Positions 1 through 64,000 of a DNA stretch of 64,000 nucleotides are shown here, piece after piece. The stretch comes from Spartobacteria bacterium (GTDB lineage: Bacteria; Verrucomicrobiota; Verrucomicrobiia; Chthoniobacterales; UBA10450): positions 578,391 through 642,390 of the forward strand of contig PMTM01000006.1 of the NCBI GenBank assembly GCA_003167365.1, in the 5' to 3' direction. Below the pieces are notes generated by a model. It was not told the DNA's origin and made no database searches. It saw nothing but the letters and a program-made list of their open reading frames with translations. Numbering within the stretch: the first letter of the stretch is position 1; the number at the start of each line of letters is the position of its first letter. The translations under genes were made by a program, and so were the position numbers.

Positions 1-16
1 ATCCTGCCATTGTGTC

Positions 17-2797
17 TCATCCATGTGGTTTGTTCCTCTGATTTGCTTCCGCGGATTGAATGGATGTGAGCTCTTGTCTCAACTGGGTCTGACGCGCAGT
101 GATGCCTGAGAGAATCTCCCTGAACCCGGGCGTCTCCGAAACACTATCAAATCGCGGGTCAAGTTTGGGCGAGCGATAGTCGAGCCAACCAGCCGTGGCT
201 GCGAGCTGCAGATCGCGCAGCGCTTCTTCAGTGCGCCCGATCACCGCTTCCCCTGCCGCCAGCCGATAGAGCGATTCTGCATCATCCGGAGTAGTCGCAA
301 GATGAGCCTTCTCCGAATTGATCCGGACTTCGGCCAGCGCAACTGCTCGACCCGCGTCTCCTCGTTCCTTGCTCAGCCGCGCTAGGGCCGAACCATAATC
401 CACGGCCCCGGTGGACGCAGCTCTGCCCCCCCCTGCGGGGTTGGTGGAGGAGAGAGTGCTGTAGAGTTTTTCTGCTTGCGTGTAATTCCGGCCAAAGAAC
501 TCAACCAACGCCGCCATCTGTGAGGCGGTCGGAGAAGTAGAATACTTCGGCAGCTCGGCGCGGTAAATCGCTCGTGCTGCTTCGATGTCTCCGGACAACA
601 ATTTCAGTTGGCACAGGCCAATCCAGCCTTCCGGCTGGTCCGGCTGGTGCAACGCCGCCGATTCGAACTCTCGGCGCGCCAAGTCTTCGAGGCCCAGATC
701 GGCGTAGCAATCGCCGAGCAGCGCGTCGTAATCCGCCGGTTGGCGCTGGCTCACTTTCGCCTTCAAGTACCAACCGATTGCGCGGTCCGCGCGGCCACGC
801 ATTCGCAATGAGTAGCCAATTTCCCCGAACGAGCGCTCACTTTGGTCGCCATATTCGAGCGCTTGGAAAGCATGTTCTTCTCCTTCAAGATAGCGACCGT
901 CGGCCACACAAACCATCGCGTAGGCGCAATGCGCGGTGGGATTTTCCGGAGACAGTTGGATGGCGTCTCGCGCACTCTGGAGCGCCCGCGCCAAAGCTCC
1001 CGCATCAGATGAAAGTATATTGCGCCCCATATAAGCCATGGCTAGAAACGACCGGGCATTAATGGACAGCGGTTCCGCCCGAACTGCGCCTTCGAAGCAG
1101 CTAATCGCGCGGTCCATGTCCGCAATGTTGCGCCGCGCGAGTAGGTCGCGCCCTGCGATCATAAACGGGCGGGCACCATCGTTTTTCATCGCAGGGTCGA
1201 CAGGTGTCGTCGCACGCGGAGAGTGTTTGTTGAGAAGCTCGTAGGCGGATGCGCCGACGTCGTGCACGCGGAGAAGGGCGGCGAGGTCGTCGCTTCCTTC
1301 AAAGATCCACGTGTCTAGTAACTCATGGCCCGCCGGATTTATCAGGTGGAGCGAGTAACGCGTGCCGGCCGGGACCTTGCGGCGCGTTCCCGTCAAGATC
1401 GACCGGCAGCCAGATTTTTTCGCGACCTCTTCCACTTCCTCTTGAGTTCCAGCGCCAGTCCACCGCGGCGGTAGTTCCATGTCGCGGACCGCCGATATCC
1501 CTACACTCGACATTTGCTGTTGCAGAATATTCGCAGCCACATGCGTGCCCTGAAGGTCTGGTCCCCCTTCGTCCAAATCAAGGAGCGGCAGGATGGCGAT
1601 AGAATGTGCCGCCAGTTGCTCCAAGTTGAGGGCTGCTTGCAGACGCTGGCTATGAAGTTGGTGAGCGACGCCGATTCCGCCGAGCACAAGACATCCACAA
1701 AGGGCACTCGCCAGCACCCGGTTGCGGCGAGCCGAACGCCAAATTTTGGCGAGCGGCGAGATCGGGCGGGCCAAAATGGATTCGCCCTGTATCCAACGCT
1801 CCAGATCGTCGGCCAAAGCGTCGGCCGAAGAATAGCGTGCGGCGGGATCGCGATCGAGACAACGCGCGCAAATTGTTTCCAAGTCGCGGTCGATCGAGGG
1901 CACCAGGGAGCGCAAAGGAGGCGCGGGCTTTTCGACCGCTTGGGAGACGACCGCCAGCGCGTGTTCGCCGAGAAAGGGCGGGCGACCGGCGAGCAGGTCG
2001 AAGAGAATTGCGCCAAGGCTGTAAATATCGGAAGCGGGACCGGAACGCACTGTTGGTCCACGAGCTAGCTCGGGGGCAATGTAGCCCGGCGTTCCAAAAA
2101 TTGTCATTGTCCGTGTTAGATCGCTGGACGCGTCGAGCCACTTGGCCAGACCAAAATCGCTGACCAGCGGTTCGCCGCGTCCGTCGAGCAAGATGTTGCC
2201 GGGCTTCAGGTCGCGGTGGAGAAGACCTTGTGCGTGCGCACTTTGGACTGCGCGTGCGACTTTCACCATCAGTGGCACAATCCGAAGAGGCGCATGATTC
2301 AAGGCCGGTCCTACTTCTTTCAAGCTCCCGCCCGGAGCGAATTTCATTGCGAAAAACGGCAAACCGTCTTCGCTTTCGCCCACTTCGTAAATCGGCAGAA
2401 TGTTTGGATGATCAAGCAAAGAGGCGGCCTCCGCTTCGCGCCGGAAACGCGCCAATGTTTCGGGCGAGTCCGAGTGAAAACTGAGCACGCGCTTCAATGC
2501 AACGATGCGCCCCGAATGCTGCTGCCGTGCTCGATAGATCACACCCATTCCACCGCGGCCAATTTCTTCCAAGATTTGATAGTGGCCGATTCGCCAATTG
2601 CTATCGCGGATGTCTATCTTGGTAAGGATAGATTGCAGGCTTTCAGCGTGCTCTTCGTCTTGATCGTCGAGCCCAGCCTGCATAAGACATCCTAAACAAA
2701 GGCCGTTGGCCAAACGGGAAACGCCGTCGCAACGTTTACACTTTGCTACTTCGCGAACCATGTTCGCGAGCGAATCAGTAAGTCCGGGGAGATTCAT
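17..2797 (-). CDS. Membrane Ser/Thr protein kinase with zinc-ribbon N-terminus and TPR sensor region
   Basis: 926 aa. The N-terminus carries two CX2C pairs (C20/C23 and C34/C37) that probably bind zinc. A complete Hanks-type kinase domain follows: glycine loop GRGGMG at 80-85, ATP lysine K102, HRDLKPGN from 194, DFG at 214-216 and APE at 241-243. One membrane segment lies near residues 360-380. The C-terminal half begins with a TolB/FlgO-like stretch (SIAILPLLDL) and continues as TPR-like helical repeats to about residue 900. This is the bacterial PknB layout of cytoplasmic kinase and extracytoplasmic or protein-binding sensor. It starts 6 bases after the sigma factor gene at 2804-3568, so the two are almost certainly co-transcribed and likely share a signalling role. 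The substrate is unknown. Confidence 0.9.
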   Translation of the reverse strand: MNLPGLTDSLANMVREVAKCKRCDGVSRLANGLCLGCLMQAGLDDQDEEHAESLQSILTKIDIRDSNWRIGHYQILEEIGRGGMGVIYRARQQHSGRIVALKRVLSFHSDSPETLARFRREAEAASLLDHPNILPIYEVGESEDGLPFFAMKFAPGGSLKEVGPALNHAPLRIVPLMVKVARAVQSAHAQGLLHRDLKPGNILLDGRGEPLVSDFGLAKWLDASSDLTRTMTIFGTPGYIAPELARGPTVRSGPASDIYSLGAILFDLLAGRPPFLGEHALAVVSQAVEKPAPPLRSLVPSIDRDLETICARCLDRDPAARYSSADALADDLERWIQGESILARPISPLAKIWRSARRNRVLASALCGCLVLGGIGVAHQLHSQRLQAALNLEQLAAHSIAILPLLDLDEGGPDLQGTHVAANILQQQMSSVGISAVRDMELPPRWTGAGTQEEVEEVAKKSGCRSILTGTRRKVPAGTRYSLHLINPAGHELLDTWIFEGSDDLAALLRVHDVGASAYELLNKHSPRATTPVDPAMKNDGARPFMIAGRDLLARRNIADMDRAISCFEGAVRAEPLSINARSFLAMAYMGRNILSSDAGALARALQSARDAIQLSPENPTAHCAYAMVCVADGRYLEGEEHAFQALEYGDQSERSFGEIGYSLRMRGRADRAIGWYLKAKVSQRQPADYDALLGDCYADLGLEDLARREFESAALHQPDQPEGWIGLCQLKLLSGDIEAARAIYRAELPKYSTSPTASQMAALVEFFGRNYTQAEKLYSTLSSTNPAGGGRAASTGAVDYGSALARLSKERGDAGRAVALAEVRINSEKAHLATTPDDAESLYRLAAGEAVIGRTEEALRDLQLAATAGWLDYRSPKLDPRFDSVSETPGFREILSGITARQTQLRQELTSIQSAEANQRNKPHG

Positions 2798-2803
2798 GGA
2801 GGT

Positions 2804-3568
2804 CTATTCCATCGCGGCTAATACCACACACAGATATCGTATTTCCTCATCAACATCGTCGGAACGCTCAACGGTTTGCGCAACCTCATCCCGCAGCAAA
2901 TCACGATAGCGCTGCCGCATCCGATGAAGCAGTCGCTTCACTTCCGATTCGGTCACGCCCAACTTTTGCGCGATGTGCGAATAAGAAACATCCGCCCGGT
3001 CCGCTATAAGATAACCGTTGATAAGATCGAATAAACGGCGGCGGCCGCGGCTTTCGCATTCTTCGCGCAATCGGCGCAACGCTCGCTCCACGACCGTTGC
3101 CGCCCAACGCAGATCAAAGATACTCTCCGGCGAAAGACTCTCGAGAGTCCGAACTGGAATGGAAAGCTGTGAAGGCGCCTCCGCCATCCAATCATCCCAT
3201 GAGACGAAATTTATTTTGCCACCGCGCTTTTCCGCATGGCGCTTTTCCGCAGCATCGAGCAGGAAGTTCTTTAGCGACTTGAGCAAGAGCGAGCGAAAGC
3301 GCCCGCGGTTGGGATCAGCCAGCTTTAGTAGATTACCTTCCAGCACCATGACAAAAAAATCTTGAGTCAGATCCTGCGCATCACTTACTGGATAACCGCG
3401 GCGGCAGATGAAAGCGAAAATCGGCCGCCAATATGTCTGGCAGAGCTGGGTCAACGCGACGCTTCCTTGCTGCTTGCGGCGCGCGGGATTCGCGCCGAGA
3501 ACCACACTCCAATGGGTCGTTGCAAATTGGTTGGCGCTTGCCGGCGTGGCCGCGTTCTCCGTTTTCAC
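2804..3568 (-). CDS. ECF-type RNA polymerase sigma factor paired with a Ser/Thr kinase
   Basis: 254 aa. Sigma region 2 is recognisable (TYWRPIFAFICRRGY, then DAQDLTQDFF), and region 4 has a helix-turn-helix (SHIAQKLGVTESEVKRLLHR). The protein is longer than a typical 180-aa ECF factor, with a basic linker between regions 2 and 4 and an acidic C-terminal tail. The N-terminal ATTHWSVVL motif is typical of ECF factors found beside Ser/Thr kinases in Planctomycetes and Verrucomicrobia (family knowledge). It is first in a two-gene unit with the kinase at 17-2797. No anti-sigma gene is adjacent, so regulation by the kinase is a reasonable inference. Confidence 0.88.
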   Translation of the reverse strand: MKTENAATPASANQFATTHWSVVLGANPARRKQQGSVALTQLCQTYWRPIFAFICRRGYPVSDAQDLTQDFFVMVLEGNLLKLADPNRGRFRSLLLKSLKNFLLDAAEKRHAEKRGGKINFVSWDDWMAEAPSQLSIPVRTLESLSPESIFDLRWAATVVERALRRLREECESRGRRRLFDLINGYLIADRADVSYSHIAQKLGVTESEVKRLLHRMRQRYRDLLRDEVAQTVERSDDVDEEIRYLCVVLAAME

Positions 3569-3670
3569 GAAGGGAGATCATGGTAGGATTCTAATCCTTA
3601 CTCAAGCGTAAAATACCCCTTGATTGGTCTGGTAGTTGCGAAATCCTCGCCTCGTGCAAGTGCTAGCGGT

Positions 3671-4048
3671 GTGGAGAGAGTTACGTTTTCGCCCGATCAA
3701 GTCTGTGTCGAGCAACTTGAAGTCTCTGCCCGAGTTGGTGTTACCGAGTCGGAACGCGCTCAGCCACAGCGTTTGAGCATTTCATTGACGACGTGTCCGC
3801 GCCGCCCGCTTGTCGATCTTGGCGACGACATCCGAAACACAATCGACTATTCGGAGGTATGCGCGGAAACTAGAGAGTTTGTCCGAAATCGCACCGATAA
3901 GCTCATCGAAACGTTGGCCGATCACCTGGCCGCGCATTTGTTGCAGCGGTTCGCCATGCAAAGGATCACCATCGAGATCCGCAAGTTCGTTGTCCCGGAC
4001 GCAAAATTTGTCGCGGTGACGTTAACTCGGGTTGTAGCGGAAGGTTAA
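3671..4048 (+). CDS. folB: Dihydroneopterin aldolase
   Basis: About 125 aa from a GTG at 3671; an in-frame TTG at 3620 would add 17 poorly conserved residues. The FolB fold is visible as VCVEQLEVSARVGVTESER near the start, TIDYSEVC in the middle and IEIRKF near the end. FolB cleaves 7,8-dihydroneopterin to 6-hydroxymethyl-dihydropterin in cytosolic folate synthesis. It is the first gene of a plus-strand run with argH 4 bases downstream, which suggests co-transcription even though the pathways differ. One exact copy of the TTGTCGATCTT motif lies inside it at 3810-3820. Confidence 0.85.
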   Translation: MERVTFSPDQVCVEQLEVSARVGVTESERAQPQRLSISLTTCPRRPLVDLGDDIRNTIDYSEVCAETREFVRNRTDKLIETLADHLAAHLLQRFAMQRITIEIRKFVVPDAKFVAVTLTRVVAEG

Positions 4049-4052
4049 AGCT

Positions 4053-5417
4053 GTGCGAAAGGGAAGATTCACTAGCCCGGCCCCGGATTTGGCGCAGCGT
4101 TACGGCGAGTCCGTTTCTTTTGATCGACGTTTGTATCGTTACGACATTGCCGGTTCCATTGCCCACGCGGCCGCTCTCGCCAAAGCGGGAATTATCACGG
4201 CGGATGACTGCGAGAAGATCGCCGCAGGATTGCACGCCATCGAAGAAGAGATCGCCGCCGGGAAATTTCAATGGGATCCGCAGCTCGAGGATTTGCACAT
4301 GAACATCGAGATGGCGCTAACCAAACGAATCGGTTCGGCCGGCGCTAAGCTGCATGCTGCGCGAAGTCGCAATGACCAGGTTGCACTCGATCTGCGTCTT
4401 TATGTAAAGACCGAGATCTCGGAAACAATCGCGCGGTTGCGCGCGTTGCAAACCGCGCTGCTCGATCTCGCTAATCACCATGTCGATCTTGTCATGCCCG
4501 GCTATACGCATTTGCAGCGTGCCCAGCCCATTTTTTTCGCGCACTACCTTCTCGCGCAGATGGAAGCGTTCGACCGCGATGCGAATCGTCTCGGCGACTG
4601 CACGCCGCGCGTAGACGTTTTGCCGCTCGGTTCCGGCGCGCTCGCTGGATCGACGATTGTTCTCGAGCGCGAACTGATTGCGCGTCACCTCGGGTTTTCG
4701 CGCGTTAGCCAAAACAGTCTCGACGCGGTGAGCGATCGCGACTTCGTCTGCGAATTTCTATTTTGCCTGGCGATGATCGGACTCCATCTGTCGCGCTTGA
4801 GCGAAGATTTGATCGTCTGGAGCACGAGCGAGTTCGGGTTTATTGAATTCAGCGACGCGTTCTCCACCGGCTCCAGTTTGATGCCGCAAAAGAAAAACCC
4901 GGACATGGCGGAGCTGACGCGCGGCAAAACGGGGCGGCTTTACGGTAACCTGGTCTCGATCCTGACGACGTTGAAAGGATTGTCCTTCTCTTACAATCGC
5001 GACCTCCAGGAAGACAAAGAAGCGCTCTTCGATTCGGTCGATACCGTTCGAGCCGCGCTGGAGGTTTTTGCGGCCATGATGCCGGAATTGAAAATCAACA
5101 CCGCGCGAATGGAAGCGGCCGCGGCCGACCCAAATCTTCTCGCCACCGATCTCGCCGAATATCTCGTCAAGAAAGGAATGCCGTTTCGCGAAGCGCACGA
5201 AACTGTGGGCCAGCTTGTCAGGCAAGCCGTCGAAGCCAATACGACTCTCAATCGAATTTCGCTCGAAAATTTACGCAAGGTTTCGCTCCTATTCGATGTC
5301 GATGTTACGAATGTGTTCGATGTGCGACGTTCTCTTGCTGCTCGTCGTGCCACCGGGGCGCCGTCGCCGGAAAATATTGCCACGCAAATTGAAGAGTGGC
5401 GCAGGAAATTGGTGTAG
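4053..5417 (+). CDS. argH: Argininosuccinate lyase
   Basis: 454 aa, GTG start, the usual length for the family. The fumarase/aspartase superfamily signature GSSLMPQKKNPD is at 273-284, and the general acid/base region GYTHLQRAQP is near 150-159. HAARSRNDQV near residue 102 is the conserved C1 region. The enzyme splits argininosuccinate to arginine and fumarate, the last step of arginine synthesis, in the cytosol as a homotetramer. It follows folB after 4 bases. A set of small hairpins separates it from the Nudix gene downstream. Confidence 0.97.
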   Translation: MRKGRFTSPAPDLAQRYGESVSFDRRLYRYDIAGSIAHAAALAKAGIITADDCEKIAAGLHAIEEEIAAGKFQWDPQLEDLHMNIEMALTKRIGSAGAKLHAARSRNDQVALDLRLYVKTEISETIARLRALQTALLDLANHHVDLVMPGYTHLQRAQPIFFAHYLLAQMEAFDRDANRLGDCTPRVDVLPLGSGALAGSTIVLERELIARHLGFSRVSQNSLDAVSDRDFVCEFLFCLAMIGLHLSRLSEDLIVWSTSEFGFIEFSDAFSTGSSLMPQKKNPDMAELTRGKTGRLYGNLVSILTTLKGLSFSYNRDLQEDKEALFDSVDTVRAALEVFAAMMPELKINTARMEAAAADPNLLATDLAEYLVKKGMPFREAHETVGQLVRQAVEANTTLNRISLENLRKVSLLFDVDVTNVFDVRRSLAARRATGAPSPENIATQIEEWRRKLV

Positions 5418-5419
5418 AA

Positions 5420-5459
5420 GCGCGTGTCCTCACGCGCAGTTTGCCGCTGAGGACAGCGG
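5420..5459. repeat. Nested, mutually exclusive small hairpins
   Basis: GCGCGTG (5420-5426) pairs with CACGCGC (5431-5437) across a TCCT loop. CCGCT (5444-5448) pairs with AGCGG (5455-5459). GTCCTCA (5426-5432) can instead pair with TGAGGAC (5448-5454), which would break both smaller stems. It lies between argH and the Nudix gene. It could be a fragment of a repeated element or a short mRNA structure; there is no T tract that would make it a classic terminator. Confidence 0.5.
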
Positions 5460-5475
5460 CCACTACATTTCCGGC

Positions 5476-6087
5476 GTGAGACGCAGTAATCTCGTGCGAG
5501 ACGCAGAGGGTTGGAAGACGATCTCTAGCGAAATGCACTTCGCGAATTCCCATATCGAAGTTGTGACCGATCGAGTGCAAACGCCCTCGCGATCGAATCC
5601 GCGCGTGTGGGCGATTGTGCATCGGAAACCGGCAGTGGTGATCGCACCGATGACTCGCGACGGTAAAATTCTTTTGATTCGACAGGAGCGCGTGCCGATT
5701 CGGGCGGCGATTTGGGAATTTCCGGCTGGGCAAATCGACGAATCCCACGAGCCGAAACAAGACGAAATCGAAAACGCCGCCTTGCGCGAACTGCGCGAGG
5801 AAACTAGCCATGAACTCGCGGCGGACGGCGAATTGATTTCGCTCGGTTACTACTTTTCTTCGCCCGGATTTACGGATGAGCATGGTTACTTCTTTCTGGC
5901 ACGCCCAGTTGAGCCATGCGTTGATGCGCACGCCCGCGACGAGTCGGAGTCGATTCTCGATTGCCGATCTTTCAGCATTGACGAGCTTTCACGAATGATT
6001 GCCGAAAACGAAATTCGCGATGCGAACACGCTGAGTATTTGTGCGCGAATGGCGGTGCGCGGTTTTCTTTCGCTCAAATCCTGCTGA
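5476..6087 (+). CDS. Nudix hydrolase, ADP-ribose pyrophosphatase-like
   Basis: About 203 aa if started at the GTG at 5476. A GTG at 5494 and an ATG at 5533 are also in frame, and the frame remains open upstream into argH, but that part is not protein-like. The domain runs from VWAIVHRKPAVVIAP through IWEFPAGQIDE to the Nudix helix LRELREET. The box carries about five extra residues between its first glycine and the REL core, and the usual glycine after the EE pair is serine (REETSHEL). YFSSPGFTDEHGYFFLA matches ADP-ribose pyrophosphatases of the NudF type. It probably hydrolyses ADP-ribose or a related nucleoside diphosphate; the substrate is inferred. Confidence 0.82.
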   Translation: MRRSNLVRDAEGWKTISSEMHFANSHIEVVTDRVQTPSRSNPRVWAIVHRKPAVVIAPMTRDGKILLIRQERVPIRAAIWEFPAGQIDESHEPKQDEIENAALRELREETSHELAADGELISLGYYFSSPGFTDEHGYFFLARPVEPCVDAHARDESESILDCRSFSIDELSRMIAENEIRDANTLSICARMAVRGFLSLKSC

Positions 6088-6102
6088 ACGATTCTTGATC
6101 CA

Positions 6103-6885
6103 ATGGCGTTGCGGGACATTTTTAAATTTCGAGAGCTTCCCGAGGGCGAAACTTCGAAACCGTTCCTCGAACATCTCGAGGACTTGCGATGGACCATTGT
6201 AAAGATGGCGATCACCCTTGTCGCCGCGATGATCGTTTGCCTCGCGTTCCGCTCAATACTTGTCCAGGTAATGCAAGCGCCGTTGCACGCCGTCGATCCA
6301 AAAGTCGGCGGGCTCCGCGCTCTCGGCATCACCGATTCATTCGTGATTTCGTTTCATCTGGCGTTTTACGCGGGGATCGTTCTTTCATTCCCGCTGCTCC
6401 TTTATTTCATCGCGGAGTTCGTTCTGCCTGCGCTTACTGGATTGGAGAAGCGTTTCTTGTTGCCGGCCATCTTCGTGAGCTTCGCGCTCTTTCTGCTCGG
6501 TGTTCTGGTTTGCTATTTCTGGCTCTTGCCAAGAACGATTCTGTTTTTCTTTCGCGACACCGAGTCGCTCGGCTGGACGCCGACATGGACGGTGCAGGAA
6601 TACTATTCCTTCGCCACCAGGTTCACGATTGGCTTCGGTCTCACTTTTGAATTGCCGGTGGTCGTCCTCGTGCTGGTCCGGTTCGGGTTGGTCACCTATC
6701 AGTTCATGGCCCGCACTCGGCCGTACGCCATTGTCCTTATCTTCGTGCTCGCCACCATCATTACTCCGACGCCGGACATCTTGACTTTGATCGCCATGGG
6801 CCTGCCGATGTGCCTGCTTTACGAAAGCTGCATCTGGATCTCCTGGTTCATGCAACGTCGAAGATCGAGATCGACCAGCATCTAA
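6103..6885 (+). CDS. tatC: Sec-independent protein translocase subunit TatC
   Basis: 260 aa with six predicted membrane helices. The N-terminal signature FLEHLEDLRWTIVK and the conserved loop glutamate in FAYAG-like context (HLAFYAGIVLSFPLLLY) are present, as is TPTPDILTL before the last helices. TatC recognises twin-arginine signal peptides and exports folded proteins across the inner membrane. At least one likely client is in this window, ActB at 47380-50679, which has an SRRGF signal. No tatA or tatB is adjacent. It lies 15 bases after the Nudix gene. Confidence 0.95.
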   Translation: MALRDIFKFRELPEGETSKPFLEHLEDLRWTIVKMAITLVAAMIVCLAFRSILVQVMQAPLHAVDPKVGGLRALGITDSFVISFHLAFYAGIVLSFPLLLYFIAEFVLPALTGLEKRFLLPAIFVSFALFLLGVLVCYFWLLPRTILFFFRDTESLGWTPTWTVQEYYSFATRFTIGFGLTFELPVVVLVLVRFGLVTYQFMARTRPYAIVLIFVLATIITPTPDILTLIAMGLPMCLLYESCIWISWFMQRRRSRSTSI

Positions 6886-6888
6886 CGC

Positions 6889-7983
6889 GTGGACGAATCC
6901 GCCTACCGGTTTCTTTTCAACGCGCTCGCTTTCGTGCTCGGAGCGGTGGTTGGCTCGTTCTTGAACGTCTGCATTTATCGGCTGCCTCTCGATCTCTCGA
7001 TTAACAAACCACGCCGTTCATTTTGCCCGAGTTGCAAGACTCCGATCCCGTGGCGCCAAAATCTGCCGCTGCTCAGCTGGTTGTTGCTCCGCGGTCGTTG
7101 CGCAAATTGCGGAACCAGAATCGCATTCCGCTATTTCGCGGTCGAATTGGTCACCGCGCTTTTGTTTCTTGCGCTTTGGCAAACATTCCCGCCGGAGATC
7201 GCCATTGCCTATTGGGTTTTCGTTTCGCTTGTCATCGTCGCGACATTTATCGACTTCGAGCATTTCATTATTCCAGATCGAATAACAATTGGCGGCGCCA
7301 TCGCGGGAATTATCGCGAGCGTTCTCGTTCCCGGATTGATGAATACGCACTCGCGAATAGCCGCGGGCGTCCGCTCTCTGCTGGCGGCTGCGCTGGGCTA
7401 TGTAATCCTCTGGATTGTTCTCGAGGCGGGCAAAATTGCGTTCGGCAAGAAGAGAATCCGGCTCGACGAACCGACTCGGTTTACCTGGGTCAGGCATAAT
7501 GACGACGCCAATTTCGTTGTCGGTGACGAGCGCAGCTTGTGGAGCGATCATTTTGCGCGAGAAAGCGATCGGATGCTGCTCAAGTGCGATCACGTTAAGA
7601 TCGACCATCATTCCTACGAAGAGGTCACGCTGGATTTTCATTACAACCGCGTAGCAATCGCCGCCGATAAATTCGCGCTCGATCAGCTCCACGAGATTTC
7701 CGGCGTTGTGCGCGAGCTTCAAATTCCGCGCGAAGCGATGGGCCGCGGCGATCTGAAATTTCTAGCCGCGATTGGCGCATTCCTCGGTTGGCGCGCCGTC
7801 TTGTTCAGTCTCTTTGGTGGGTCGCTCGTCGGATCGCTGGTTGGTCTGGTCACGCTGCTCGTCGGAAAGCGAGTCTGGTCGGCGAAACTGCCGTTCGGCC
7901 CCTATCTCGCCTTCGGCGCGCTGATATGGATGTTTTTCGGCGACGCGTTGCTTCGTTGGTACACGGGATTGTTTAGCCCGTAA
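6889..7983 (+). CDS. pilD: Prepilin peptidase / N-methyltransferase with a large internal insertion
   Basis: 364 aa, GTG start. The N-terminal methylase part has GSFLNVCIYRLP and the two zinc pairs CPSC (46-49) and CANC (71-74). The aspartyl protease sites are D122 (IDFEHFIIPD) and the GRGD motif at 285-288. A mostly soluble insertion of about 95 residues (roughly 187-283) separates the helices before GRGD; standard PilD has only a short loop there. It cleaves and methylates type IV pilin-like signal peptides at the inner membrane. It implies type IV pili or type II secretion elsewhere in the genome, possibly competence. It overlaps the convergent gene at 7973-8455 by 11 bases. Confidence 0.9.
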   Translation: MDESAYRFLFNALAFVLGAVVGSFLNVCIYRLPLDLSINKPRRSFCPSCKTPIPWRQNLPLLSWLLLRGRCANCGTRIAFRYFAVELVTALLFLALWQTFPPEIAIAYWVFVSLVIVATFIDFEHFIIPDRITIGGAIAGIIASVLVPGLMNTHSRIAAGVRSLLAAALGYVILWIVLEAGKIAFGKKRIRLDEPTRFTWVRHNDDANFVVGDERSLWSDHFARESDRMLLKCDHVKIDHHSYEEVTLDFHYNRVAIAADKFALDQLHEISGVVRELQIPREAMGRGDLKFLAAIGAFLGWRAVLFSLFGGSLVGSLVGLVTLLVGKRVWSAKLPFGPYLAFGALIWMFFGDALLRWYTGLFSP

Positions 7984-8455
7984 AGCGCCGCGACCGGTAA
8001 AGAACAAGGAGCAGCGCGGCCGCGAGATTAGTGCCGAGCAGTAATAGGCAGAAAATTCCGATCCACCGCGTCCACGAAGCGGAGATCGCCAATTCGTAAG
8101 CAAAAACGGCGACGAGAACTTCGATCAAGATGTCCTGAGCATGCCGGTTCGCCATTTTGCGAAAGATTCCGCCAATTCGCAGAATTTTGATGACGAGTGA
8201 ATTGAGGTAGAAGACCAACAACCAAAAAATAGAAACAGCGAAGACGAGCAAGATGACAGCGGTGATTACCTGCCAACCGGTGCATCGGCCGGCGAACAAT
8301 TGCCGAGCGAAAAGGAAACTCACCATGAAAGCCACGATGCTCCCGAAATAAGCTTCTACAGCGTTGCTTTCCGAAATCTTGTCCGAGCCGCCGCGCATTC
8401 GATTCAACAGCCGCGGCAAGGCGAAATAGAAATCACTCCCGTTTGCGGTTTTCAT
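7973..8455 (-). CDS. Membrane protein of unknown function
   Basis: 160 aa. I do not recognise the family. Four hydrophobic stretches are visible: near residues 34-52, 62-85, 107-128 and 130-152. A basic segment, KILRIGGIFRKMANRHAQD, lies between helices two and three and is probably cytoplasmic. It lies 3 bases downstream of the LpxL-like acyltransferase on the same strand, so it is probably in that operon and may work in envelope lipid metabolism, but this is only context. Its end overlaps the end of pilD. Confidence 0.7.
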   Translation of the reverse strand: MKTANGSDFYFALPRLLNRMRGGSDKISESNAVEAYFGSIVAFMVSFLFARQLFAGRCTGWQVITAVILLVFAVSIFWLLVFYLNSLVIKILRIGGIFRKMANRHAQDILIEVLVAVFAYELAISASWTRWIGIFCLLLLGTNLAAALLLVLYRSRRFTG

Positions 8456-8458
8456 ATC

Positions 8459-9361
8459 CTAGAAAATCGGCGTGAACGCATACCATTGGTTCCAATATTT
8501 CGTCGTCACACTTTCGAGCACTCGCGACCAAAGAGTCATCGCCTCGGCGAGATCTTCTTCTCGCGGACGGTTCGTGCGCACGCAAAAAATCGGCTCGCGC
8601 ACGATGATCTGATATCGACGGTAGCCTAGGCGAACGACAAAGAGCGGATAAATCGGCGCGGGCGCGACCAGAGAAAGAATGAATGGACCGCTTGGCAGGG
8701 AAACCTTCCGTCCGAAAAGTTTTGCCGGCGAAGATGCGACGTTGTCCATGATGCGATCGCCTTGAATGGAAACGATTTCTCCGTTGCGCAGCGCGTTGAG
8801 CAGATCGAACGAAAGCGACGCGCCCTCGGTGTTGTAATCCACTTTTACTGCGCCGGCGCCGGCTTGCTCCAACGCCAAATCGATATGCTGCGCGCTGCGT
8901 TCATCCGGCTCAGGCGCGCGGATCATGCGAATCGCGCGCTGGAATTTTTCGGTGAACAACGCCGCCCCGAGATCGTAGCTTCCCAGATGCGCGGTCAGAA
9001 TGATGGCGCCCTTCGCCGCGAGCAGATTGTCCAGGAAATTGGCGCCGCTTAATTCGCAGGAGAAGCGTGCCTTATTTAGCTTGTAGTTTGTTCCTTCCGC
9101 CATCGTCCACGCGAAATTGTAAAACGTGCGAAAAGCCCGGAAATAGTTAATCACGCGCCACGAATCGGGCAGAACGACCCCGAGGTTGGACACAACCGTT
9201 CTTCGCGCCGGACCGGCGAAGAAGAAAAAGAAAATCGTCCAGAAACAGATCAGGAATGGATGAAAGTAAAAAGGGACGTTAGCGATCGCCCAGTCGAGTC
9301 CTCTTCGCCACAAAACTCCGCGAACGGCCAAGCCTTGCCACCAACCGCGAAGATCGTTCAT
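8459..9361 (-). CDS. Lipid A acyltransferase-like protein (LpxL/HtrB family)
   Basis: About 300 aa from the ATG at 9361. The frame stays open upstream to 9742, but that part is repeat-derived and overlaps nagA. A membrane anchor (FLICFWTIFFFFFAG) is followed by the acyltransferase core with the HX4D motif HLGSYD (H125, D130) and the substrate-site GDRIMDN. Members transfer an acyl chain from acyl-ACP to lipid A precursors at the inner face of the inner membrane. The substrate is inferred; related proteins acylate other lipids. The gene ends 3 bases before the unknown membrane gene at 7973-8455. Confidence 0.85.
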   Translation of the reverse strand: MNDLRGWWQGLAVRGVLWRRGLDWAIANVPFYFHPFLICFWTIFFFFFAGPARRTVVSNLGVVLPDSWRVINYFRAFRTFYNFAWTMAEGTNYKLNKARFSCELSGANFLDNLLAAKGAIILTAHLGSYDLGAALFTEKFQRAIRMIRAPEPDERSAQHIDLALEQAGAGAVKVDYNTEGASLSFDLLNALRNGEIVSIQGDRIMDNVASSPAKLFGRKVSLPSGPFILSLVAPAPIYPLFVVRLGYRRYQIIVREPIFCVRTNRPREEDLAEAMTLWSRVLESVTTKYWNQWYAFTPIF

Positions 9362-9451
9362 AGAATCCGGCTGTGAAACTGAGCGTGAAATCTCCAGCGT
9401 TAGCCGGGAAAGAGAATGGACTTTGCCGCTGGCAAACGCAATCAGAGACGA

Positions 9452-9486
9452 TTGAGCGTTGGACGTTGAGCGTTGAGCGTTGGACG
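9452..9486. repeat. Heptanucleotide tandem array, five units
   Basis: Seven-base units TTGAGCG and TTGGACG alternate: TTGAGCG, TTGGACG, TTGAGCG, TTGAGCG, TTGGACG. The array lies in the divergent gap between the acyltransferase and nagA, only 14 bases before the nagA start codon, so copy-number change could alter nagA translation. It is one of five heptad loci in the window. Confidence 0.85.
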
Positions 9487-9499
9487 TTAATCCGCCGAA

Positions 9500-10657
9500 A
9501 TGATCTTTCGTAACGCGCGTCTCATTTTTCCCGACGGTATTCGGGACGGTCTCGAGCTGGTTGTTCGCGATGGCAAAATCGCCGAGTTGCGGAAGAGAAC
9601 GGATAGCCGCGGAAAAGAGGTTGTCGATCTTGACGGAAATTATCTCGCGCCCGGATTTGTCGATCTTCACGTCCATGGCGCGGTCGGACGCGATACGATG
9701 GAAGCTTCGATGGATGCATTTCGCGCAATTTGTGATTATCACGCAAGCGGCGGCACGACTTCGCTGCTCTTAACGACCGCGACTGCTCCGATCGACACGA
9801 TTGCCGACGTAGTGAAAGCGATTCGCGATTGTCGATCTTCGATCCAGCAAATCGCCGGCGCTCATGTCGAAGGTCCGTTTATTTCAAAAGCAAAACCCGG
9901 CGCGCAACGGGTGGAATTCATTCAGGACCCGACTCCGCAACGCTTCGCGCCGTTGCTCGAATATTCGGATGTGATCAAACGCATGACCCTCGCGCCGGAG
10001 TTGCCCGGCGCGCTCGACCTGATCGATCAACTGGTAAAGCGCGAGGTTGATGTTAGCGGCGGTCATAGCGATGCCTGGGACGAGCAGGCGCGCGCGGCGT
10101 TCGAACATGGGATGCGCAGCGTGACCCACACGTTCAACTGCATGTCGAGCGCGCGCCGAGATGGAATTTACCGGAAGGCCGGTTTGCTCGAGCTCGCGTT
10201 AAGCGAACCGGAGATCCTTTGCGAACTAATTGCTGATGGTCACCACGTTTCGGCGACATTGATGAAAATGTTGTATCGCGCGAAAGGAGCGTACGGGACT
10301 TGTCTGGTGACCGACGCAACCGCGGGCGCTGGTTTGCCGGCGGGATCACGCTTTTCGCTTTTCGGTCGCGAGTGCATCGTCGAAAACGGCGTTTGTCTTC
10401 TGGCCGATCGTTCGGCGCTGGCGGGCAGTGCCGCACGCATGATCGATCTCGTTCGCACTCTGGTCCAAGATGCCGGTGTGCAGCTGAGCGAAGCGATCAC
10501 GATGGCAACGAAAACTCCGGCGCGCGCGATCGGACTAAAAACGAAAGGGTCTCTCGAAATTGGCGCCGACGCCGATTTCGCAATCTTGTCGCGCGATCTC
10601 GAGGTGGTCCAAGCGTTTGTAGGGGGAGACGAAGTTTTCGCGCTAGATCGACAATAG
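9500..10657 (+). CDS. nagA: N-acetylglucosamine-6-phosphate deacetylase
   Basis: 385 aa, the usual family length. Metal-site motifs of the amidohydrolase superfamily are in order: FVDLHVHG near residue 55, HVEGPF near 125, SGGHSDA near 190, THTFNCMS near 213 and the catalytic aspartate in LVTDAT near 274. It deacetylates GlcNAc-6-phosphate to glucosamine-6-phosphate in amino-sugar and cell-wall recycling. This fits with the kinase-MurQ fusion at 39348-41099, whose product would be GlcNAc-6-phosphate. Three exact TTGTCGATCTT copies fall inside it, in two reading frames. Its end overlaps the convergent glycosyltransferase by 15 bases. Confidence 0.95.
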   Translation: MIFRNARLIFPDGIRDGLELVVRDGKIAELRKRTDSRGKEVVDLDGNYLAPGFVDLHVHGAVGRDTMEASMDAFRAICDYHASGGTTSLLLTTATAPIDTIADVVKAIRDCRSSIQQIAGAHVEGPFISKAKPGAQRVEFIQDPTPQRFAPLLEYSDVIKRMTLAPELPGALDLIDQLVKREVDVSGGHSDAWDEQARAAFEHGMRSVTHTFNCMSSARRDGIYRKAGLLELALSEPEILCELIADGHHVSATLMKMLYRAKGAYGTCLVTDATAGAGLPAGSRFSLFGRECIVENGVCLLADRSALAGSAARMIDLVRTLVQDAGVQLSEAITMATKTPARAIGLKTKGSLEIGADADFAILSRDLEVVQAFVGGDEVFALDRQ

Positions 10658-11725
10658 AAATTCAGCCACGTCGAGCGACGCGCGCGGCCGGCTCAATTTA
10701 CTGATGTTCGTTTCCCATTCGCGCCATTGCTTGGCGTCGTCCGCAAACGCTCGCCGAACTTGAGCGACGACTTCGTCCGGCGAATGCGCCAGCACGCCGG
10801 AATTCGTTTGGACAATCAACTGAGCATTACCTTCTTCTTGTCCGGAGACGACGTGATTGATGATCATCGGACAACGCGCGGCAATTGTTTCCTGAACGGT
10901 CGCGCCGCCGGCTTTGCCGATGAGCAAGTGGCTGGCGCCAAGCATGCGCGGGAGATCATCGGTCCAGCCGACGATGTCGATCTTGCGATTGTTCGCGCTT
11001 GCTTCAATTGCTCGTCGAAGTCTGTCGTCGCGTCCGACGGTTACGGTAAGTTCGATGCCGAGATCGAGAAGCTTGCTTACCAATTCCGGCGCGCGTTTTG
11101 TTCCAGCGTTAATCATGTAGAGAACGCGTCGCGCGGATTCCGAAGGCGGTTGTCGATCTTGTGCGAGATCGGCGAATTTTGGGCTTACCGGAAAGCCGAA
11201 TGTCTTGATCAGTTCGGGTGCGACTCCTCCCTTGCTCACGACCGCTGCGCTCTGCTCGTTGGGAACGAGAAAATAATCCGCGGAACACCGATACCAGATC
11301 GCATTGACCGTGATCGAATCGGTGACGACGACAACGCTCCGGCAAGATCGACTCGGCCCAAGAATCTGGTTGAGCATGTAGGGATAAGGCGGGAAGACCG
11401 AAACGACCGCGTCGGGTTGAAGGCGAGCGAGCAAATGGGCGAGTCGATTTTTGACGGGAGAAAAGAAACGCCCCAAATCCTGGTCTACGGTTGTCTTGAG
11501 ATCGAGCCACCGATAAACGCGGCCCCAGGAACGGGGCCAACGATTGATGACCGTTAGATAAGCTTTGCGCACGAGTTCGTTGAGTGCGCCATAGGTTTCC
11601 GCGAAGAGATCGTGCATCTCGACCTCCGCATCCGGCGCCATTCGCGCGAGGCCATCCCGAATTCCGCGGGCGGCCGCATTATGACCTTCGCCGAAGCTCG
11701 CCGTGAGAATCAGAATTTTTTTCAC
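10643..11725 (-). CDS. Glycosyltransferase, MGDG synthase / UgtP-like
   Basis: 360 aa. The N-terminus LILTASFGEGHNAAARG is the acceptor-binding motif of the galactosyldiacylglycerol synthase family. The GT28-type donor site appears as HLLIGKAGGATVQE followed by ARCPMI near residues 265-285. Such enzymes add a sugar from a UDP-sugar to diacylglycerol or a related lipid on the cytoplasmic membrane face. The exact sugar and lipid cannot be read from the sequence. A one-mismatch inverted copy of the window's 11-mer (10644-10654) sits in the overlap with nagA. Confidence 0.85.
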   Translation of the reverse strand: MKKILILTASFGEGHNAAARGIRDGLARMAPDAEVEMHDLFAETYGALNELVRKAYLTVINRWPRSWGRVYRWLDLKTTVDQDLGRFFSPVKNRLAHLLARLQPDAVVSVFPPYPYMLNQILGPSRSCRSVVVVTDSITVNAIWYRCSADYFLVPNEQSAAVVSKGGVAPELIKTFGFPVSPKFADLAQDRQPPSESARRVLYMINAGTKRAPELVSKLLDLGIELTVTVGRDDRLRRAIEASANNRKIDIVGWTDDLPRMLGASHLLIGKAGGATVQETIAARCPMIINHVVSGQEEGNAQLIVQTNSGVLAHSPDEVVAQVRRAFADDAKQWREWETNISKLSRPRASLDVAEFLLSI

Positions 11726-11806
11726 GAATCGTTAAGAGAGATCTCCGGCGAGAACGAACGGAAGTTTAATGGATATTTCGATGCGGCAAAGTAAACTCTC
11801 CCCCGC

Positions 11807-12691
11807 GTGAGAGTGCTGTCCTTTGTTTGGAGAATTTTTCGGCGTTTGGTTTGGCAAACCGCGACCGATAACACCACCGGTCTCGCGGCCCAGATGGCGT
11901 ATCAGATGCTTTTCACTCTCGCGCCGGGGTTGCTCTTCCTCTGGCATTTGCTTGGCCTATTCGGCACCGACCCCGCGAAACTGCATCGTATGTTTCTCAT
12001 TTTAAAGAGTTTTATCCCGCCGGACCCGAGGGTGCAGGACATTCTGGATGCGGCGATGGCGAGCGTTGTTGTCACTGGTTCAAATGGAATACTGGCGAAC
12101 GTGGGAATTATCCTCGGGATTTATCTGGGCACGATGTTTATCTCGACCATCTCGCGCGCGCTAAGCGAGACCCACGGCGTGCGCGAAGATCAACATTGGT
12201 GGTCGAAATATATCATCTCGTTTCTGCTGCTTTTTTGGTTCGGGATCACGCTGCTTGTTTGTTTCAACGCAGTCGTCTTCGGCGAAAAGCTCGCCGGCGT
12301 GGCCGAAGTGAATTTTCAACTAACTATCCCACTGCAAGAATGGGTCGTGGCGCTGAATCTCCCGCTTACTGCGCTGGCGCTGGTCCTGCTCGCGCTCGCA
12401 TTGTATCTGCTCACGCCGGAAAATTATCTCACCATTCGACAAGCGCTGCCGGGCGCGATCTTCTTTGCGGTCGGTTGGATCATTGTCACAAAACTCTTCC
12501 AGTACTACGTCGCGAAATACGATCGCTATAACCCAACTTACCTCGCTCTCGCGTCGATCATAGTCTTGCTCACCTGGATGTATCTGACCTGTTTGCTCCT
12601 GCTTCTCGGCGGTAAATTAAACGCGATCCTGCGTCGCGAGCGGGAAAGCGCGACCACAGTTCCGGCTCCTCCCGCGCCGCAGGCCGCTTGA
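11807..12691 (+). CDS. YihY/BrkB family membrane protein
   Basis: 294 aa, GTG start. Six hydrophobic helices and the family motifs are present: AAQMAYQMLFTLAPGLLFL near residue 25, LTPENYLTIRQALPGAIFFAVGW near residues 204-226 and YNPTYLALASIIVLLTWMYL near residues 243-262. This family was once annotated as RNase BN, but that is not its function; a transporter or flippase role is suspected in the literature and not established. It overlaps the next gene by 4 bases, so the two are translationally coupled. Confidence 0.88.
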   Translation: MRVLSFVWRIFRRLVWQTATDNTTGLAAQMAYQMLFTLAPGLLFLWHLLGLFGTDPAKLHRMFLILKSFIPPDPRVQDILDAAMASVVVTGSNGILANVGIILGIYLGTMFISTISRALSETHGVREDQHWWSKYIISFLLLFWFGITLLVCFNAVVFGEKLAGVAEVNFQLTIPLQEWVVALNLPLTALALVLLALALYLLTPENYLTIRQALPGAIFFAVGWIIVTKLFQYYVAKYDRYNPTYLALASIIVLLTWMYLTCLLLLLGGKLNAILRRERESATTVPAPPAPQAA

Positions 12692-13935
12692 ACACAACGC
12701 CGGGTCTGTTACGCTCCGCTGCCGTGGCGCGTTTTCGTATTTGGCTCACAATCGCATTCGCGCTCAGCGCGATGATCGGCACGTTCCTTTGCGCTCAGGG
12801 GAACGACGAAGAAGACCGCAAGCGGGAGCAATTTCTCAAAACCCGCGAAGCCGAAGCGTCTCCGACTGCATCGCCAAAGGCGAAGAAACCGAAGAGCAAA
12901 ACAACTCCTACGTCCACGTCCAAAAAGGCGAAACCAAGCGAAACGGCCGAACCGAGCGCAACTCCGAAGGTGAAATCGGCGAAGAAGAAAGAATCGGAAG
13001 CCGAAGAAGCGAAGCCGAAGTCGAGCGAGACGCCGGAACCGTCAGCCTCGCCCAAACCAAAAAAGTCGTCGAGTTCGACAGCAAAATCCAAATCGACCAA
13101 GAAAAAATCGGTGGCAAAGAAAGAAGCGACGCCGAAGAAAAAAGGAATCGCAAAAACAAGCGGAGCCAAGGCAAAAGAGACTCCGACGCCAGAGAAAATA
13201 CCGAAGGCTGTAAGAGCAGTCTCGCCAAGTCCAATTGCGACACCGATTGAGCGGCCGACTGCGCCACCTCTGCGCGCCATCGTTGCGCCCACGCCGGCGC
13301 CAACCATCGCGCCCATCGAAGAAGAACCGGCGCAGGTCACGATTGAGAAATCGGGTTACGAGAAACCAGTGGGTTTCTTTGCCCGGCTTTTCGGCGGCGG
13401 CGGTCGGAGCAGCAGCAGCGGCAATTATCGATATTTGACCAGCTCCATACGCGCGGAGATCGATCGTGCGCCGGTCATGCCGCGTCGCTGGCAATACATT
13501 ATCGTGCACAACAGCGGGACGCGGCAGGGCAATGCCGCAGCGTTCGACTATTATCATCGGCATGTCCGGCGCATGCAGAATGGTCTGGCCTATCATTTCG
13601 TCATCGGAAACGGCACCTCGACTCGAAACGGGGAAGTCGAAATAGGCGATCGTTGGCGCCGGCAAATCAACGGCGGCCACGTGCACAGCGACTATCTCAA
13701 CAATATCGCGCTCGGGATTTGTTTGGTCGGCGATTTCAATCGCGACCAGCCGACGCGCGCGCAACTGGACTGCTGCGAAGAGCTAATTCGGTATCTGCGA
13801 CAGCGTTGCGGCAAGATCGATAACAATCACTACGCAATCGTCCGCCCGCATCGCGAAGTGAATCCGCCGCGATGGGCGACCGATTGTCCGGGCGACGCAT
13901 TTCCATATTCATGGTTTCGCCGATTCCAGGAATGA
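12688..13935 (+). CDS. Secreted N-acetylmuramoyl-L-alanine amidase-like protein with Lys/Ser/Pro-rich linker
   Basis: 415 aa from a TTG overlapping the YihY stop; a GTG at 12724 is also possible. A signal-like segment (FRIWLTIAFALSAMIG) is followed by about 150 residues rich in Lys, Ser, Thr, Pro and Glu. The C-terminal amidase_2/PGRP fold runs from about residue 265. Likely zinc ligands are His in YIIVHNSGT, His in VRPHREVN and Cys in TDCPGD. The tyrosine/glutamate residues needed for full amidase activity were not verified, so it may bind rather than cut peptidoglycan. The basic linker probably spans or binds the wall, which is inference. Confidence 0.82.
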   Translation: MNTTPGLLRSAAVARFRIWLTIAFALSAMIGTFLCAQGNDEEDRKREQFLKTREAEASPTASPKAKKPKSKTTPTSTSKKAKPSETAEPSATPKVKSAKKKESEAEEAKPKSSETPEPSASPKPKKSSSSTAKSKSTKKKSVAKKEATPKKKGIAKTSGAKAKETPTPEKIPKAVRAVSPSPIATPIERPTAPPLRAIVAPTPAPTIAPIEEEPAQVTIEKSGYEKPVGFFARLFGGGGRSSSSGNYRYLTSSIRAEIDRAPVMPRRWQYIIVHNSGTRQGNAAAFDYYHRHVRRMQNGLAYHFVIGNGTSTRNGEVEIGDRWRRQINGGHVHSDYLNNIALGICLVGDFNRDQPTRAQLDCCEELIRYLRQRCGKIDNNHYAIVRPHREVNPPRWATDCPGDAFPYSWFRRFQE

Positions 13936-14070
13936 TCTGCCGCGAGCGCGGTTTGTAGGATTTTTCCCTACAGCAACGTCGACAAGATGAACGAAAAATT
14001 CGTTAGGCGAATTTTTTTCCGCAACTGCTTGAGTGATTCGGTGGTTTTACCTGCACAAACACTGAATCCA

Positions 14071-15195
14071 ATGAGAAATATCAAATCCCTTCTAACGGTC
14101 ATCGTATTGCTGGGTCTTTTTGCCGCGCCCGCTTTCGCGCAAGTTAGTCTCCGCGGCCTTTATATTCCGTCGCCGCAAACAAATCCTCCACTCATCATTT
14201 GGGTGCACGATAACGACACCATCGGTGTACACATTTTTGATTCGACGCAGCAAAAGGTCGGCTTCGGCAAAGGCCGATTGAGCAACGACAGCTTTAGCGT
14301 AACGACTTCGACCGGCCAAACGGTGGCCGGTTCCGTCTCGGGACTCGGGCCCGACCAAAAGCCGGTGATCACCGCGACGCTCGATACCAGCGGCAGCTCG
14401 ACGCAATTTGCCGCGCCGCGTGATCCGATTTTTCGCACGCCGGGCGGCGGCGTGAATCCGCTGGCCGGCCGCTTTGACGGATTCGCTTACGATCAAACGA
14501 CACCGGGCGAACTCGGTGTGACGTTCATTATCGATGCGAGCAACAATTTATATTTCATCGAGCAGATGCGGGGCAACAACGGATTCAACGGCGGCATCGG
14601 TACCGTGAGTCCGTCAACAACGACGATGTCCGATTCGAGCGACGAAGCGTCTAGCGACCCCGAGACCGTCAATTCGGGGACGTTCAGTGTGAGCACCGTG
14701 CAAGGCTTTACGGTCACGGGAAGTTTCGTGAATACCGACTTCCTCATGGAAGGAACATTCCAGCAGCCGAACGGCTCATATAAGTTCCGAGCCAAAAATG
14801 AAGCGGGCGCGTTTCATCTCAGTAACATCTCTACGCGCGGCTTCGTCAATACCGGCGATGGGCAATTGATCAGCGGTTTAATCATTAGCGGTGGACCGAA
14901 GCGCGTGCTGATCCGCGTGCTCGGCCCCGGTTTGGCGAATTTCGGTGTCAGCCCAATTTTGGAAACGCCAACAGTGCAATTTTTCCACAACTCGACACTG
15001 CTCGCTTCCGACACCGGCTGGAAGAACAACGCGAACGCGCAGGAAATCCAAGATACCGGACTCGCGCCGAAGAATGACGGCGACAGCGCTCTTCTCACGA
15101 CTTTGGAACCGGGAGCTTACACCGCCATCATAACGGGCGCGAATGGCGCAACCGGTATCGCGCTGGTTGAAGTTTACGAGGTCGGGATTTTCTAA
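14071..15195 (+). CDS. Secreted protein of unknown function with verrucomicrobial GIALVEVY domain
   Basis: 374 aa from the ATG at 14071, which gives a clean signal peptide ending APAFA. The frame is open 28 codons upstream, but that part is not signal-like. The first half is beta-rich with repeated Thr/Ser/Gly strands. The last 110 residues (from LISGLIISGGPKRVLIRVLG to TGIALVEVYEVG) form a beta domain that recurs in predicted secreted proteins of soil Verrucomicrobiota, in my experience of such genomes. No catalytic motif is seen. A strong hairpin terminator follows at 15218-15247. Confidence 0.78.
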   Translation: MRNIKSLLTVIVLLGLFAAPAFAQVSLRGLYIPSPQTNPPLIIWVHDNDTIGVHIFDSTQQKVGFGKGRLSNDSFSVTTSTGQTVAGSVSGLGPDQKPVITATLDTSGSSTQFAAPRDPIFRTPGGGVNPLAGRFDGFAYDQTTPGELGVTFIIDASNNLYFIEQMRGNNGFNGGIGTVSPSTTTMSDSSDEASSDPETVNSGTFSVSTVQGFTVTGSFVNTDFLMEGTFQQPNGSYKFRAKNEAGAFHLSNISTRGFVNTGDGQLISGLIISGGPKRVLIRVLGPGLANFGVSPILETPTVQFFHNSTLLASDTGWKNNANAQEIQDTGLAPKNDGDSALLTTLEPGAYTAIITGANGATGIALVEVYEVGIF

Positions 15196-15217
15196 GCAGG
15201 TCAGCTAATGTTGGAGC

Positions 15218-15247
15218 AACGCCGCCGGGTATGAACCCGGCGGCGTT
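15218..15247 (+). terminator. Hairpin terminator after the 14071-15195 gene
   Basis: A perfect 13-bp stem, AACGCCGCCGGGT (15218-15230) with ACCCGGCGGCGTT (15235-15247), closes an ATGA loop. It is followed by a short T-rich run. It lies 23 bases after the stop codon, as expected of intrinsic termination. Confidence 0.85.
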
Positions 15248-15404
15248 TTGCTTTGACGAGAATGTCGAGATCAGCCCGTGTTGAGCAAGTCGAGAATTTC
15301 TGCGCGCACGTTGCCGCTGTTTTCGTAGCGCGCCATCGCCGCAGCTTGCCCCTAAAGTATCCTGGACTGATATTCCTCTCGTTAGCCCGCGTTCATACGT
15401 CGCC

Positions 15405-15809
15405 ATGATAAGTCGCAAGAAGATTAAATGGATACTGTGGTTTGAGACTCTGGGCTTCCTGCTCCTGATTCTGCTCTCGTGGCTCGATGAGCTTGTGAGT
15501 TTGCCTCAATTAATTTTTGGCGGCGATACCCACGGCGGCCCCAATTGGCACGAGGCTGTACTGGAGAGCTCGGCTTTGGTGATGGTGTGGTGCGTCGTGA
15601 TTCTTTTCACGAAGCGGCTCATGCGGCGGCTATTTTATTTGGATGACTTTCTTCGGGTGTGCGCCTGGTGTCGAAAAATTGGTTACGGGGACGAGTGGAC
15701 CACGGTAGAGGATTATTTTTCCCGGGGTTTCGCCATCAAGACCTCTCACGGCATATGTCCCGCATGCGAGGCGAAATCGGCCGAAGAAGGCAAGAGACGC
15801 GCGGCCTAA
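15405..15809 (+). CDS. Small membrane protein with a C-terminal zinc-ribbon-like module
   Basis: 134 aa. Two hydrophobic helices (about residues 7-25 and 46-66) are followed by a cytoplasmic module with CAWC near residue 83 and CPAC near residue 120. The text between them (EDYFSRGFAIKTSHGICPAC) resembles a short domain seen at the ends of bacterial sensor and response-regulator proteins, where it reads roughly CAWCKK...W...EXY...SHGICPXC. The four cysteines could bind zinc. No catalytic or DNA-binding domain is attached. The function is unknown. Confidence 0.72.
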   Translation: MISRKKIKWILWFETLGFLLLILLSWLDELVSLPQLIFGGDTHGGPNWHEAVLESSALVMVWCVVILFTKRLMRRLFYLDDFLRVCAWCRKIGYGDEWTTVEDYFSRGFAIKTSHGICPACEAKSAEEGKRRAA

Positions 15810-15933
15810 CCGCTGGTTTCAGGAATAGTTAGCGCGTTGAACAGCTAAAGCGGCGAATATCAAACCGCTTCAACGCCTTCAAGAAGCTGGACAATCTCGT
15901 CGCGCACGGCGGAAAATAAAGCCGCGAAGGACG

Positions 15934-17175
15934 TCAATTCCGTTGCGCTACGATCAGATTGCTCTTGATATAATTCCACTGATAGCCAAATCCGAAATCC
16001 AGCGGCGGGGGACTCGTCTGCTCGTACAGTTCCCGAAGCTGCGGCTGGTAATGTTGTTTGAAGGAATCGATCGGGCCAATGTAAGTGCCGAAGAGTCGCA
16101 GGTTCCATTTGTCGCGATTGAAATAGGAAAGAGGAATTCCGGAGTCGTCTTGCATAATCGTGTTGCTGTGATCGAGCACAAAGTTGCGAATCGTTGAGAA
16201 GCCATTCTCAAACAAAAGATAAGAAGACGATTTCAACAGACTCGAGCCCACGCCGAAGTGTTGGCAAAAATTGAGAAAGCCGGGATTCGACTTGATTCCG
16301 TCATTGGAAATATCAGTGGTGAAATAAAACATCGTCTGCGTATTGCGCGTGCGATTGTCGATGTAGGAAATGCGCACGCCAGGAATGGTGCCGCCAGTTT
16401 TGCTGGGCGCAGTTTGCTGGAAGGTGCCGTTGCGATTAAGCGAGACAAACGTGACGTCGGTGATCGTTTTATTGGCGCGGGCGATCAGGACATAAAAAAT
16501 AGGTAGCGTTCCTTTGAGCTCCTGCTGCAAATCGGTCTTCATGTCCTTGGTGATAAAAAAACTGAACCGCAACAGCGAGTTCATCGAGTTTTGAAGATTG
16601 CCGAGCGCGGTCGACATGTCGCGAAGGCGAAGGGGATCGGGCGCCGGGCCGATCGGCTCTGTGCCGCAGAGAACGTAAACCGAAGCGCTCGGGAAAAATT
16701 GATCGACATAAAGAAAATCCGGACCGCTAAACATGTAGAACGCAACCGGCATCGGTGCGGTGGATTCCGGGAGATACGCAGCCTGCCACGTTCGAATTTT
16801 TTCAAAGCGCGGGATAAGCTTGGTGAAGCGGTCTTCGAGGGTCGCCGCATGTTCCTGCCATTCCGGAATCTGAGCAAACGGCGCGAGTGGCGAATTAGGT
16901 GGAACCGGCATGCCGGCGAGAAAATGGGCTGCATCGTCCGGTGAGGCGATCACGCCCGGCGGCACTGGAGGCAAAATTGTGAGTGGGCGTTCGCGCGACG
17001 GCGCCGGCGGCGGCACCCGAAGCAACTGTATTGGTTTTCCACTTGGACTAGGACTTGGAGATGGAGCTCCGAGCGGCCGGCCCGGCTGGTAAGGTTGTTG
17101 CGCCTGAAGCTCGATCGCTGCCACGAAGATCGACAACGCGACCGGCAAAAGTATTCTCGCGCGAAACCTGTTCAT
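15934..17175 (-). CDS. Secreted protein of unknown function
   Basis: 413 aa with a signal peptide ending LQAQQ near residue 27, then a Pro/Ser-rich stretch to about residue 75. The remainder looks like a compact globular domain with many aromatic residues (FYMFSGPDFLYVDQFFP, YVLCGTEPIGP). I recognise no catalytic motif. It overlaps the upstream permease gene by ATGA, so the two are translationally coupled, but the link is unclear. One inverted TTGTCGATCTT copy lies in its signal-peptide region (17126-17136). Confidence 0.75.
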   Translation of the reverse strand: MNRFRARILLPVALSIFVAAIELQAQQPYQPGRPLGAPSPSPSPSGKPIQLLRVPPPAPSRERPLTILPPVPPGVIASPDDAAHFLAGMPVPPNSPLAPFAQIPEWQEHAATLEDRFTKLIPRFEKIRTWQAAYLPESTAPMPVAFYMFSGPDFLYVDQFFPSASVYVLCGTEPIGPAPDPLRLRDMSTALGNLQNSMNSLLRFSFFITKDMKTDLQQELKGTLPIFYVLIARANKTITDVTFVSLNRNGTFQQTAPSKTGGTIPGVRISYIDNRTRNTQTMFYFTTDISNDGIKSNPGFLNFCQHFGVGSSLLKSSSYLLFENGFSTIRNFVLDHSNTIMQDDSGIPLSYFNRDKWNLRLFGTYIGPIDSFKQHYQPQLRELYEQTSPPPLDFGFGYQWNYIKSNLIVAQRN

Positions 17176-18536
17176 GCCGATTTACCGAGGCGTTTTCCCG
17201 TTAAGACGTAAAGGACCAAGCCGGCAAGCATTGTCGCCAATCCGGCCAACGACTCCTTCGGATGCGAACGGAAAATATAAATCATCATCCAAATTGTGAT
17301 AGCGGAGAAGAGAAGCGGCGGCAGCGGATAGGCCCATACCTTGGAGGGGCGCGGAAGTTGGGGACGAGTTTGCCTCAACACGATGACGCCGAGAACGGTG
17401 AGCAACGAGCAGAGCAAGAGCGTGAATTGAATGTAAACCACAACCAGCTCGAAGCTGCGCGTGAGTAGAAGAAGATTCACGAACAAGAGTTGCAACAGCA
17501 ATGCGTTCGCTGGAATGCCGTTTCGATTCTTTCGTCCGAGAAATCGAATCAGCGGATTATCTTCACCCATCGACATCGTCACGCGTGGACCGATCCAGGT
17601 CATCGAGCTGATGGCGGAAACGAGGCCGAAGCAAATAATCGCACCCACGCCGCGGCCTCCATTTTCGCCGAAGATGTGTTTGCCTGCGATCAAACCGACT
17701 TCCAACTGGCCGCTCAATTCCCGGATCGGCGTGGTCGCAAGAAAAATAGCGTTGAGTGCGCTGTAGATCACGATAACTACGAGCGTGCCGCACAAGAGCG
17801 AGCGCGGGACATTTTTCTGTGGCTGTTTGATTTCGCCGCTGATGTAGGCGGTGGCGTTCCAGCCCGAATACGAATACATCACGTAAACTAGCGCGACCGC
17901 GAATGGCGCGCCGAAGATCGACGTCGTATCGCCGGCCGCAGGTAAAAACGAAACCGGCTGCTTTGGATCGAGAAAGAGTCCTGTGCCGATGAGACCGCCG
18001 ATGAGGAGCAATTTCACGAGTGTCGAGATATTTTGAAACGTGCTGCCAAGTCTCAAGTTGCCGAGATGGATGAAAGCGATCACCCAAACAATCGCAAACG
18101 AGAGCACAACCGGTGATCCGAATCCGAAGACGCCGTTGAAATATTTGCCGAAGGCCATGGCGGCGAGCGCCACCGGCGCGGCAAAGCCGACCGTCGCGGA
18201 AACAATGCCCGCCATGAAACCGACCGCCGGATGATAAATCTTCGAAAGAAAATGATATTCGCCACCCGAACGCGGCAGCGCGGCGCTTAGCTCGCCGTAG
18301 GAAAGCGCTCCGCAAAGAGCCGCGATTCCGCCGACGATCCACAGCATGAGCAAGGCGAAACCGGAATGAATCTCCGGGAGCTGAAAACCGAGGCTGGTGA
18401 AGACACCGGTGCCGATGATGTTGGCAATGACAATTGCGCACGCGGTGAAGAAACCGATCGACCGTCGCGGTCCCTGCGGGGGCGGCGGGTTTTCGCGCGG
18501 GGACGCGTTCACGGTAGGATCGGCCACGGCATTCAC
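17172..18536 (-). CDS. APC-superfamily amino acid permease
   Basis: 454 aa with about 12 membrane helices, the typical size. The first helix carries the substrate-binding glycine motif (IIGTGVFTSLGF), and helix 2-3 has GGIAALCGALSYGELSAALP and the following GGEY. Helix 6 has the unwound region (FVMYSYSGWNAT-like, here YVMYSYSGWNATAYI). These features fit the LAT/APC amino acid transporters of the inner membrane. The substrate cannot be named from sequence alone. The secreted protein gene at 15934-17175 is translationally coupled to it. Confidence 0.9.
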   Translation of the reverse strand: MNAVADPTVNASPRENPPPPQGPRRSIGFFTACAIVIANIIGTGVFTSLGFQLPEIHSGFALLMLWIVGGIAALCGALSYGELSAALPRSGGEYHFLSKIYHPAVGFMAGIVSATVGFAAPVALAAMAFGKYFNGVFGFGSPVVLSFAIVWVIAFIHLGNLRLGSTFQNISTLVKLLLIGGLIGTGLFLDPKQPVSFLPAAGDTTSIFGAPFAVALVYVMYSYSGWNATAYISGEIKQPQKNVPRSLLCGTLVVIVIYSALNAIFLATTPIRELSGQLEVGLIAGKHIFGENGGRGVGAIICFGLVSAISSMTWIGPRVTMSMGEDNPLIRFLGRKNRNGIPANALLLQLLFVNLLLLTRSFELVVVYIQFTLLLCSLLTVLGVIVLRQTRPQLPRPSKVWAYPLPPLLFSAITIWMMIYIFRSHPKESLAGLATMLAGLVLYVLTGKRLGKSA

Positions 18537-18959
18537 TGGTACGATAGCTAATCGACTCGGATGTGCGCGGCCTTATTCACGCTGCCCTTTTGAAAGTGTA
18601 CGCGAGAGGCCCGTTCAATTTTGTTCGGTTGTCACAAGCGATGTCGGTAAAGCGCGCCGCGCGTTGCGCGATTTATAACTTATCGCGGAACCTACCTATT
18701 CGCCGGTTTTCGAAACCGGACGGCCATTTGCACGAGCGCTCTCCGCTTGAGAAAACAGGGAAGGAACTCTGTTCCAAATTCAAATAAATCGATTGCCCGC
18801 CGGAGTAGGATTCGAAGCAGGGCTTCGGTCTTCATATGACCGGCCGTAAGCGGATTTGTGAAGAGCTTGATGAAATCACAGACCCGCGCGATCAGCCAGA
18901 GGGGAGATTTCTTCCGGATGAATCGTGCCGCGGCTCGACCCCTTTCATCTTTCACGCGC
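18537..18959. other. Gap without a convincing gene
   Basis: A small hairpin, CCGGTTT (18703-18709) with AAACCGG (18713-18719), stands alone. An Arg-rich minus-strand frame of 87 codons (18692-18955) starts directly after the frameshifted methyltransferase, but it has no recognisable motif and an unusual composition, so I did not call it a gene. The promoter of the permease should lie near 18540-18600; I see no clear -35/-10 pair. Confidence 0.5.
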
Positions 18960-19522
18960 CTAACAAATCCAGGGAATCAGCCGTTTTGTCGTTCGCATAT
19001 ACTTGCGATAGTCGTCGCCAAGTCCCTCCGCAAGCGCGCGCTCCTCAACGTGGATGCGCCACAGAAACGCGCCCACAATCGGCACGTCACACACAGGATC
19101 GATATCCAATTGCTGAGACAAAATCCGAATCCGACGAATGCGATCAGCGCGCCGGTGTAGGACGGATGCCGGATGAAACGGTACGGGCCGGAATCGATGA
19201 CGCGTTGTTCCGCCGCGATCGATACATCGACCGTAAAATAACGGCCCAGATACCAGATCGAGTACCAGCGCAAAATCACGCCGAACGAAAAGAGGCCCAG
19301 ACCAACGAGATAGAAATCTCGCCGATGCGGAAGCGCGGCGTGCGGGAACCAGGCAACGCTCGAAATACTGAGCCAAACGCTGACCGAGATCACGCCCCAA
19401 AGAACCGCAAGCGAGTGCCGATCGCGGGAGGCGGCGCGTTCACGCGAGCGGCGCGTAAGCGCGAGACAAAACTCGGAGATTCCGTAAATCGCGCCGAGCA
19501 CCAACGGGCTGGGCAACGTCAT
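18960..19522 (-). pseudogene. Isoprenylcysteine carboxyl methyltransferase-like gene with a frameshift
   Basis: The first frame (start 19522) gives about 145 residues of an ICMT/PEMT-like membrane protein: hydrophobic helices, then YLGRYFTVDVSI and the SAM-site motif GPYRFIRHPSYTG. The expected ending, RIHVEERALAEGLGDDYRKY followed by TTKRLIPW, is in a different frame that ends at 18960. The switch falls at a TGTGTG run (about 19087-19097). Removing one TG dinucleotide joins the two parts as ILCDVPIVG. It is either a true slippage mutation, a phase-variable gene or a sequencing error. The intact protein would methylate a lipid or small molecule in the inner membrane. Confidence 0.85.
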
Positions 19523-19535
19523 TTAGGAAACGGTC

Positions 19536-19982
19536 CTATTTTCGAACGTAGATGGCCTCGGCCTGCACGGTCTTGTGCAAGATCGGCGCGTAAAACGATC
19601 CGCCGACGCCGACGCCAGGGCCGTTGTGCCAACGCCCGCCGCCAAGCCCGAATCCGCCAATGCCAATTCCAACACCTCCATTAGAGTTGGTCTCGATAAC
19701 TTGCAGCAGGATGCCGTTCGCGCCCACCTTCGCCGCTTCCACTTTGATTTTGGCGATCGCTTCATCGACCTGGCTTTGATCGGTGAAGGCCCATGATCCG
19801 CTACTCCCTTTCCGGATGATCGCAATTCGATCGAACTTACGCGGCGGTTCCATGTAAACCTTGACGCGATCGGGATCGGTCGGCGGTCGCGCTTCACCCT
19901 CCATGAAGGTTGAGGCCGAGGCGTAGCTGCAGAGCAAGCAAATCAACGGTGTAATCGAGAGGACCCGCAAGAATGTCTTCAT
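19536..19982 (-). CDS. Small secreted protein with a glycine-rich C-terminus
   Basis: 148 aa with a signal peptide (ITPLICLLCSYASAS). The middle (VDEAIAKIKVEAAKVGANGILLQVIE) looks like the alpha-beta motif of small periplasmic proteins that sort parts of stress responses. The C-terminus is glycine-rich (GVGIGIGGFGLGGG). I do not recognise a named family. The start codon lies 8 bases after a hairpin formed by two facing copies of the window's 11-mer (19991-20018), and I see no good Shine-Dalgarno sequence between them. Confidence 0.7.
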   Translation of the reverse strand: MKTFLRVLSITPLICLLCSYASASTFMEGEARPPTDPDRVKVYMEPPRKFDRIAIIRKGSSGSWAFTDQSQVDEAIAKIKVEAAKVGANGILLQVIETNSNGGVGIGIGGFGLGGGRWHNGPGVGVGGSFYAPILHKTVQAEAIYVRK

Positions 19983-19990
19983 GACCGCGA

Positions 19991-20018
19991 TTGTCGATCT
20001 TGCGCGTTAGATCGACAA
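19991..20018. promoter_or_regulatory. Hairpin from two facing copies of the TTGTCGATCTT motif
   Basis: TTGTCGATCT (19991-20000) pairs perfectly with AGATCGACAA (20009-20018) around an 8-base loop. It lies between the end of the L,D-transpeptidase gene (stop at 20040) and the start of the 19536-19982 gene, both read on the minus strand. It has no T tract, but paired uptake sequences in Haemophilus and Neisseria also often form such hairpins between genes. Confidence 0.6.
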
Positions 20019-20039
20019 GCTCAAAGCTACAGTCTGAAT

Positions 20040-20597
20040 TTACGGACGAATCTCGATCGTCGTTCCGTCCGGTGTCACGCGCCACAGTTCTTCGATCTGT
20101 GCGTCGGTGAGCGCAATGCAGCCAGCCGTCCAATCTTTGCGGCGATGAAACGCACCTATCCAACCGCGGCCCTTCGGCAGCCCGTGAATCATGATGTCGA
20201 AACCAGCCGGGACGCCGCGACTGGCGGCGCGCGCGCTGTCTTCCGCTGAAGGATAGGAGAGATGGAGCGCGAGATGATAATCACTCTTCGGATTGCGGTA
20301 GTCGATCGTGTAGACGCCCTCCGGAGTTTTCATATCGCCTTCCTGTTCTTTGGCGCCGATTGGATTGCGGCCTAACGCAACTGGATAAGTCTTGATTTTT
20401 TTGCCGTCGTGAAAGACGGACAATTTCCTGGCCGACTTCTCGACTAGAATGCGATCGATTGTGGTGCCGGCGGGCAATGAATTCCAATTATGATGTGCGT
20501 AGAGAAATGTTCCGACTGCAAGAAAGACCGCCAAAATTGGGATGGCAAATTTCAAGCGAGAAACTATTCCCGATGGGTAGCAGCAAACCAAAGGCAA
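20040..20597 (-). CDS. L,D-transpeptidase (YkuD/ErfK family)
   Basis: 185 aa from the ATG at 20597, overlapping the upstream gene by 34 bases; a TTG at 20555 is an alternative. One N-terminal membrane anchor or signal (FAIPILAVFLAVGTFLYA) precedes a single YkuD domain. The catalytic set is IMIHGLP and TAGCIAL, in which the cysteine is the nucleophile. Such enzymes form 3-3 peptidoglycan cross-links or attach proteins to the wall in the periplasm. A second transpeptidase of this family, fused to ankyrin repeats, lies at 43228-44646. Confidence 0.92.
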   Translation of the reverse strand: MPLVCCYPSGIVSRLKFAIPILAVFLAVGTFLYAHHNWNSLPAGTTIDRILVEKSARKLSVFHDGKKIKTYPVALGRNPIGAKEQEGDMKTPEGVYTIDYRNPKSDYHLALHLSYPSAEDSARAASRGVPAGFDIMIHGLPKGRGWIGAFHRRKDWTAGCIALTDAQIEELWRVTPDGTTIEIRP

Positions 20598-22141
20598 AAA
20601 TCTGCGCCCTCAATTTCAACGAACTCGCGGTTTGGCGCCGGCACATGCGCGAGCAGATCCTTCGCGCCAGGCGAACCCATCCAAATGATTCCACCAGTGG
20701 GCGCGGAAGAATCAGAAATAATTCGCTGCCAATCGTCCGGATCGACGATGTCAGGAAGCAACACGCGCTGTGCGTAAAAGGGAAGGGTGGTGCCGTAGGG
20801 CTCGAAATTGCAAAGCACTTGTACGTTTTCTGAAAAGTGCGCCCGGATGAGTGTTCCAACTTTTGGGATGAATTGCGCCGACTCGTATGTCCGCCCGTCG
20901 AGCAGGTAGGTTTGCGACTGCAGACTTCGCGCGCGGGCTCGGCCAAACAATGCAACGAGAAGGATGAGGCAGAGCGCGACGGCGGTTCCAACGTGCCGAA
21001 TCCCGCGTCGATCCATCCGGTTCGCCAAAGCATCGAGCGCGATCCCGCCCATCATCGCCACCGGCGCGATGAAGTAAAAGCAGGCGTAGTCGTGAATGAA
21101 CGAAGCGTTCGGAAAAGCGACGACGTAAATCGCATCGAGCAGAAACAGCAGGAGCGCAGCCCAGCCGACCCAACGCAACGGCTCGGACAAATGTCGCTGC
21201 CGAAAGACATAGAAGGCTCCGATGACTGCCAGCAGCCATGAGATTGGAAAAATGAGAATCGCGAGAGAGCCACCGACCTCACGCAACCATTCGATCAAAC
21301 TAAAGTGTGCGCCGTTTCCGTTGCCGGCGCCGGCGCGCAACTGAAACGCGTTTGCTAAATTGGTCCACGCGTCCGGCCGCACGGAATGGATTTGGAGAAG
21401 AAACAGAATTCCACTTACGACTGCCAACGCGAAAAGGGAGGCCGCGAATTTCGCATTTCGTCTGCGGGCAAAGTCGACGGCAAGAATGAGCGCGAGAAAA
21501 TAACCAAGCCATGCCGTCCACATCGCGAGCAGGAGCGAAAGAAAGAAAGCGGCACACCATCGTTTCTTCTTTGTCACGATCCAAAATCGGAGGCTGAGCA
21601 ACGCGGCCAACATCCACATCAACGCGCACGGCTCAAAGTTCACCATTTGCCCGTAGTGCAATTCCATCGGCGTTCCGGCAAGGATTACCGCGCTAAACGT
21701 GGCCGCACGTTCGCCCGCGCAACCGCGCACAAGCAGCCAAAGGAGCGCCGTGCTGCAGATAGAGCAGAGGATCGGCACCAACCGCGCCGCCCACTCGCTT
21801 TCACCAAACAACGAAAAAATTCCCGCCAGCGTGATTGGAAGCAGCGAGGGATGATGCACGTAATAGGCCGATGGCGGAAAGGGAGGAGGAGCAAAGTAGA
21901 AAGCCACCGGCACGCCCGCGGTAGCGCGAATTCCGGCGCGCAGAAGATTGTGTGCGGCATGCGACCAGACGGCGCCATTGTAATAATCATCCTGCGTCCA
22001 CGGGCTGGTGAAGTCGGTCGAGAAAAAAGCGAATTGAAAAGCGATTGCGACAAACAAACCCGCGACCCAAACTTTTCCGCTCGTGCGCCCCGCGGAATTT
22101 GCGGCGGAATCGCGATCTGCGGTGGCGTTGGCGTACAACAA
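20564..22141 (-). CDS. Membrane glycosyltransferase, GT39/ArnT-like (GT-C fold)
   Basis: 525 aa with about 11 membrane helices. The first periplasmic loop has the acidic motif TQDDYY after helix one (about residues 49-54), where GT-C enzymes keep their catalytic Asp. HHPSLLPITLAGIFSLFGESEWAAR and the following stretch match the PMT_2/GT39 pattern. The C-terminal soluble part ends with FCLWFAATHRE. It probably transfers a sugar from a polyprenyl phosphate to a periplasmic lipid or protein; the acceptor is unknown. It is followed at once by the L,D-transpeptidase, so a cell-envelope role is likely. Confidence 0.82.
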   Translation of the reverse strand: MLYANATADRDSAANSAGRTSGKVWVAGLFVAIAFQFAFFSTDFTSPWTQDDYYNGAVWSHAAHNLLRAGIRATAGVPVAFYFAPPPFPPSAYYVHHPSLLPITLAGIFSLFGESEWAARLVPILCSICSTALLWLLVRGCAGERAATFSAVILAGTPMELHYGQMVNFEPCALMWMLAALLSLRFWIVTKKKRWCAAFFLSLLLAMWTAWLGYFLALILAVDFARRRNAKFAASLFALAVVSGILFLLQIHSVRPDAWTNLANAFQLRAGAGNGNGAHFSLIEWLREVGGSLAILIFPISWLLAVIGAFYVFRQRHLSEPLRWVGWAALLLFLLDAIYVVAFPNASFIHDYACFYFIAPVAMMGGIALDALANRMDRRGIRHVGTAVALCLILLVALFGRARARSLQSQTYLLDGRTYESAQFIPKVGTLIRAHFSENVQVLCNFEPYGTTLPFYAQRVLLPDIVDPDDWQRIISDSSAPTGGIIWMGSPGAKDLLAHVPAPNREFVEIEGADFCLWFAATHRE

Positions 22142-22202
22142 GTTTTGAATCGATAAAGCTACGCGCTTGCTCCGTCACGAAAATTGTGCGGCAGTCTCGT
22201 TC

Positions 22203-24437
22203 ATGACTCCGGTATTAAAGAGCTGGCTCGGATATCCGTATCCGCTCGGCGCGACCTGGCTGGGCAACGGAGTCAACTTCGCTTTGTTCTCGGAACTGGC
22301 TACCAGCGTCGACCTCTGCTTGTTCGATAATCTCGACGCGCACCAGGAAAACATTCGCATTCCGATGAAAGAGCAGACCGATCAAGTGTGGCACGTGTTT
22401 TTGCCGGATGCGCGACCGGGTCAACTCTATGGTTATCGCGTTTCCGGTCCGTACGAACCGGAGCGCAGCCTGCGTTTCAACAGTTCCAAGTTGCTAATCG
22501 ATCCGTACGCGAAGGCGATCGCGGGCAATGTGAATTGGGCGGATGAGATGTTTGGTTATGTGGTTGGCGATGAGTTGGAAGATTTGACGCCCGATTTTCG
22601 CGACGACGCGTGGGGGATGCCGAAGTCGGTTGTGATCGACAACGCTTTCGAGTGGGGCGGCGACAAGAATCCTCGCACGCCTCTGCATCAATCGGTGATT
22701 TACGAGGTGCATGTGAAAGGTTTCACCAAGCTTTGCCAAAACGTTCCCGAAGAATTGCGCGGCACGTATGCGGGGCTCGGCAGCGAAGTGGCGACTGACT
22801 ATCTGAAAAATCTTGGAGTGACTGCGGTGGAACTTCTGCCGGTACATGCACACATCGACGACAAAGTTTTGATCGATCGTGGCCTCACCAATTACTGGGG
22901 TTACAACACGATCGGTTTTTTTGCGCCGCACGCCGAATATTCAAGCAACGGCGCATTTGGCAGAGAGGTGTCCGAGTTCAAAACGATGGTGCGCAGTCTC
23001 CACGCCGCCGGCATCGAAGTGATTCTCGATGTTGTTTACAATCACACCGCGGAAGGAAATCATCTCGGGCCGACGCTTTGTTTCCGTGGCGTCGACAATA
23101 TCGCGTATTACCGGTTGCATCCGGAAAACCCGCGTTTGTACATGGATTTCACCGGGACCGGGAACACGTTCGACCTGCTGCATTCGCACACGCTTCAACT
23201 GGTGATGGACAGTCTGCGCTACTGGGTGCTCGAGATGCACGTGGACGGGTTTCGTTTTGATCTCGCCTCCTCCCTGGGCCGCGATCATGCCGGCGTGAAT
23301 ATGTCTCACGCCTTTTTCCAAGTCATTCACCAAGACCCCGTGCTCTCGCAGGTGAAATTAATCGCCGAGCCGTGGGACGTAGCGGAAGGCGGCTATCAGG
23401 TCGGAAATTTTCCGGTGCTTTGGTCGGAGTGGAACGGGAAATATCGCGACGCGGTGCGCAGTTATTGGAAGGGTGATGAAAGCCGCATCGGCGAGATGGC
23501 GTATCGGCTCACCGCCAGCCCCGATTTGTATCAACACGACGATCGCCGGCCGTATGCGAGTATCAATTTCGTGACCACGCACGATGGTTTCACGCTGAAC
23601 GATCTCGTCAGCTACAACGACAAGCACAACGAAGCCAACGGTGAGAATAACCAGGATGGCGACAATAATAATCAATCATGGAACTGCAGTGCCGAAGGCC
23701 CGACTGACGATCCAAAGGTCGGCGCCTTGCGCCGGAAACAGCGCCGAAATTTTCTGACGACGCTTTTTCTATCACAAGGTGTTCCAATGCTTTTGGGCGG
23801 CGACGAAATCGGCCGGACGCAGCAAGGCAACAACAATGCCTATTGTCAGGATAACGAGATCAGTTGGTTAAATTGGAATCGCGACGAAAACCAAAACCAG
23901 TTTTTCGAGTTCGCGAAGCGATTAATTCAATTTCGCAAAGATCATCCAGTTTTTCGGAGACCGAAATTTTTTTACGGACGGCGGAACCACGATTCCGAAA
24001 TTCGCGACGTGATGTGGTTCAATCCCGGCGGGAACGAAATGAGTGAAGAGGAATGGGCCTCGCCGTTCGCGCGTTGTCTCGGAATGCTGCTCAGCGGTGA
24101 CACGGCTGATATTGTGAATTTCGAAGGCCAGCCGGTTCGCGACGGAACATTCCTGTTGCTGATCAACTCGCATCACGAACCGATTCAGTTCGTGCTCCCG
24201 GGGCAGGAACATCTCGGTTGGGAACTGATTCTCGACACCACGAACGAGGAAGGATTTTTGCGGGAGCCGCGCGGATTTGCGTCGGGCGACGATGTCGATC
24301 TTGGCGACCGCACCGCGTGTTTACTGCGACTCACCAGCGGCGAACAGGCGAAAGCGCGCGAAGAATCGTGGAAGAAACGCCATTTCGATTTCCCGGCCAT
24401 CAGCGCCGAGGACGAACGCGCTAATAAAGAAGTCTGA
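22203..24437 (+). CDS. glgX: Glycogen debranching enzyme
   Basis: About 744 aa from the ATG at 22203; a TTG at 22167 would add 12 residues. An N-terminal CBM48 ([19 protein letters not shown]) precedes the GH13 barrel. Catalytic sites are visible: nucleophile Asp in DGFRFDLAS, acid Glu in KLIAEPWDV and the transition-state Asp in VTTHDGFTL. It hydrolyses alpha-1,6 branches of phosphorylase-trimmed glycogen in the cytosol. No other glycogen gene is nearby. A pair of facing repeats follows the gene. Confidence 0.95.
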
Positions 24438-24439
24438 GC

Positions 24440-24516
24440 CTCGCACGAAGGTCACAAAGGAGCACTGATAAGTAATTCTTCTGCAGACTTTATGCGCTTT
24501 GTGTCCGTGGTGCGAG
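24440..24516. repeat. Imperfect inverted repeat of the CACGAAGGTCACAAAGG type
   Basis: The left arm (24440-24459) and right arm (24497-24516) match at 16 of 20 positions when inverted, around a 37-base centre. It starts 3 bases after the glgX stop and may serve as a transcription end or be a mobile repeat remnant. Similar short cac-gaa-ggt-type repeats are scattered through many Planctomycetes and Verrucomicrobia (general knowledge). Confidence 0.6.
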
Positions 24517-24639
24517 CAAGTCTGAGAGAGAGGCGTATCGCGATTTGTTTGGCGCGCGATCTTGTCACCACGCACGAATCGATTATAGAAGAATGAGACG
24601 CGCCTTTCTGCGCGAGCATTTCGGAAAACCATCATAGCT

Positions 24640-25101
24640 ATGACACCTACCTCTCTCGTCGTTGTTGCGGATCGCGGAAGTTTGAAAGCATATCGGGTCG
24701 AGGAAACGCCCACGCGCGGGCCGAACCTGCATCTGGTGCAGGCGTTCGACATTACCGACGCGCACGGAAAATTGATCGATAAGCTGACCGATGTGGCCGG
24801 GCGATTTGCCGTCACCAACGGCGCCAATTCTCATCACGGCGCCTCGAGCGGCGAGAGCAAACTGGAAACGGAAACTGATCGGCGCATCTACAAACAGCTC
24901 GCCGATCAGATCACGAAGGTTGTGAAGAGCGACGCCAAGGACGGCTGGTCGTTCGCCGCTCCAGCTGAATTTCACGCGACGATTGTCGATCTTTTACCGC
25001 ACGAAATCCGCAACCGCATCGTCGAGCATGTGAAATCGGATTTGGTGAAGATCGAGTCCGCGAAGTTATCAACGCATTTTCGATCGCTTCAACCGATGTG
25101 A
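24640..25101 (+). CDS. Host attachment protein family (PF10116)
   Basis: 153 aa. The start VVVADRGSLKAYRVEE, the middle RFAVTNGANSHH and the end DLLPHEIRNRIVEHVKSDL match the pattern of the family named after a plant-attachment gene of Agrobacterium. The domain occurs in many non-pathogens, so the name is historical and the biochemical function is unknown. Related proteins lie near ribosome hibernation and stress genes; here the next gene is the hibernation factor at 25402-25767, separated by repeats. One exact 11-mer copy (24983-24993) lies in it. Confidence 0.85.
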   Translation: MTPTSLVVVADRGSLKAYRVEETPTRGPNLHLVQAFDITDAHGKLIDKLTDVAGRFAVTNGANSHHGASSGESKLETETDRRIYKQLADQITKVVKSDAKDGWSFAAPAEFHATIVDLLPHEIRNRIVEHVKSDLVKIESAKLSTHFRSLQPM

Positions 25102-25127
25102 TCGGGCGACGCGCGCCCGGCCATTCT

Positions 25128-25234
25128 GTCATCCCGAACGAAGAGAGGGACCTCGCACAGGGTGATGGACCACGCCGAGGTATGAGAACATTGACAGCTT
25201 CGATTGCGAGATCCCTCGCTCCGCTCAGGATGAC
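25128..25234. repeat. Facing pair of interspersed repeats (GTCATCC...GGGACCTCGC family)
   Basis: The left copy (25128-25156) begins GTCATCCCGAACG, and the right copy (25206-25234) is its inverse, ending CAGGATGAC. Together they could fold into a long cruciform. The same sequence family appears at 32535-32651, 33837-33863, 39161-39268 and 58503-58530, always between genes. Confidence 0.85.
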
Positions 25235-25283
25235 ATGCGGCGAAGCTGCCATCGCACTTCCGATCGTTGCGGCAAATCTGAAA

Positions 25284-25342
25284 GATGCTGGATGCTCGAT
25301 CCTAGATGCTAAACGCGAAGATCCAATCAAGTATCCAGCATC
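25284..25342. repeat. Heptad array with terminal inverted repeat
   Basis: Four degenerate seven-base units (GATGCTG, GATGCTC, GATCCTA, GATGCTA) run from 25284 to 25311. The first 10 bases, GATGCTGGAT, have a perfect inverse at 25333-25342. It lies between the attachment-protein gene and the hibernation factor gene. Confidence 0.75.
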
Positions 25343-25401
25343 GCAGCGCAGGCACATTTTACTTCGCTCAACATCAAGGATGACATTACTGTCTGATTAG
25401 T

Positions 25402-25767
25402 ATGCAACTGCCTATTAAGATTACCTATCGCGGCCTGGAAAAATCGGACAACATCGATAATCTCGTTTTGGAGCACGCGACGCGGCTGGAAAAATTTTGC
25501 GACCACATCAACCGTTGCGACGTCGCGATCGAGCAACCGAACCACACCCATCACAAGGGGAATCCCTATCGCGTCCGGATCGATGTGACCGTTTCCCGCG
25601 GCCACGAACTCGTCGCCGACGAAAAACAAACGGACAACGGCGCGCATGATCCGCTAACCAAAGTGATCCACGACGCGTTCAAAACGATGGAAGGCGAATT
25701 GCGCCGCGTCGTCGAGAAACAACGGAACGAAGTAAAAACGCACGCCAAATCGCGCTCGCCGAAGTAG
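25402..25767 (+). CDS. hpf: Ribosome hibernation promoting factor / RaiA family
   Basis: 121 aa, short form without the C-terminal dimerisation domain of long HPF. The fold is visible as ITYRGLEKSDNIDNLVLEHATRL... and VRIDVTVSRGHELVADEK, and the helix that lies on the ribosome is HDAFKTMEGELRRVVEKQ. The short form stabilises inactive ribosomes in stationary phase. A basic tail (KTHAKSRSPK) follows. Start ATG at 25402. The short class could be HPF or RaiA; I cannot decide between them. Confidence 0.85.
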   Translation: MQLPIKITYRGLEKSDNIDNLVLEHATRLEKFCDHINRCDVAIEQPNHTHHKGNPYRVRIDVTVSRGHELVADEKQTDNGAHDPLTKVIHDAFKTMEGELRRVVEKQRNEVKTHAKSRSPK

Positions 25768-25793
25768 GAACAAGTGACGCGAGCGTGGTTTCG

Positions 25794-26147
25794 TTAGACC
25801 TTCTTCGCTAGGAAGTCGGTTATAATCGAAATCGTGTTGATGTCGCTATTGGGTTTGTAAAAGCTTTTTGCACTTTCGGTAGTCGCTTCGATCAGTCCGT
25901 ATGTGACGGCCTTCGGGTCCGAACCTCTCGATCGTGCTTCTTCAATTGCAGTGTCGAATCCTGACCGAATTGCTATTCCAAACTCGTCTGAAATGAGCAA
26001 GGCGAGACTGTATGTTGCGAGAGCATTGCTTTCCTGAACGTTCAGTCGGTTGCCTTCCCAGTAGAAGAGGAACGTGACCAAAAATAGGAACCAACCTATC
26101 ACGGCGATTACGATGATCGTTGTCATATTGGAATACTGATTGGTCAC
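25794..26147 (-). CDS. Small membrane protein of unknown function
   Basis: 117 aa. One N-terminal membrane helix (IIVIAVIGWFLFLVTFLFYW), then a soluble helical part with ALATYSLALLISDEFG. An internal ATG (codon 8) is an equally good start. It overlaps the upstream gene 26144-26665 by ATGA, so they form a two-gene unit. I recognise no family. By eye, the pair is less GC-rich than its surroundings. Confidence 0.65.
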   Translation of the reverse strand: MTNQYSNMTTIIVIAVIGWFLFLVTFLFYWEGNRLNVQESNALATYSLALLISDEFGIAIRSGFDTAIEEARSRGSDPKAVTYGLIEATTESAKSFYKPNSDINTISIITDFLAKKV

Positions 26148-26665
26148 ATTCGGTTGTTGGGGCGGTCCATCGCGTCGACCAATTTAAGGCCGTTTGCGGC
26201 GTATATGTGAGTTTGAATAAGACTCTCTACAAGATCGATCGCTGAGATGAGGACATCGGCGTCAACGGAATGATCGACGTCGGTGGGATTAATGTGTGCA
26301 ACTGCGCGGTTGGCGGCAATAAGCACTTTCTGAAGTTGATCGAAACGAGAATCTTGTCGGACTATGGATAAGTCCGCGTGAGCCGCTCCGTAACTCTGAC
26401 CGCGCGGAGTGCAGGAGACAATATGATAGCCCCCCTTCGGCACGTTTAAACCGATCTCCCAGCAAAAGAATCGAGCCATGAGCATCGATATGTCCATAGC
26501 GCATCGATAGAGATCGCGAAACTGTTCCGGCTCGAGAGTCCTTTCGGGAAAACGACACGAATATCGCTGACGGAAAGCAATGAGAAGGTTAACCCGATGT
26601 GGCAAATGATCGCTGAAGAATCTCTCTTGCTGCGCAGTTAGCTGGTGCGTCACTTCATTGATCAC
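26144..26665 (-). CDS. Soluble protein of unknown function
   Basis: 173 aa without signal peptide or membrane helix. It is rich in helices, with four cysteines (C37, C54, C68, C84), and contains HADLSIVRQDSRFDQLQKVL and a C-terminal segment ADVLISAIDLVESLIQTHIY. No motif is familiar. It is the first gene of a two-gene unit with the membrane protein at 25794-26147. This makes a cytoplasmic/membrane partner pair possible, but there is no direct evidence. Confidence 0.62.
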   Translation of the reverse strand: MINEVTHQLTAQQERFFSDHLPHRVNLLIAFRQRYSCRFPERTLEPEQFRDLYRCAMDISMLMARFFCWEIGLNVPKGGYHIVSCTPRGQSYGAAHADLSIVRQDSRFDQLQKVLIAANRAVAHINPTDVDHSVDADVLISAIDLVESLIQTHIYAANGLKLVDAMDRPNNRM

Positions 26666-26691
26666 TAGTCGTCTAACGACTTCAATGCCAA

Positions 26692-28707
26692 TTAAGCCGG
26701 TGCGCCGCCTAAAGCGCCAGGAAGCGGTGGGCCGACGTCGGGGGCGATGACTTGTTTGGGAGGTTTTTCGGGCGGCATCTTTTGACTGCTGGGCGGCGGA
26801 ATGCTCGGTGGCGGATTAATCAGGCGGCCGTGTTTGACGATTTCTTTGATCTGCACGCCGTCGAGTGTTTCGTATTCGAGTAATGCTTTCGCGATCGCCT
26901 CAAGCGTACTGCGGTGAGCAAGGAGGACATTTTTCGCAGTTTGGTAGGCGTCATTAAGCAGCTTGCGCACTTCGCCATCGATCTGCTCGGCGGTGGCTTC
27001 GCTGTAGTCACGAGCCCGAGAAATATCGCGGCCGAGGAACACGTAATCTTCGTGCTCGCCGTATTCAACCATGCCCATTTTTTCGCTCATGCCCCATTCG
27101 CAAACCATCCTTCGGGCGATGGCCGTGGCGGTTTTGATGTCGCCGCGCGCGCCGTTTGTGACGTCGCCAAAGATAATTTCTTCCGCGACTCGGCCACCCA
27201 TGCCAACGGCAAGGCCAGCGATCAGTTCGTTCTTGCGATTGGTGTATTTGTCTTCTTCCGGGAGCCACATGGTCGAGCCGAGTGACGGGCCGCGCGGAAT
27301 GATGGTGACTTTGTGCAGAGGCTCCGTGTGCTCGAGCAATTCGAGGAGCAAAGCATGTCCCGCCTCGTGATAAGCCGTGTTCGTCTTTTCCTTTTCGCTC
27401 AACGCCATGCTCCGGCGTTCCTTGCCCCAGCGAACTTTGTCGCGTGCTTCTTCCAATTCGGCGAGCGTGATTCCTTTTAATCCGCGACGCGCGGCAAGTA
27501 ATGCCGCTTCGTTGATCACGTTGGCGAGCTCGGCGCCGGAATAACCAGGCGTGCCGCGCGCGACCACGGCCAAATCGACTCCCTCCGCCAGTTTCACTTT
27601 CTTGCAGTGCACGCGCAGAATTTCTTCGCGGCCTTTCACGTCGGGAAGATTGACCGTGATTTGCCGATCGAAACGTCCGGGTCGCAGCAAAGCAGGATCG
27701 AGAACATCGGGCCGGTTCGTCGCCGCGATGATAATAACGCCTTCCTGGGTATCGAAACCGTCCATCTCGACGAGCAGCGCATTGAGTGTTTGTTCGCGTT
27801 CATCGTGTCCGCCGCCGACACCGTGACCGCGATGACGGCCAACCGCGTCGATCTCATCGATGAAAATAATGCAGGGCGCGGATTTCTTGCCCTGTTCGAA
27901 CATGTCGCGCACGCGGCTCGCACCGACGCCGACAAACATCTCGACGAAATCGGAGCCGCTGATTGAGAAAAAAGGAACGTCCGCTTCGCCGGCGATGGCG
28001 CGAGCGATCAAAGTTTTTCCGGTTCCAGGAGGGCCGACTAGCAACACGCCTTTGGGAATGCGGCCGCCAAGTTTCTGAAATTTTTTTGGGTCGCGGAGAA
28101 ACTCGACCAGTTCCTGCACTTCGTCTTTCGCTTCCTCGACGCCGGCGACATCACGGAAAGTGATTTTGTTTTTATCACGCGCGAGCATGCGCGCTTTCGA
28201 TTTCCCGAAGTTGAGCGCGCCTTTGCCGGCCATGCGGATCTGCTGGCGAAACAAAAAATACAGGACTAGAAGAAACAGCGCGATAGGCAGAAAGCCGACC
28301 ACGGTTTGCGCGACGAGGTTCGATTCGGTGACGATGGCGGGCTGAATTCCCGCGGCGGCGAGCTTCTCTTGGAGGTTCGCGTTGAAGGTGAGATAAACGG
28401 TGGTGCGAAACTGAACTTCCTGCCCGGGTGTCTTCTGATAAATACCTTTCAAGGTCTGCGTCGGGCGGCCATCCTCGATGACAAGCTTCACCGGATATTT
28501 TGTAATGATCTGTTTGTTTTCCAGCAACTCGAGGAATCGATAGTACGGGACATCCTCAAATTGTTGGTAGGCGCCGCCGCGAAAGAGTACGGCGAGGCCG
28601 ATCAAGGCAAAGGCGATCGCGATGAGGATAACGCCGCGCCAATTGAAATTGGGCTCGTTCCCACGCGGTTTGTTCTCCTTTTGAGAATTGCGGTCTGGCT
28701 CAGACAT
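26692..28707 (-). CDS. ftsH: ATP-dependent zinc metalloprotease FtsH
   Basis: 671 aa. Two membrane helices (about 24-43 and 137-155) flank a periplasmic domain. The AAA module has Walker A GPPGTGKT at 225-232, Walker B IIFIDEID near 280-287 and the second region of homology with [20 protein letters not shown] from about 329. The protease site is HEAGH at 447-451. The C-terminus is Pro-rich. It degrades membrane and regulatory proteins. It is divergent from the transporter gene at 28896, with a shared 188-base promoter region. Confidence 0.97.
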
Positions 28708-28895
28708 AGGTGACGAGGGATTCTACTCGCAAACGCAGGCTAACATGAGCTTTTTGGCAATGCAAAGAGCAGGAGCCACGCCTCCGAGCCAAGATCGACC
28801 TAAACACGATCGCCATGTTCAATCTCAAGCGATCCTCGTTCGCATCACTTTGCGTTAGTGCGCGATTACGGTAAAATTTGCGCCGAAACATCAAG

Positions 28896-31800
28896 ATGAC
28901 GGAATTGGTCACAACAGTCGCAGAGAAAATCGATCGCGCCGTGCAAAGGGTTACGCCGTTCGCATATCGCATACAGCGAAGAGGACGTCGCTTGATGCGC
29001 CGCGCCCTGCGCAAACCGCGCAGCGTTTCGGAAGGGCCGAACCTGCTGCCGCTGTTGATCCAGGTGTTGGCCAGTTTTTCGAAAGCCGACGGCGTGCTGC
29101 TGGAGGAAGAAATCGACTCGAGTCTTGGATTTTTGCGTTACGACTATCCGGAGACCGTTTATTCGGAGTTACGCCAACTTTTCCGTCAGGCGCTTTACGA
29201 GCAACAGGATCTCTCGGCCATGGCGCAAAAGCTCGGCGCGGAATTGAGTACCGAACGCAAGATCATGCTCGGAGTTCAGCTTTACGATTTGATCTCGCAA
29301 GCGGGCCTGAAACAAGAGCAGGTCGTCCAATTTTACTCGTTCATGTCGCAGCTCGGCATGGCGGCGCAAGCCATCGACATCGTTTATCAACTCAATGCGG
29401 CCGAAGATTCCGACCCGTCGGTTTATCAGCGCGGCGCTTCACCGCTCGAAGCGCTTTCTTTTGCCAACAACGCAAGAGGCGACGTGAAATTGAAGAGTCT
29501 TTCGGAAAACGAACGCCTGCTCGCGTTTCGCTATCACGAATTGATTTTGCTGAAGAATTACAGCAGTCAAAACGTGTCGGTCCGCGGCCGGCCATTGGTG
29601 CGCGGGGGCTTTTGCCGGATTTATCCGGGCCAGCGGATTTTGGTTGGCGACCATGTGCTGACTTATCAGGAGCTGGAGCAATATTTCAACGCGAAGAAGA
29701 ATGTCTCGTTGCCGCAAATTTTCATCCGGGTAAACCGGGACTCGGATGAAGTGGGACTGGAGCGTTCGCGTTCGCGCGAAAGTGCGCTGGAAATCACGTT
29801 TGGCTTGAAAGTACGCGTAAAAGCGTTGCGCGACGTCGATGCGGTCCTCAACAAAGTTAAATTGCGCGCTGGGACGCAAGTTGAAGCTGCGCTCGAAGAC
29901 CGGATCGTTTTTCACAACGACAGCGAGATGGATTTGATAGATTTGCGGCGCCGCGCGCGCGCGATGGGCGGCCGGTTCCAACTCAAAGCCTCGAAATCCG
30001 AGTACCTCGTTTCCAATAATCCGAGCTTGCTCGAAGCTGACGACATTCTGCTTTCGCCGGGCACGAGCGGCGACGTGCTGCTGAAGATTTTTTGCGATTA
30101 CGACAAACGTGTCGGCGAAATTCAAGTGATCGAAGCGGATCGGCCGATCATGGTGGGCGACGCGATCGTGCGCTCGAGTGCGCCGCTGAAGGACGGCGAT
30201 ACCATCCGAATCGACGTCGGACAATTTCTGCGCTGCAATTTTTCCGAACGAATCATCGAGGAAGAGCGCAACATCATTCGGACGCTCGACGCGAGCGAGA
30301 TCACGCACCGGTTCGGCAACGGCGAGATCGGGCTCGATGGAATTACATTTACGGTCAATCGCGGGGAACTCGTTTGCGTAATGGGCGCGAGCGGGTCCGG
30401 AAAGAGCACGCTACTCAAAGTGCTAGCCGGCCAGCTTGAGCCCAAAAGCGGGCAAGTCGTGCTCAACGGCCAATCGCTTTATCCGCATCTCGAAACGCTC
30501 AAGCGTTATATCAGTTACGTTCCGCAGGAGGACGCGTTTGACGAGCATCTAACGATTGGCGAAAACTTGCAGTTCGCAGCCGCGATTCGCTCGCCGCATC
30601 TTTCGCGGCGCGACCGAATGCGGCGACTGGAAGCGAAGCTGGTAGAACTTGGCTTGGGCGAACGTCGCGACGCTGTGGTCGGCAGCGCGGTGAAGAAGAC
30701 GTTGAGCGGCGGGGAGCGCAAACGGCTCAACATCGGCCTCGACATGATCGGCATGTCGGACGTTTACCTTTTCGACGAACCGACTTCCGGCCTTTCGTCG
30801 AAAGACTCCGAGCACGTGATCGAGATCATTCGTGGCATGGCGCACAACAAGATCGTCATCGTCACGATCCATCAGCCGAGCTCGAAATTGTTCCAGATGT
30901 TTCACAAAGCGATTCTGCTCGACAAGAGCGGGCGGCTCGTTTTCTTCGGCACGCCGTCGGACATGCTTCGTTATTTTGCCGAAGCGGAACATCAGCATCA
31001 ATTCGGCGCCGAGCTAGGCGCTTGTCCTTCCTGCGGCACGACGCGGCCGGAATTTATTTTCGATGTGCTGGAGACGCCGCTGCGCGACTTGAGCGGCGAC
31101 ATTATTTTCGAGGAAAATAGTCGCGGCCAACTCGTCGCCGCGCGCCGCTATTCGCCTGAGTTCTGGCGTGATAAATACGAGGCGTTCCGTTTGATTCAGG
31201 ACGTAAAGCAAGTCTCGCTGCGTAAAGAACCGGCGATACCGTTGCCGGCGGCGCCAACGCAAAAGAAACGCGAGCCGTTTCGTTGGCACGATGAGTGGAC
31301 GCAATTCCGCACGCTGCTGCGCCGCTCATTTATCAGCAAACTGCGCAATCGCGCGAATCTTGTCATTACGATTGGTGTGGCGCCGGTGCTGGCGCTGCTC
31401 ATCGCGACAATCCTGCGTTACTCCGATAGCGGGCAGTACGATTTCGCGTCGGCTTATCATATTCCCACGTATCTCTTCCTCAGTTTGATCGTGGCAATGT
31501 TCCTCGGACTGACCAATAGCGCTGACGACATCATTCGTGATCGCGTCGTCCTGCAACGGGAACGCAATCTTAACGTGCGTCTGCATTACTACGTGTTTTC
31601 AAAAACGATCACCCTCGGTATTTTCGCACTCGTCCAATGCTTCCTGTTCGTCTTGATCGGCAATTACGTCCTGCAGATTCGCGGAATGTTCTGGGTCGAT
31701 CTGGGCATCGTCTTCATGACGGCGATGGGCGGCGTGGCCCTGGGTTTGGTGATCTCGTCGCTCGTGGCCGATCCGAAAACGGCGGCGAACATCGTTCCGC

Positions 31801-32507
31801 TTGTGCTCATTCCACAGATCATCATGGGTGGAGCGTTGATCAAGTACGAGGACATGAATCGCAATCTCGCGCTCGTCTATGCGCTGACGCATTGGTTCCA
31901 CGAGCATCCAACCAGGGAGCTGGGGAAGAAGATGGACAGCAAGCTGCAGGTGCCGTTCGTCTGCCAGTTCATTGCGATGCGCTGGTCGTACGAAGAGATC
32001 GTCGTTGCGCAAGCAAAGCTTAATCCGCTGACTAGCCGGCAAGAGCGCGCCGATCGAGAGATTCGCCGGATCGTCGATCGCCACGACCAAACCTCTGAAG
32101 GGATTAAGCGACTGAATAATCTTAAAGAAATTTTGGCGATGCTTTCCGGCCTTGAAGCGCATTCGGTGCGAGAGCTCGATCACTACCTCGGCCTGATCGA
32201 TGGGATTTTGAATGGGAAGCGGCCGTTCGAGCGCGCCCTTTTCAAAGACGCGACCGGCGGCGTGACTGCGGAGCAGGTTTATGTAAACCAGAAAGTTTCC
32301 GATCTGATTTCAAATGCCGAGATGGAGCAAAGCGATTATCGTCGCGGAGGGAAACCGAATGTCTTCTTCGGCGCAGAAAAACGCTATCTCGGGATGAAAA
32401 TCAACGTGTTTGTCTTCAACACGATTGTGTTGATTGGGTCGGCGGTGGGCTTGCTCGGGTTGCTCCATTGGATTTTGCGCCGGCAACTGAAAGTACGGAG
32501 GAGTTGA
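28896..32507 (+). CDS. Very large ABC transporter half, ABCG-like, with TerB-like and FHA-like N-terminal regions
   Basis: 1203 aa from the ATG at 28896; an upstream TTG at 28878 is less likely. The N-terminus (about 50-170) resembles a TerB-type helical domain (LASFSKADGVLLEEEIDSS). About 300 residues of beta-rich text follow, with FHA/forkhead-like spacing but no clear signature. The ATPase has Walker A GASGSGKST near 500, signature LSGGERKR near 603 and Walker B LFDEPTSG near 628. A CPSCG pair follows near residue 710. The C-terminal ABC2 permease has six helices. The layout resembles eukaryotic ABCG half-transporters. The substrate is unknown. Confidence 0.85.
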   Translation: MTELVTTVAEKIDRAVQRVTPFAYRIQRRGRRLMRRALRKPRSVSEGPNLLPLLIQVLASFSKADGVLLEEEIDSSLGFLRYDYPETVYSELRQLFRQALYEQQDLSAMAQKLGAELSTERKIMLGVQLYDLISQAGLKQEQVVQFYSFMSQLGMAAQAIDIVYQLNAAEDSDPSVYQRGASPLEALSFANNARGDVKLKSLSENERLLAFRYHELILLKNYSSQNVSVRGRPLVRGGFCRIYPGQRILVGDHVLTYQELEQYFNAKKNVSLPQIFIRVNRDSDEVGLERSRSRESALEITFGLKVRVKALRDVDAVLNKVKLRAGTQVEAALEDRIVFHNDSEMDLIDLRRRARAMGGRFQLKASKSEYLVSNNPSLLEADDILLSPGTSGDVLLKIFCDYDKRVGEIQVIEADRPIMVGDAIVRSSAPLKDGDTIRIDVGQFLRCNFSERIIEEERNIIRTLDASEITHRFGNGEIGLDGITFTVNRGELVCVMGASGSGKSTLLKVLAGQLEPKSGQVVLNGQSLYPHLETLKRYISYVPQEDAFDEHLTIGENLQFAAAIRSPHLSRRDRMRRLEAKLVELGLGERRDAVVGSAVKKTLSGGERKRLNIGLDMIGMSDVYLFDEPTSGLSSKDSEHVIEIIRGMAHNKIVIVTIHQPSSKLFQMFHKAILLDKSGRLVFFGTPSDMLRYFAEAEHQHQFGAELGACPSCGTTRPEFIFDVLETPLRDLSGDIIFEENSRGQLVAARRYSPEFWRDKYEAFRLIQDVKQVSLRKEPAIPLPAAPTQKKREPFRWHDEWTQFRTLLRRSFISKLRNRANLVITIGVAPVLALLIATILRYSDSGQYDFASAYHIPTYLFLSLIVAMFLGLTNSADDIIRDRVVLQRERNLNVRLHYYVFSKTITLGIFALVQCFLFVLIGNYVLQIRGMFWVDLGIVFMTAMGGVALGLVISSLVADPKTAANIVPLVLIPQIIMGGALIKYEDMNRNLALVYALTHWFHEHPTRELGKKMDSKLQVPFVCQFIAMRWSYEEIVVAQAKLNPLTSRQERADREIRRIVDRHDQTSEGIKRLNNLKEILAMLSGLEAHSVRELDHYLGLIDGILNGKRPFERALFKDATGGVTAEQVYVNQKVSDLISNAEMEQSDYRRGGKPNVFFGAEKRYLGMKINVFVFNTIVLIGSAVGLLGLLHWILRRQLKVRRS

Positions 32508-32534
32508 GCGCGACGCCGAAATGCTTTCGCATTT

Positions 32535-32651
32535 GTCATTCCGAGCGAAGTCGAGGAATCTCTCATTAGAAAACTCCTCTTTCGAGCCACACGCATTGTT
32601 GAGAAAAAACGACAGCGAGCCAGTGAGGTCCCTCGCTGCGCTCGGGATGAC
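32535..32651. repeat. Facing pair of interspersed repeats
   Basis: The left copy (32535-32563) begins GTCATTCCGAGCG and the inverse copy (32625-32651) ends CGGGATGAC. They belong to the same family as 25128-25234. The pair starts 27 bases after the ABC transporter stop, and the right arm ends 14 bases before the next start codon. Confidence 0.85.
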
Positions 32652-32665
32652 ACGCTGATACCAAA

Positions 32666-33808
32666 ATGAAAATCCAAAATCCAAAATCCAAAATCCAAAA
32701 TCGCTTGATCGTAGCGGCGAGCGAGTATGACGCGGATATGTTGTACGCGACGAAGTTCTGGGCGCCCGATCCGTTCATTTTTCTCCAGCGAAACGGCAAA
32801 CGCACGCTGGTCTTGAGCGATTTGGAAATCGATCGTGCGCGCAAGCAAGCTGACGCGGACGAGTTCGTTTCCTTTAGCAAGCTCGAGCGCGAAGTGCAGG
32901 GAAAAGCGAAAAAGGCGCCACCCTACGAAAAAGTTCTTTCGCATTTCCTCCACCAACGCGGCGTAAAATCGACAATCGTCCCCGCGAATTTTCCGCTCGG
33001 TTATGCGCGCAAACTGGCCGCGGACAAAATCCGGCTGAACGCGACGAATGGATCGTTTTGGCCGCAACGCGAAACGAAAACGGACGAGGAAATCCAAATG
33101 ATGAGCCGGGCGTTGCGAATCACCGAGGCCGGACTCGCGCGCGGTGTTGAAGTTTTGAAGGCGTCGAAAATCCGCCGTGGAAAGAGATTGCTTTGGTCGG
33201 GAAAAACGCTCACGTCGGAAATTCTCCGAGCGGAAATTGATTCAGCGATTTTGCGCGCCGGTGGAACTCCCGCTGGAACTATTGTGGCCGGCGGCGACCA
33301 GGCGTGCGATCCGCACGAGCGCGGCTTTGGGCCGCTCTACGCGGACTCGCTGATCATTCTCGATGTTTTTCCGCGCGACGCGAAGACGGGATACTTCGGT
33401 GATTTAACGCGCACGGTTATTCGCGGACGCGCGCGGGATGCGCAGCGACAACTTTGGGAAACGGTCAAAGCTGGACAAGCTCTGGCGCTGAGAAAAATCA
33501 AAGCCGGCGTGGATGGAGCTGAGATTCACAAGGGGATTCAGGAATTTTTTGCTAAACGCGGCTATCGCACCGAAGTGCGCAAAGGCCGGCAGGTTGGTTT
33601 CTTTCATGGTACGGGACACGGACTCGGTCTCGAGATTCATGAATATCCGCGATTGCAAAAGGTCACACTGAAAGAGCGACAAGTACTGACGGTGGAGCCG
33701 GGGCTTTATTATCCCGGAATAGGAGGGGCGCGCCAGGAAGACGTTGTGGTAATCACGAAGAACGGCTGCTGGAAGCTTTCGCGTTTCCCGAAGCAGTTGG
33801 AGATCTGA
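32666..33808 (+). CDS. M24 family metallopeptidase (Xaa-Pro aminopeptidase-like)
   Basis: 380 aa. The first 13 codons are the heptad array itself, so the true start may be the TTG at 32705, where family-like sequence begins (LIVAASEYDADMLYATKF). Five metal ligands of the pita-bread fold are visible: Asp in IILDVFPRD, Asp in FGDLTRT, His in GTGHGLGLEIHE, Glu in TVEPGLYY and Glu in GARQEDVVV. The N-terminal creatinase-like domain is present. It probably removes N-terminal residues before proline in the cytosol. Confidence 0.87.
   Translation: MKIQNPKSKIQNRLIVAASEYDADMLYATKFWAPDPFIFLQRNGKRTLVLSDLEIDRARKQADADEFVSFSKLEREVQGKAKKAPPYEKVLSHFLHQRGVKSTIVPANFPLGYARKLAADKIRLNATNGSFWPQRETKTDEEIQMMSRALRITEAGLARGVEVLKASKIRRGKRLLWSGKTLTSEILRAEIDSAILRAGGTPAGTIVAGGDQACDPHERGFGPLYADSLIILDVFPRDAKTGYFGDLTRTVIRGRARDAQRQLWETVKAGQALALRKIKAGVDGAEIHKGIQEFFAKRGYRTEVRKGRQVGFFHGTGHGLGLEIHEYPRLQKVTLKERQVLTVEPGLYYPGIGGARQEDVVVITKNGCWKLSRFPKQLEI
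32669..32703. repeat. Heptanucleotide tandem array, five units of AAAATCC
   Basis: Four perfect AAAATCC units (32669-32696) and a fifth ending in G (32697-32703). It begins right after the ATG of the M24 gene and would encode KIQNPKSKIQN if translated. A change in unit number would shift the reading frame of the downstream gene unless the TTG at 32705 is the real start. Confidence 0.9.
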
Positions 33809-33836
33809 TCATAAAGTCTGAACCACATCCCGTGTG

Positions 33837-33863
33837 GTCATCCTGAGCGGAGCGAAGGATCTC
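33837..33863. repeat. Single interspersed repeat copy
   Basis: A 27-base copy beginning GTCATCCTGAGCGG and ending GGATCTC, 29 bases after the M24 gene stop. No inverse partner is seen nearby, so this is a half-site of the family. Confidence 0.8.
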
Positions 33864-33960
33864 TCAATCGAAGTCTGTGCGCACTCAGCGAAGCGCATGG
33901 GCGAAATGAACGAACGATCCACGCGAGCGTCTAACGTCAGCAGACACACTTAAGACAGGC

Positions 33961-34659
33961 ATGTTCTACCCATACGGATTTCTTGGCTCTAGCGGGCTGC
34001 TTTATCTAGGAATCCCATTAATCATCGGATTGTGGGCGCAATTTCGCGTCGGCAGTGCGTTTCGAAAATGGAGCGCGGTGCGCGCAAGCTCGAACATTAC
34101 CGGCGCGGAATGCGCCCGGGAGATTTTGCGCGCCGCACAGATCAACGACGTCGATGTTGTGGAAACGAACGATTTTCTCGGCGATCATTACGATCCAACG
34201 AAAAAGACGTTGTGTCTTTCGAGTAAGGTCTACAGCACACCGTCGGTGGCGGCACTCGGAATCGCCGCACACGAAACTGGGCATGCAATTCAACATGCCA
34301 AGGCCTACGCGCCACTCAAGGCGCGCATGGCGATCGTGCCGATGACAATGTTCGCATCGCAACTGCTGCCTTTTGTATTCATCGGCGGGTTTTTCTTTCA
34401 CATGACCGGCCTGATTACGCTCGGCATTTATTGCTATCTCATTTTGGCGGTTTTCCAGTTGATCACTCTCCCGGTGGAATTTGACGCCTCGCGACGCGCG
34501 AAAATTATTCTCCAACAAATGGGCATTGTGCAGCCGGGAGCAGAAGTGGCCGGGGTGAATAGCGTTCTCAACGCCGCCGCGCTTACTTACGTTGCCGCTT
34601 TCGTTGCGGCGCTGGGCAACTTGCTCTGGTTAATGTCGATGCGCGATCGGCGCAGTTAA
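33961..34659 (+). CDS. Membrane zinc metallopeptidase, YugP-like
   Basis: 232 aa with four or five hydrophobic helices. The zinc motif is HETGH (residues near 101-105, in AAHETGHAIQHAKAY). The third ligand is probably Glu in LPVEFDASRRA near residue 176. This matches the PF04298 family, represented by YugP of Bacillus, whose substrates are not established. It lies 113 bases before the sigma factor at 34772 and on the same strand, so it may share the operon and take part in the same envelope response, but that is context only. Confidence 0.88.
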   Translation: MFYPYGFLGSSGLLYLGIPLIIGLWAQFRVGSAFRKWSAVRASSNITGAECAREILRAAQINDVDVVETNDFLGDHYDPTKKTLCLSSKVYSTPSVAALGIAAHETGHAIQHAKAYAPLKARMAIVPMTMFASQLLPFVFIGGFFFHMTGLITLGIYCYLILAVFQLITLPVEFDASRRAKIILQQMGIVQPGAEVAGVNSVLNAAALTYVAAFVAALGNLLWLMSMRDRRS

Positions 34660-34771
34660 CTGTCGCCTGGTGAAGAAGATGAATCCGTCAATCGCTCTAC
34701 CGTCTCCTCGCCGAATAACGGATTTGTTGTCGTCCCCCCTCGAATCGCGTGTTAAGTCTAACCGCAAGGTA

Positions 34772-35368
34772 ATGGATCAGCCACGAACCGATGAAGATCA
34801 GCAGTTGGTGGCGCGCACACAATCAGGCGAGGCTGCGGCGTTCGATCAACTTGTCGTGAAATATACGCCCCGTCTTTACGGTCTCGTTTATAACATGACC
34901 TCGAACCATGAGGATACGAACGACCTTTTGCAGGACGTTTTTTCCAAAGCCTACAAAGCGATCCGCGGTTTTCGCGGTAAGTCGTCCTTTTACACTTGGA
35001 TCCACTCCATCGCGGTCAACATGACGTTGAATTTCCTCAAGAAACGCGGCCGCCGTTATCATCTTAGCCTGGACGATGTCGATGCCGGCGTGCAAAACGA
35101 CAAGGAATTCCTGGAATTGACCGCCAGCAGCAGTCCGGTGAGGGAAGCCGACCTCTCCGAGCTCCAAAAAAGGTTGAACGAGGCCATGATGAAATTGTCT
35201 GATGAACACAGAGCTGTGGTCACAATGTTTCATATTCAAGGAATGCCTCACGCCGAGATCAGTAAGATCTTGAGTGTTTCCGAGGGTACGGTACGTTCCC
35301 GGCTCTTTTACGCGAACCGGCAGTTGCAGAATTATCTGGACGAATTCCGAAAAAACCCCGTTGCTTAA
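34772..35368 (+). CDS. ECF sigma factor, RpoE-like
   Basis: 198 aa from the ATG at 34772, preceded by an AAGG ribosome-binding site; the frame is open 34 codons upstream but those residues are unlike the family. Region 2 has FDQLVVKYTPRLYGLVY and DTNDLLQDVF, and region 4 has HAEISKILSVSEGTVRSRLFYA. The gene is followed after 13 bases by an anti-sigma-like membrane protein and then a protease homologue, a standard RpoE-type arrangement. It probably directs an envelope stress response. Confidence 0.9.
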   Translation: MDQPRTDEDQQLVARTQSGEAAAFDQLVVKYTPRLYGLVYNMTSNHEDTNDLLQDVFSKAYKAIRGFRGKSSFYTWIHSIAVNMTLNFLKKRGRRYHLSLDDVDAGVQNDKEFLELTASSSPVREADLSELQKRLNEAMMKLSDEHRAVVTMFHIQGMPHAEISKILSVSEGTVRSRLFYANRQLQNYLDEFRKNPVA

Positions 35369-35381
35369 CCCCCGCGCTGAA

Positions 35382-35879
35382 ATGGACGAATCTAACGACA
35401 ACGAAATCGGGAAGCTTCTTCGGCTGAAACGCTACGAACAGCCGGCGCCGGGTTACTTCGAGAATTTCCTGCACGAGTTTCATCGCCGTCAGCGCGACGA
35501 ATTGCTGCGCGAGCCGCTCTGGAAAATCTGTCTGCAGCGCGCGCAGGATTTCATGTTCCGTTTGAATGTTCCCGCGCTGACGTCTTATCCGGTTGCTGCC
35601 GCTGCCGTGTTGGTCTGCGCGGCCATTATTTCGTTGAAGATTTATCAAGGACCGGAAACCACCACGAACGTTGCGGTGCAGAACCGGCAGACGTTTACCG
35701 CGCCGGCAAATGTCGAGGGAGAATGGACGCTGGCGTCGCCTGTGGCGACGCGAGTTTTTACCGCGCAGCCGATTCGTAAATTCAACGAAATCGCCCGCAC
35801 TCACCGGGCCACCACCGCGCCACCGCGCTACGTGCTCGATAGCGTTCCCGTGAGTTATGAGACAGCTTTCAGATTTTAG
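35382..35879 (+). CDS. Membrane-anchored anti-sigma factor-like protein
   Basis: 165 aa from the ATG at 35382. The N-terminal soluble part (DNEIGKLLRLKRYEQPAPGYFENFLHEF) has the PGYFENF motif I often see in Verrucomicrobia and Planctomycetes proteins encoded next to ECF factors. One membrane helix is at about residues 70-87 (PVAAAAVLVCAAIISLKI). The remaining 75 residues should be periplasmic. Its position directly after the sigma gene supports an anti-sigma role. Binding is inferred, since no zinc-binding HX3CX2C motif is present. It overlaps the next gene by 23 bases. Confidence 0.75.
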   Translation: MDESNDNEIGKLLRLKRYEQPAPGYFENFLHEFHRRQRDELLREPLWKICLQRAQDFMFRLNVPALTSYPVAAAAVLVCAAIISLKIYQGPETTTNVAVQNRQTFTAPANVEGEWTLASPVATRVFTAQPIRKFNEIARTHRATTAPPRYVLDSVPVSYETAFRF

Positions 35880-36942
35880 CTCCGTCCCGGGATTTCCTCG
35901 GTCAGTTGCGGTGTCCGGGCTCGCTTTCGCGTTGAGTCTTTTCGCGGCCGTCAGTTGTTCGCGCGCGCAGGAACAGTCGGCCACGTCAATCAGTCGCGAG
36001 GTCAAAGATGTTTTTGAGCGGGCCGCAAAAGCCGTCGTGAAAATTCACGGTGCTGATGAACATAGTGAATTTTTTGGCACTGGTTTCTTTGTCGATCCAA
36101 CCGGCACGCTTTACACGTCATATACCGTCGGCGGCGAGGAGGGAAATTTCACGATTGAGTACGAAGGAAAAAAATATCCCGCGCGGCAGATTTTGGCCGA
36201 TGTGCGCAGTGGCCTGGCCATGTTGAAGGCCGATCTAGCTACGCCAACCTTGCCGATCGCAAAATCGGGGCAGCTTGAAGTCGCTACGCCGGTCATCACC
36301 ATCGGGTTTCCTCTCGATCTTCCCGAAACTCCCAGCTTCGGTATGATCGCCGGGTTTGATCGCAAATACCTCGGCCGTTATTTTTCGACGACACATCTGC
36401 GCGTCAACCTGCCGACGCAGCGGGGCGAAGCCGGCGCGCCACTTTTGAATTTGAAAGGCGAAGTCGTCGGTATTCTGGTCAGCAGCTTGGAAAACAATTC
36501 CTCTTGTTATGCTCTGCCAATTGATGCCGCGGAAAAAATCCGCGGTGATTATGTCCGTTTCGGCGAAGCACGGCATGGCTGGATCGGCGCGAGTGTCGGG
36601 TCTGCGGAAGCACCAGTGGAAGGCTCGAGCGCGGAAATTACTGAGCTTCTCGGAATTGCCCCCGCGACCGATTCCGGAATGAGGCCGGGCGATATTCTTT
36701 TACAGGTGGGTAAAGTAAAAGTGCGCGAACCCGAAGATGTTTTGGACGCTTCCTTCTTCATCACCGCTGGCGACACGATCCCAATCACGGTCATGCGGGG
36801 CAAAGAAAAACTTACCTTCAATATTCAGGCCGACTTTCATCCGGGAGCTAACCAGCTACCGATGATCGTTTCTCCCTCCTCGCCCAACCGCGCGAACGCG
36901 ATTCCTTTGAATTTGCAACCGGGATCAAACCGAACGCCCTAG
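35857..36942 (+). CDS. HtrA-like protein with all three catalytic residues replaced, plus PDZ domain
   Basis: 361 aa. A signal region (SGLAFALSLFAAVSC, with SRAQ after it) precedes a trypsin-like domain of S1C type and a C-terminal PDZ domain (SGMRPGDILLQVGKVKV). Aligning with active HtrA proteins, the catalytic His is Y89 (GTLYTSYTVGG), the Asp is G119 (RSGLAMLK) and the Ser is A192 (GEAGAP). It should not cleave peptides, so a binding or regulatory role is likely. The gene is third in the sigma / anti-sigma operon. An active HtrA is encoded at 41607-43103 and keeps the full triad. Confidence 0.85.
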   Translation: MRQLSDFSSVPGFPRSVAVSGLAFALSLFAAVSCSRAQEQSATSISREVKDVFERAAKAVVKIHGADEHSEFFGTGFFVDPTGTLYTSYTVGGEEGNFTIEYEGKKYPARQILADVRSGLAMLKADLATPTLPIAKSGQLEVATPVITIGFPLDLPETPSFGMIAGFDRKYLGRYFSTTHLRVNLPTQRGEAGAPLLNLKGEVVGILVSSLENNSSCYALPIDAAEKIRGDYVRFGEARHGWIGASVGSAEAPVEGSSAEITELLGIAPATDSGMRPGDILLQVGKVKVREPEDVLDASFFITAGDTIPITVMRGKEKLTFNIQADFHPGANQLPMIVSPSSPNRANAIPLNLQPGSNRTP

Positions 36943-36953
36943 CGGCTCCGTCG

Positions 36954-39146
<2,193 letters not shown>

Positions 39147-39160
39147 TCATCCCAAATATG

Positions 39161-39268
39161 GTCATTCCGAACGGAAGCGAGGAACCTCGCCGTCGAAGCT
39201 CGTGATACACACTTTTCGCGGGTGTTCCAACCGCCCTTTGAGAGGTCCTTCGCTTCGCTCAGGATGAC
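39161..39268. repeat. Facing pair of interspersed repeats
   Basis: The left copy (39161-39190) begins GTCATTCCGAACGG and the inverse copy (39240-39268) ends CAGGATGAC. The pair separates the start of ligA from the kinase-MurQ gene on the other strand, so it is in a divergent promoter region of about 235 bases. Confidence 0.85.
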
Positions 39269-39347
39269 ATGACGATGAAAATTTGGCGTAACGAACATTG
39301 CGACCAAGCTTTCAAAGCTAGGCAAAAGCGGCTTATCATGACGAATC

Positions 39348-41099
39348 GTGAAACCCGGCGAGAAAATTCTCGGGGTGGAAGGCGGTGGAACCAAGACCGC
39401 CTGGGTCTTGGCGGATCGCGAAGGCGAGGAACTGCAAATCGTCGATCAGGGGAGACTTCCGGCCGCAAATTTCCGTTTGGCTACGCCGGAACGTTTGCGC
39501 ACAATTTTTCTCGAACTCCCGAAGGAGGTTGATCGCGCCGGAGTTTTTCTGGCCGGCTGCGGCACGGCCGCAGATAGACAATCACTCGCGCGACTCTGCG
39601 CGGAGATTTGGCCGACGGCGAAAATCATTACCGGAAGCGACCGCGATTCCGGTCTCGCCGCTGCGCTTGGTCATGCGGATGGAATTGCCGTGAATGCCGG
39701 CAGCGGCTCTTCCGTTACGGGAAGACGGGGCGACAAGATCGAGAACGCCGGAGGATGGGGACACATCTTGGGCGACGCGGGCGGCGGTTACTTTCTTTCC
39801 ATTCAAGCGCTGCGGTTGATTCTGCGCGAATACGATCTGCATCGGGGCGAAGTGCAGTTCACCGCGAGAGTTTTGCACGCGCTCTCTTTAAATACGCTCG
39901 ACGAACTTGTGCGCTGGGCTCAGATCGCGGACAAAATGGAGGTCGCGACGTTGGCGCCCGTTGTCTTCGAAGCCGCCGCGAATGGCGACGCGCGCGTCAT
40001 GGAGATCATCGAAGAAGGCGCGCAAGTTCTAACCGAATACACCGAGGCAGTGGCGACGCGTCTCCATCTGCTCGCGCCGAAAGTGATATTGCTGGGCGGA
40101 TTGTTTCATCGCGATTCAATCTACACGCACGCGTTTCGGCGGAGGCTTAAGAAGAATCTTCCCGATGCGCGCGTCGCGACTGCCGACAAATCTCCCGAGT
40201 TCGGCGCGGCGTTGCTTGCGGCGGAGATGGATGAACATGCGATTTTTCGAGCGGGGACTAGCGACGACAAGATTGACAATCTCGCTGCCGCGTTAACCGA
40301 GCAGCGTAACCCGCGGTCGGAAAATTTAGAAAAACTGAGCGCACGAAAGTTGGTCGAGCTTTTTGTTGAGGAAGAAAAATTTGTGCAAGAAGCATTGCGC
40401 GGAGCGATTGGCGATCTTGCCAAAGCGGTCGAGATCGTTTCGCATTCTTTGCGCAAAGGCGGCCGTTTGTTTTATGTGGGCGCCGGAACGAGTGGACGGC
40501 TCGGCGCTCTCGATGCGAGCGAAATCCCGCCGACTTTTGGCGCGTCAGCCGAGCTTGTTCAAGGTATCATCGCCGGCGGCGCGACCGCGCTTTCACGAAG
40601 TGTCGAAGGTGCCGAGGACGAAGAAAATAACGGCGCGCTGGCAGCCGATGAGCGGGGAATAAAGGATCGCGATGTCGTAATCGGGATCACGGCGAGTGGG
40701 CGAACGCCATTTGTCCTCGGGGCACTGGCGCGGGCGAAGTCGCTGAGAGCAAGAACGATTTTGCTGACGTGTAACCCGGCTCGATCGCAAAACATACACG
40801 CCGACCTTGCGATCGATCTCGCGACCGGGCCGGAAATTCTTACTGGATCGACCAGGTTAAAAGCGGGAACAGCGACAAAAGTCGCGCTCAATATTATCAG
40901 CACCGGCGCGATGGTCGCTTTGGGAAAAGTGCGCGGTAATTCGATGATCGATTTACAAATCATGAGCACGAAACTCCGTGATCGCGCTGTTCGTCTCGTC
41001 TTGGAGATCACCGGTAGCGATTACGCAACCGCGCAAAAGAAATTGGAGGCGAACAATTGGAAGCTACGCGCCGCTGTCGATTCGCCGAGCTCCAATTGA
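39348..41099 (+). CDS. murQ: Fusion of a BadF/NagK-type sugar kinase with N-acetylmuramic acid 6-phosphate etherase
   Basis: 583 aa, GTG start. Residues 1-295 are an ASKHA kinase of the BadF/BcrAD family: phosphate loop VEGGGTKTAW, GSDRDSG near 96-102 and GSGSSVTGR near 118-126. Residues 305-583 are a complete MurQ with GTSGRLGALDASE (catalytic Glu equivalent in SEIPP) and EGAEDEE, followed by an SIS sugar-binding fold (GITASGRTPF). The two would phosphorylate MurNAc (or GlcNAc) and then split the lactyl ether of MurNAc-6-phosphate to GlcNAc-6-phosphate, feeding NagA (9500-10657). The kinase substrate is inferred from the fusion. Confidence 0.9.
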   Translation: MKPGEKILGVEGGGTKTAWVLADREGEELQIVDQGRLPAANFRLATPERLRTIFLELPKEVDRAGVFLAGCGTAADRQSLARLCAEIWPTAKIITGSDRDSGLAAALGHADGIAVNAGSGSSVTGRRGDKIENAGGWGHILGDAGGGYFLSIQALRLILREYDLHRGEVQFTARVLHALSLNTLDELVRWAQIADKMEVATLAPVVFEAAANGDARVMEIIEEGAQVLTEYTEAVATRLHLLAPKVILLGGLFHRDSIYTHAFRRRLKKNLPDARVATADKSPEFGAALLAAEMDEHAIFRAGTSDDKIDNLAAALTEQRNPRSENLEKLSARKLVELFVEEEKFVQEALRGAIGDLAKAVEIVSHSLRKGGRLFYVGAGTSGRLGALDASEIPPTFGASAELVQGIIAGGATALSRSVEGAEDEENNGALAADERGIKDRDVVIGITASGRTPFVLGALARAKSLRARTILLTCNPARSQNIHADLAIDLATGPEILTGSTRLKAGTATKVALNIISTGAMVALGKVRGNSMIDLQIMSTKLRDRAVRLVLEITGSDYATAQKKLEANNWKLRAAVDSPSSN

Positions 41100-41209
41100 C
41101 CAGCAACATCGATTTGATTTCGCAATCTTAAGAAAGAATCTTGCTAAGTTGTAGGCGCAAAGGAGCCTCGAGACACGAAGAAAAAGAAACTAAACCTGAA
41201 GGAAATTCT

Positions 41210-41356
41210 ATGCTTTGGACTATTTTCGTTATTCTTGTTGTTCTGTGGCTGCTCGGCTTCACCATTCACGTCGGTGGCGGCCTAATTCATATACTCCTCG
41301 TCATCGCCGTGATCGTGTTGATTGTGCAGTTGATTTCAGGCCGCCGTCCGCTTTAA
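41210..41356 (+). CDS. Tiny membrane protein, lmo0937 family
   Basis: 48 aa from the ATG at 41210, with a good GAAGGAAA ribosome-binding site; the open frame upstream is not family-like. It has two closely spaced hydrophobic helices (MLWTIFVILVVLWLLGF and IHILLVIAVIVLIVQLI) and a basic end, as in the lmo0937 family (PF18919). The function is unknown. The next gene is also a tiny two-helix membrane protein; such genes often come in pairs. Confidence 0.82.
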   Translation: MLWTIFVILVVLWLLGFTIHVGGGLIHILLVIAVIVLIVQLISGRRPL

Positions 41357-41372
41357 CCGCATTTAAATCATT

Positions 41373-41594
41373 ATGAAGCCTGCTGGAATTGTTGGCATCA
41401 TCCTCATCGCAATCGGCATAATCGCGCTCGCGTATGGCGGAATCACCTACACCAAGCGCGAAAAAGTCATCGACGCCGGGCCGTTGCAAGTCAGCGCCGA
41501 TAAGGAAAAAACCATTCCATTACCGCCGATCCTAGGCGGGATCTGCCTCGTCGGCGGAATCGTCCTCGTGCTGGCGGGTGGCAGAAAAACTTAA
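41373..41594 (+). CDS. Small two-helix membrane protein
   Basis: 73 aa with helices at about 5-25 and 53-70 and a short polar loop that begins TYTKREKVIDAG. It starts 16 bases after the lmo0937-like gene. I see no catalytic motif. It resembles small proteins of unknown function found near stress genes in soil bacteria, but I cannot name a family with confidence. Confidence 0.7.
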   Translation: MKPAGIVGIILIAIGIIALAYGGITYTKREKVIDAGPLQVSADKEKTIPLPPILGGICLVGGIVLVLAGGRKT

Positions 41595-41606
41595 CCGACG
41601 AGTCGA

Positions 41607-43103
41607 TTAACCGCCCGACTTGAGAACGGCGAAGGTCTTGCTGCCTTTGCGGTCGAGATAGAGGAGCACGCCGCGCTTTGGGTCGGCTTTTTTGAGCGCT
41701 TCGCGGAACGATTGGACGTTGGGAACCGATTTGCCGTCCACTTCGGTGATTACGTCTTCGCGCTCGATGCCCTGTTGCGCGGCGAGGCTGTCCTCAGCCA
41801 CGTCGGTGACGATAACGCCTTGTTTGATGTCGAGATGGAGGCGTTCGGCCACTTCCTTGGTTAGATCCTGCACTTGCAATCCGAACTTGCCGACATCTTC
41901 CGGCTTGGAGCCTGGTTGCACCGGCTCGTTGGAGGCGCGCGAGATTTCATTCGGCAATTCGCCCGTCTTCACTGGAATCTTGATCGTCTGACCCTTCCGC
42001 CAAACGGTCAGCTCAATGCTTTGTCCGATCTTCTTTTTCAGAATTTCGTGTTGCAGTTGGGAGTCGCTGGCGACCTGCGCTCCATCGACCTGGGTGATTA
42101 CGTCGAACGGCCGAAGATCGCTTTTGTAAGCCGGCGCGTCCGCTTCAATCGTGCGTACGACGACGCCTTTATCGAGCCCTTTGAACAAATCGCGGATCGA
42201 CGGATCGTCACCGAGCGTTTCAATGCGAATGCCGAGCCACGGCCGCATGATCTTGTGGCCGGCGATAAGCTCGCCCCCAATCTCCTTTGCCATGTTGCTC
42301 GGGATGGCAAAACCGAGTCCGCGATTCAATCCGTTGATCAGTGTGTTCATGCCGATGACATTGCCGTCGATGTCGCAGAGCGGGCCGCCGCTGTTTCCCG
42401 GATTGATTGATGCGTCGGTCTGGATGTAATCCGAAATGGCATAGCCGTTGGTCGGAATCAGTTTGTTGCGGCCTTTGCCGCTGATCACGCCGTAAGTGAA
42501 CGTGTAGTCGAGTTTGAACGGCGCGCCGATCGCAAACGCGAACTGTCCCACGCGCACCGCGTCGCTGTCTCCAAGTTGCACGACCGGGAGATCTTTCGCG
42601 TCGATCTTGATGACCGCGATGTCGGTCTTTTCATCTGTCCCGACGGTCTTGGCTTGAAATTCGCGGCCGTCCTTCAATTTCACGCTGATCTTGTCGGCCC
42701 CCTCCACGACGTGAAAATTCGTAAAAATGTAGCCATCGGGCCGAACGATGAAGCCCGAGCCCTCGCTTTGCACAGGTTGGGGCCGGCGCAAATTTCCGTG
42801 TGGGTTGTTTTCATCCGGCGGACCTTGAAAAAATAAATCGTCAAAAGCCGAACCTTCCGCGCCGTCGCTTTTCTTGGAAATTTCGATGATGACGACGCTG
42901 GGGGCCACGATCTCAAAAACCTTTGCGAACGCGTTGTTAAGCTGGTGAACGACGTCCTTGCCCGCTTCGGCCGCCGCGGCGGGAACGGTTGACGTCGCTT
43001 CCGGCTGGCCCGCCGGTGACGCGGCTAAGATCGACAGCGTGCTCAGGGCGGAAATTAAGATTGAGATCGGTAATGAGCGCATTAGTTGGAACTTGGACAG
43101 CAT
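41607..43103 (-). CDS. HtrA/DegP family serine protease
   Basis: 498 aa; an internal ATG at codon 8 may be the true start, giving signal peptide LPISILISALSTLSILAA. The protease domain keeps H131 (FTNFHVV), D161 (TDIAVIK) and S238 (GNSGGP). Two PDZ domains follow (from about residue 290 and 405; the second begins EVAERLHLDIKQGV). It is a periplasmic protease and chaperone, probably responding to misfolded envelope proteins. Compare with the dead homologue at 35857-36942. Confidence 0.93.
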   Translation of the reverse strand: MLSKFQLMRSLPISILISALSTLSILAASPAGQPEATSTVPAAAAEAGKDVVHQLNNAFAKVFEIVAPSVVIIEISKKSDGAEGSAFDDLFFQGPPDENNPHGNLRRPQPVQSEGSGFIVRPDGYIFTNFHVVEGADKISVKLKDGREFQAKTVGTDEKTDIAVIKIDAKDLPVVQLGDSDAVRVGQFAFAIGAPFKLDYTFTYGVISGKGRNKLIPTNGYAISDYIQTDASINPGNSGGPLCDIDGNVIGMNTLINGLNRGLGFAIPSNMAKEIGGELIAGHKIMRPWLGIRIETLGDDPSIRDLFKGLDKGVVVRTIEADAPAYKSDLRPFDVITQVDGAQVASDSQLQHEILKKKIGQSIELTVWRKGQTIKIPVKTGELPNEISRASNEPVQPGSKPEDVGKFGLQVQDLTKEVAERLHLDIKQGVIVTDVAEDSLAAQQGIEREDVITEVDGKSVPNVQSFREALKKADPKRGVLLYLDRKGSKTFAVLKSGG

Positions 43104-43227
43104 TCACCATGCAACGTTCATTCCTTCGCTACGGTCAGTAATCCCCATCCCAGGCGGGCTTTGCCGTGCATGTCGGGCCTCTAGGCTCGTTCCATTTAAT
43201 GCTTTTAGCGACTAGACTACTTGACGC

Positions 43228-44646
43228 ATGGTGTATGATCAGTCGGTTTCACCCCGAAATATGCGTTCTCTCAATTCACAAGCTGTTTTCGCGAGTTTGT
43301 TCGCCCTGGCGGTGGTCGTCGGGGTCACCGGCATTGCGCCTGATCCGTCCGCGCGCAGCTCCTTCTCAGCGGATGAATTTGTGCAGGCGATGGACGCGCA
43401 TCGCGCGTCGGTCATCGATCTTTATATCAACGAGCATCGCGACCCTAATGCTCGCGCTTCGCACGACCGTCCGCTAATTTTGGCGGCCGCCCTGGAGCAG
43501 GATTGGCAGACGGTCCAACGACTTCTCGCGGCCGGCGCGAGTGTCGATCTTGGGGACGAAACGGGATTGAAACCGCTTATGGCCGCGGCCATGTACGGTA
43601 ATACCGATATCATCAACCAATTCATCCCGCTGGTGACAAACATTTCCGCGAGTGATCGAACGGGACGCACCGCACTTCATTATGCCGTGGCGGCTGGAAA
43701 GGCGGCCGCAGTAGAAATTCTTCTGCCGCTGGTGCAAGACATTGGAAAACCGTGTGCCGACGGCTCCGATCTTTTTGGAATGGCACTGGAGACCGGCAAT
43801 TCGAAAATCGTCGAGTCCATTTTGCGGCGCATGCCGCCACAGCAACAATGGACGGCCGGTGCGCGCCGCGCATTCGAAGCAGCCCTGGCGAGCGGCAACA
43901 AGGATCAGATGCGATTATTGCTGAGCAAGCATGCTTCCCCGCCGACTCCGGACGGCCGAAGCGTGCCGCTCCTGGCTTACGCCATCGCATCCAACGACCT
44001 GTCTCTCTTCAATATGCTTCTTTCCTGTGGCGCGGACCCCAACACGGTTCTGCCGGACAAGTGCGACAAGGAATTCCTGGCCTCGCTTCCGTCGAAGTCT
44101 CTCCAGAATTACATTCCTGGAGATAAGGGCGTGACGGTTCTCATGCTGGCTGCGGGGATCGGTCAGCCCGACTATGTCCGCGCGCTTCTTGATGCCGGCG
44201 CGGACCGGAATCGCGCCACCAAACGTTACAAGATGCTCGCCCTTTATCTTTCCGCGCAGAATGATCAATGGCGTTGCACCCAACTTCTTCTCGGGAGCGG
44301 ACCGTCACCAGACAAGCTGCACATCGAAATTTCTCTTTCTTCGCAGCACGTCGCGGTCGTTAAGGACGGAGTACCGATATTCAACACCATCTGTTCGACT
44401 GGAAGACAAGGCTATTCCACCCGAGCCGGGTCCTATGTCATTACTGACAAAGATCGCAGCCATCGTTCCACTATCTATAAAGTGGAGATGCCTTACTTCA
44501 TGCGTCTCAGTTGCCTCGATTTTGGAATGCACGAAGGCGTCGTCCCGAACTATCCCGCATCCCACGGCTGCATCCGGCTGCCCTCCGAAGCGGCTCGCAA
44601 ACTATTCGCGGAAATTCCGGTCGGCACGCTCGTGACCGTGCAGTAG
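43228..44646 (+). CDS. Ankyrin repeat protein fused to an L,D-transpeptidase domain
   Basis: 472 aa. A signal-like helix (AVFASLFALAVVVGVTGIA) is near the N-terminus. Residues about 70-350 hold six or more ankyrin repeats (DETGLKPLMAAAMYG, DRTGRTALHYAVAAG, GVTVLMLAAGIGQ), and the last 110 residues form a YkuD domain with HEGVVPNYPASHGCIRLP, in which the cysteine is the nucleophile. The ankyrins should be periplasmic, since the signal peptide exports the protein. I do not recall this architecture as a described family. Ankyrins may bind a partner and guide cross-linking. Confidence 0.85.
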   Translation: MVYDQSVSPRNMRSLNSQAVFASLFALAVVVGVTGIAPDPSARSSFSADEFVQAMDAHRASVIDLYINEHRDPNARASHDRPLILAAALEQDWQTVQRLLAAGASVDLGDETGLKPLMAAAMYGNTDIINQFIPLVTNISASDRTGRTALHYAVAAGKAAAVEILLPLVQDIGKPCADGSDLFGMALETGNSKIVESILRRMPPQQQWTAGARRAFEAALASGNKDQMRLLLSKHASPPTPDGRSVPLLAYAIASNDLSLFNMLLSCGADPNTVLPDKCDKEFLASLPSKSLQNYIPGDKGVTVLMLAAGIGQPDYVRALLDAGADRNRATKRYKMLALYLSAQNDQWRCTQLLLGSGPSPDKLHIEISLSSQHVAVVKDGVPIFNTICSTGRQGYSTRAGSYVITDKDRSHRSTIYKVEMPYFMRLSCLDFGMHEGVVPNYPASHGCIRLPSEAARKLFAEIPVGTLVTVQ

Positions 44647-44693
44647 TAGCTTCATTTCAACACATCCAAGTGCTCGCATTGACACGTTAGTTA

Positions 44694-45932
44694 ATGGCAT
44701 TAACTTTTTTGCCCTCAACTAAAATGCTTGCTACCGCGGTAAGGAAATTGGACGGGAAAGAGTTCGTCTCACATGCGCCGGGATATTGGCCAAATGTGCC
44801 GGCGGAACTCTGGAATGATTGGAAATGGCAGCTCAAGAACCGGGTCACTTCGCTGGCCCAGCTCGAGCAGCATATCGAGCTTAGCGAAGAGGAGCGCAGC
44901 GGCGTCTTGCTTTCCGGCGACAAGCTCGCACTCGCCATCACCCCGCATTTTTTCAATCTGATTCCCCGGGAAAGAAATCTGGACGATCCGATCCGACGAC
45001 AGGTTATTCCGCGGATAGAAGAGACTTGGACATCGCCTTACGACATGGCCGATCCGTGCGGCGAAGACTCGCATATGCCGGTGCCGGGTTTGGTGCATCG
45101 CTACCCGGACCGCGTGCTCTTTTTGGTAACCGATCGCTGCGCCAGCTATTGTCGATATTGCACCCGCAGCCGCGTGGTCAGCGGCGTCGGCGAACAGGAG
45201 TTGCACACCGATTTCGAGGAAGCGTTTCGTTATCTCGAACAACACACCGAAGTGCGCGACGTGCTCCTTTCCGGCGGCGACGCGCTTCTCTTCAGCGACG
45301 ACAAACTGGAAAAATTGCTGAGTCGCTTGCGCGCGATCTCGCACATTGAATTTCTCCGCATCGGCACGCGCGTTCCGATTTTTCTGCCGCAACGAATTAC
45401 GCCGGAGCTGTGCGCGATGCTGCAAAAATATCATCCGCTCTGGATGAGCGTGCACGTCAATCATCCACGCGAGTTGACTATTGAAGTGAAGGAAGCGCTT
45501 GAGCGTCTCGCCAACGCCGGCATACCGCTCGGCAACCAGAGCGTCCTGCTCGCCGGCGTGAACGACAACATCGACGTCATGCGCAATCTCGTGCACAAAT
45601 TGCTCATGTGCCGTGTCCGTCCTTACTACATCTACCAATGCGATTTGATTAACGGCTCGTCGCATCTGCGCACTTCGGTGGCGAAAGGGATCGAGATCAT
45701 TGAGGGCCTGCGCGGGCACACGACCGGTTATGCTATTCCCCAGTTCGTGATCGACGCGCCCGGCGGCGGCGGGAAAGTCCCGATCAATCCTGGTTACATC
45801 TTGTATCACGACAACGAGAAGATCGTGATCCGCAATTACGAAGGAAACATTTTCGAGTATCCCGAAACCGGCAACGAAAACGTCCAGTTCGCCCCTCAAC
45901 GGGAATACCACGACGAATACCTTTATTCATAG
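44694..45932 (+). CDS. kamA: Lysine 2,3-aminomutase
   Basis: 412 aa, full-length class with a C-terminal extension. The radical SAM motif CX3CX2C is at 149/153/156 (CASYCRYC). The PLP lysine is in DAPGGGGKVPI near residue 358. Asp residues expected to hold the substrate amino group are present in YQCD and VIDAPG. These support real lysine 2,3-aminomutase, rather than the shorter EpmB. It converts lysine to beta-lysine, used in osmolyte synthesis or lysine fermentation. A second copy of its final eight codons lies 112 bases downstream (46045-46071). Confidence 0.9.
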   Translation: MALTFLPSTKMLATAVRKLDGKEFVSHAPGYWPNVPAELWNDWKWQLKNRVTSLAQLEQHIELSEEERSGVLLSGDKLALAITPHFFNLIPRERNLDDPIRRQVIPRIEETWTSPYDMADPCGEDSHMPVPGLVHRYPDRVLFLVTDRCASYCRYCTRSRVVSGVGEQELHTDFEEAFRYLEQHTEVRDVLLSGGDALLFSDDKLEKLLSRLRAISHIEFLRIGTRVPIFLPQRITPELCAMLQKYHPLWMSVHVNHPRELTIEVKEALERLANAGIPLGNQSVLLAGVNDNIDVMRNLVHKLLMCRVRPYYIYQCDLINGSSHLRTSVAKGIEIIEGLRGHTTGYAIPQFVIDAPGGGGKVPINPGYILYHDNEKIVIRNYEGNIFEYPETGNENVQFAPQREYHDEYLYS

Positions 45933-46035
45933 CGAGTTTTGCTATTTCGATAATGTCGCGCCGCAACGTGAATGGAGCCGGCGGGCGCCGTGCGACATAG
46001 ATGGGAAAGTCTTTAGGCCGAGCGAGCGGGCGCGC

Positions 46036-46071
46036 GTAAGTCAATATCACGACGAATATCTGTATTCGTAA
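46036..46071 (+). pseudogene. Remnant of the 3' end of a second kamA-like gene
   Basis: This encodes VSQYHDEYLYS and a stop. The final YHDEYLYS is the same as the end of kamA (45906-45932). Across those 27 bases, five differ and all are synonymous, including the stop codon. This pattern needs selection on a protein, so it is likely the tail of an old paralogue whose body has been lost. The intervening 103 bases hold no recognisable sequence. Confidence 0.65.
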
Positions 46072-46080
46072 AATACGGAT

Positions 46081-46140
46081 AGACAGGATTGAGTGGATTT
46101 ACTCTGAATCCGAATCCTGACAATCCAATTAATCCTGTCT
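46081..46140. repeat. Inverted repeat with GGATT / AATCC units
   Basis: AGACAGGATT (46081-46090) is the exact inverse of AATCCTGTCT (46131-46140). Between them GGATT and AATCC units repeat at about 9-base spacing. Similar sequences ending in aatcctgtct occur in many Verrucomicrobia and Planctomycetes (general knowledge). It sits between the kamA remnant and an amidohydrolase remnant. Confidence 0.65.
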
Positions 46141-46141
46141 A

Positions 46142-46383
46142 CTTTTGATTCGTAAACGATCGCGCCGCCGATGACTGTCATCACGCAGCGTGTTTTCAAG
46201 ATTTCCGACGAAAGCAATCCGGTCTCTTTTTGCTGTAACCACTTCCGCGTGTGGTTGTCGTTCGTCGAGCGTGTAAACGTTTCCGTTGACGAAAATAAGA
46301 TCGACATCCCGGGCGCGAGATGTCCCGGCGAAAAAGCAAACAAAAAGAAGAAAGAATCCGATATAAAAATGTCGCTCTTTCAC
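46142..46383 (-). pseudogene. Internally deleted amidohydrolase (YtcJ-like)
   Basis: The first 63 codons (GTG at 46383) give a signal peptide and the start of an amidohydrolase: RDVDLIFVNGNVYTLDE then AKRDRIAFVGN. After that the frame loses similarity, but another frame continues as VMTVIGGAIVYESK, which matches the very C-terminal strand of YtcJ-like enzymes. About 480 residues are therefore missing between the two. The fragment is not functional. The original enzyme was probably a secreted amidohydrolase. Confidence 0.7.
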
Positions 46384-46657
46384 TTGACGCTCCGGTGAAC
46401 TTTTGACGTTATCAATTCTGCCAGTTCTTCAATTTTCCGTATGAAGAATTGGCGCCTCCTGTTTTTTGGATCGACATGAAATTGAACGACGAATTTTCTT
46501 TTGCCAATCCAACCTCGATTTATAGAATTGCCACTTCTCGCTGCAGCGCCGACGGGAAGAACCGACCGGAGACGTTCTGAACCAAAAACATCCTAAAATC
46601 CACCCTTTCAGGTATTCAAGTTGGCGGCTACGAATCGTAGCGCGCCGCTGATCGTTT

Positions 46658-47383
46658 ATGGCGAACTTTTTCCCGCGCTGGACTAATTGGCTGCCGCTCA
46701 AAGTCGCTATTTGTGGCGTCTTTATCGTGTGCGGATTGACCGCCGCGACTTGGTACTATGGGACGCCGAAATATACACGCGTCGGTTATCAACCGATTCA
46801 GCCGGTGCCATTCCCGCACGACATCCATGTGTCGCAACTCGGGATGGATTGCCGTTATTGCCATAGTTTTGTCGATGTGGCGGCGCATTCGAATCTGCCC
46901 AACACCCAGACTTGCATGAATTGTCATACGCAGGTGCAGAAGGACAATCCGAAGCTGGAGCCGGTGCGGGCGAGTTGGAAAACGGGCAAACCGATCGAGT
47001 GGGTGCAGGTGCACCGCACCCCAGACTACGTGTTTTACAATCACTCAGCCCATGTGAATCGCGGGATCAGTTGTTTCAGTTGCCACGGCGAAATCAATCA
47101 CATGCCGGTGGTTTATCACGCCAAGCCGCACAGCATGGCGTGGTGCTTGGAATGCCATCGGCATCCGGAGAATTTCCTTCGCCCCGACGATCAGGTTTTC
47201 AATCTCGATTGGAAACCGGACGACGTGAAGCCGGCCGAGTTTGTCGCCAAGTACGGGCAACCGCAAAATGTGAGCGAAGATTTTTCGAAAAAGAAAAAGC
47301 TTACCCAAACCGAGATCGGACAAACCTTGAAAGAGCGCTGGAATATTAAGCCGCCGATTAACTGTCAGGGGTGCCACCGATGA
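46658..47383 (+). CDS. actA: Alternative complex III subunit A, pentaheme cytochrome c
   Basis: 241 aa. One N-terminal membrane helix (about residues 14-33), then five CXXCH heme sites at 65-69, 86-90, 139-143, 163-167 and 236-240, the last being the C-terminus. The arrangement matches ActA of quinol:electron acceptor oxidoreductases. It carries electrons from the quinol site towards cytochrome c on the periplasmic side. It overlaps actB by ATGA. The 274 bases before it hold no clear promoter or gene. Confidence 0.93.
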   Translation: MANFFPRWTNWLPLKVAICGVFIVCGLTAATWYYGTPKYTRVGYQPIQPVPFPHDIHVSQLGMDCRYCHSFVDVAAHSNLPNTQTCMNCHTQVQKDNPKLEPVRASWKTGKPIEWVQVHRTPDYVFYNHSAHVNRGISCFSCHGEINHMPVVYHAKPHSMAWCLECHRHPENFLRPDDQVFNLDWKPDDVKPAEFVAKYGQPQNVSEDFSKKKKLTQTEIGQTLKERWNIKPPINCQGCHR

Positions 47384-50300
47384 AACGCGTTTTCCAACAT
47401 CCACCGGAGTCGCTCACCGGAAAGAAATACTGGCGCAGTCTCGGCGAGCTGAGCGATACGCCGGAGTTTCGCGATTGGCTGGAGCGCGAATTTCCAGCCG
47501 GCGCCTCCGAGTTAAATGGCGACGAATGGTCGCGCCGCGGCTTTTTGAAATTGATGGGGGCGTCGATGGCGCTGGCCGGTTTCGGATTGAGCAGCTGCCG
47601 CCGTCCGGAAATGCATCTCGTTCCGTTTACCAAGAGCGCGGAGTGGACCATTCCAGGCAAACCGCTTTTTTACGCGACGGCAATGCCGCGCCGCACGGGC
47701 GCGATTCCGCTCGTCGTTACGACCCATGACGGCCGGCCAACCAAGATCGACGGCAACCCTCTGCATCCGGCGAGCGGCGGCGCCACCGATGCCTTCGCCC
47801 AGGCTTCCATTCTCGATCTTTACGATCCGGCGCGATCGAAAGATTTCCGGGAGAACGGAAAAATTTCCGATCGAGCGGCGTTTGAGAAGTATCTCGACAA
47901 GGTGCGGCCACACTGGATGGCCGACCAGGGTGGCGGGGTCGCGTTTTTGGTCGAACCCGGTTTTTCGCCGACAAGAGACCGCTTGCGCAACGAACTTCAA
48001 AAAACTTTCCCGCGCATCCATTGGTGTGAATACGATCCGCTGCTGAGCAGCGCGCAGAGTTTCGCCACGCAAATCGGTTTTGGCGAACAATTGCGCGTGA
48101 TCCCGCACATCGAACGAGCCGACGTGATTCTCGCGCTGGACAGCGACTTTCTCGATTGCGGGCAGGGAGACTTGGAATCCGTCCGAGCTTTCAGTGCGCG
48201 TCGCAGAGTCAAGGCATCGAAGGACACGATGAATCGTCTGTATGTCGTGGAAAATCGCTTCAGTCAGACTGGGGCGATGGCGGACCATCGGCTCCGCATT
48301 CCGGCATCCCAAATTCCTTCGTTTACTCGTGCGCTTGCAGAAAAAATGGTGGCGGCAACAAGAGACGGCGCGCTCGGATCCGTGGTCGGCACACTTCCGG
48401 CGCAGACGAATGCGACGAAATTCGACGAGCAATGGCTAACGGAAGTCGTAAACGATTTGGTCGCGAAATCGGGCGCGAGTCTCGTGCTCGCCGGTCCGGA
48501 TCAGCCTGTGGTTGTGCAATTGCTCGTCTACGCGATGAATGTCGCGCTCAAGAATCTTGGTCACACGCTCGTTGTCCGCGAATTTCCAAGCGACCGGCGG
48601 ACCAATAGCATTCTTCAACTCGCTTCGGATATCGCGGCCGGCCGGATCGAACACCTCTTCATTCTTGGAGGCGATCCGGTTTACAACGCTCCGCGCGCGC
48701 TGACGCCGGACCGCGTAACAAGTCAGCTTCTCGATTGGGCCGATTTGCAAAAGAAGGTCGCAAACGTCATTCGCGTCGGTTACTACGAAGACGCGACCTC
48801 GGCGTTGAGCAAATGGCACGTCCCGGCGGCGCATTTCCTCGAATCGTGGGGCGACGCGATGACTGAGCGGAGCGGCTACCTTGCGATCCAGCCTATGATC
48901 CTGCCGCTTTTCGGTGGCCTGTCGGACATCGAAGTGATGAACAGCGTTTTGGGAGGACCGAAATCCGAAGGTCCCGAGTTAGTGCAGGAAACGTTTCGTT
49001 CCACCAATCCGCCGGGTGACTTTGCCACGGCCTGGTCGCTGTTTTTGCGCGACGGCTTTGCCGCCCACGTCACGGCAAATGAAAAATCGCCGGCGTTCAA
49101 TCCAAATGCCGCCGCGAGTGTAGCGCGTAATCTTTGGACTTCCGTCGCGGCTCCGAGTCTCAAGTCACCAGAAATCGTCCTCGTTCCAAGTTATGCGATG
49201 GACAATGGGCGCTACATTAATAATGGCTGGCTCCAGGAGCTTCCCGATCCAATCACCAAGCTCACTTGGGACAACGCCGCGCAAATGAGTCCGGTGTTTG
49301 CGCGTCATCTCGAAGTGGAAACGGGCGATCTTATCCGCATCGCCGTGACCGATCAGCGAACATTCCAGAATAAACCGATCGTGCGCGAACTCGTGATCGC
49401 TGCTTTTGTGCAACCGGGTCACGCCGATAATTCAATCACCATTCCGCTCGGTTATGGACGCACGCATACCGGTCCAGTAGGCGAGGAATCGGGCTTCAAT
49501 GGTTATCTGCTGCGCACGCCTTCAAATCCGCATTACATCCTCGAAGACGGTCAGGCTGTCGCAAGCGTGAAGGTGACGAAGGTCGGGCAAAAATATCCGC
49601 TCTCGATTACGCAAGACCATTGGAGCATCGAAGGCCGCGGCCTTGTGCGCGAAGCTACCCTCGAACGTTATCGCGAAGACAACGAATTCGTGAAGAAACT
49701 CGAAGGCGAAGAAGTGTCGCGACCGATGCCTTCGCTCTACAGCCATCCGCCACTTGAGGCGGAACAGCAGTGGGGCATGGCGGTCGATCTTAACGTGTGC
49801 ACCGGCTGCAGCGCGTGCGTCGTCGCCTGCCAAAGTGAAAACAATATCCCGATCGTCGGTAAATTGCAGGTCAGTCATGGCCGCGCGATGCATTGGATTC
49901 GCATCGACCGCTATTACGCGAGTCACAAAGAGTTCAATCAAGACAATGGCGATTGGCCGGAAGATCCCGAAATCGTGCATGAGCCGATGATGTGTCAGCA
50001 TTGCGAGAACGCACCCTGCGAAACCGTTTGTCCGGTCAACGCCACCGTTCATAGCGAAGACGGCCTCAACGTCATGGCCTACAACCGCTGCGTCGGCACT
50101 CGTTATTGCGCGAACAACTGTCCGTTCAAAGTGCGCCGCTTCAATTTCTTCGATTACAACCAGCGGCCGGTCGGCAAGAAGAAGATCGCCGGCCAATTCA
50201 GCATCTATAAAGAATACTTCGCGCCGCTTACGACCAAAGGCGCGCCGGACACAGTCAAGTTGCAAAAGAACCCGAACGTCACCGTGCGAATGCGCGGCGT

Positions 50301-50679
50301 GATGGAGAAGTGCACGTTCTGCGTCCAACGCATCGAGGAAGCGAAGATCGCGGCGCACGTGCGCGCCGGCGCGTCGAACAACACTCGCATTCCGCGCGAT
50401 TCGTTCACGACCGCGTGTGCGCAAGCTTGCCCGACCGAAGCGATTGTCTTTGGCGACATCAAAGATCCGGAAAGCCGCGTCTCGAAGATGAAACAACAGG
50501 ATCGAAACTATCGGCTGCTCAATTATTTGAACGTGAATACGCGGACGAGTTATCTCGCGCGCATTCGCAATCCGAATCCGAAAATGCCGGACGCGGCGAA
50601 AATCGGTGTAGCCAGCATTCTCAAAGAAGGGCATTCCTCGAAGAACGGCGAGACGAAGCATACGGAGGAAGGCGAGTGA
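47380..50679 (+). CDS. actB: Alternative complex III subunit B, molybdopterin-like and iron-sulfur fusion
   Basis: 1099 aa from the ATG at 47380. A twin-arginine signal (SRRGFLKLMGASMALAG near residue 49) makes it a Tat substrate. The first 750 residues resemble the molybdopterin enzyme fold without a cofactor. The second part has ferredoxin-like cysteine clusters: CTGCSACVVAC, CQHCENAPCETVCP, CANNCP with CVGTRYC, and CTFC with CAQACP. Together they can hold three [4Fe-4S] and one [3Fe-4S] clusters (family knowledge). It passes electrons between ActC and the cytochromes. Confidence 0.95.
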   Translation: MKRVFQHPPESLTGKKYWRSLGELSDTPEFRDWLEREFPAGASELNGDEWSRRGFLKLMGASMALAGFGLSSCRRPEMHLVPFTKSAEWTIPGKPLFYATAMPRRTGAIPLVVTTHDGRPTKIDGNPLHPASGGATDAFAQASILDLYDPARSKDFRENGKISDRAAFEKYLDKVRPHWMADQGGGVAFLVEPGFSPTRDRLRNELQKTFPRIHWCEYDPLLSSAQSFATQIGFGEQLRVIPHIERADVILALDSDFLDCGQGDLESVRAFSARRRVKASKDTMNRLYVVENRFSQTGAMADHRLRIPASQIPSFTRALAEKMVAATRDGALGSVVGTLPAQTNATKFDEQWLTEVVNDLVAKSGASLVLAGPDQPVVVQLLVYAMNVALKNLGHTLVVREFPSDRRTNSILQLASDIAAGRIEHLFILGGDPVYNAPRALTPDRVTSQLLDWADLQKKVANVIRVGYYEDATSALSKWHVPAAHFLESWGDAMTERSGYLAIQPMILPLFGGLSDIEVMNSVLGGPKSEGPELVQETFRSTNPPGDFATAWSLFLRDGFAAHVTANEKSPAFNPNAAASVARNLWTSVAAPSLKSPEIVLVPSYAMDNGRYINNGWLQELPDPITKLTWDNAAQMSPVFARHLEVETGDLIRIAVTDQRTFQNKPIVRELVIAAFVQPGHADNSITIPLGYGRTHTGPVGEESGFNGYLLRTPSNPHYILEDGQAVASVKVTKVGQKYPLSITQDHWSIEGRGLVREATLERYREDNEFVKKLEGEEVSRPMPSLYSHPPLEAEQQWGMAVDLNVCTGCSACVVACQSENNIPIVGKLQVSHGRAMHWIRIDRYYASHKEFNQDNGDWPEDPEIVHEPMMCQHCENAPCETVCPVNATVHSEDGLNVMAYNRCVGTRYCANNCPFKVRRFNFFDYNQRPVGKKKIAGQFSIYKEYFAPLTTKGAPDTVKLQKNPNVTVRMRGVMEKCTFCVQRIEEAKIAAHVRAGASNNTRIPRDSFTTACAQACPTEAIVFGDIKDPESRVSKMKQQDRNYRLLNYLNVNTRTSYLARIRNPNPKMPDAAKIGVASILKEGHSSKNGETKHTEEGE

Positions 50680-50741
50680 AAACAGCTCCGAACAATTTCG
50701 CGAGCCCCAAGTATTTCGGGGTTGTCGATCTTGCATAAACC

Positions 50742-52180
<1,439 letters not shown>

Positions 52181-52184
<4 letters not shown>

Positions 52185-52735
52185 GGACGCCGTCCGGTCA
52201 CACGGTTTACGCGATGGCGGCCGAATATGAGAGCGCGACCGCGCTCTACGAAGCGGCTAAGCGTGTGCGCGACGCCGGTTTCAAACGCTGGGATGTTTAT
52301 TCGCCATTTCCAATCCACGGAATGGATCAGGCGATGGGCTTGGGCAAATCGTGGCTCAGTGCCGTGGTGCTTTGCGGCGGCATTACCGGTTTGCTAACCG
52401 CAGCGGTTTTGGAGTTCGGACCGTCGTGGTTCATCTATCCGGTGATCGTTCACGGAAAACCTTTCGACTGGCGAACTGTCCCCGCTTTTTTCCCGATCAT
52501 GTTTGAGCTCACCGTGCTCTTCTCCGCTTTCGCCGCGTTCTTTGCCGTGCTCATCATGAATGGGTTGCCGCGCTGGAATCATCCGATCTTCAATTGGGAT
52601 CGGTTCAGTCGCGCGACCAACGACGGTTTCTTTCTCGCCATCGAAGCGCGCGATCCGCGGTTCACTGAAATCGAAGCGCGCGAGCTGCTCGAAAGCACGG
52701 GCGGCCAGCACATCACCATCGTGCACGAGGATTGA
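52181..52735 (+). CDS. actD: Alternative complex III subunit D
   Basis: 184 aa from the ATG at 52181, which overlaps the actC stop. The frame is open upstream but that is actC in another frame. The soluble N-terminus ([32 protein letters not shown]) is followed by two membrane helices (about 60-82 and 100-122). DUF3341 is the family name of ActD. No cofactor site is seen; the role is structural in known complexes. Confidence 0.92.
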
Positions 52736-52737
52736 TT

Positions 52738-53427
52738 ATGTTGCGCGGCTTCCTCTTACTTTTCGTTTTGACCGGCGTTGCGCTTGTCGCCATTCTTGGA
52801 TTTCGCGGACAGAAGGGCAGCCAGCCGCCGTTCGAGCTTTTTCCCGACATGGTTCGTCAGGTCAAGGTGCGCGCGCAGGCGCCGCTCGGTTTTTTTGCAG
52901 ATGGACGCGGTCCGCGCCTGCCAGTCGCCGGCACCGTTCCGATCGGTTACGAAATGCCGAACCCGGAAAACACGCCCAGCGGCGCGCCGCCGGGAGAATC
53001 GCTTTCGCATCAGCGCGTCGCGTTCAGCGCCGGAACCGATTATTACAACACCGGAAAAATGGGCGATCGCTGGGGCACGGGTATTCCGATTGAAGTCACG
53101 CCCCAATTGATGGAGCGCGGTCGCGAGCGCTTCAATATCACGTGCGCGATGTGTCACGGCGCCACCGCGACAGGCAACGGCATCACCAAACAATACGGCC
53201 TCGCCACCGTCGTCACTTTGCAGGATGACCGCATTCGCAAAATGGCGGACGGCGAAATTTTTAACACGCTCACAAACGGCAAGAACACGATGATGGCTTA
53301 CGGACCCAACATCATGGTGGCGGATCGCTGGGCGATCATCGCGTATCTGCGCGCGCTGCAGCGGAGCCAGAACGCATCAATTAACGACGTGCCGGAAGAA
53401 CATCACGCGGAGATGGAAAAGAAATGA
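52738..53427 (+). CDS. actE: Alternative complex III subunit E, monoheme cytochrome c
   Basis: 229 aa. N-terminal helix or lipid anchor (LLLFVLTGVALVAILGF), a long loop, and one heme site CAMCH at 136-140. The downstream MMAYG pattern (near residue 190) is a likely Met ligand. In the family ActE is the exit cytochrome towards the oxidase. Start ATG at 52738, 2 bases after actD. It overlaps actF by ATGA. Confidence 0.92.
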   Translation: MLRGFLLLFVLTGVALVAILGFRGQKGSQPPFELFPDMVRQVKVRAQAPLGFFADGRGPRLPVAGTVPIGYEMPNPENTPSGAPPGESLSHQRVAFSAGTDYYNTGKMGDRWGTGIPIEVTPQLMERGRERFNITCAMCHGATATGNGITKQYGLATVVTLQDDRIRKMADGEIFNTLTNGKNTMMAYGPNIMVADRWAIIAYLRALQRSQNASINDVPEEHHAEMEKK

Positions 53428-54626
53428 GCGATCGTTCCCAGGCATTGCCGGCGCCGGAAGGCGAATTCGTGGAAACTTCGCGTTTCGGCGGATTATCGAT
53501 TTTGTTCGCGCTTCTTGCTTTGGTCGGCTTGGGGCTGGGCGTCGTCGGCGCAATGGTCGATCCGGCGCAGTTTAGTTTTTCCTGGCTTTTCGCTTTTGCT
53601 TTCTTCTTCACGCTCTGCGCCGGCTGCTTCTTCTGGACGCTTGTTCATCACGCCACCGACGCGGACTGGAGCGTGGTGGTACGACGCCAACTCGAAAACA
53701 TTGCTTCACTCCTCGCGGTCATGGCTGTCTTTCTGGTGCCGGTGTTGTTGCTTCGTCATCATCTCTACGGGTGGATGAATATTCCGCCCGGGCACGAGGA
53801 GGCGCTCGATGTCAAACGTCCTTACCTCAACTGGCATTTCTTCCTCACGCGCGCGATCGTCTTTTTCGCCTTCTTCATTATCGCGACGCAATTGCTCCGG
53901 CGGTTCTCGGTCCGGCAGGACAAGGACGGCAATCCGCGATTCACGTTTTGGATGCGCAAACTTTCTTTTATCAGTCTGCCCATGTTCGCGCTTTGCCTGA
54001 CTTTTGGCGCCTGCGACTGGTTGATGAGCCTCAATTACCACTGGTTCTCCACCATGTGGGGCGTTTATATTTTCGCCGGCACCGCCGGATCTTCCATGTC
54101 GCTGCTCGTCCTTGTCATCACGGCGTTGCGCAACGCCGGCTACCTGCAAGACGTAGTTACGGTGGAGCATTACCACGTCATGGGAAAATGGATGCTCACT
54201 TTCACTGTTTTCTGGGCCTATATCGGCTTCAGCCAATACATGCTCATCTGGTATGCGAACATGCCGGAGGAGACGCAATACTTCCTCGTTCGAAATACCG
54301 AGTCGTGGTGGGCCCTGAGCATGCTTTTGGTGGTCGGACGGTTCTTTGGTCCCTTCGCGATTCTACTTATGCAGGGGTTCAAGAAACGGCCGCGCCGTTT
54401 GTGTCTGCTCGCGGCCTGGATCCTTTGCATGCAGCTGCTCGATATGTACGTCATCGTGGTGCCCGCATTGCACGGAACGGGCGTGCACGTGAGCATTTGG
54501 GATTTTGTTCCGCTTCTCGGCATGGGCGCGACGCTCGCCTTTGTTTATTTGCGCCTCCTTGGCCGGACATCGGTTTTTCCGGTGCGTGATCCGCGTGTGA
54601 TCGAATCAATCAATTACCAGAACTGA
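53424..54626 (+). CDS. actF: Alternative complex III subunit F, second quinol subunit
   Basis: 400 aa with about ten membrane helices, NrfD-related but shorter than ActC. FCTLCAG-like text (FTLCAGCFFW) lies near the second helix, and HHATDADWSVVVRRQLENI is conserved after it. RPYLNWHFFLTRAIVFF and FGACDWLMSLNYHWFSTMWG are typical of ActF. It is the membrane partner of ActC. It is followed after 1 base by a gene of unknown function that is not a classical act gene. Confidence 0.93.
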   Translation: MSDRSQALPAPEGEFVETSRFGGLSILFALLALVGLGLGVVGAMVDPAQFSFSWLFAFAFFFTLCAGCFFWTLVHHATDADWSVVVRRQLENIASLLAVMAVFLVPVLLLRHHLYGWMNIPPGHEEALDVKRPYLNWHFFLTRAIVFFAFFIIATQLLRRFSVRQDKDGNPRFTFWMRKLSFISLPMFALCLTFGACDWLMSLNYHWFSTMWGVYIFAGTAGSSMSLLVLVITALRNAGYLQDVVTVEHYHVMGKWMLTFTVFWAYIGFSQYMLIWYANMPEETQYFLVRNTESWWALSMLLVVGRFFGPFAILLMQGFKKRPRRLCLLAAWILCMQLLDMYVIVVPALHGTGVHVSIWDFVPLLGMGATLAFVYLRLLGRTSVFPVRDPRVIESINYQN

Positions 54627-54627
54627 T

Positions 54628-55257
54628 ATGGCCGATGCCGAATCTATTCGCCAAGCCGCGCACGTGCGCACGCCATTCTCCGCCTGGCTTGGCGTCGTTT
54701 TACTTTTCGCGCTTTTCGGCGTCATGGTGCTCGCGATTATCGGGCCGTCGCCGCGCGGCGACACTTACGAGAAGAAACGCGCCAAAGCGCGGGAAGAAAA
54801 ACTTAAGGCCGCGCGCGAAGACGACGCGAAGGCGCTCACCACATACAGCTGGATCGACAAGCAAAAAGACACCGTCCGAATTCCGATTCAGCGCGCAATG
54901 GAACTGGCTGTGACGGAACTCGCGCAGAAAAAACCCGCCCCGGCTGGTCCGATTGCGACGCCGGAGCCCCAAGCATCCGCTGTCGCAACTACTCCTTCAC
55001 CTGCGGCAACAGCGTCGCCATCGCCAACCGGCACACCAAAAGCAACTTCAGTTGCGGGACCAAGCTCGGAGAGTCGCAATCAACCAGCCGCGGCTGTTAA
55101 TCCGCCGCCTGCGCCTCCGGGAACACAACCGGGCGCATCGGCTTCACCTGCTGCGTCCCCGGCGCAAGCCGCGGCCGCGCAACCAAAATCAGCGCAGCAA
55201 ACGCCTGCGCCATCTCCGTCCGGAACTCCAACTCCCGCCGCCGGGAAAACGCCATGA
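54628..55257 (+). CDS. Membrane protein with Ala/Pro/Ser-rich tail, between ACIII and the CcoN-like gene
   Basis: 209 aa. One helix at about 18-38 (AWLGVVLLFALFGVMVLAII), a charged part, and the short conserved motif SWIDKQKDTVRIPIQRAMEL at about 72-91, followed by 110 residues almost only of Ala, Pro, Ser, Thr, Gln and Gly. The RIPIQRAMEL motif is shared by small membrane subunits near oxidase and SCO genes. It could be an assembly or linker subunit. The low-complexity tail is like those of the two cytochromes downstream. Its start is 1 base after actF. Confidence 0.7.
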   Translation: MADAESIRQAAHVRTPFSAWLGVVLLFALFGVMVLAIIGPSPRGDTYEKKRAKAREEKLKAAREDDAKALTTYSWIDKQKDTVRIPIQRAMELAVTELAQKKPAPAGPIATPEPQASAVATTPSPAATASPSPTGTPKATSVAGPSSESRNQPAAAVNPPPAPPGTQPGASASPAASPAQAAAAQPKSAQQTPAPSPSGTPTPAAGKTP

Positions 55258-55296
55258 CCACTTTGAATTCGCCGCAAATGATCTTACGACCAAAAT

Positions 55297-56784
55297 ATGG
55301 ATGCCGCTGAGATACCGTTGAAAGCGCCACCGGTTCCGACCGATGTGCCGACGAGCGACACCGAGCAGATCGAGCGCGCTTTGATCGATGCATCGACGCG
55401 CGTGCCGGTGTTGATGTTTTACACCTCCGCGATCGTCTGGCTGCTGCTCGGCACGCTGCTCGCCATGCTTGTGTCGATCAAGTTGCATGCACCCGACATG
55501 TTTTCGGGAGTCAGTTTCCTCACTTGGGGCCGCGTGCGACCCGCGCACACCAACATCATGATTTACGGTTGGGCGTCGATGGCCGGTATGGGCACGGCAA
55601 TTTGGTTGATGGCGCGTTTGTGCCGCACCGTTCTGCGGCATCCGCTATTGATTATCACCGGCGCGGGCTTCTGGAACCTCGGCGTGCTTCTCGGCGTTGG
55701 CGCGATCCTTACTGGCGACAGCACCGGTTATCAGTGGCTCGAATTCCCGCCATACGTGGCGGTCATTCTTTTCGTTGCTTACACCATGATCATGTCGTGG
55801 GCGGTGTTGATGTTCCGTTTCCGGCGCGGCGACCGGATTTACATCACGCAGTGGTATTTGCTCGGCGCGTTCCTCTGGTTCCCGTGGCTTTACGCCGCCG
55901 CGCAACTGATGCTCTTCGTCGTGCCGGTGCAGGGCGTGATGCAGGCGGCGGTCAATTGGTGGTACGCAAACAATCTGCTCTTTCTCTGGTTCGGCGCGAT
56001 CGGGCTGGGCACAGCCTATTACATGATTCCGAAAGTGATCGGGCGCCCGGTCTACAGTTATCATTTGGCCACGATCGGCTTCTGGACCTACGCGCTTTTC
56101 TCCAGTTGGACCGGAATGCAGCGCATGATCGATGGACCGTTTCCCGCGTGGATGATCACCGCCAGCATCGCGGCGACGATTCTTACCATTATTCCCGTCG
56201 CCACCGTTGGGCTGAATCATCATATGACGATGAAGGGTTATTTCCCGCTCATGCGTTACAGTCCCACGCTTCGCTTCACGGTCTTCGGCGCGATTTCCTA
56301 CACCGTCTTCAGCTTAGTCGGCGTGATCATCTCGTTTCGCTCCGTTGCGCGTTATCTTAACTTCACACAGGCGAGCGTGGCATATTCGCATCTCGGCCTC
56401 TACGCGTTTTACACGATGGTGATTTTCGGATCGATGTACTACATCGTGCCGCGGCTGGTCGGTCGCGAATGGCGCTATGCTTCGCTTATCAAGCTGCACT
56501 TTTGGGCATCGGTTTACGGCGTTGGCTTGATGAGTTTGATGTTGCTCTCCGGTGCAATCGTGGAAGGAACGAATTTGAATGATGCGAGCATGGCCTTCAC
56601 CGAAAGCACGCAATCGATCCTGCCTTATCTGCGCGGCCGCAGCCTCGCCGGCGTGTTGATGACCGTCTCGCATTTTGTGTTCGCATTTCATTTCGGCCTC
56701 ATGCTCTTCGGATTGGGCCGCACCGCGAGTGTTCCAACATTCTTGAATCCCGTTGAATCGGAGGGCAGCGAAGCGCACTTATGA
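55297..56784 (+). CDS. CcoN-like heme protein lacking the oxygen-reducing centre
   Basis: 495 aa with about 12 helices, similar overall to cbb3 oxidase subunit I. The low-spin heme b ligands are present: H84 in RPAHTN and H365 in YSHLG. The rest of the active site is not. Aligned with canonical CcoN, the CuB His are N225 (WWYANN), Q275 and R276 (TGMQRM), the active-site Tyr is S269, and the heme b3 His is Y363. Distances between these positions equal those I remember for Pseudomonas CcoN (44, 6, 88 and 2), so the alignment is firm. It should bind one heme b only. It overlaps the next gene by ATGA. Confidence 0.9.
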   Translation: MDAAEIPLKAPPVPTDVPTSDTEQIERALIDASTRVPVLMFYTSAIVWLLLGTLLAMLVSIKLHAPDMFSGVSFLTWGRVRPAHTNIMIYGWASMAGMGTAIWLMARLCRTVLRHPLLIITGAGFWNLGVLLGVGAILTGDSTGYQWLEFPPYVAVILFVAYTMIMSWAVLMFRFRRGDRIYITQWYLLGAFLWFPWLYAAAQLMLFVVPVQGVMQAAVNWWYANNLLFLWFGAIGLGTAYYMIPKVIGRPVYSYHLATIGFWTYALFSSWTGMQRMIDGPFPAWMITASIAATILTIIPVATVGLNHHMTMKGYFPLMRYSPTLRFTVFGAISYTVFSLVGVIISFRSVARYLNFTQASVAYSHLGLYAFYTMVIFGSMYYIVPRLVGREWRYASLIKLHFWASVYGVGLMSLMLLSGAIVEGTNLNDASMAFTESTQSILPYLRGRSLAGVLMTVSHFVFAFHFGLMLFGLGRTASVPTFLNPVESEGSEAHL

Positions 56785-57731
56785 AAGCACTTCTCTCGCT
56801 CTTTCTCGGACTTTTCGGGACGTTCGCCTTTTCGTGGATAGGACTGACCGTCATTCCGAATTGGCAAATCGGACATCTCGATCCGCAAATGGACGAAGAA
56901 GGCACCGATATTTATCCCGAGCCGAAATCGGGAATGGCCGATCGCGGCCGGCACGTTTATACCGCGAACGGCTGCTTCTATTGCCACAGCCAGCAGGTCC
57001 GCCCTGATTACATCGCGTCCGATATCGATCGCAAATGGGGTGACCGTCGCAGCGCGCCGCGCGATTACATTTTCGCGCGACCGGTGTTGCTCGGCAAGGC
57101 TCGCATGGGTCCCGATCTTTCCAATATCGGCAAGCGTGCACCCGCCGAAGAAGAGAATGCTCCGCCGGCCGGCGCAAGCCCGGCGGCGTCGCCTGCGGCT
57201 AGCGCGAGTCCGGCAGGATCTCCCGCAACCGCGGCGTCTCCCGCTCCAGCCGGATCGCCGCAATCATCGCCGGCTGCAAAACCTGCTGCTGCGCCTGCTG
57301 CGAACGCGTCACCTGCTCAAAACGCGAGCCCCGCGGCGGGATCTGCAAGTCCGGCTCCGGCTGCGAATCCAGCCGGTTCACTCGATTCCGCGCCGGCAAA
57401 TGGCGAGCCGCCGACATACTCGGCCGCGTGGCACCACCAACATCTTTATTCGCCGCGCAGCCTCACGCTCGATTCAAACATGCCGGCCTATCGTTTCCTG
57501 TACGAAAAACGCCGTATCAGTGGCGAACGTTCCGCCGATGCCTTGAAACTCACGGGCAAAGAAGCGCCGAGTCAAGGTTGGGAAATCGTTCCGACTTACG
57601 ACGCGCAGTGTCTCGTCGCCTATTTAATGTCGCTTGATCAATCGCATCCTTTGAAAGAAGTGAAATCCGCGGCCCCGGCATCCGTGCCGGCGGCATCGAC
57701 TTCACCAGCTCCAGCCGCCCCGCCGAAATGA
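56781..57731 (+). CDS. CcoO-like membrane cytochrome c
   Basis: 316 aa. One N-terminal helix (LLSLFLGLFGTFAFSWIG), heme site CFYCH at 65-69 followed by SQQVRP, and the CcoO-like block FARPVLLGKARMGPDLSNIGKR. About 90 residues of Ala/Pro/Ser repeats (roughly 124-216) are inserted before the C-terminal part (WHHQHLYSPRS ... SNMPAYRFLY, the likely Met ligand). A second low-complexity tail closes the protein. It is translationally coupled to both neighbours. Its partner should be the CcoN-like protein. Confidence 0.88.
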   Translation: MKALLSLFLGLFGTFAFSWIGLTVIPNWQIGHLDPQMDEEGTDIYPEPKSGMADRGRHVYTANGCFYCHSQQVRPDYIASDIDRKWGDRRSAPRDYIFARPVLLGKARMGPDLSNIGKRAPAEEENAPPAGASPAASPAASASPAGSPATAASPAPAGSPQSSPAAKPAAAPAANASPAQNASPAAGSASPAPAANPAGSLDSAPANGEPPTYSAAWHHQHLYSPRSLTLDSNMPAYRFLYEKRRISGERSADALKLTGKEAPSQGWEIVPTYDAQCLVAYLMSLDQSHPLKEVKSAAPASVPAASTSPAPAAPPK

Positions 57732-58498
57732 ACGAGCAAACTCCAGATCCAGCATTGCGCATTCGCCAGGGAATGGATTACGGCGAGCACGGAGATGTGC
57801 AGGAGGTTCATGCCGCCATCCAGCGCGAAAAGCTCGAGCCGCGCGTCGGGCTCGAGCCGCTCTCGATGTGGTTGATCGTCGTTTACGGGCTCGCCGTTTT
57901 CTTTGGCGGCGCATATCTGGGACGCTATTCGGGAAACTTTAGCGGTGATGGACTTGATCCACTCGGCGGTCCGCCGCCTGCAAAAAAAGGAGCGAGCACG
58001 CAAGGTCCCGAACAACAAGCGGAGCTTTCGCCGCATGATCGCGGCAAGAAAGTTTTTAACGCGAACTGTGCGGTGTGTCATCAAGCCACGGGACTCGGCT
58101 CGCAAAGCCAGGGATATCCACCGCTCGCCGGTTCCGAATATACGAGCGGTGGCTCGCGTCGTAATGCCATGATCGTGATGAAAGGCTTGCAAGGCCCGCT
58201 TACGGTTAAAGGTCAAAAGTTCGGCAGCGCGGTCATGCAACCATGGGAAACTCTCGGCGATCAAAAAGTCGCCGATGTGCTTACTTATGTCCGCAGCGAG
58301 TGGGGAAACACCGGCGGTCCGATCACGCGTGAGCAAATCGCCGCGTTGCGAAAGGAACTTGCCAGCCATCCCGCTTCCTTCACCGAGCCTGATATCCAAG
58401 CGGTTCCGCCGGACGCGGAACTTCCGGGCGGCGAACAAGGCACCGCACCGCCAAAACCGGGCGAGCAAGCGAAACCCGGTGCGCCGCCCAAGAAATAA
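57728..58498 (+). CDS. CcoP-like monoheme cytochrome c
   Basis: 256 aa. The N-terminal part (GMDYGEHGDVQEVHAAIQREK) precedes a membrane helix (about 47-63). One heme site, CAVCH, lies at 114-118, and the cytochrome fold ends with VADVLTYVRSEWGN. Real CcoP has two hemes, so this one is simpler. The last 45 residues are Pro/Gly-rich. It closes the cluster; an interspersed repeat follows after 4 bases. Confidence 0.88.
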   Translation: MNEQTPDPALRIRQGMDYGEHGDVQEVHAAIQREKLEPRVGLEPLSMWLIVVYGLAVFFGGAYLGRYSGNFSGDGLDPLGGPPPAKKGASTQGPEQQAELSPHDRGKKVFNANCAVCHQATGLGSQSQGYPPLAGSEYTSGGSRRNAMIVMKGLQGPLTVKGQKFGSAVMQPWETLGDQKVADVLTYVRSEWGNTGGPITREQIAALRKELASHPASFTEPDIQAVPPDAELPGGEQGTAPPKPGEQAKPGAPPKK

Positions 58499-58502
58499 TC
58501 GG

Positions 58503-58530
58503 GTCATCCCGAGCCGAGCGAGGGACCTCA
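58503..58530. repeat. Single interspersed repeat copy after the respiratory cluster
   Basis: A 28-base copy begins GTCATCCCGAGCC and ends GGGACCTCA, 4 bases after the last cytochrome gene. No inverse copy is nearby. Confidence 0.8.
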
Positions 58531-58576
58531 CTAACGCTCTTTTGATTACGCAACTCTCGCTGTGGGCAAGCGAGAA

Positions 58577-61438
58577 TTACGCGAGCGCATCCGCAATCAA
58601 CTCGGCCATGTGTTTCGGATGCGTGGCCGAGAGATCTCCGATCTGATGCCGGCAACTCGTGCCCGATGCAACCAACGTCCCGGACGGTTGATTGTCGATC
58701 TTCCGCAGTAGATCTGCGGCCACCTGAACCGAGAGTTCGTACTTTTCCGCGAACATTCCGAACGCGCCGGCCATGCCGCAGCAGCCAGTGTCGAGCAGAG
58801 TCGCTGTGCGTCCCGGCAATCGCTCGACCAATCGCGCCATGAATCCGGTATTCAGCAAAGACTTCGCGTGACAATGCGCATGAATCGTGATGTGCTCCGG
58901 TCGATTCTGAAAACGAAGCGCATCCGGTTCGCGCGCGAGCAGATCGTCGATAAATTTTTCGAACAAAAAACAGTGCTTCGCCACGTCCTCCGCGTTCGCG
59001 ATTTTTAACTCGCGATAATCTTCGACGAACATCGAGTAGCACGACGGCTCGAGAAAAAGGATGGGCGTTGCTGATGGTTGAGAGTTGAGAGCCGAGAGTT
59101 GTGGGGACAAAGAGTGCAGAAGATTGACGTTGTGTTTTCCAAGCTCCACGGCGGCTTCGAGATTTCCCTGACTAAACGCCGGCCGGCCGCAGCATTGTCG
59201 ATCGTGCGCGAGCGTAACTTCGAAGCCGAGTGCTTCGAGAACTTTCACCGCCGCGATCCCAATGTGCGGCTCGTTGTAACGCACAAACGTATCGTCCCAC
59301 AAAATGACTCTGCCTCTGGTAGGGACGCCGCGCTGCGCCGACCCTACCTTTCGTCTTGCAAACCAGCGATCGAATCGCTCGCTCGTGTAATGCGGAAGGG
59401 TGCGTTTCGCCGAGAGCCCGAGCGCTTTCTCCATGATGGCGCGCAACGGCACAAAATCGATAATCGCATTTGTCAGCACCGGCATCGCGCAGCCGAGTTG
59501 CCCGAGTAGATCGACATTGCTCAAGACTCGCTCGCGCAAAGGCAGACCGTCGCGCCGATGGCGGGCGTAAAGCAGTTCCGTCTTGAGCAAAGCCAGGTTT
59601 ACGTTCGACGGACATTCCGGCGTGCAACCTTTGCAGGAGAGACAATTGCTCAACGCCGCATCGAGTTCATCAGAGCGCAACGGATCGTGTCCGTTCGCGC
59701 GCAACTCTAGCGCGGCGCGAATAATGTTTGCGCGTCCGCGCGTGGACATGATCTCTTCGCCGGTCGCGAAAAACGTTGGGCACATCATCGGTGCGTCCTT
59801 GCGGCAGCCGCCGCAGCCGTTGCATTGCTCAAGATTGCCGATGAACGAGCGGTCTTTGAACGCGAACGCAAGGACCGGCTCGAACGGCAAATTGATCGGC
59901 CGCTCGAAATTGTCCCGCAAATGATTGTCGATCTTATGTCGACCATCGCTAAGAATTTTTCCGGGATTAAAAATGTTTTTCGGGTCGAATATGCGTTTGA
60001 TCTCACGCATCGCGCCGAGCAATTCGTCACCGAGTTGTTCGCGCATGTATTCCGTGCGCGCGATGCCGACGCCGTGTTCGGCCGACAACGAACCTTTGAA
60101 TTGCTTAACAAGAGCCGAAGTTTGATCCGCAACTTGTCGGAATTTTTTCAGATCGGCGGCGCTGTGCAGATCGATCACCGGTCGAACGTGCAGCAAACCA
60201 GCGGCGGCATGTCCATAGTAGGAAGCTTCGAGTCCGAGCGGCCGCATGATCGATTCCAAACCTCTGACGTAATCGGGTAATTGCGCCGGACGCACTGCAG
60301 CGTCTTCAATAAATGCGACGGGTTTGGCTGGCCCGACGCATCCGGTCAAAAGAGAAAGGCCGGCTTTGCGCACCGACCAAACCAAATTCATTTCGCGTAC
60401 GTCGCGGAAGAGTACTGTGCGCAATCCGAGATTTCGCGATTGCAAGATCGCTAATCGCTCGGCGACATCTTCGTAGAATTCGACAATCAATATCGCTTTA
60501 CACGGCTTGGCGTCGAGTTCCATCAAGTCCCGCGCGGCCTGGAAAAGAAGCTGGCCCTTCGTTTGTTCAAGCAATGGGCGATCGATGTGTTCGATCGCGG
60601 ACGGTTTAAGATCAAGCAGCGCAACCGTGGCTTGCATCGCCTCATCGATCGACGCGAAGAAGATGAGCCCGAGTCCTTTTTCAAGCGGCAGGGGAGAAAT
60701 CTTTAGTTCCGCCGAGAGAATCGCGGCGAGTGTTCCTTCGCTGCCGGCGAGAATGTCGGTGAGAGTGTTCGGCGCACGAAGAAACCGTTCGACGCCGTAA
60801 CCGGGCCAGCGTTTCAACAATCCCGGCGGCCAACGCTCCGCCATTTCGGCAGCGTGCCCGCGAACGAGATTCTCGATCGTGTCGCGTTCGGCCCGCAATG
60901 ATTCATGAGCCGGTCCAATGTTTGCGGTGCGACCGTCCGCCATCACGATTTCCAGAGAGACAACATGATCGGCAGTCGTCCCGTAAACTGGAACGTGCGC
61001 GCCGGAAGAATTGTTTGCGATCATTCCGCCGAGTGTCGCGCGTGAACTCGTCGCGACATCCGGCCCAAAGCAAAATCCGTGCGGTTTGAGAAACGCATTC
61101 AACTGATCGAGCACGACACCGGCGCCGACGCTCACGGTGCGATTGTCGATGTTGAGATCGGTGATCTGGCGGTTGTAGCGCGAAAAATCGACGATCAATC
61201 CTTCGCCGATCGCGTTTCCGACAAGACTCGTCCCCGCGCCGCGAGGCGTGACCGAAACGCTCGCATCAGCGGCCGCACGAATCACGGCGCTCGCTTCTTT
61301 TGCGTTGCGTGGAAACGCCACCCCGTCCGGCTTGATCTGATAGATCGACGCGTCGGTCGCGTAAAGATTGCGCGTCAGCTCATCGAACCGAACGTCGCAA
61401 GCGGTGGCGGCGATTGTTTTCTTCTCAGCCGAAGTCAT
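58577..61438 (-). CDS. FAD-linked oxidase fused to a CCG iron-sulfur domain (YdiJ-like)
   Basis: 953 aa. N-terminal FAD_binding_4 domain with TPRGAGTSLVGNAIG near 63-77 and the C-terminal oxidase part with KGSLSAEHGVGIAR. Two ferredoxin-type clusters follow (CNGCGGC with CP, and CLSCKGCTPECP). Two CCG domains (RQCCGRP, DTGCCGMAG) close it. The architecture is that of YdiJ and related D-2-hydroxyacid dehydrogenases. The substrate is probably D-lactate or 2-hydroxyglutarate-like, which is inference. One heptad repeat is inserted in frame (59078-59098). Confidence 0.9.
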   Translation of the reverse strand: MTSAEKKTIAATACDVRFDELTRNLYATDASIYQIKPDGVAFPRNAKEASAVIRAAADASVSVTPRGAGTSLVGNAIGEGLIVDFSRYNRQITDLNIDNRTVSVGAGVVLDQLNAFLKPHGFCFGPDVATSSRATLGGMIANNSSGAHVPVYGTTADHVVSLEIVMADGRTANIGPAHESLRAERDTIENLVRGHAAEMAERWPPGLLKRWPGYGVERFLRAPNTLTDILAGSEGTLAAILSAELKISPLPLEKGLGLIFFASIDEAMQATVALLDLKPSAIEHIDRPLLEQTKGQLLFQAARDLMELDAKPCKAILIVEFYEDVAERLAILQSRNLGLRTVLFRDVREMNLVWSVRKAGLSLLTGCVGPAKPVAFIEDAAVRPAQLPDYVRGLESIMRPLGLEASYYGHAAAGLLHVRPVIDLHSAADLKKFRQVADQTSALVKQFKGSLSAEHGVGIARTEYMREQLGDELLGAMREIKRIFDPKNIFNPGKILSDGRHKIDNHLRDNFERPINLPFEPVLAFAFKDRSFIGNLEQCNGCGGCRKDAPMMCPTFFATGEEIMSTRGRANIIRAALELRANGHDPLRSDELDAALSNCLSCKGCTPECPSNVNLALLKTELLYARHRRDGLPLRERVLSNVDLLGQLGCAMPVLTNAIIDFVPLRAIMEKALGLSAKRTLPHYTSERFDRWFARRKVGSAQRGVPTRGRVILWDDTFVRYNEPHIGIAAVKVLEALGFEVTLAHDRQCCGRPAFSQGNLEAAVELGKHNVNLLHSLSPQLSALNSQPSATPILFLEPSCYSMFVEDYRELKIANAEDVAKHCFLFEKFIDDLLAREPDALRFQNRPEHITIHAHCHAKSLLNTGFMARLVERLPGRTATLLDTGCCGMAGAFGMFAEKYELSVQVAADLLRKIDNQPSGTLVASGTSCRHQIGDLSATHPKHMAELIADALA
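59078..59098. repeat. Heptad array inside a coding region
   Basis: TTGAGAG, TTGAGAG and CCGAGAG in tandem. On the coding strand this 21-base stretch stays in frame and adds about seven residues (SALNSQ-like) to the oxidoreductase in a loop between the FeS and CCG domains, where length should matter little. Confidence 0.8.
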
Positions 61439-61468
61439 CTTATCCGCGCCAATCTGCGTAATCCGCGG

Positions 61469-62542
61469 CTATAATAAAGGCATCTGTGCATCTGCCGGGC
61501 TATCCTCGGCGAAACGGACACCAACGCCGATGAGCCGGACGGGTTTGCCGGTGCGGGCAAACGCTTCGGCAAGGAGTCCGCGGAAATCCGGTAGATTCGG
61601 CGTGAGTCCCGCGCGCTCGGCGGTGGTGCGCGTGAAATCGTTGAACTTCAGTTTCACGAAAATCTTTGTCACGGATCGCGTCGCTTCTTTCTGGGCGAGG
61701 TCGGCCATCATTTCTTGAAATAGCTCCTCCAGTTTTTCTTCGCATTGTTCGAGCGTCGTCAGATCGATCGTGAACGTTTCCTCTGTGCTGAGCGACTTAC
61801 GCGGGCGATCCGGTTCAACCGGACGTTGATCGATCCCGCGGCAGAGATCGTAGAGCTCGATCCCGAATTTTCCGAAAAGATCGACAAGTTCCGGACGCGA
61901 GAAACGTTGCAGCTCACCGCATGTTTTGACGCCGAGCTCTTCCAGCTTCCGTTCGGTTTTTTCTCCGATGCCCCAAATCTTTCGCACCGGCAATTTCTCC
62001 ATGAACTCCGGCACTTGTTCCGGCGTGACTTCGAGTTGGCCGTTGGGTTTGTTCATCTCGCTTGCGATCTTCGCGATCAGTTTGTTCGGACCGATCCCCG
62101 CGGACGAAGTGAGTTTCGTTTTGCGAAAGATCATTCCGCGTATCACCTGTGCGAGGGGCGCCGGCGCGCCGGGGTGTTCGCTCACATCGAGATACGCTTC
62201 GTCGAGCGAGAGCGGTTCAACCAATGACGTGAAACGGTGCAGCATTTCGCGAATGACTGCGGCTTCGCGCCGGTAAACGTCGAACCGCGTCGGCAACACG
62301 ATCAGGTCCGGGCAGCGTTGCAGCGCCATGAAAGTGGGCATAGCCGAGCGCACCCCGAACTTGCGCGCTTCGTAGTTGCACGTGGTCAGGACGCCGCGCC
62401 GATCGCGCGCGCCGCCCACGCCCACCGGTTTACCGCGTAACGACGGGCGGTCGCGCACCTCGATCGCCGCGTAAAAGCAATCCATATCGAGATGGATGAT
62501 GGCGCGGGACTTCGCTTCATTGTGCACACTGAAATCTTGCAC
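61469..62542 (-). CDS. dinB: DNA polymerase IV
   Basis: 357 aa, GTG start at 62542. Y-family signatures are present: HLDMDCFYAAIEVRD near residue 17 with the first catalytic Asp, and LSLDEAYLDVS near residue 112 with the second Asp and Glu pair. The little-finger domain ends the protein; a terminal beta-clamp motif is not clear. It performs translesion synthesis under DNA damage. A 7-bp inverted repeat TTGTGCA/TGCACAA (62520-62544) overlaps the start and may be an operator; the SOS box of this phylum is not known to me. Confidence 0.95.
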   Translation of the reverse strand: MQDFSVHNEAKSRAIIHLDMDCFYAAIEVRDRPSLRGKPVGVGGARDRRGVLTTCNYEARKFGVRSAMPTFMALQRCPDLIVLPTRFDVYRREAAVIREMLHRFTSLVEPLSLDEAYLDVSEHPGAPAPLAQVIRGMIFRKTKLTSSAGIGPNKLIAKIASEMNKPNGQLEVTPEQVPEFMEKLPVRKIWGIGEKTERKLEELGVKTCGELQRFSRPELVDLFGKFGIELYDLCRGIDQRPVEPDRPRKSLSTEETFTIDLTTLEQCEEKLEELFQEMMADLAQKEATRSVTKIFVKLKFNDFTRTTAERAGLTPNLPDFRGLLAEAFARTGKPVRLIGVGVRFAEDSPADAQMPLL

Positions 62543-62667
62543 AACGCAGGTGGATCGTCCGCTTTTGGGGCGATGTTATTCTAAACAACGCGCTCTGATG
62601 CAGATTGCATCAGTGTCCGTATTCTGGAACATAGCCGAAGCGCATTTGCGCCTTAAGAGAAACCAAT

Positions 62668-63636
62668 ATGCCTACAACGCTCGAGGCCGTTCGTCCGATC
62701 GAACTGGCCGATATACAACAAGCGCGGAAGAGAATCGCACAAACCATCTTGCGAACGCCGCTGGTCCGTCTTGAACTAGGACCGGACTTTCCCGACATCC
62801 GCCTCAAACTCGAGAACCTGCAGCCGATCAACGCTTACAAACTGCGCGGCGCCGCCAATGCAGTGGCGATGTTGTCCGAGTCCGAGCGCAAGCGCGGGGT
62901 ATGGACGATCAGCGCGGGAAATGCGGGACAGGGCGTCGCCTACGCGGCAAGACAAGCCGGCATTCCGTGCAGTGTTGTAGTGATCGAGACCGCGCCGGCG
63001 TCGAAGATCGAGCGGATGCGCGCGCTTGGAGCGAAACTCATCCTGGTGCCGTACGAAGTTGCATGGAAGGCACTTCAGGATCGTTCGTTTCCGGATGTTG
63101 ATGGCACATTTGTGCATCCATTTGATGATCATAATTTCATCGCCGGTCATGCCACCATGGGTCTTGAGATTCTGGAAGATGCGCCCGACACGGTTGCGGT
63201 CATCGCGAGCATTGGCGGCGGCGGACTCATCGCCGGCGTTGGCAGCGCAATCAAAGCGCTTAGGCCGGAGATCAAGATTTGGGGCGCCGAACCGGAAACG
63301 GCCGCGCCCGCCGCGCTCTCGTTTGCCAAAGGATCACCGCAAGAGTTCAAGGATTGGAAAGCATCATTCGTTGATGGCGCCGGTGGCCGCAGCGTTTTCC
63401 CGCGCATGTGGGAGCGAATGAAACCAATCGTGGATGGCTACATCGTCGTCAGTTTGGACGAGACGAAAAAAGCGATGCGTTTGATGGCGGAAAAAACGCG
63501 AATCATTTCCGAAGGCGCGGGCGCGTTGCCGCTTGCCGCCGCCTTGACCGGTAAAGCCGGCCAAGGTCCGATCGTGTGCGTCGTTTCCGGCGGCAACCTT
63601 GATCTGAAGAAATTCTGCGAGCTTATCGCGACCTGA
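62668..63636 (+). CDS. PLP-dependent threonine/serine dehydratase-like
   Basis: 322 aa, the size of catabolic or serine racemase-like enzymes without ACT domain. The PLP lysine is in NAYKLRGAANA near residue 57. The phosphate loop GGGGLIAGVGSA lies near residues 186-197. CVVSGGNLD near the end is the family C-terminal signature. It probably deaminates threonine to 2-oxobutanoate or serine to pyruvate. Other activities of the fold cannot be excluded. A heptad-rich repeat follows 4 bases after the stop. Confidence 0.88.
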   Translation: MPTTLEAVRPIELADIQQARKRIAQTILRTPLVRLELGPDFPDIRLKLENLQPINAYKLRGAANAVAMLSESERKRGVWTISAGNAGQGVAYAARQAGIPCSVVVIETAPASKIERMRALGAKLILVPYEVAWKALQDRSFPDVDGTFVHPFDDHNFIAGHATMGLEILEDAPDTVAVIASIGGGGLIAGVGSAIKALRPEIKIWGAEPETAAPAALSFAKGSPQEFKDWKASFVDGAGGRSVFPRMWERMKPIVDGYIVVSLDETKKAMRLMAEKTRIISEGAGALPLAAALTGKAGQGPIVCVVSGGNLDLKKFCELIAT

Positions 63637-63639
63637 GAC

Positions 63640-63719
63640 GAAATCGGAAAGCTGAAAACGGAAATCCGTTGTCGTCTCAACCTGCTCTCAGTTGTCCGCT
63701 GTCAGTTTTCAGCTTTTCC
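63640..63719. repeat. Two facing heptad arrays forming a stem between convergent genes
   Basis: GAAATCG, GAAAGCT, GAAAACG and GAAATCC run from 63640 to 63667. TCAGTTG, TCCGCTG, TCAGTTT and TCAGCTT run from 63688 to 63715. The segment 63646-63659 pairs with 63705-63719 with one bulged T. It lies between the stops of the dehydratase and the MATE gene and may stop transcription from both sides. Confidence 0.75.
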
Positions 63720-64000
63720 TAAATGGCGGTCGCGCTCCCTTGGACAAAACTTTCAGTTTCATCAAAGTTTAGTTTCTTGCGCAACTCGTGGCGCAGGAGC
63801 CAGAGATTGACGCACATCTGAATCAACTGCGATACGACCGACAAATACCAGAGCTGCTTTAGTTGGAATCCGGGGGTACGAGCAAGCAGAATGGCGGGAA
63901 GGGCGAAAAGGCCCAGGCGCGTCATCGAACTGAAAAGTGGCGGCCAGGTATTGCCGATTCCCTGGAAAATGCTCGAGCTCGTGAAGACAATTCCCGCCGC
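63719..64000 (-). CDS. MATE family efflux transporter, C-terminal part (runs off the window)
   Basis: 93 codons are visible, and the frame remains open at the right edge. SIFQGIGNTWPPLFSSMTRL is the typical helix and loop of MATE proteins before the last helices, and LWYLSVVSQLIQMCVNLWLL is the final helix. The end is a soluble tail. It would export drugs or metabolites using a sodium or proton gradient. The start lies outside the window. Confidence 0.8.
   Translation of the reverse strand, partial: AAGIVFTSSSIFQGIGNTWPPLFSSMTRLGLFALPAILLARTPGFQLKQLWYLSVVSQLIQMCVNLWLLRHELRKKLNFDETESFVQGSATAI

Follow-up and report, generated by a model that had tools for sequence, protein, structure and literature searches.

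What does an HtrA protein do when it is encoded in a sigma factor operon and has lost the residues with which it would cut? In the RpoE and AlgU pathways the site-1 proteases are DegS and AlgW, and DegS is the textbook example: its PDZ domain perceives a signal of unfolded proteins, and the response is proteolysis of an anti-sigma factor. In the window, by which we mean the whole stretch of 64,000 nucleotides analysed here, an HtrA-like gene follows the genes for an RpoE-like sigma factor and for a putative anti-sigma factor (Table 1). We consider it an evenly balanced proposition that the product of this gene, an ancient catalytically dead HtrA, serves to bind the anti-sigma factor of the preceding gene. 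By sequence, the case for the pseudoprotease and its operon is strong, and that for a link between the tail of the anti-sigma factor and the PDZ domain of the pseudo-HtrA is moderate.

Table 1. Features of the pseudo-HtrA operon and its surroundings, numbered along the window.
Feature	Position	Strand	Basis or remark
Membrane zinc metallopeptidase, Zn_peptidase_2	33961..34659	+	Pfam 1.4e-79; synteny; immediately precedes the sigma gene
ECF sigma factor gene, RpoE-like	34772..35368	+	Pfam Sigma70_r2 1.2e-16, r4_2 1.4e-12; NCBIfam sigma70-ECF over cut-off
Putative anti-sigma factor	35382..35879	+	Flanked by sigma and HtrA genes in the class; AlphaFold2 model
Conserved C-terminal anti-sigma tail, PPRYVLDSVPVSYETAFRF-COOH	35820..35876	+	Alignment; terminal Phe codon 35874-35876
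Gene overlap, HtrA start codon within the last anti-sigma codons	35857..35879	+	Relatives' loci
HtrA pseudoprotease with putative secretion signal, trypsin-fold domain and a single PDZ domain	35857..36942	+	Pfam, AlphaFold2, structural alignment
Catalytic His position, here Thr90	36124..36126	+	Alignment with intact HtrA and homologues
Asp115, four residues before the lost catalytic Asp	36199..36201	+	Position of AlgW D149; kept in 109/112 homologues with a residue there
Catalytic Asp position, here Gly119	36211..36213	+	Alignment with intact HtrA and homologues
Catalytic Ser position, here Ala192	36430..36432	+	Alignment with intact HtrA and homologues
PDZ ligand-binding motif W242-I243-G244	36580..36588	+	Homologue alignment; equals AlgW W281-L282-G283
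Paralogous HtrA, intact triad, two PDZ domains	41607..43103	-	Pfam, NCBIfam, alignment; outside the operon, for comparison only

A conserved operon of sigma factor, putative anti-sigma factor and pseudo-HtrA

The initial annotation of this DNA had proposed a search for orthologues in the same operon, and such a search found the order ECF sigma factor, small membrane protein (the putative anti-sigma factor) and pseudo-HtrA conserved through the class. The gene order is kept across the families of the same taxonomic order and in other orders, with a single member beyond the class (G231, L266), and nearly all homologues of the pseudo-HtrA sit in an operon of this kind. The first protein is made up of Sigma70 region 2 and region 4 only, which is the composition that defines an ECF sigma factor. 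The middle gene had been placed correctly by the initial annotation, at 35382-35879, and it overlaps the HtrA gene by 23 bases. For the family of its product we found no relative in Pfam or the PDB, and Foldseek with the low-confidence model of the protein gave no match. In this AlphaFold2 model residues 3-60 form helices and residues 69-89 a transmembrane helix, the rest being disordered, so that the protein can be divided into a cytoplasmic helical domain (residues 1-60), the transmembrane helix, a disordered linker (90-146) and a tail (147-165). A place beside a sigma gene, N-terminal cytoplasmic helices and one transmembrane helix are the layout of class I anti-sigma factors, and by position and topology we regard the middle protein as a putative anti-sigma factor.

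The start codon of HtrA precedes the anti-sigma stop by 20 bases, which suggests that translation of the two genes is probably coupled. About 60 of the 77 named relatives share this 20-base overlap together with the stop codon; these relatives belong to the Verrucomicrobia, being of the Chthoniobacterales / Spartobacteria kind, Candidatus Udaeobacter and Chthoniobacter. The zinc metallopeptidase gene is conserved as a neighbour in the window's family and, beyond it, only at one locus of another family (L035); it was not seen at the other order-level loci and does not belong to the core of the operon. The genome also encodes intact HtrAs and an M50 site-2 protease, and a genome-wide search for RseB (PF03888) gave nothing over the cut-off, its best result being a sub-threshold match of 21.1 bits. 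A partly conserved block, 34720-34771(+), with the consensus gattTgtt.tCgtc, lies just upstream of the sigma start and may be an autoregulated promoter.

Ancient loss of the catalytic triad

The fold motifs and the PDZ domain of an HtrA are kept in the third protein, as had been noted from the start. Its 361 residues include a Trypsin_2 domain at 74-206 (E 1.6e-15) and a PDZ_2 domain at 266-323 (1.6e-7), both over the Pfam cut-offs, and structural alignment matched its AlphaFold2 model (pLDDT 84.5, 48 sequences) with DegP, DegQ, DegS and AlgW at Z 26-33, mostly over 280-300 residues; DegS crystals with the peptides YQF and YRF matched at Z 28. DegS has an uncleaved N-terminal membrane anchor; in the pseudo-HtrA a hydrophobic segment at residues ~15-33, which may be either an anchor or a cleaved signal, is followed in several orthologues by an ARA-Q/E-like cleavage site. 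The order of the domains, trypsin-like and then PDZ, is that of the HtrA / Do-like family (S1C), and the His-Asp-Ser triad of this family is missing. Judged by these features of its sequence, the protein is a pseudoprotease derived from the S1C family and not an HtrA protease. It stays below the NCBIfam equivalog cut-offs for DegS (TIGR02038, 68.3 bits against 422.95; NF008147, 79 against 408) and far below the cut-off for MamO (NF040961, 23.5 bits against 800), and Pfam matches HtrA domains only, the RseB/MucB domain PF03888 being absent.

We read the triad positions against H131, D161 and S238 of the intact HtrA encoded in the same window, at 41607-43103(-). The initial annotation had reported that all three catalytic residues are changed, and this stands, with Asp replaced by G119 and Ser by A192 as it had stated; the His, however, aligns with T90 and not with Y89, as it had supposed (TNFHVV in the intact HtrA, TSYTVG in the pseudo-HtrA). 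With T90, G119 and A192 at the triad positions the catalytic mechanism of HtrA is, on the alignment, ruled out, in agreement with the prediction that this homologue cannot cut.

The loss is widely shared. Among 118 distinct homologues, almost all of them from the same class, the catalytic His and the catalytic Asp are kept in none and the Ser in 7; at the His position 8 rows, and at the Asp position 6, have nothing that can be aligned. All 50 order-level loci lack the triad, the change of Asp to Gly being invariant among them, and it is absent as well from the operon loci fetched from other orders of the class; L215 and L216 keep it, but these are paralogues outside the operon. HtrA-family matches were present in 58/58 genomes of the first search, with clear orthologues (E 1e-59 or better) in most of these genomes and across most families of the order, and in the class as a whole 91 of 188 genomes have a clear homologue (matches of at least 180 bits). 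Low-scoring homologues adjoin an anti-sigma gene in further lineages, including Akkermansia-like genomes, and are without catalytic residues wherever these can be aligned.

The replacement of all three catalytic residues could, taken by itself, reflect recent decay or a pseudogene, and operon orthologues that keep the triad had been named as the sign of this; among the 118 homologues there is none with the full triad. In a tree built after removal of the triad columns, 31 pseudo-HtrAs split from 20 active-type HtrAs with a support of 100/100. Of these 20 paralogues, 18 have the full set of H, D and S; the remaining 2 have H and S, with E in place of D. The loss is more than chance, since it is seen in all 118 homologues while the paralogues in the tree keep the triad or nearly so. 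Between close pairs the pseudo-HtrA and the anti-sigma factor both have a median dN/dS of 0.10, as compared with 0.02 in the sigma factor. Taken together, the shared loss with a single origin, the 100/100 clade, the dN/dS of ~0.10 and the intact frames rule out recent decay, to which we assign a negligible probability. These comparisons indicate that the pseudo-HtrA is under purifying selection, and that loss of the triad was a single event which preceded the diversification of the class.

The tail of the anti-sigma factor and the PDZ motif

If the pseudo-HtrA binds the anti-sigma factor, the C-terminus of the latter is the candidate site. The last 19 residues form a conserved tail with the consensus RYVLDSxPVSYExxFxF-COOH, which exceeds a PDZ ligand in length. 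Across the order the mean share of the commonest residue is 0.75 in this tail, as compared with 0.40 in the linker (90-146) and 0.72 in the cytoplasmic domain. The last residue is Phe in 48/48 anti-sigma factors within the order, and at the 113 loci of the class with an HtrA gene it is F in 103, Y in 8 and M in 2, the third-last residue being hydrophobic in about 97 of the 113. Conservation of the Tyr-Glu pair in the tail may be partly due to the overlapping gene, as the ATG of HtrA sits there. As the sole cause of the terminal Phe, the overlap was considered and rejected, given the non-overlapping loci L120, L124, L125 and L127 and one genome (L175/L279) in which the HtrA gene is unlinked; there the tail still ends in YVAF, so the overlap is not the reason for the Phe.

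On the side of the pseudo-HtrA, the PDZ motif is well kept among the 118 homologues (W in 108, G in 116). By sequence it has the Y/W-x-G form which in DegS serves ligands with a C-terminal Phe, and its AlgW equivalent, W281-L282-G283, lines the peptide site (PMC8545111). The PDZ domains of DegS and AlgW recognise YxF and WVF C-termini, with positions 0 and -2 decisive, and AlgW D149, the counterpart of Asp115, is an interdomain contact (PMC8545111). Six outer membrane proteins (OMPs) were found in the genome to which the window belongs, and the last residue of each is Phe (GYQF, GFAF, WADF, KLRF, NKKF, AYDF); among these ends are that of a BamA-like protein (FNVGYQF) and that of a TonB receptor (GMKLRF). 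The published pattern for OMP C-termini (PMC3582582) fits only 39 of the 113 anti-sigma tails, so that the OMP likeness rests on the last three residues. When PDZ columns were ranked by covariation with the terminal residue of the tail, W242 came fifth of 53, but columns of the protease domain rank as high. The kept PDZ motif and the OMP-like end of the anti-sigma factor are compatible with PDZ binding and with a non-proteolytic control by the pseudo-HtrA, both of which the initial annotation had proposed.

A possible binding switch

We hypothesise that in the periplasm the anti-sigma tail would dock into the PDZ domain of the pseudo-HtrA, perhaps with its upstream part, RYVLD..PVS, running along the dead protease domain, and that docking would keep the anti-sigma factor holding sigma or shielded from proteases. 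The Phe-ending C-termini of mislocalised OMPs would compete for the PDZ domain and free the tail, and the freed anti-sigma factor would release sigma, either directly or after cutting by other proteases, for example the M50 site-2 protease. Of the two halves of DegS, OMP sensing would in this way survive, and competition would take the place of cutting. Direct binding of the tail by the PDZ domain, as the core function, is a claim on which our confidence is about equally divided. Competition by OMPs as the signal is put forward more tentatively, and equally tentative is the wider idea that the class could sense OMP misassembly without site-1 proteolysis by this HtrA, with ligand mimicry in place of cutting.

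The evidence on tail and PDZ domain would also fit a pseudo-HtrA that binds the tail, or co-oligomerises with an intact HtrA, and delivers the anti-sigma factor for cutting. HtrAs form trimers, and intact HtrAs are encoded in the same genome, one of them 5 kb away. A dead HtrA needed for an active one has a precedent in MamO (PMC4794232). However, no intact HtrA is constant in the operon, and the pseudo-HtrA and active-type clades are deeply separate, and we regard delivery for cutting as unlikely.

Loci without the HtrA gene

Some lineages have the sigma and anti-sigma genes and no HtrA gene behind them. The anti-sigma factor ends in F or Y at 112 of 114 loci with the HtrA gene (one locus counted twice, 113 being distinct) and at 9 of 29 loci without it, for which p is 1.5e-15, uncorrected for phylogeny. 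On the sigma tree the HtrA gene was lost five times independently, and the aromatic end was lost in two of these cases and kept in three. Once phylogeny is corrected for, the association between a Phe end and the presence of HtrA comes down to 5 independent pairs, at most 2 of them concordant and 0 opposite, and is not significant. The aromatic end and the HtrA gene were both lost in a six-genome clade and in a 14-genome clade, with one Tyr exception, and anti-sigma factors there end mostly in R, Q, P, E, H or N.

The F end is retained in three lineages without the pseudo-HtrA gene (L240/L241/L264; L249/L250/L260/L261; L238), which would be in keeping with a tail that is a degron for an active protease, either of the Tsp/Prc type or an intact HtrA, with the pseudo-HtrA only shielding it or being unrelated to it. 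Set against this are the two larger lineages that lost the aromatic end along with the HtrA gene, and the fact that the PDZ motif of the pseudo-HtrA is kept, and we hold such a degron to be quite unlikely. The same losses bear on a role apart from the anti-sigma factor. HtrA-fold proteins can serve as chaperones, and the dead HtrA might be a sigma-induced periplasmic holdase that makes no contact with the anti-sigma factor, in which case autoregulation would account for the operon position alone. Against this possibility speak the constant place beside the anti-sigma gene, the gene overlap and, in two clades, the joint loss of HtrA gene and tail, and we judge it quite unlikely too.

At L249, L250, L260 and L261 the anti-sigma-like proteins are long (~320 aa) and end in KF, with no HtrA gene nearby. 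At L243 and L247, which are Akkermansia-like, a very divergent PDZ protein of ~294 aa is encoded behind the sigma and anti-sigma genes; its protease part is below Pfam detection, the W of the PDZ motif is replaced, and the anti-sigma factor ends in Met, not Phe.

Comparison with known systems

A pseudo-HtrA that holds the anti-sigma tail by its PDZ domain, the reading that we prefer, would share features with several known systems. Like DegS and AlgW, the protein combines a trypsin fold with a single PDZ domain, a W/Y-x-G ligand motif and a candidate ligand class with a Phe end, and it is tied to an RpoE-like ECF sigma factor and an anti-sigma factor with a single transmembrane segment; unlike them, it has no catalytic residue, its gene lies inside the sigma operon, and the Phe-ended ligand-like tail is found on the anti-sigma factor itself. 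MucE and the OMP C-termini that activate AlgW and DegS also present a short hydrophobic-x-Phe C-terminus as PDZ ligand, whereas here it is the anti-sigma factor that carries this end. The proposed role resembles that of RseB and MucB, as a non-enzymatic periplasmic partner that would keep the anti-sigma factor off, with signal-dependent release, and the pseudo-HtrA is likewise encoded by the third gene of the operon, but the folds are unrelated.

The magnetosome protein MamO is likewise derived from HtrA, has lost catalysis and is kept for another job. It retains His and Asp with Thr for Ser, binds metal, belongs to a biomineralisation cluster and promotes MamE-dependent proteolysis (PMC4794232), whereas the pseudo-HtrA has lost all three residues of the triad and stands in a sigma operon. 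HtrA pseudoproteases are thus already known (MamO, PMC4794232), as are HtrA proteases that act on anti-sigma factors. The literature library searched, which does not include subscription papers, contained no dead HtrA in a sigma operon and no such system in Verrucomicrobia or Akkermansia; what appears new, being absent from that library, is the class-wide pairing of a dead HtrA with an anti-sigma factor whose tail resembles a DegS-type ligand. If our proposal is true, sensing has been separated from cutting, and a protease cascade can turn into a binding switch. It offers a concrete, testable model of envelope stress control for Verrucomicrobia, including soil relatives of Udaeobacter and Chthoniobacter, with divergent forms of the system in lineages resembling methanotrophs and Akkermansia.

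Other genes in the window

Two further genes of the window have unusual domain combinations. In the 583-aa open reading frame at 39348-41099(+), residues 8-291 form a BadF/BcrA-type kinase domain, which is fused to a GKRP/MurQ-type SIS domain (~355-503) and a UBA-like end, and the product is perhaps a bifunctional amino-sugar kinase / MurNAc-6-P etherase. At 28878-32507(+) a 1209-aa ABC transporter with a fused ABC2 membrane part is encoded, the long N-terminal region of which has a weak TerB-like match.

Follow-up and report, generated by a model that had tools for sequence, protein, structure and literature searches.

A cbb3-like oxidase subunit I without its oxygen-reducing centre, encoded behind ACIII in Verrucomicrobiota, may act as a frame for two cytochromes

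The CuB, heme b3 and tyrosine ligands lost from the protein described here are the very ones by which a heme-copper oxidase subunit I is usually identified, and the canonical CcoP partner of a cbb3 oxidase carries two heme motifs. In cytochrome bd, the CydB subunit is a cofactor-poor relative of the catalytic oxidase subunit that is kept as a structural partner. Gene arrays that join ACIII to an oxidase, including cbb3 in Verrucomicrobiota, are already well known. In Rhodothermus marinus (ACIII-caa3) and Flavobacterium johnsoniae (ACIII-aa3), the available excerpts describe ACIII as passing electrons directly to the oxidase with the help of an additional heme c (PMC5928083, PMC8552683): in F. 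johnsoniae a sixth heme on ActA may bridge to the oxidase, in R. marinus a heme c on the oxidase may do so (PMC8552683), and ActE of R. marinus lies close to the cytochrome domain of subunit II (PMC5928083). Excerpts of other reports place ACIII gene arrays with caa3 genes in Acidobacteriota (PMC8407424), call genes numbered next to actABCDEF in Verruconatronum caa3 (PMC13274419), and refer to Text S1 for the ACIII and oxidase genes of freshwater Verrucomicrobia (PMC5615132). In the excerpt on Methylacidiphilum kamchatkense, ACIII genes lie beside cbb3 genes and the cbb3 oxidase is treated as active (PMC6688271). Searches of an open-access library brought up no report of a cbb3 subunit I without active-site ligands behind ACIII.

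The window (the whole stretch of 64,000 nucleotides that was analysed) carries actABCDEF in order (46658-54626), an order kept in relatives, upstream of a CcoN-like gene and two cytochrome genes:

46658..47383, + strand: ActA, pentaheme cytochrome c of ACIII (Cytochrome_C7/c3 Pfam match; five CxxCH)
47371..50679, + strand: ActB, molybdopterin-like and Fe-S domains with a Tat-type N-terminus (Fer4 Pfam match; QrcB/QrcC-like, TIGR04519 NCBIfam)
50742..52184, + strand: ActC, NrfD-like membrane subunit (PF03916)
52169..52735, + strand: ActD (PF11821, E 1.1e-56)
52732..53427, + strand: ActE, monoheme cytochrome c (PF13442; one CxxCH)
53424..54626, + strand: ActF, second NrfD-like membrane subunit (operon place and membrane-type sequence; no Pfam match, hence named by position)
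54628..55257, + strand: 209-aa protein, apparently with a single transmembrane segment, tail rich in Ala and Pro (read from the sequence; no Pfam match)
55297..56784, + strand: CcoN-like pseudo-oxidase subunit I (PF00115, E 2.6e-57, above cut-off)
56781..57731, + strand: CcoO-like membrane-anchored monoheme cytochrome c (PF02433; heme motif about 56973-56987)
57728..58498, + strand: CcoP-like membrane-anchored monoheme cytochrome c (PF00034; heme motif about 58067-58081)

The 209-aa protein between actF and the CcoN-like gene is perhaps a counterpart of ActG. The CcoN-like frame is open over 495 codons (495 aa), and two 4-bp overlaps (ATGA), CcoN-like/CcoO-like and CcoO-like/CcoP-like, agree with the coupling to two cytochromes that a first, sequence-only reading of this DNA had described. 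Further upstream, at 43228-44646, ankyrin-like repeats and an L,D-transpeptidase-like C-terminal stretch were seen by eye.

The locus shares the Act gene set and a putative A-type oxidase partner with the R. marinus and F. johnsoniae supercomplexes as their excerpts describe them; unlike there, a dead cbb3 core with two cytochromes is encoded in between. With M. kamchatkense, compared by its excerpted description, it shares the phylum and the co-location of ACIII with genes called a cbb3 oxidase, but in that excerpt the oxidase is treated as active and its ligands are not mentioned (PMC6688271). The protein itself resembles solved cbb3 CcoN (PDB 3mk7, 9g6b, 6xkw, 8smr) in its fold, in the heme b ligands of the window copy and in its CcoO-like and CcoP-like partners downstream; it differs in having no CuB ligands, no active-site tyrosine and no heme b3 ligand, and its CcoP-like partner has one heme motif. 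We favour, with a probability of roughly 0.6, the reading that this pseudo-oxidase is a structural frame and its two cytochromes a link that takes electrons from ACIII to an aa3 oxidase. As proposed, it would be like CydB in being a relative of a catalytic subunit kept for structure, and unlike it in belonging to an unrelated family and in its history, the change in CydB being old and fixed and the loss here repeated within one class.

Among PDB sequences searched with phmmer, five matched at E 0.01 or better, all of them cbb3 subunit I chains; the best was 3mk7_A (9e-38). The aligned span to CcoN covers residues 38-465, contains no indels near the ligand sites and puts 7 sites on 7 canonical positions:

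55546..55548, + strand: H84, low-spin heme b ligand, kept (codon CAC; alignment to 3mk7_A)
55969..55971, + strand: N225 in place of the first CuB histidine, 3mk7_A H207 (AAC; N in 47/47 family rows)
56101..56103, + strand: S269 in place of the active-site tyrosine, 3mk7_A Y251 (TCC; S in 35 and A in 12 of 47 family rows)
56119..56124, + strand: Q275-R276 in place of the CuB His-His pair, 3mk7_A H257 and H258 (CAG, CGC; Q in 43/47, R in 47/47)
56383..56385, + strand: Y363 in place of the heme b3 histidine, 3mk7_A H345 (TAT; Y in 46 and W in 1 of 47)
56389..56391, + strand: H365, second heme b ligand, kept, 3mk7_A H347 (CAT)

All three CuB histidines are absent from the window protein (N225, Q275 and R276, by DNA reading and alignment) and both low-spin heme b histidines are present (H84, H365). 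The codons and the alignment to 3mk7_A bear out the substitutions and the two retained histidines named in the sequence-only reading; its spacings of 44, 6, 88 and 2 residues are correct, the alignment being gap-free near the sites, and its view that the loss of the O2-reducing centre is complete and selective holds. Since the CuB and heme b3 ligands are absent, O2 reduction would not be expected of this protein. No substitute for the missing ligands was found elsewhere in the fold among H308, H309 and H256. H309 is invariant and H308 nearly so across dead and intact rows, so that neither is a replacement ligand; H256 is the sole new conserved histidine of the family (41/47), but it lies 13 residues before position 269, which would place it about 20 Å away along the helix. 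A universal new positive charge at the old CuB place was likewise rejected: K or R often stands at 275/276 but is missing from several groups, and FEAADVQ-type rows have D or E at 276.

The fold agrees with an origin from an oxidase, as the sequence-only reading had it. An AlphaFold2 model built on 53 sequences (mean pLDDT 87.3, pTM 0.89) had cbb3 CcoN chains as its top 7 PDB matches in Foldseek, followed by ba3 oxidase and NO reductase, with TM scores against 3mk7_A of 0.86 by query and 0.91 by target. The modelled protein is a subunit I fold, closest to CcoN. The curated equivalog threshold of TIGR00780 (ccoN) is not reached (159 bits vs a cut-off of 583). Because the predicted model contains no cofactors, heme binding is judged solely from the ligands.

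Relatives are widespread. In a phylum sample of 387 genomes, 122 had a match at 1e-20 or better, and in the window's own family a match was present in 72/83 genomes and 13/14 genera, with no CcoN-like match found in the other 11 of the 83. For the named genomes, the best 80 of 427 relatives were taken, and these best 80 split into 62 dead and 18 intact copies at a sharp identity break, the dead ones at 70 percent and more and the intact ones at 55 percent and less; all 62 loci of at least 70 percent identity in this set were dead. The closest named relatives in the same best 80 of 427 include Candidatus Udaeobacter, Chthoniobacterales and Spartobacteria, and we infer that the close relatives form the Candidatus Udaeobacter group of Verrucomicrobiota. 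An excerpt describes Candidatus Udaeobacter copiosus as both ubiquitous and abundant in soils (PMC5615132). Across all 180 inspected rows distinct in their last 150 residues, 124 were dead and 56 intact, counts in which one species may recur through two assemblies and which leave out fragments under 380 aa (including L086), rows with identical C-terminal ends and many family and phylum matches, fused CcoN-like and low-scoring ones included. The sequence-only reading had presented a single protein; with 124 of the 180 distinct relatives inspected dead, the loss is instead a recurrent event in the class, and the dead form is a phenomenon much wider than the gene first noticed. One dead copy (L208, 2074-3552), with 78 percent identity to that of the window, sits on a 4.5-kb contig labelled Acidobacteriota, a label that is probably a binning error.

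By NG86, the dead window family showed a median dN/dS of 0.072 over 77 pairs (median dS 1.29, near saturation), the window against four relatives 0.072-0.095 and family members with a lost heme b ligand 0.082 (9 pairs); two other dead groups gave 0.24 (35 pairs) and 0.29 (15 pairs), and the intact set 0.18 (17 pairs). The low values are unlike the pattern of a functionless gene and point to strong purifying selection. That the gene is decaying, is a pseudogene or stems from an assembly error is the least probable of the readings weighed here: many relatives come from uncultured, fragmentary assemblies and the L086 copy lies in two pieces, but the frame is open, dN/dS is about 0.07 and the same state recurs in all close relatives inspected, so that the earlier argument against decay stands. 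Assembly error in particular is very unlikely, as tens of further assemblies show these very substitutions. Judged from sequence, the inactivity and the retention of the CcoN-like protein are both well supported.

Trees were built with the ligand columns removed. A 141-row tree contained four changes between intact and dead, and a careful 43-row tree, without several long-branch rows, contained three; long branches make finer loss counts unsafe. These trees indicate at least three separate losses of the O2-reducing centre. A tree with all dead rows in one clade was rejected (p-AU 5e-10), and with it a single loss for them all; so was a grouping of the window family with QQGRHQQ/AHTSRRW (p 0.009). 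A loss shared by the window family and the HSAQK/HHGQ group was not rejected (p-AU 0.28), the tested group pairs having been picked after inspection of the tree. Intact, partly eroded and ligand-free versions coexist in one class, which makes the order of loss and the roles of the parts directly testable.

The sequence-only reading had also seen a membrane heme b protein with a new role, such as electron relay, quinone contact or proton coupling, and here the relatives divide its claim. Retention of the heme b ligands is true of the window protein but is not general: it is confined to the close group, and not to all of that. Among close relatives from the best 80 of 427 with both columns readable, H84 and H365 are kept in 49/59; the 10 others have lost one or both ligands, with Q/Y in 3, Q/Q in 2, H/Y in 2 and Y/D, Q/E and A/H in 1 each at positions 84/365, and 3 more dead rows of that best 80 have a gap at position 84. 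Outside the window family, none of 60 dead rows keeps both heme b ligands. R81, a heme-side arginine, and N86 are changed in 4/6 family rows that lost a heme b ligand and in 0/41 with both, as if the heme pocket had dissolved as a unit in those rows. A working heme b protein, be it a relay, a quinone contact or an electron buffer through the retained low-spin heme, is therefore a reading with points on its side, namely H84 and H365 in the window and in 49 of the 59 close relatives from the best 80 of 427, and R81/N86 changes that track ligand loss and so suggest true binding of heme b in the remaining rows. We consider it unlikely as the main role: one or both ligands are absent from 10/59 of those close relatives and from 60/60 outside dead relatives, where the cytochromes are nonetheless kept, and electrons on heme b would have nowhere to go in the absence of the b3 and CuB ligands unless a new partner took them up. 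Since its ligands are lost elsewhere where the cytochromes persist, heme b does not account in general for the retention of the gene. The window protein probably does bind heme b, which in the window family is most likely a structural leftover or an electron buffer; the retention of both ligands in 49/59 (best 80 of 427) hints that heme b still matters there, which counts against a role as frame only.

The refilled pocket itself could have gained a function. One such proposal makes the protein a regulator or proton-coupling partner of ACIII, with N225, F229, R276, D279 and Y363 as a new charged membrane network that couples or gates the complex. R276 and D279 occur in 47/47 family rows, at positions where 34 intact rows have H and mostly G, but the network is absent from other dead groups (QQGRHQQ, AHTSRRW, FEAADVQ and others), one window-family row among the named loci (L213) has Q at 276, and position 258, which presumably corresponds to the serine lining the proton path in canonical cbb3, is alanine in 47/47 family rows; we hold this proposal to be unlikely, slightly more so than a working heme b. 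A second proposal, a new enzyme in which Y363 ligates a high-spin heme to form a catalase-, peroxidase- or gas-binding site, draws on the tyrosine at the b3-ligand place in 46/47 family rows and on the occurrence of tyrosine-ligated hemes elsewhere. It is very improbable, because the remaining family row has W, most other dead groups have F, Q, V, M, L, R or others there, and G229 to F with other bulky changes would tend to fill the pocket.

What the dead copies share is their surroundings. ActB-ActF lie upstream in 86/89 distinct dead rows with >7 kb upstream, and ActE-ActF directly upstream in the remaining 3. In the three related genomes with L109, L110 and L113, the search upstream of the dead module found no act genes but actE and actF, and the ACIII operon seems to be split there. 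Intact rows with enough upstream sequence are also behind ACIII in 24/31, the other 7 being 4 Pseudomonadota plasmid loci and 3 more distant copies; as the intact copies are mostly behind ACIII, an active form in that place looks ancestral. On the other side, 95/95 dead rows with >2.6 kb downstream have both partner genes, CcoO-like and CcoP-like, each with its CxxCH (homology-based counts). Axial methionines were read in columns computed on cytochrome genes chosen by their heme motif. The CcoP-like protein has its methionine wherever a row reaches the column, and the CcoO-like protein has its own in 34/34 family rows reaching it and 36/37 intact rows; in one dead group the CcoO-like residue is Cys in 15/21 rows (L102, L112, L115, L117, L119 and others), and in another it is H, K or R in 7/35. 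These replacements suggest altered redox behaviour, which counts against a bridge, and for Met to Cys a lower redox potential would be expected. ActA at dead loci has five hemes in 51/52 and three in one.

The frame reading would work as follows. A C-family subunit I without CuB and heme b3 ligands, kept under strong selection as a membrane frame, would hold the CcoO-like and CcoP-like monoheme cytochromes against ACIII; ACIII would oxidise quinol, ActA and ActE would pass the electrons on to the two cytochromes, and these would reduce CuA in a separate aa3 oxidase, one that lacks heme c on its subunit II. Ancestrally, the cbb3 module may have worked as an oxidase behind ACIII. After an A-type oxidase had become available, as it did within the same array in several lineages, the cbb3 centre would have turned redundant and been lost repeatedly, while the cytochromes and the frame stayed. 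The parts and the gene order suggest that the module assembles physically with ACIII and delivers electrons to aa3. The extra heme c on ActA or on the A-type subunit II is absent here, and two separate cytochromes are encoded instead; given five hemes on ActA and none on CoxB, the two cytochromes on the dead core would be a natural bridge. The wider proposal of a three-part assembly of ACIII, pseudo-cbb3 and aa3, with an oxidase turned into an inert frame several times independently in one class and some lineages left without any core heme ligand, we regard as evenly poised.

Candidate terminal oxidases are at hand. The window's genome has two further COX1 genes, its dead copy scoring weakly against COX1 (1.3e-57). 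One of the two lies about 48 kb downstream and was judged A-type by eye; coxC-, coxB- and ctaA/ctaB-like genes adjoin it, and its CoxB has the CuA motif and no heme c motif; the other looks B-type by eye, and its subunit II has one CxxCH. A second canonical CcoN as partner was not found in this genome, the other two COX1 looking A-type and B-type. In the class-wide COX1 search, a match of E 4e-125 or better, far stronger than the score of the dead copy, was present in 67/67 genomes with an inspected dead copy, a count made by hand that leaves out G393; two genomes with intact copies (G001, G143) had a single COX1 match each, assumed to be the CcoN copy. At dead loci, CoxA has all three ligand motifs in 37/39, the other 2 being cut by the end of the stretch, and among 28 complete CoxB the CuA motif is present in 28 and heme c in none. 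Same-strand A-type coxA genes follow downstream in 38/85 dead rows with >7.5 kb (27 of them within 3.5 kb of the CcoP end) and in 8/27 intact rows. Both oxidases share one array at 8/18 intact named loci (best 80 of 427), as would be expected of an intermediate. Against the bridge stand the 47 of those 85 dead rows without a coxA downstream and, in the window's genome, aa3 genes about 48 kb off and outside the operon.

On the quinol side, the window's genome has one ActD match, one cytochrome b match and no CydA match. Across 32 family genomes, ActD was found in 28, the cytochrome b family in 13 and CydA in 3; 16 of the 32, the window's genome not among them, had ActD and no cytochrome b match, so that ACIII is the only quinol:cytochrome c reductase found in those 16. 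With a cytochrome b homologue and a B-type-like oxidase whose subunit II carries heme c, the proposed electron route is not the sole possibility in the window's genome.

If true, the frame reading would mean that nature has more than once turned a catalytic respiratory core into a frame, and it would explain how a five-heme ACIII reaches an aa3 oxidase with no heme c on subunit II. The window protein is accepted by Pfam PF00115 above its cut-off, and surveys could therefore credit soil bacteria with a cbb3 oxidase that they may lack.

Intact relatives also occur in other settings. All 5 Pseudomonadota plasmid loci examined carry intact copies; two of them (L034 and L035, plasmids of Paraburkholderia aromaticivorans and Azoarcus sp. 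KH32C) have intact CcoN relatives with cytochrome genes, and no ACIII genes in the stretch examined around them. One family genome (G421; L079, 1773-3260) has intact CcoN-like and CcoO-like genes besides its dead copy, with ACIII genes not found in the 12 kb examined there. In two genomes (G407 contig 17 and G393 contig 209), a second ActD lies within about 5 kb of a high-scoring COX1, and such pairs in some family genomes are perhaps a second, classical ACIII-oxidase array.
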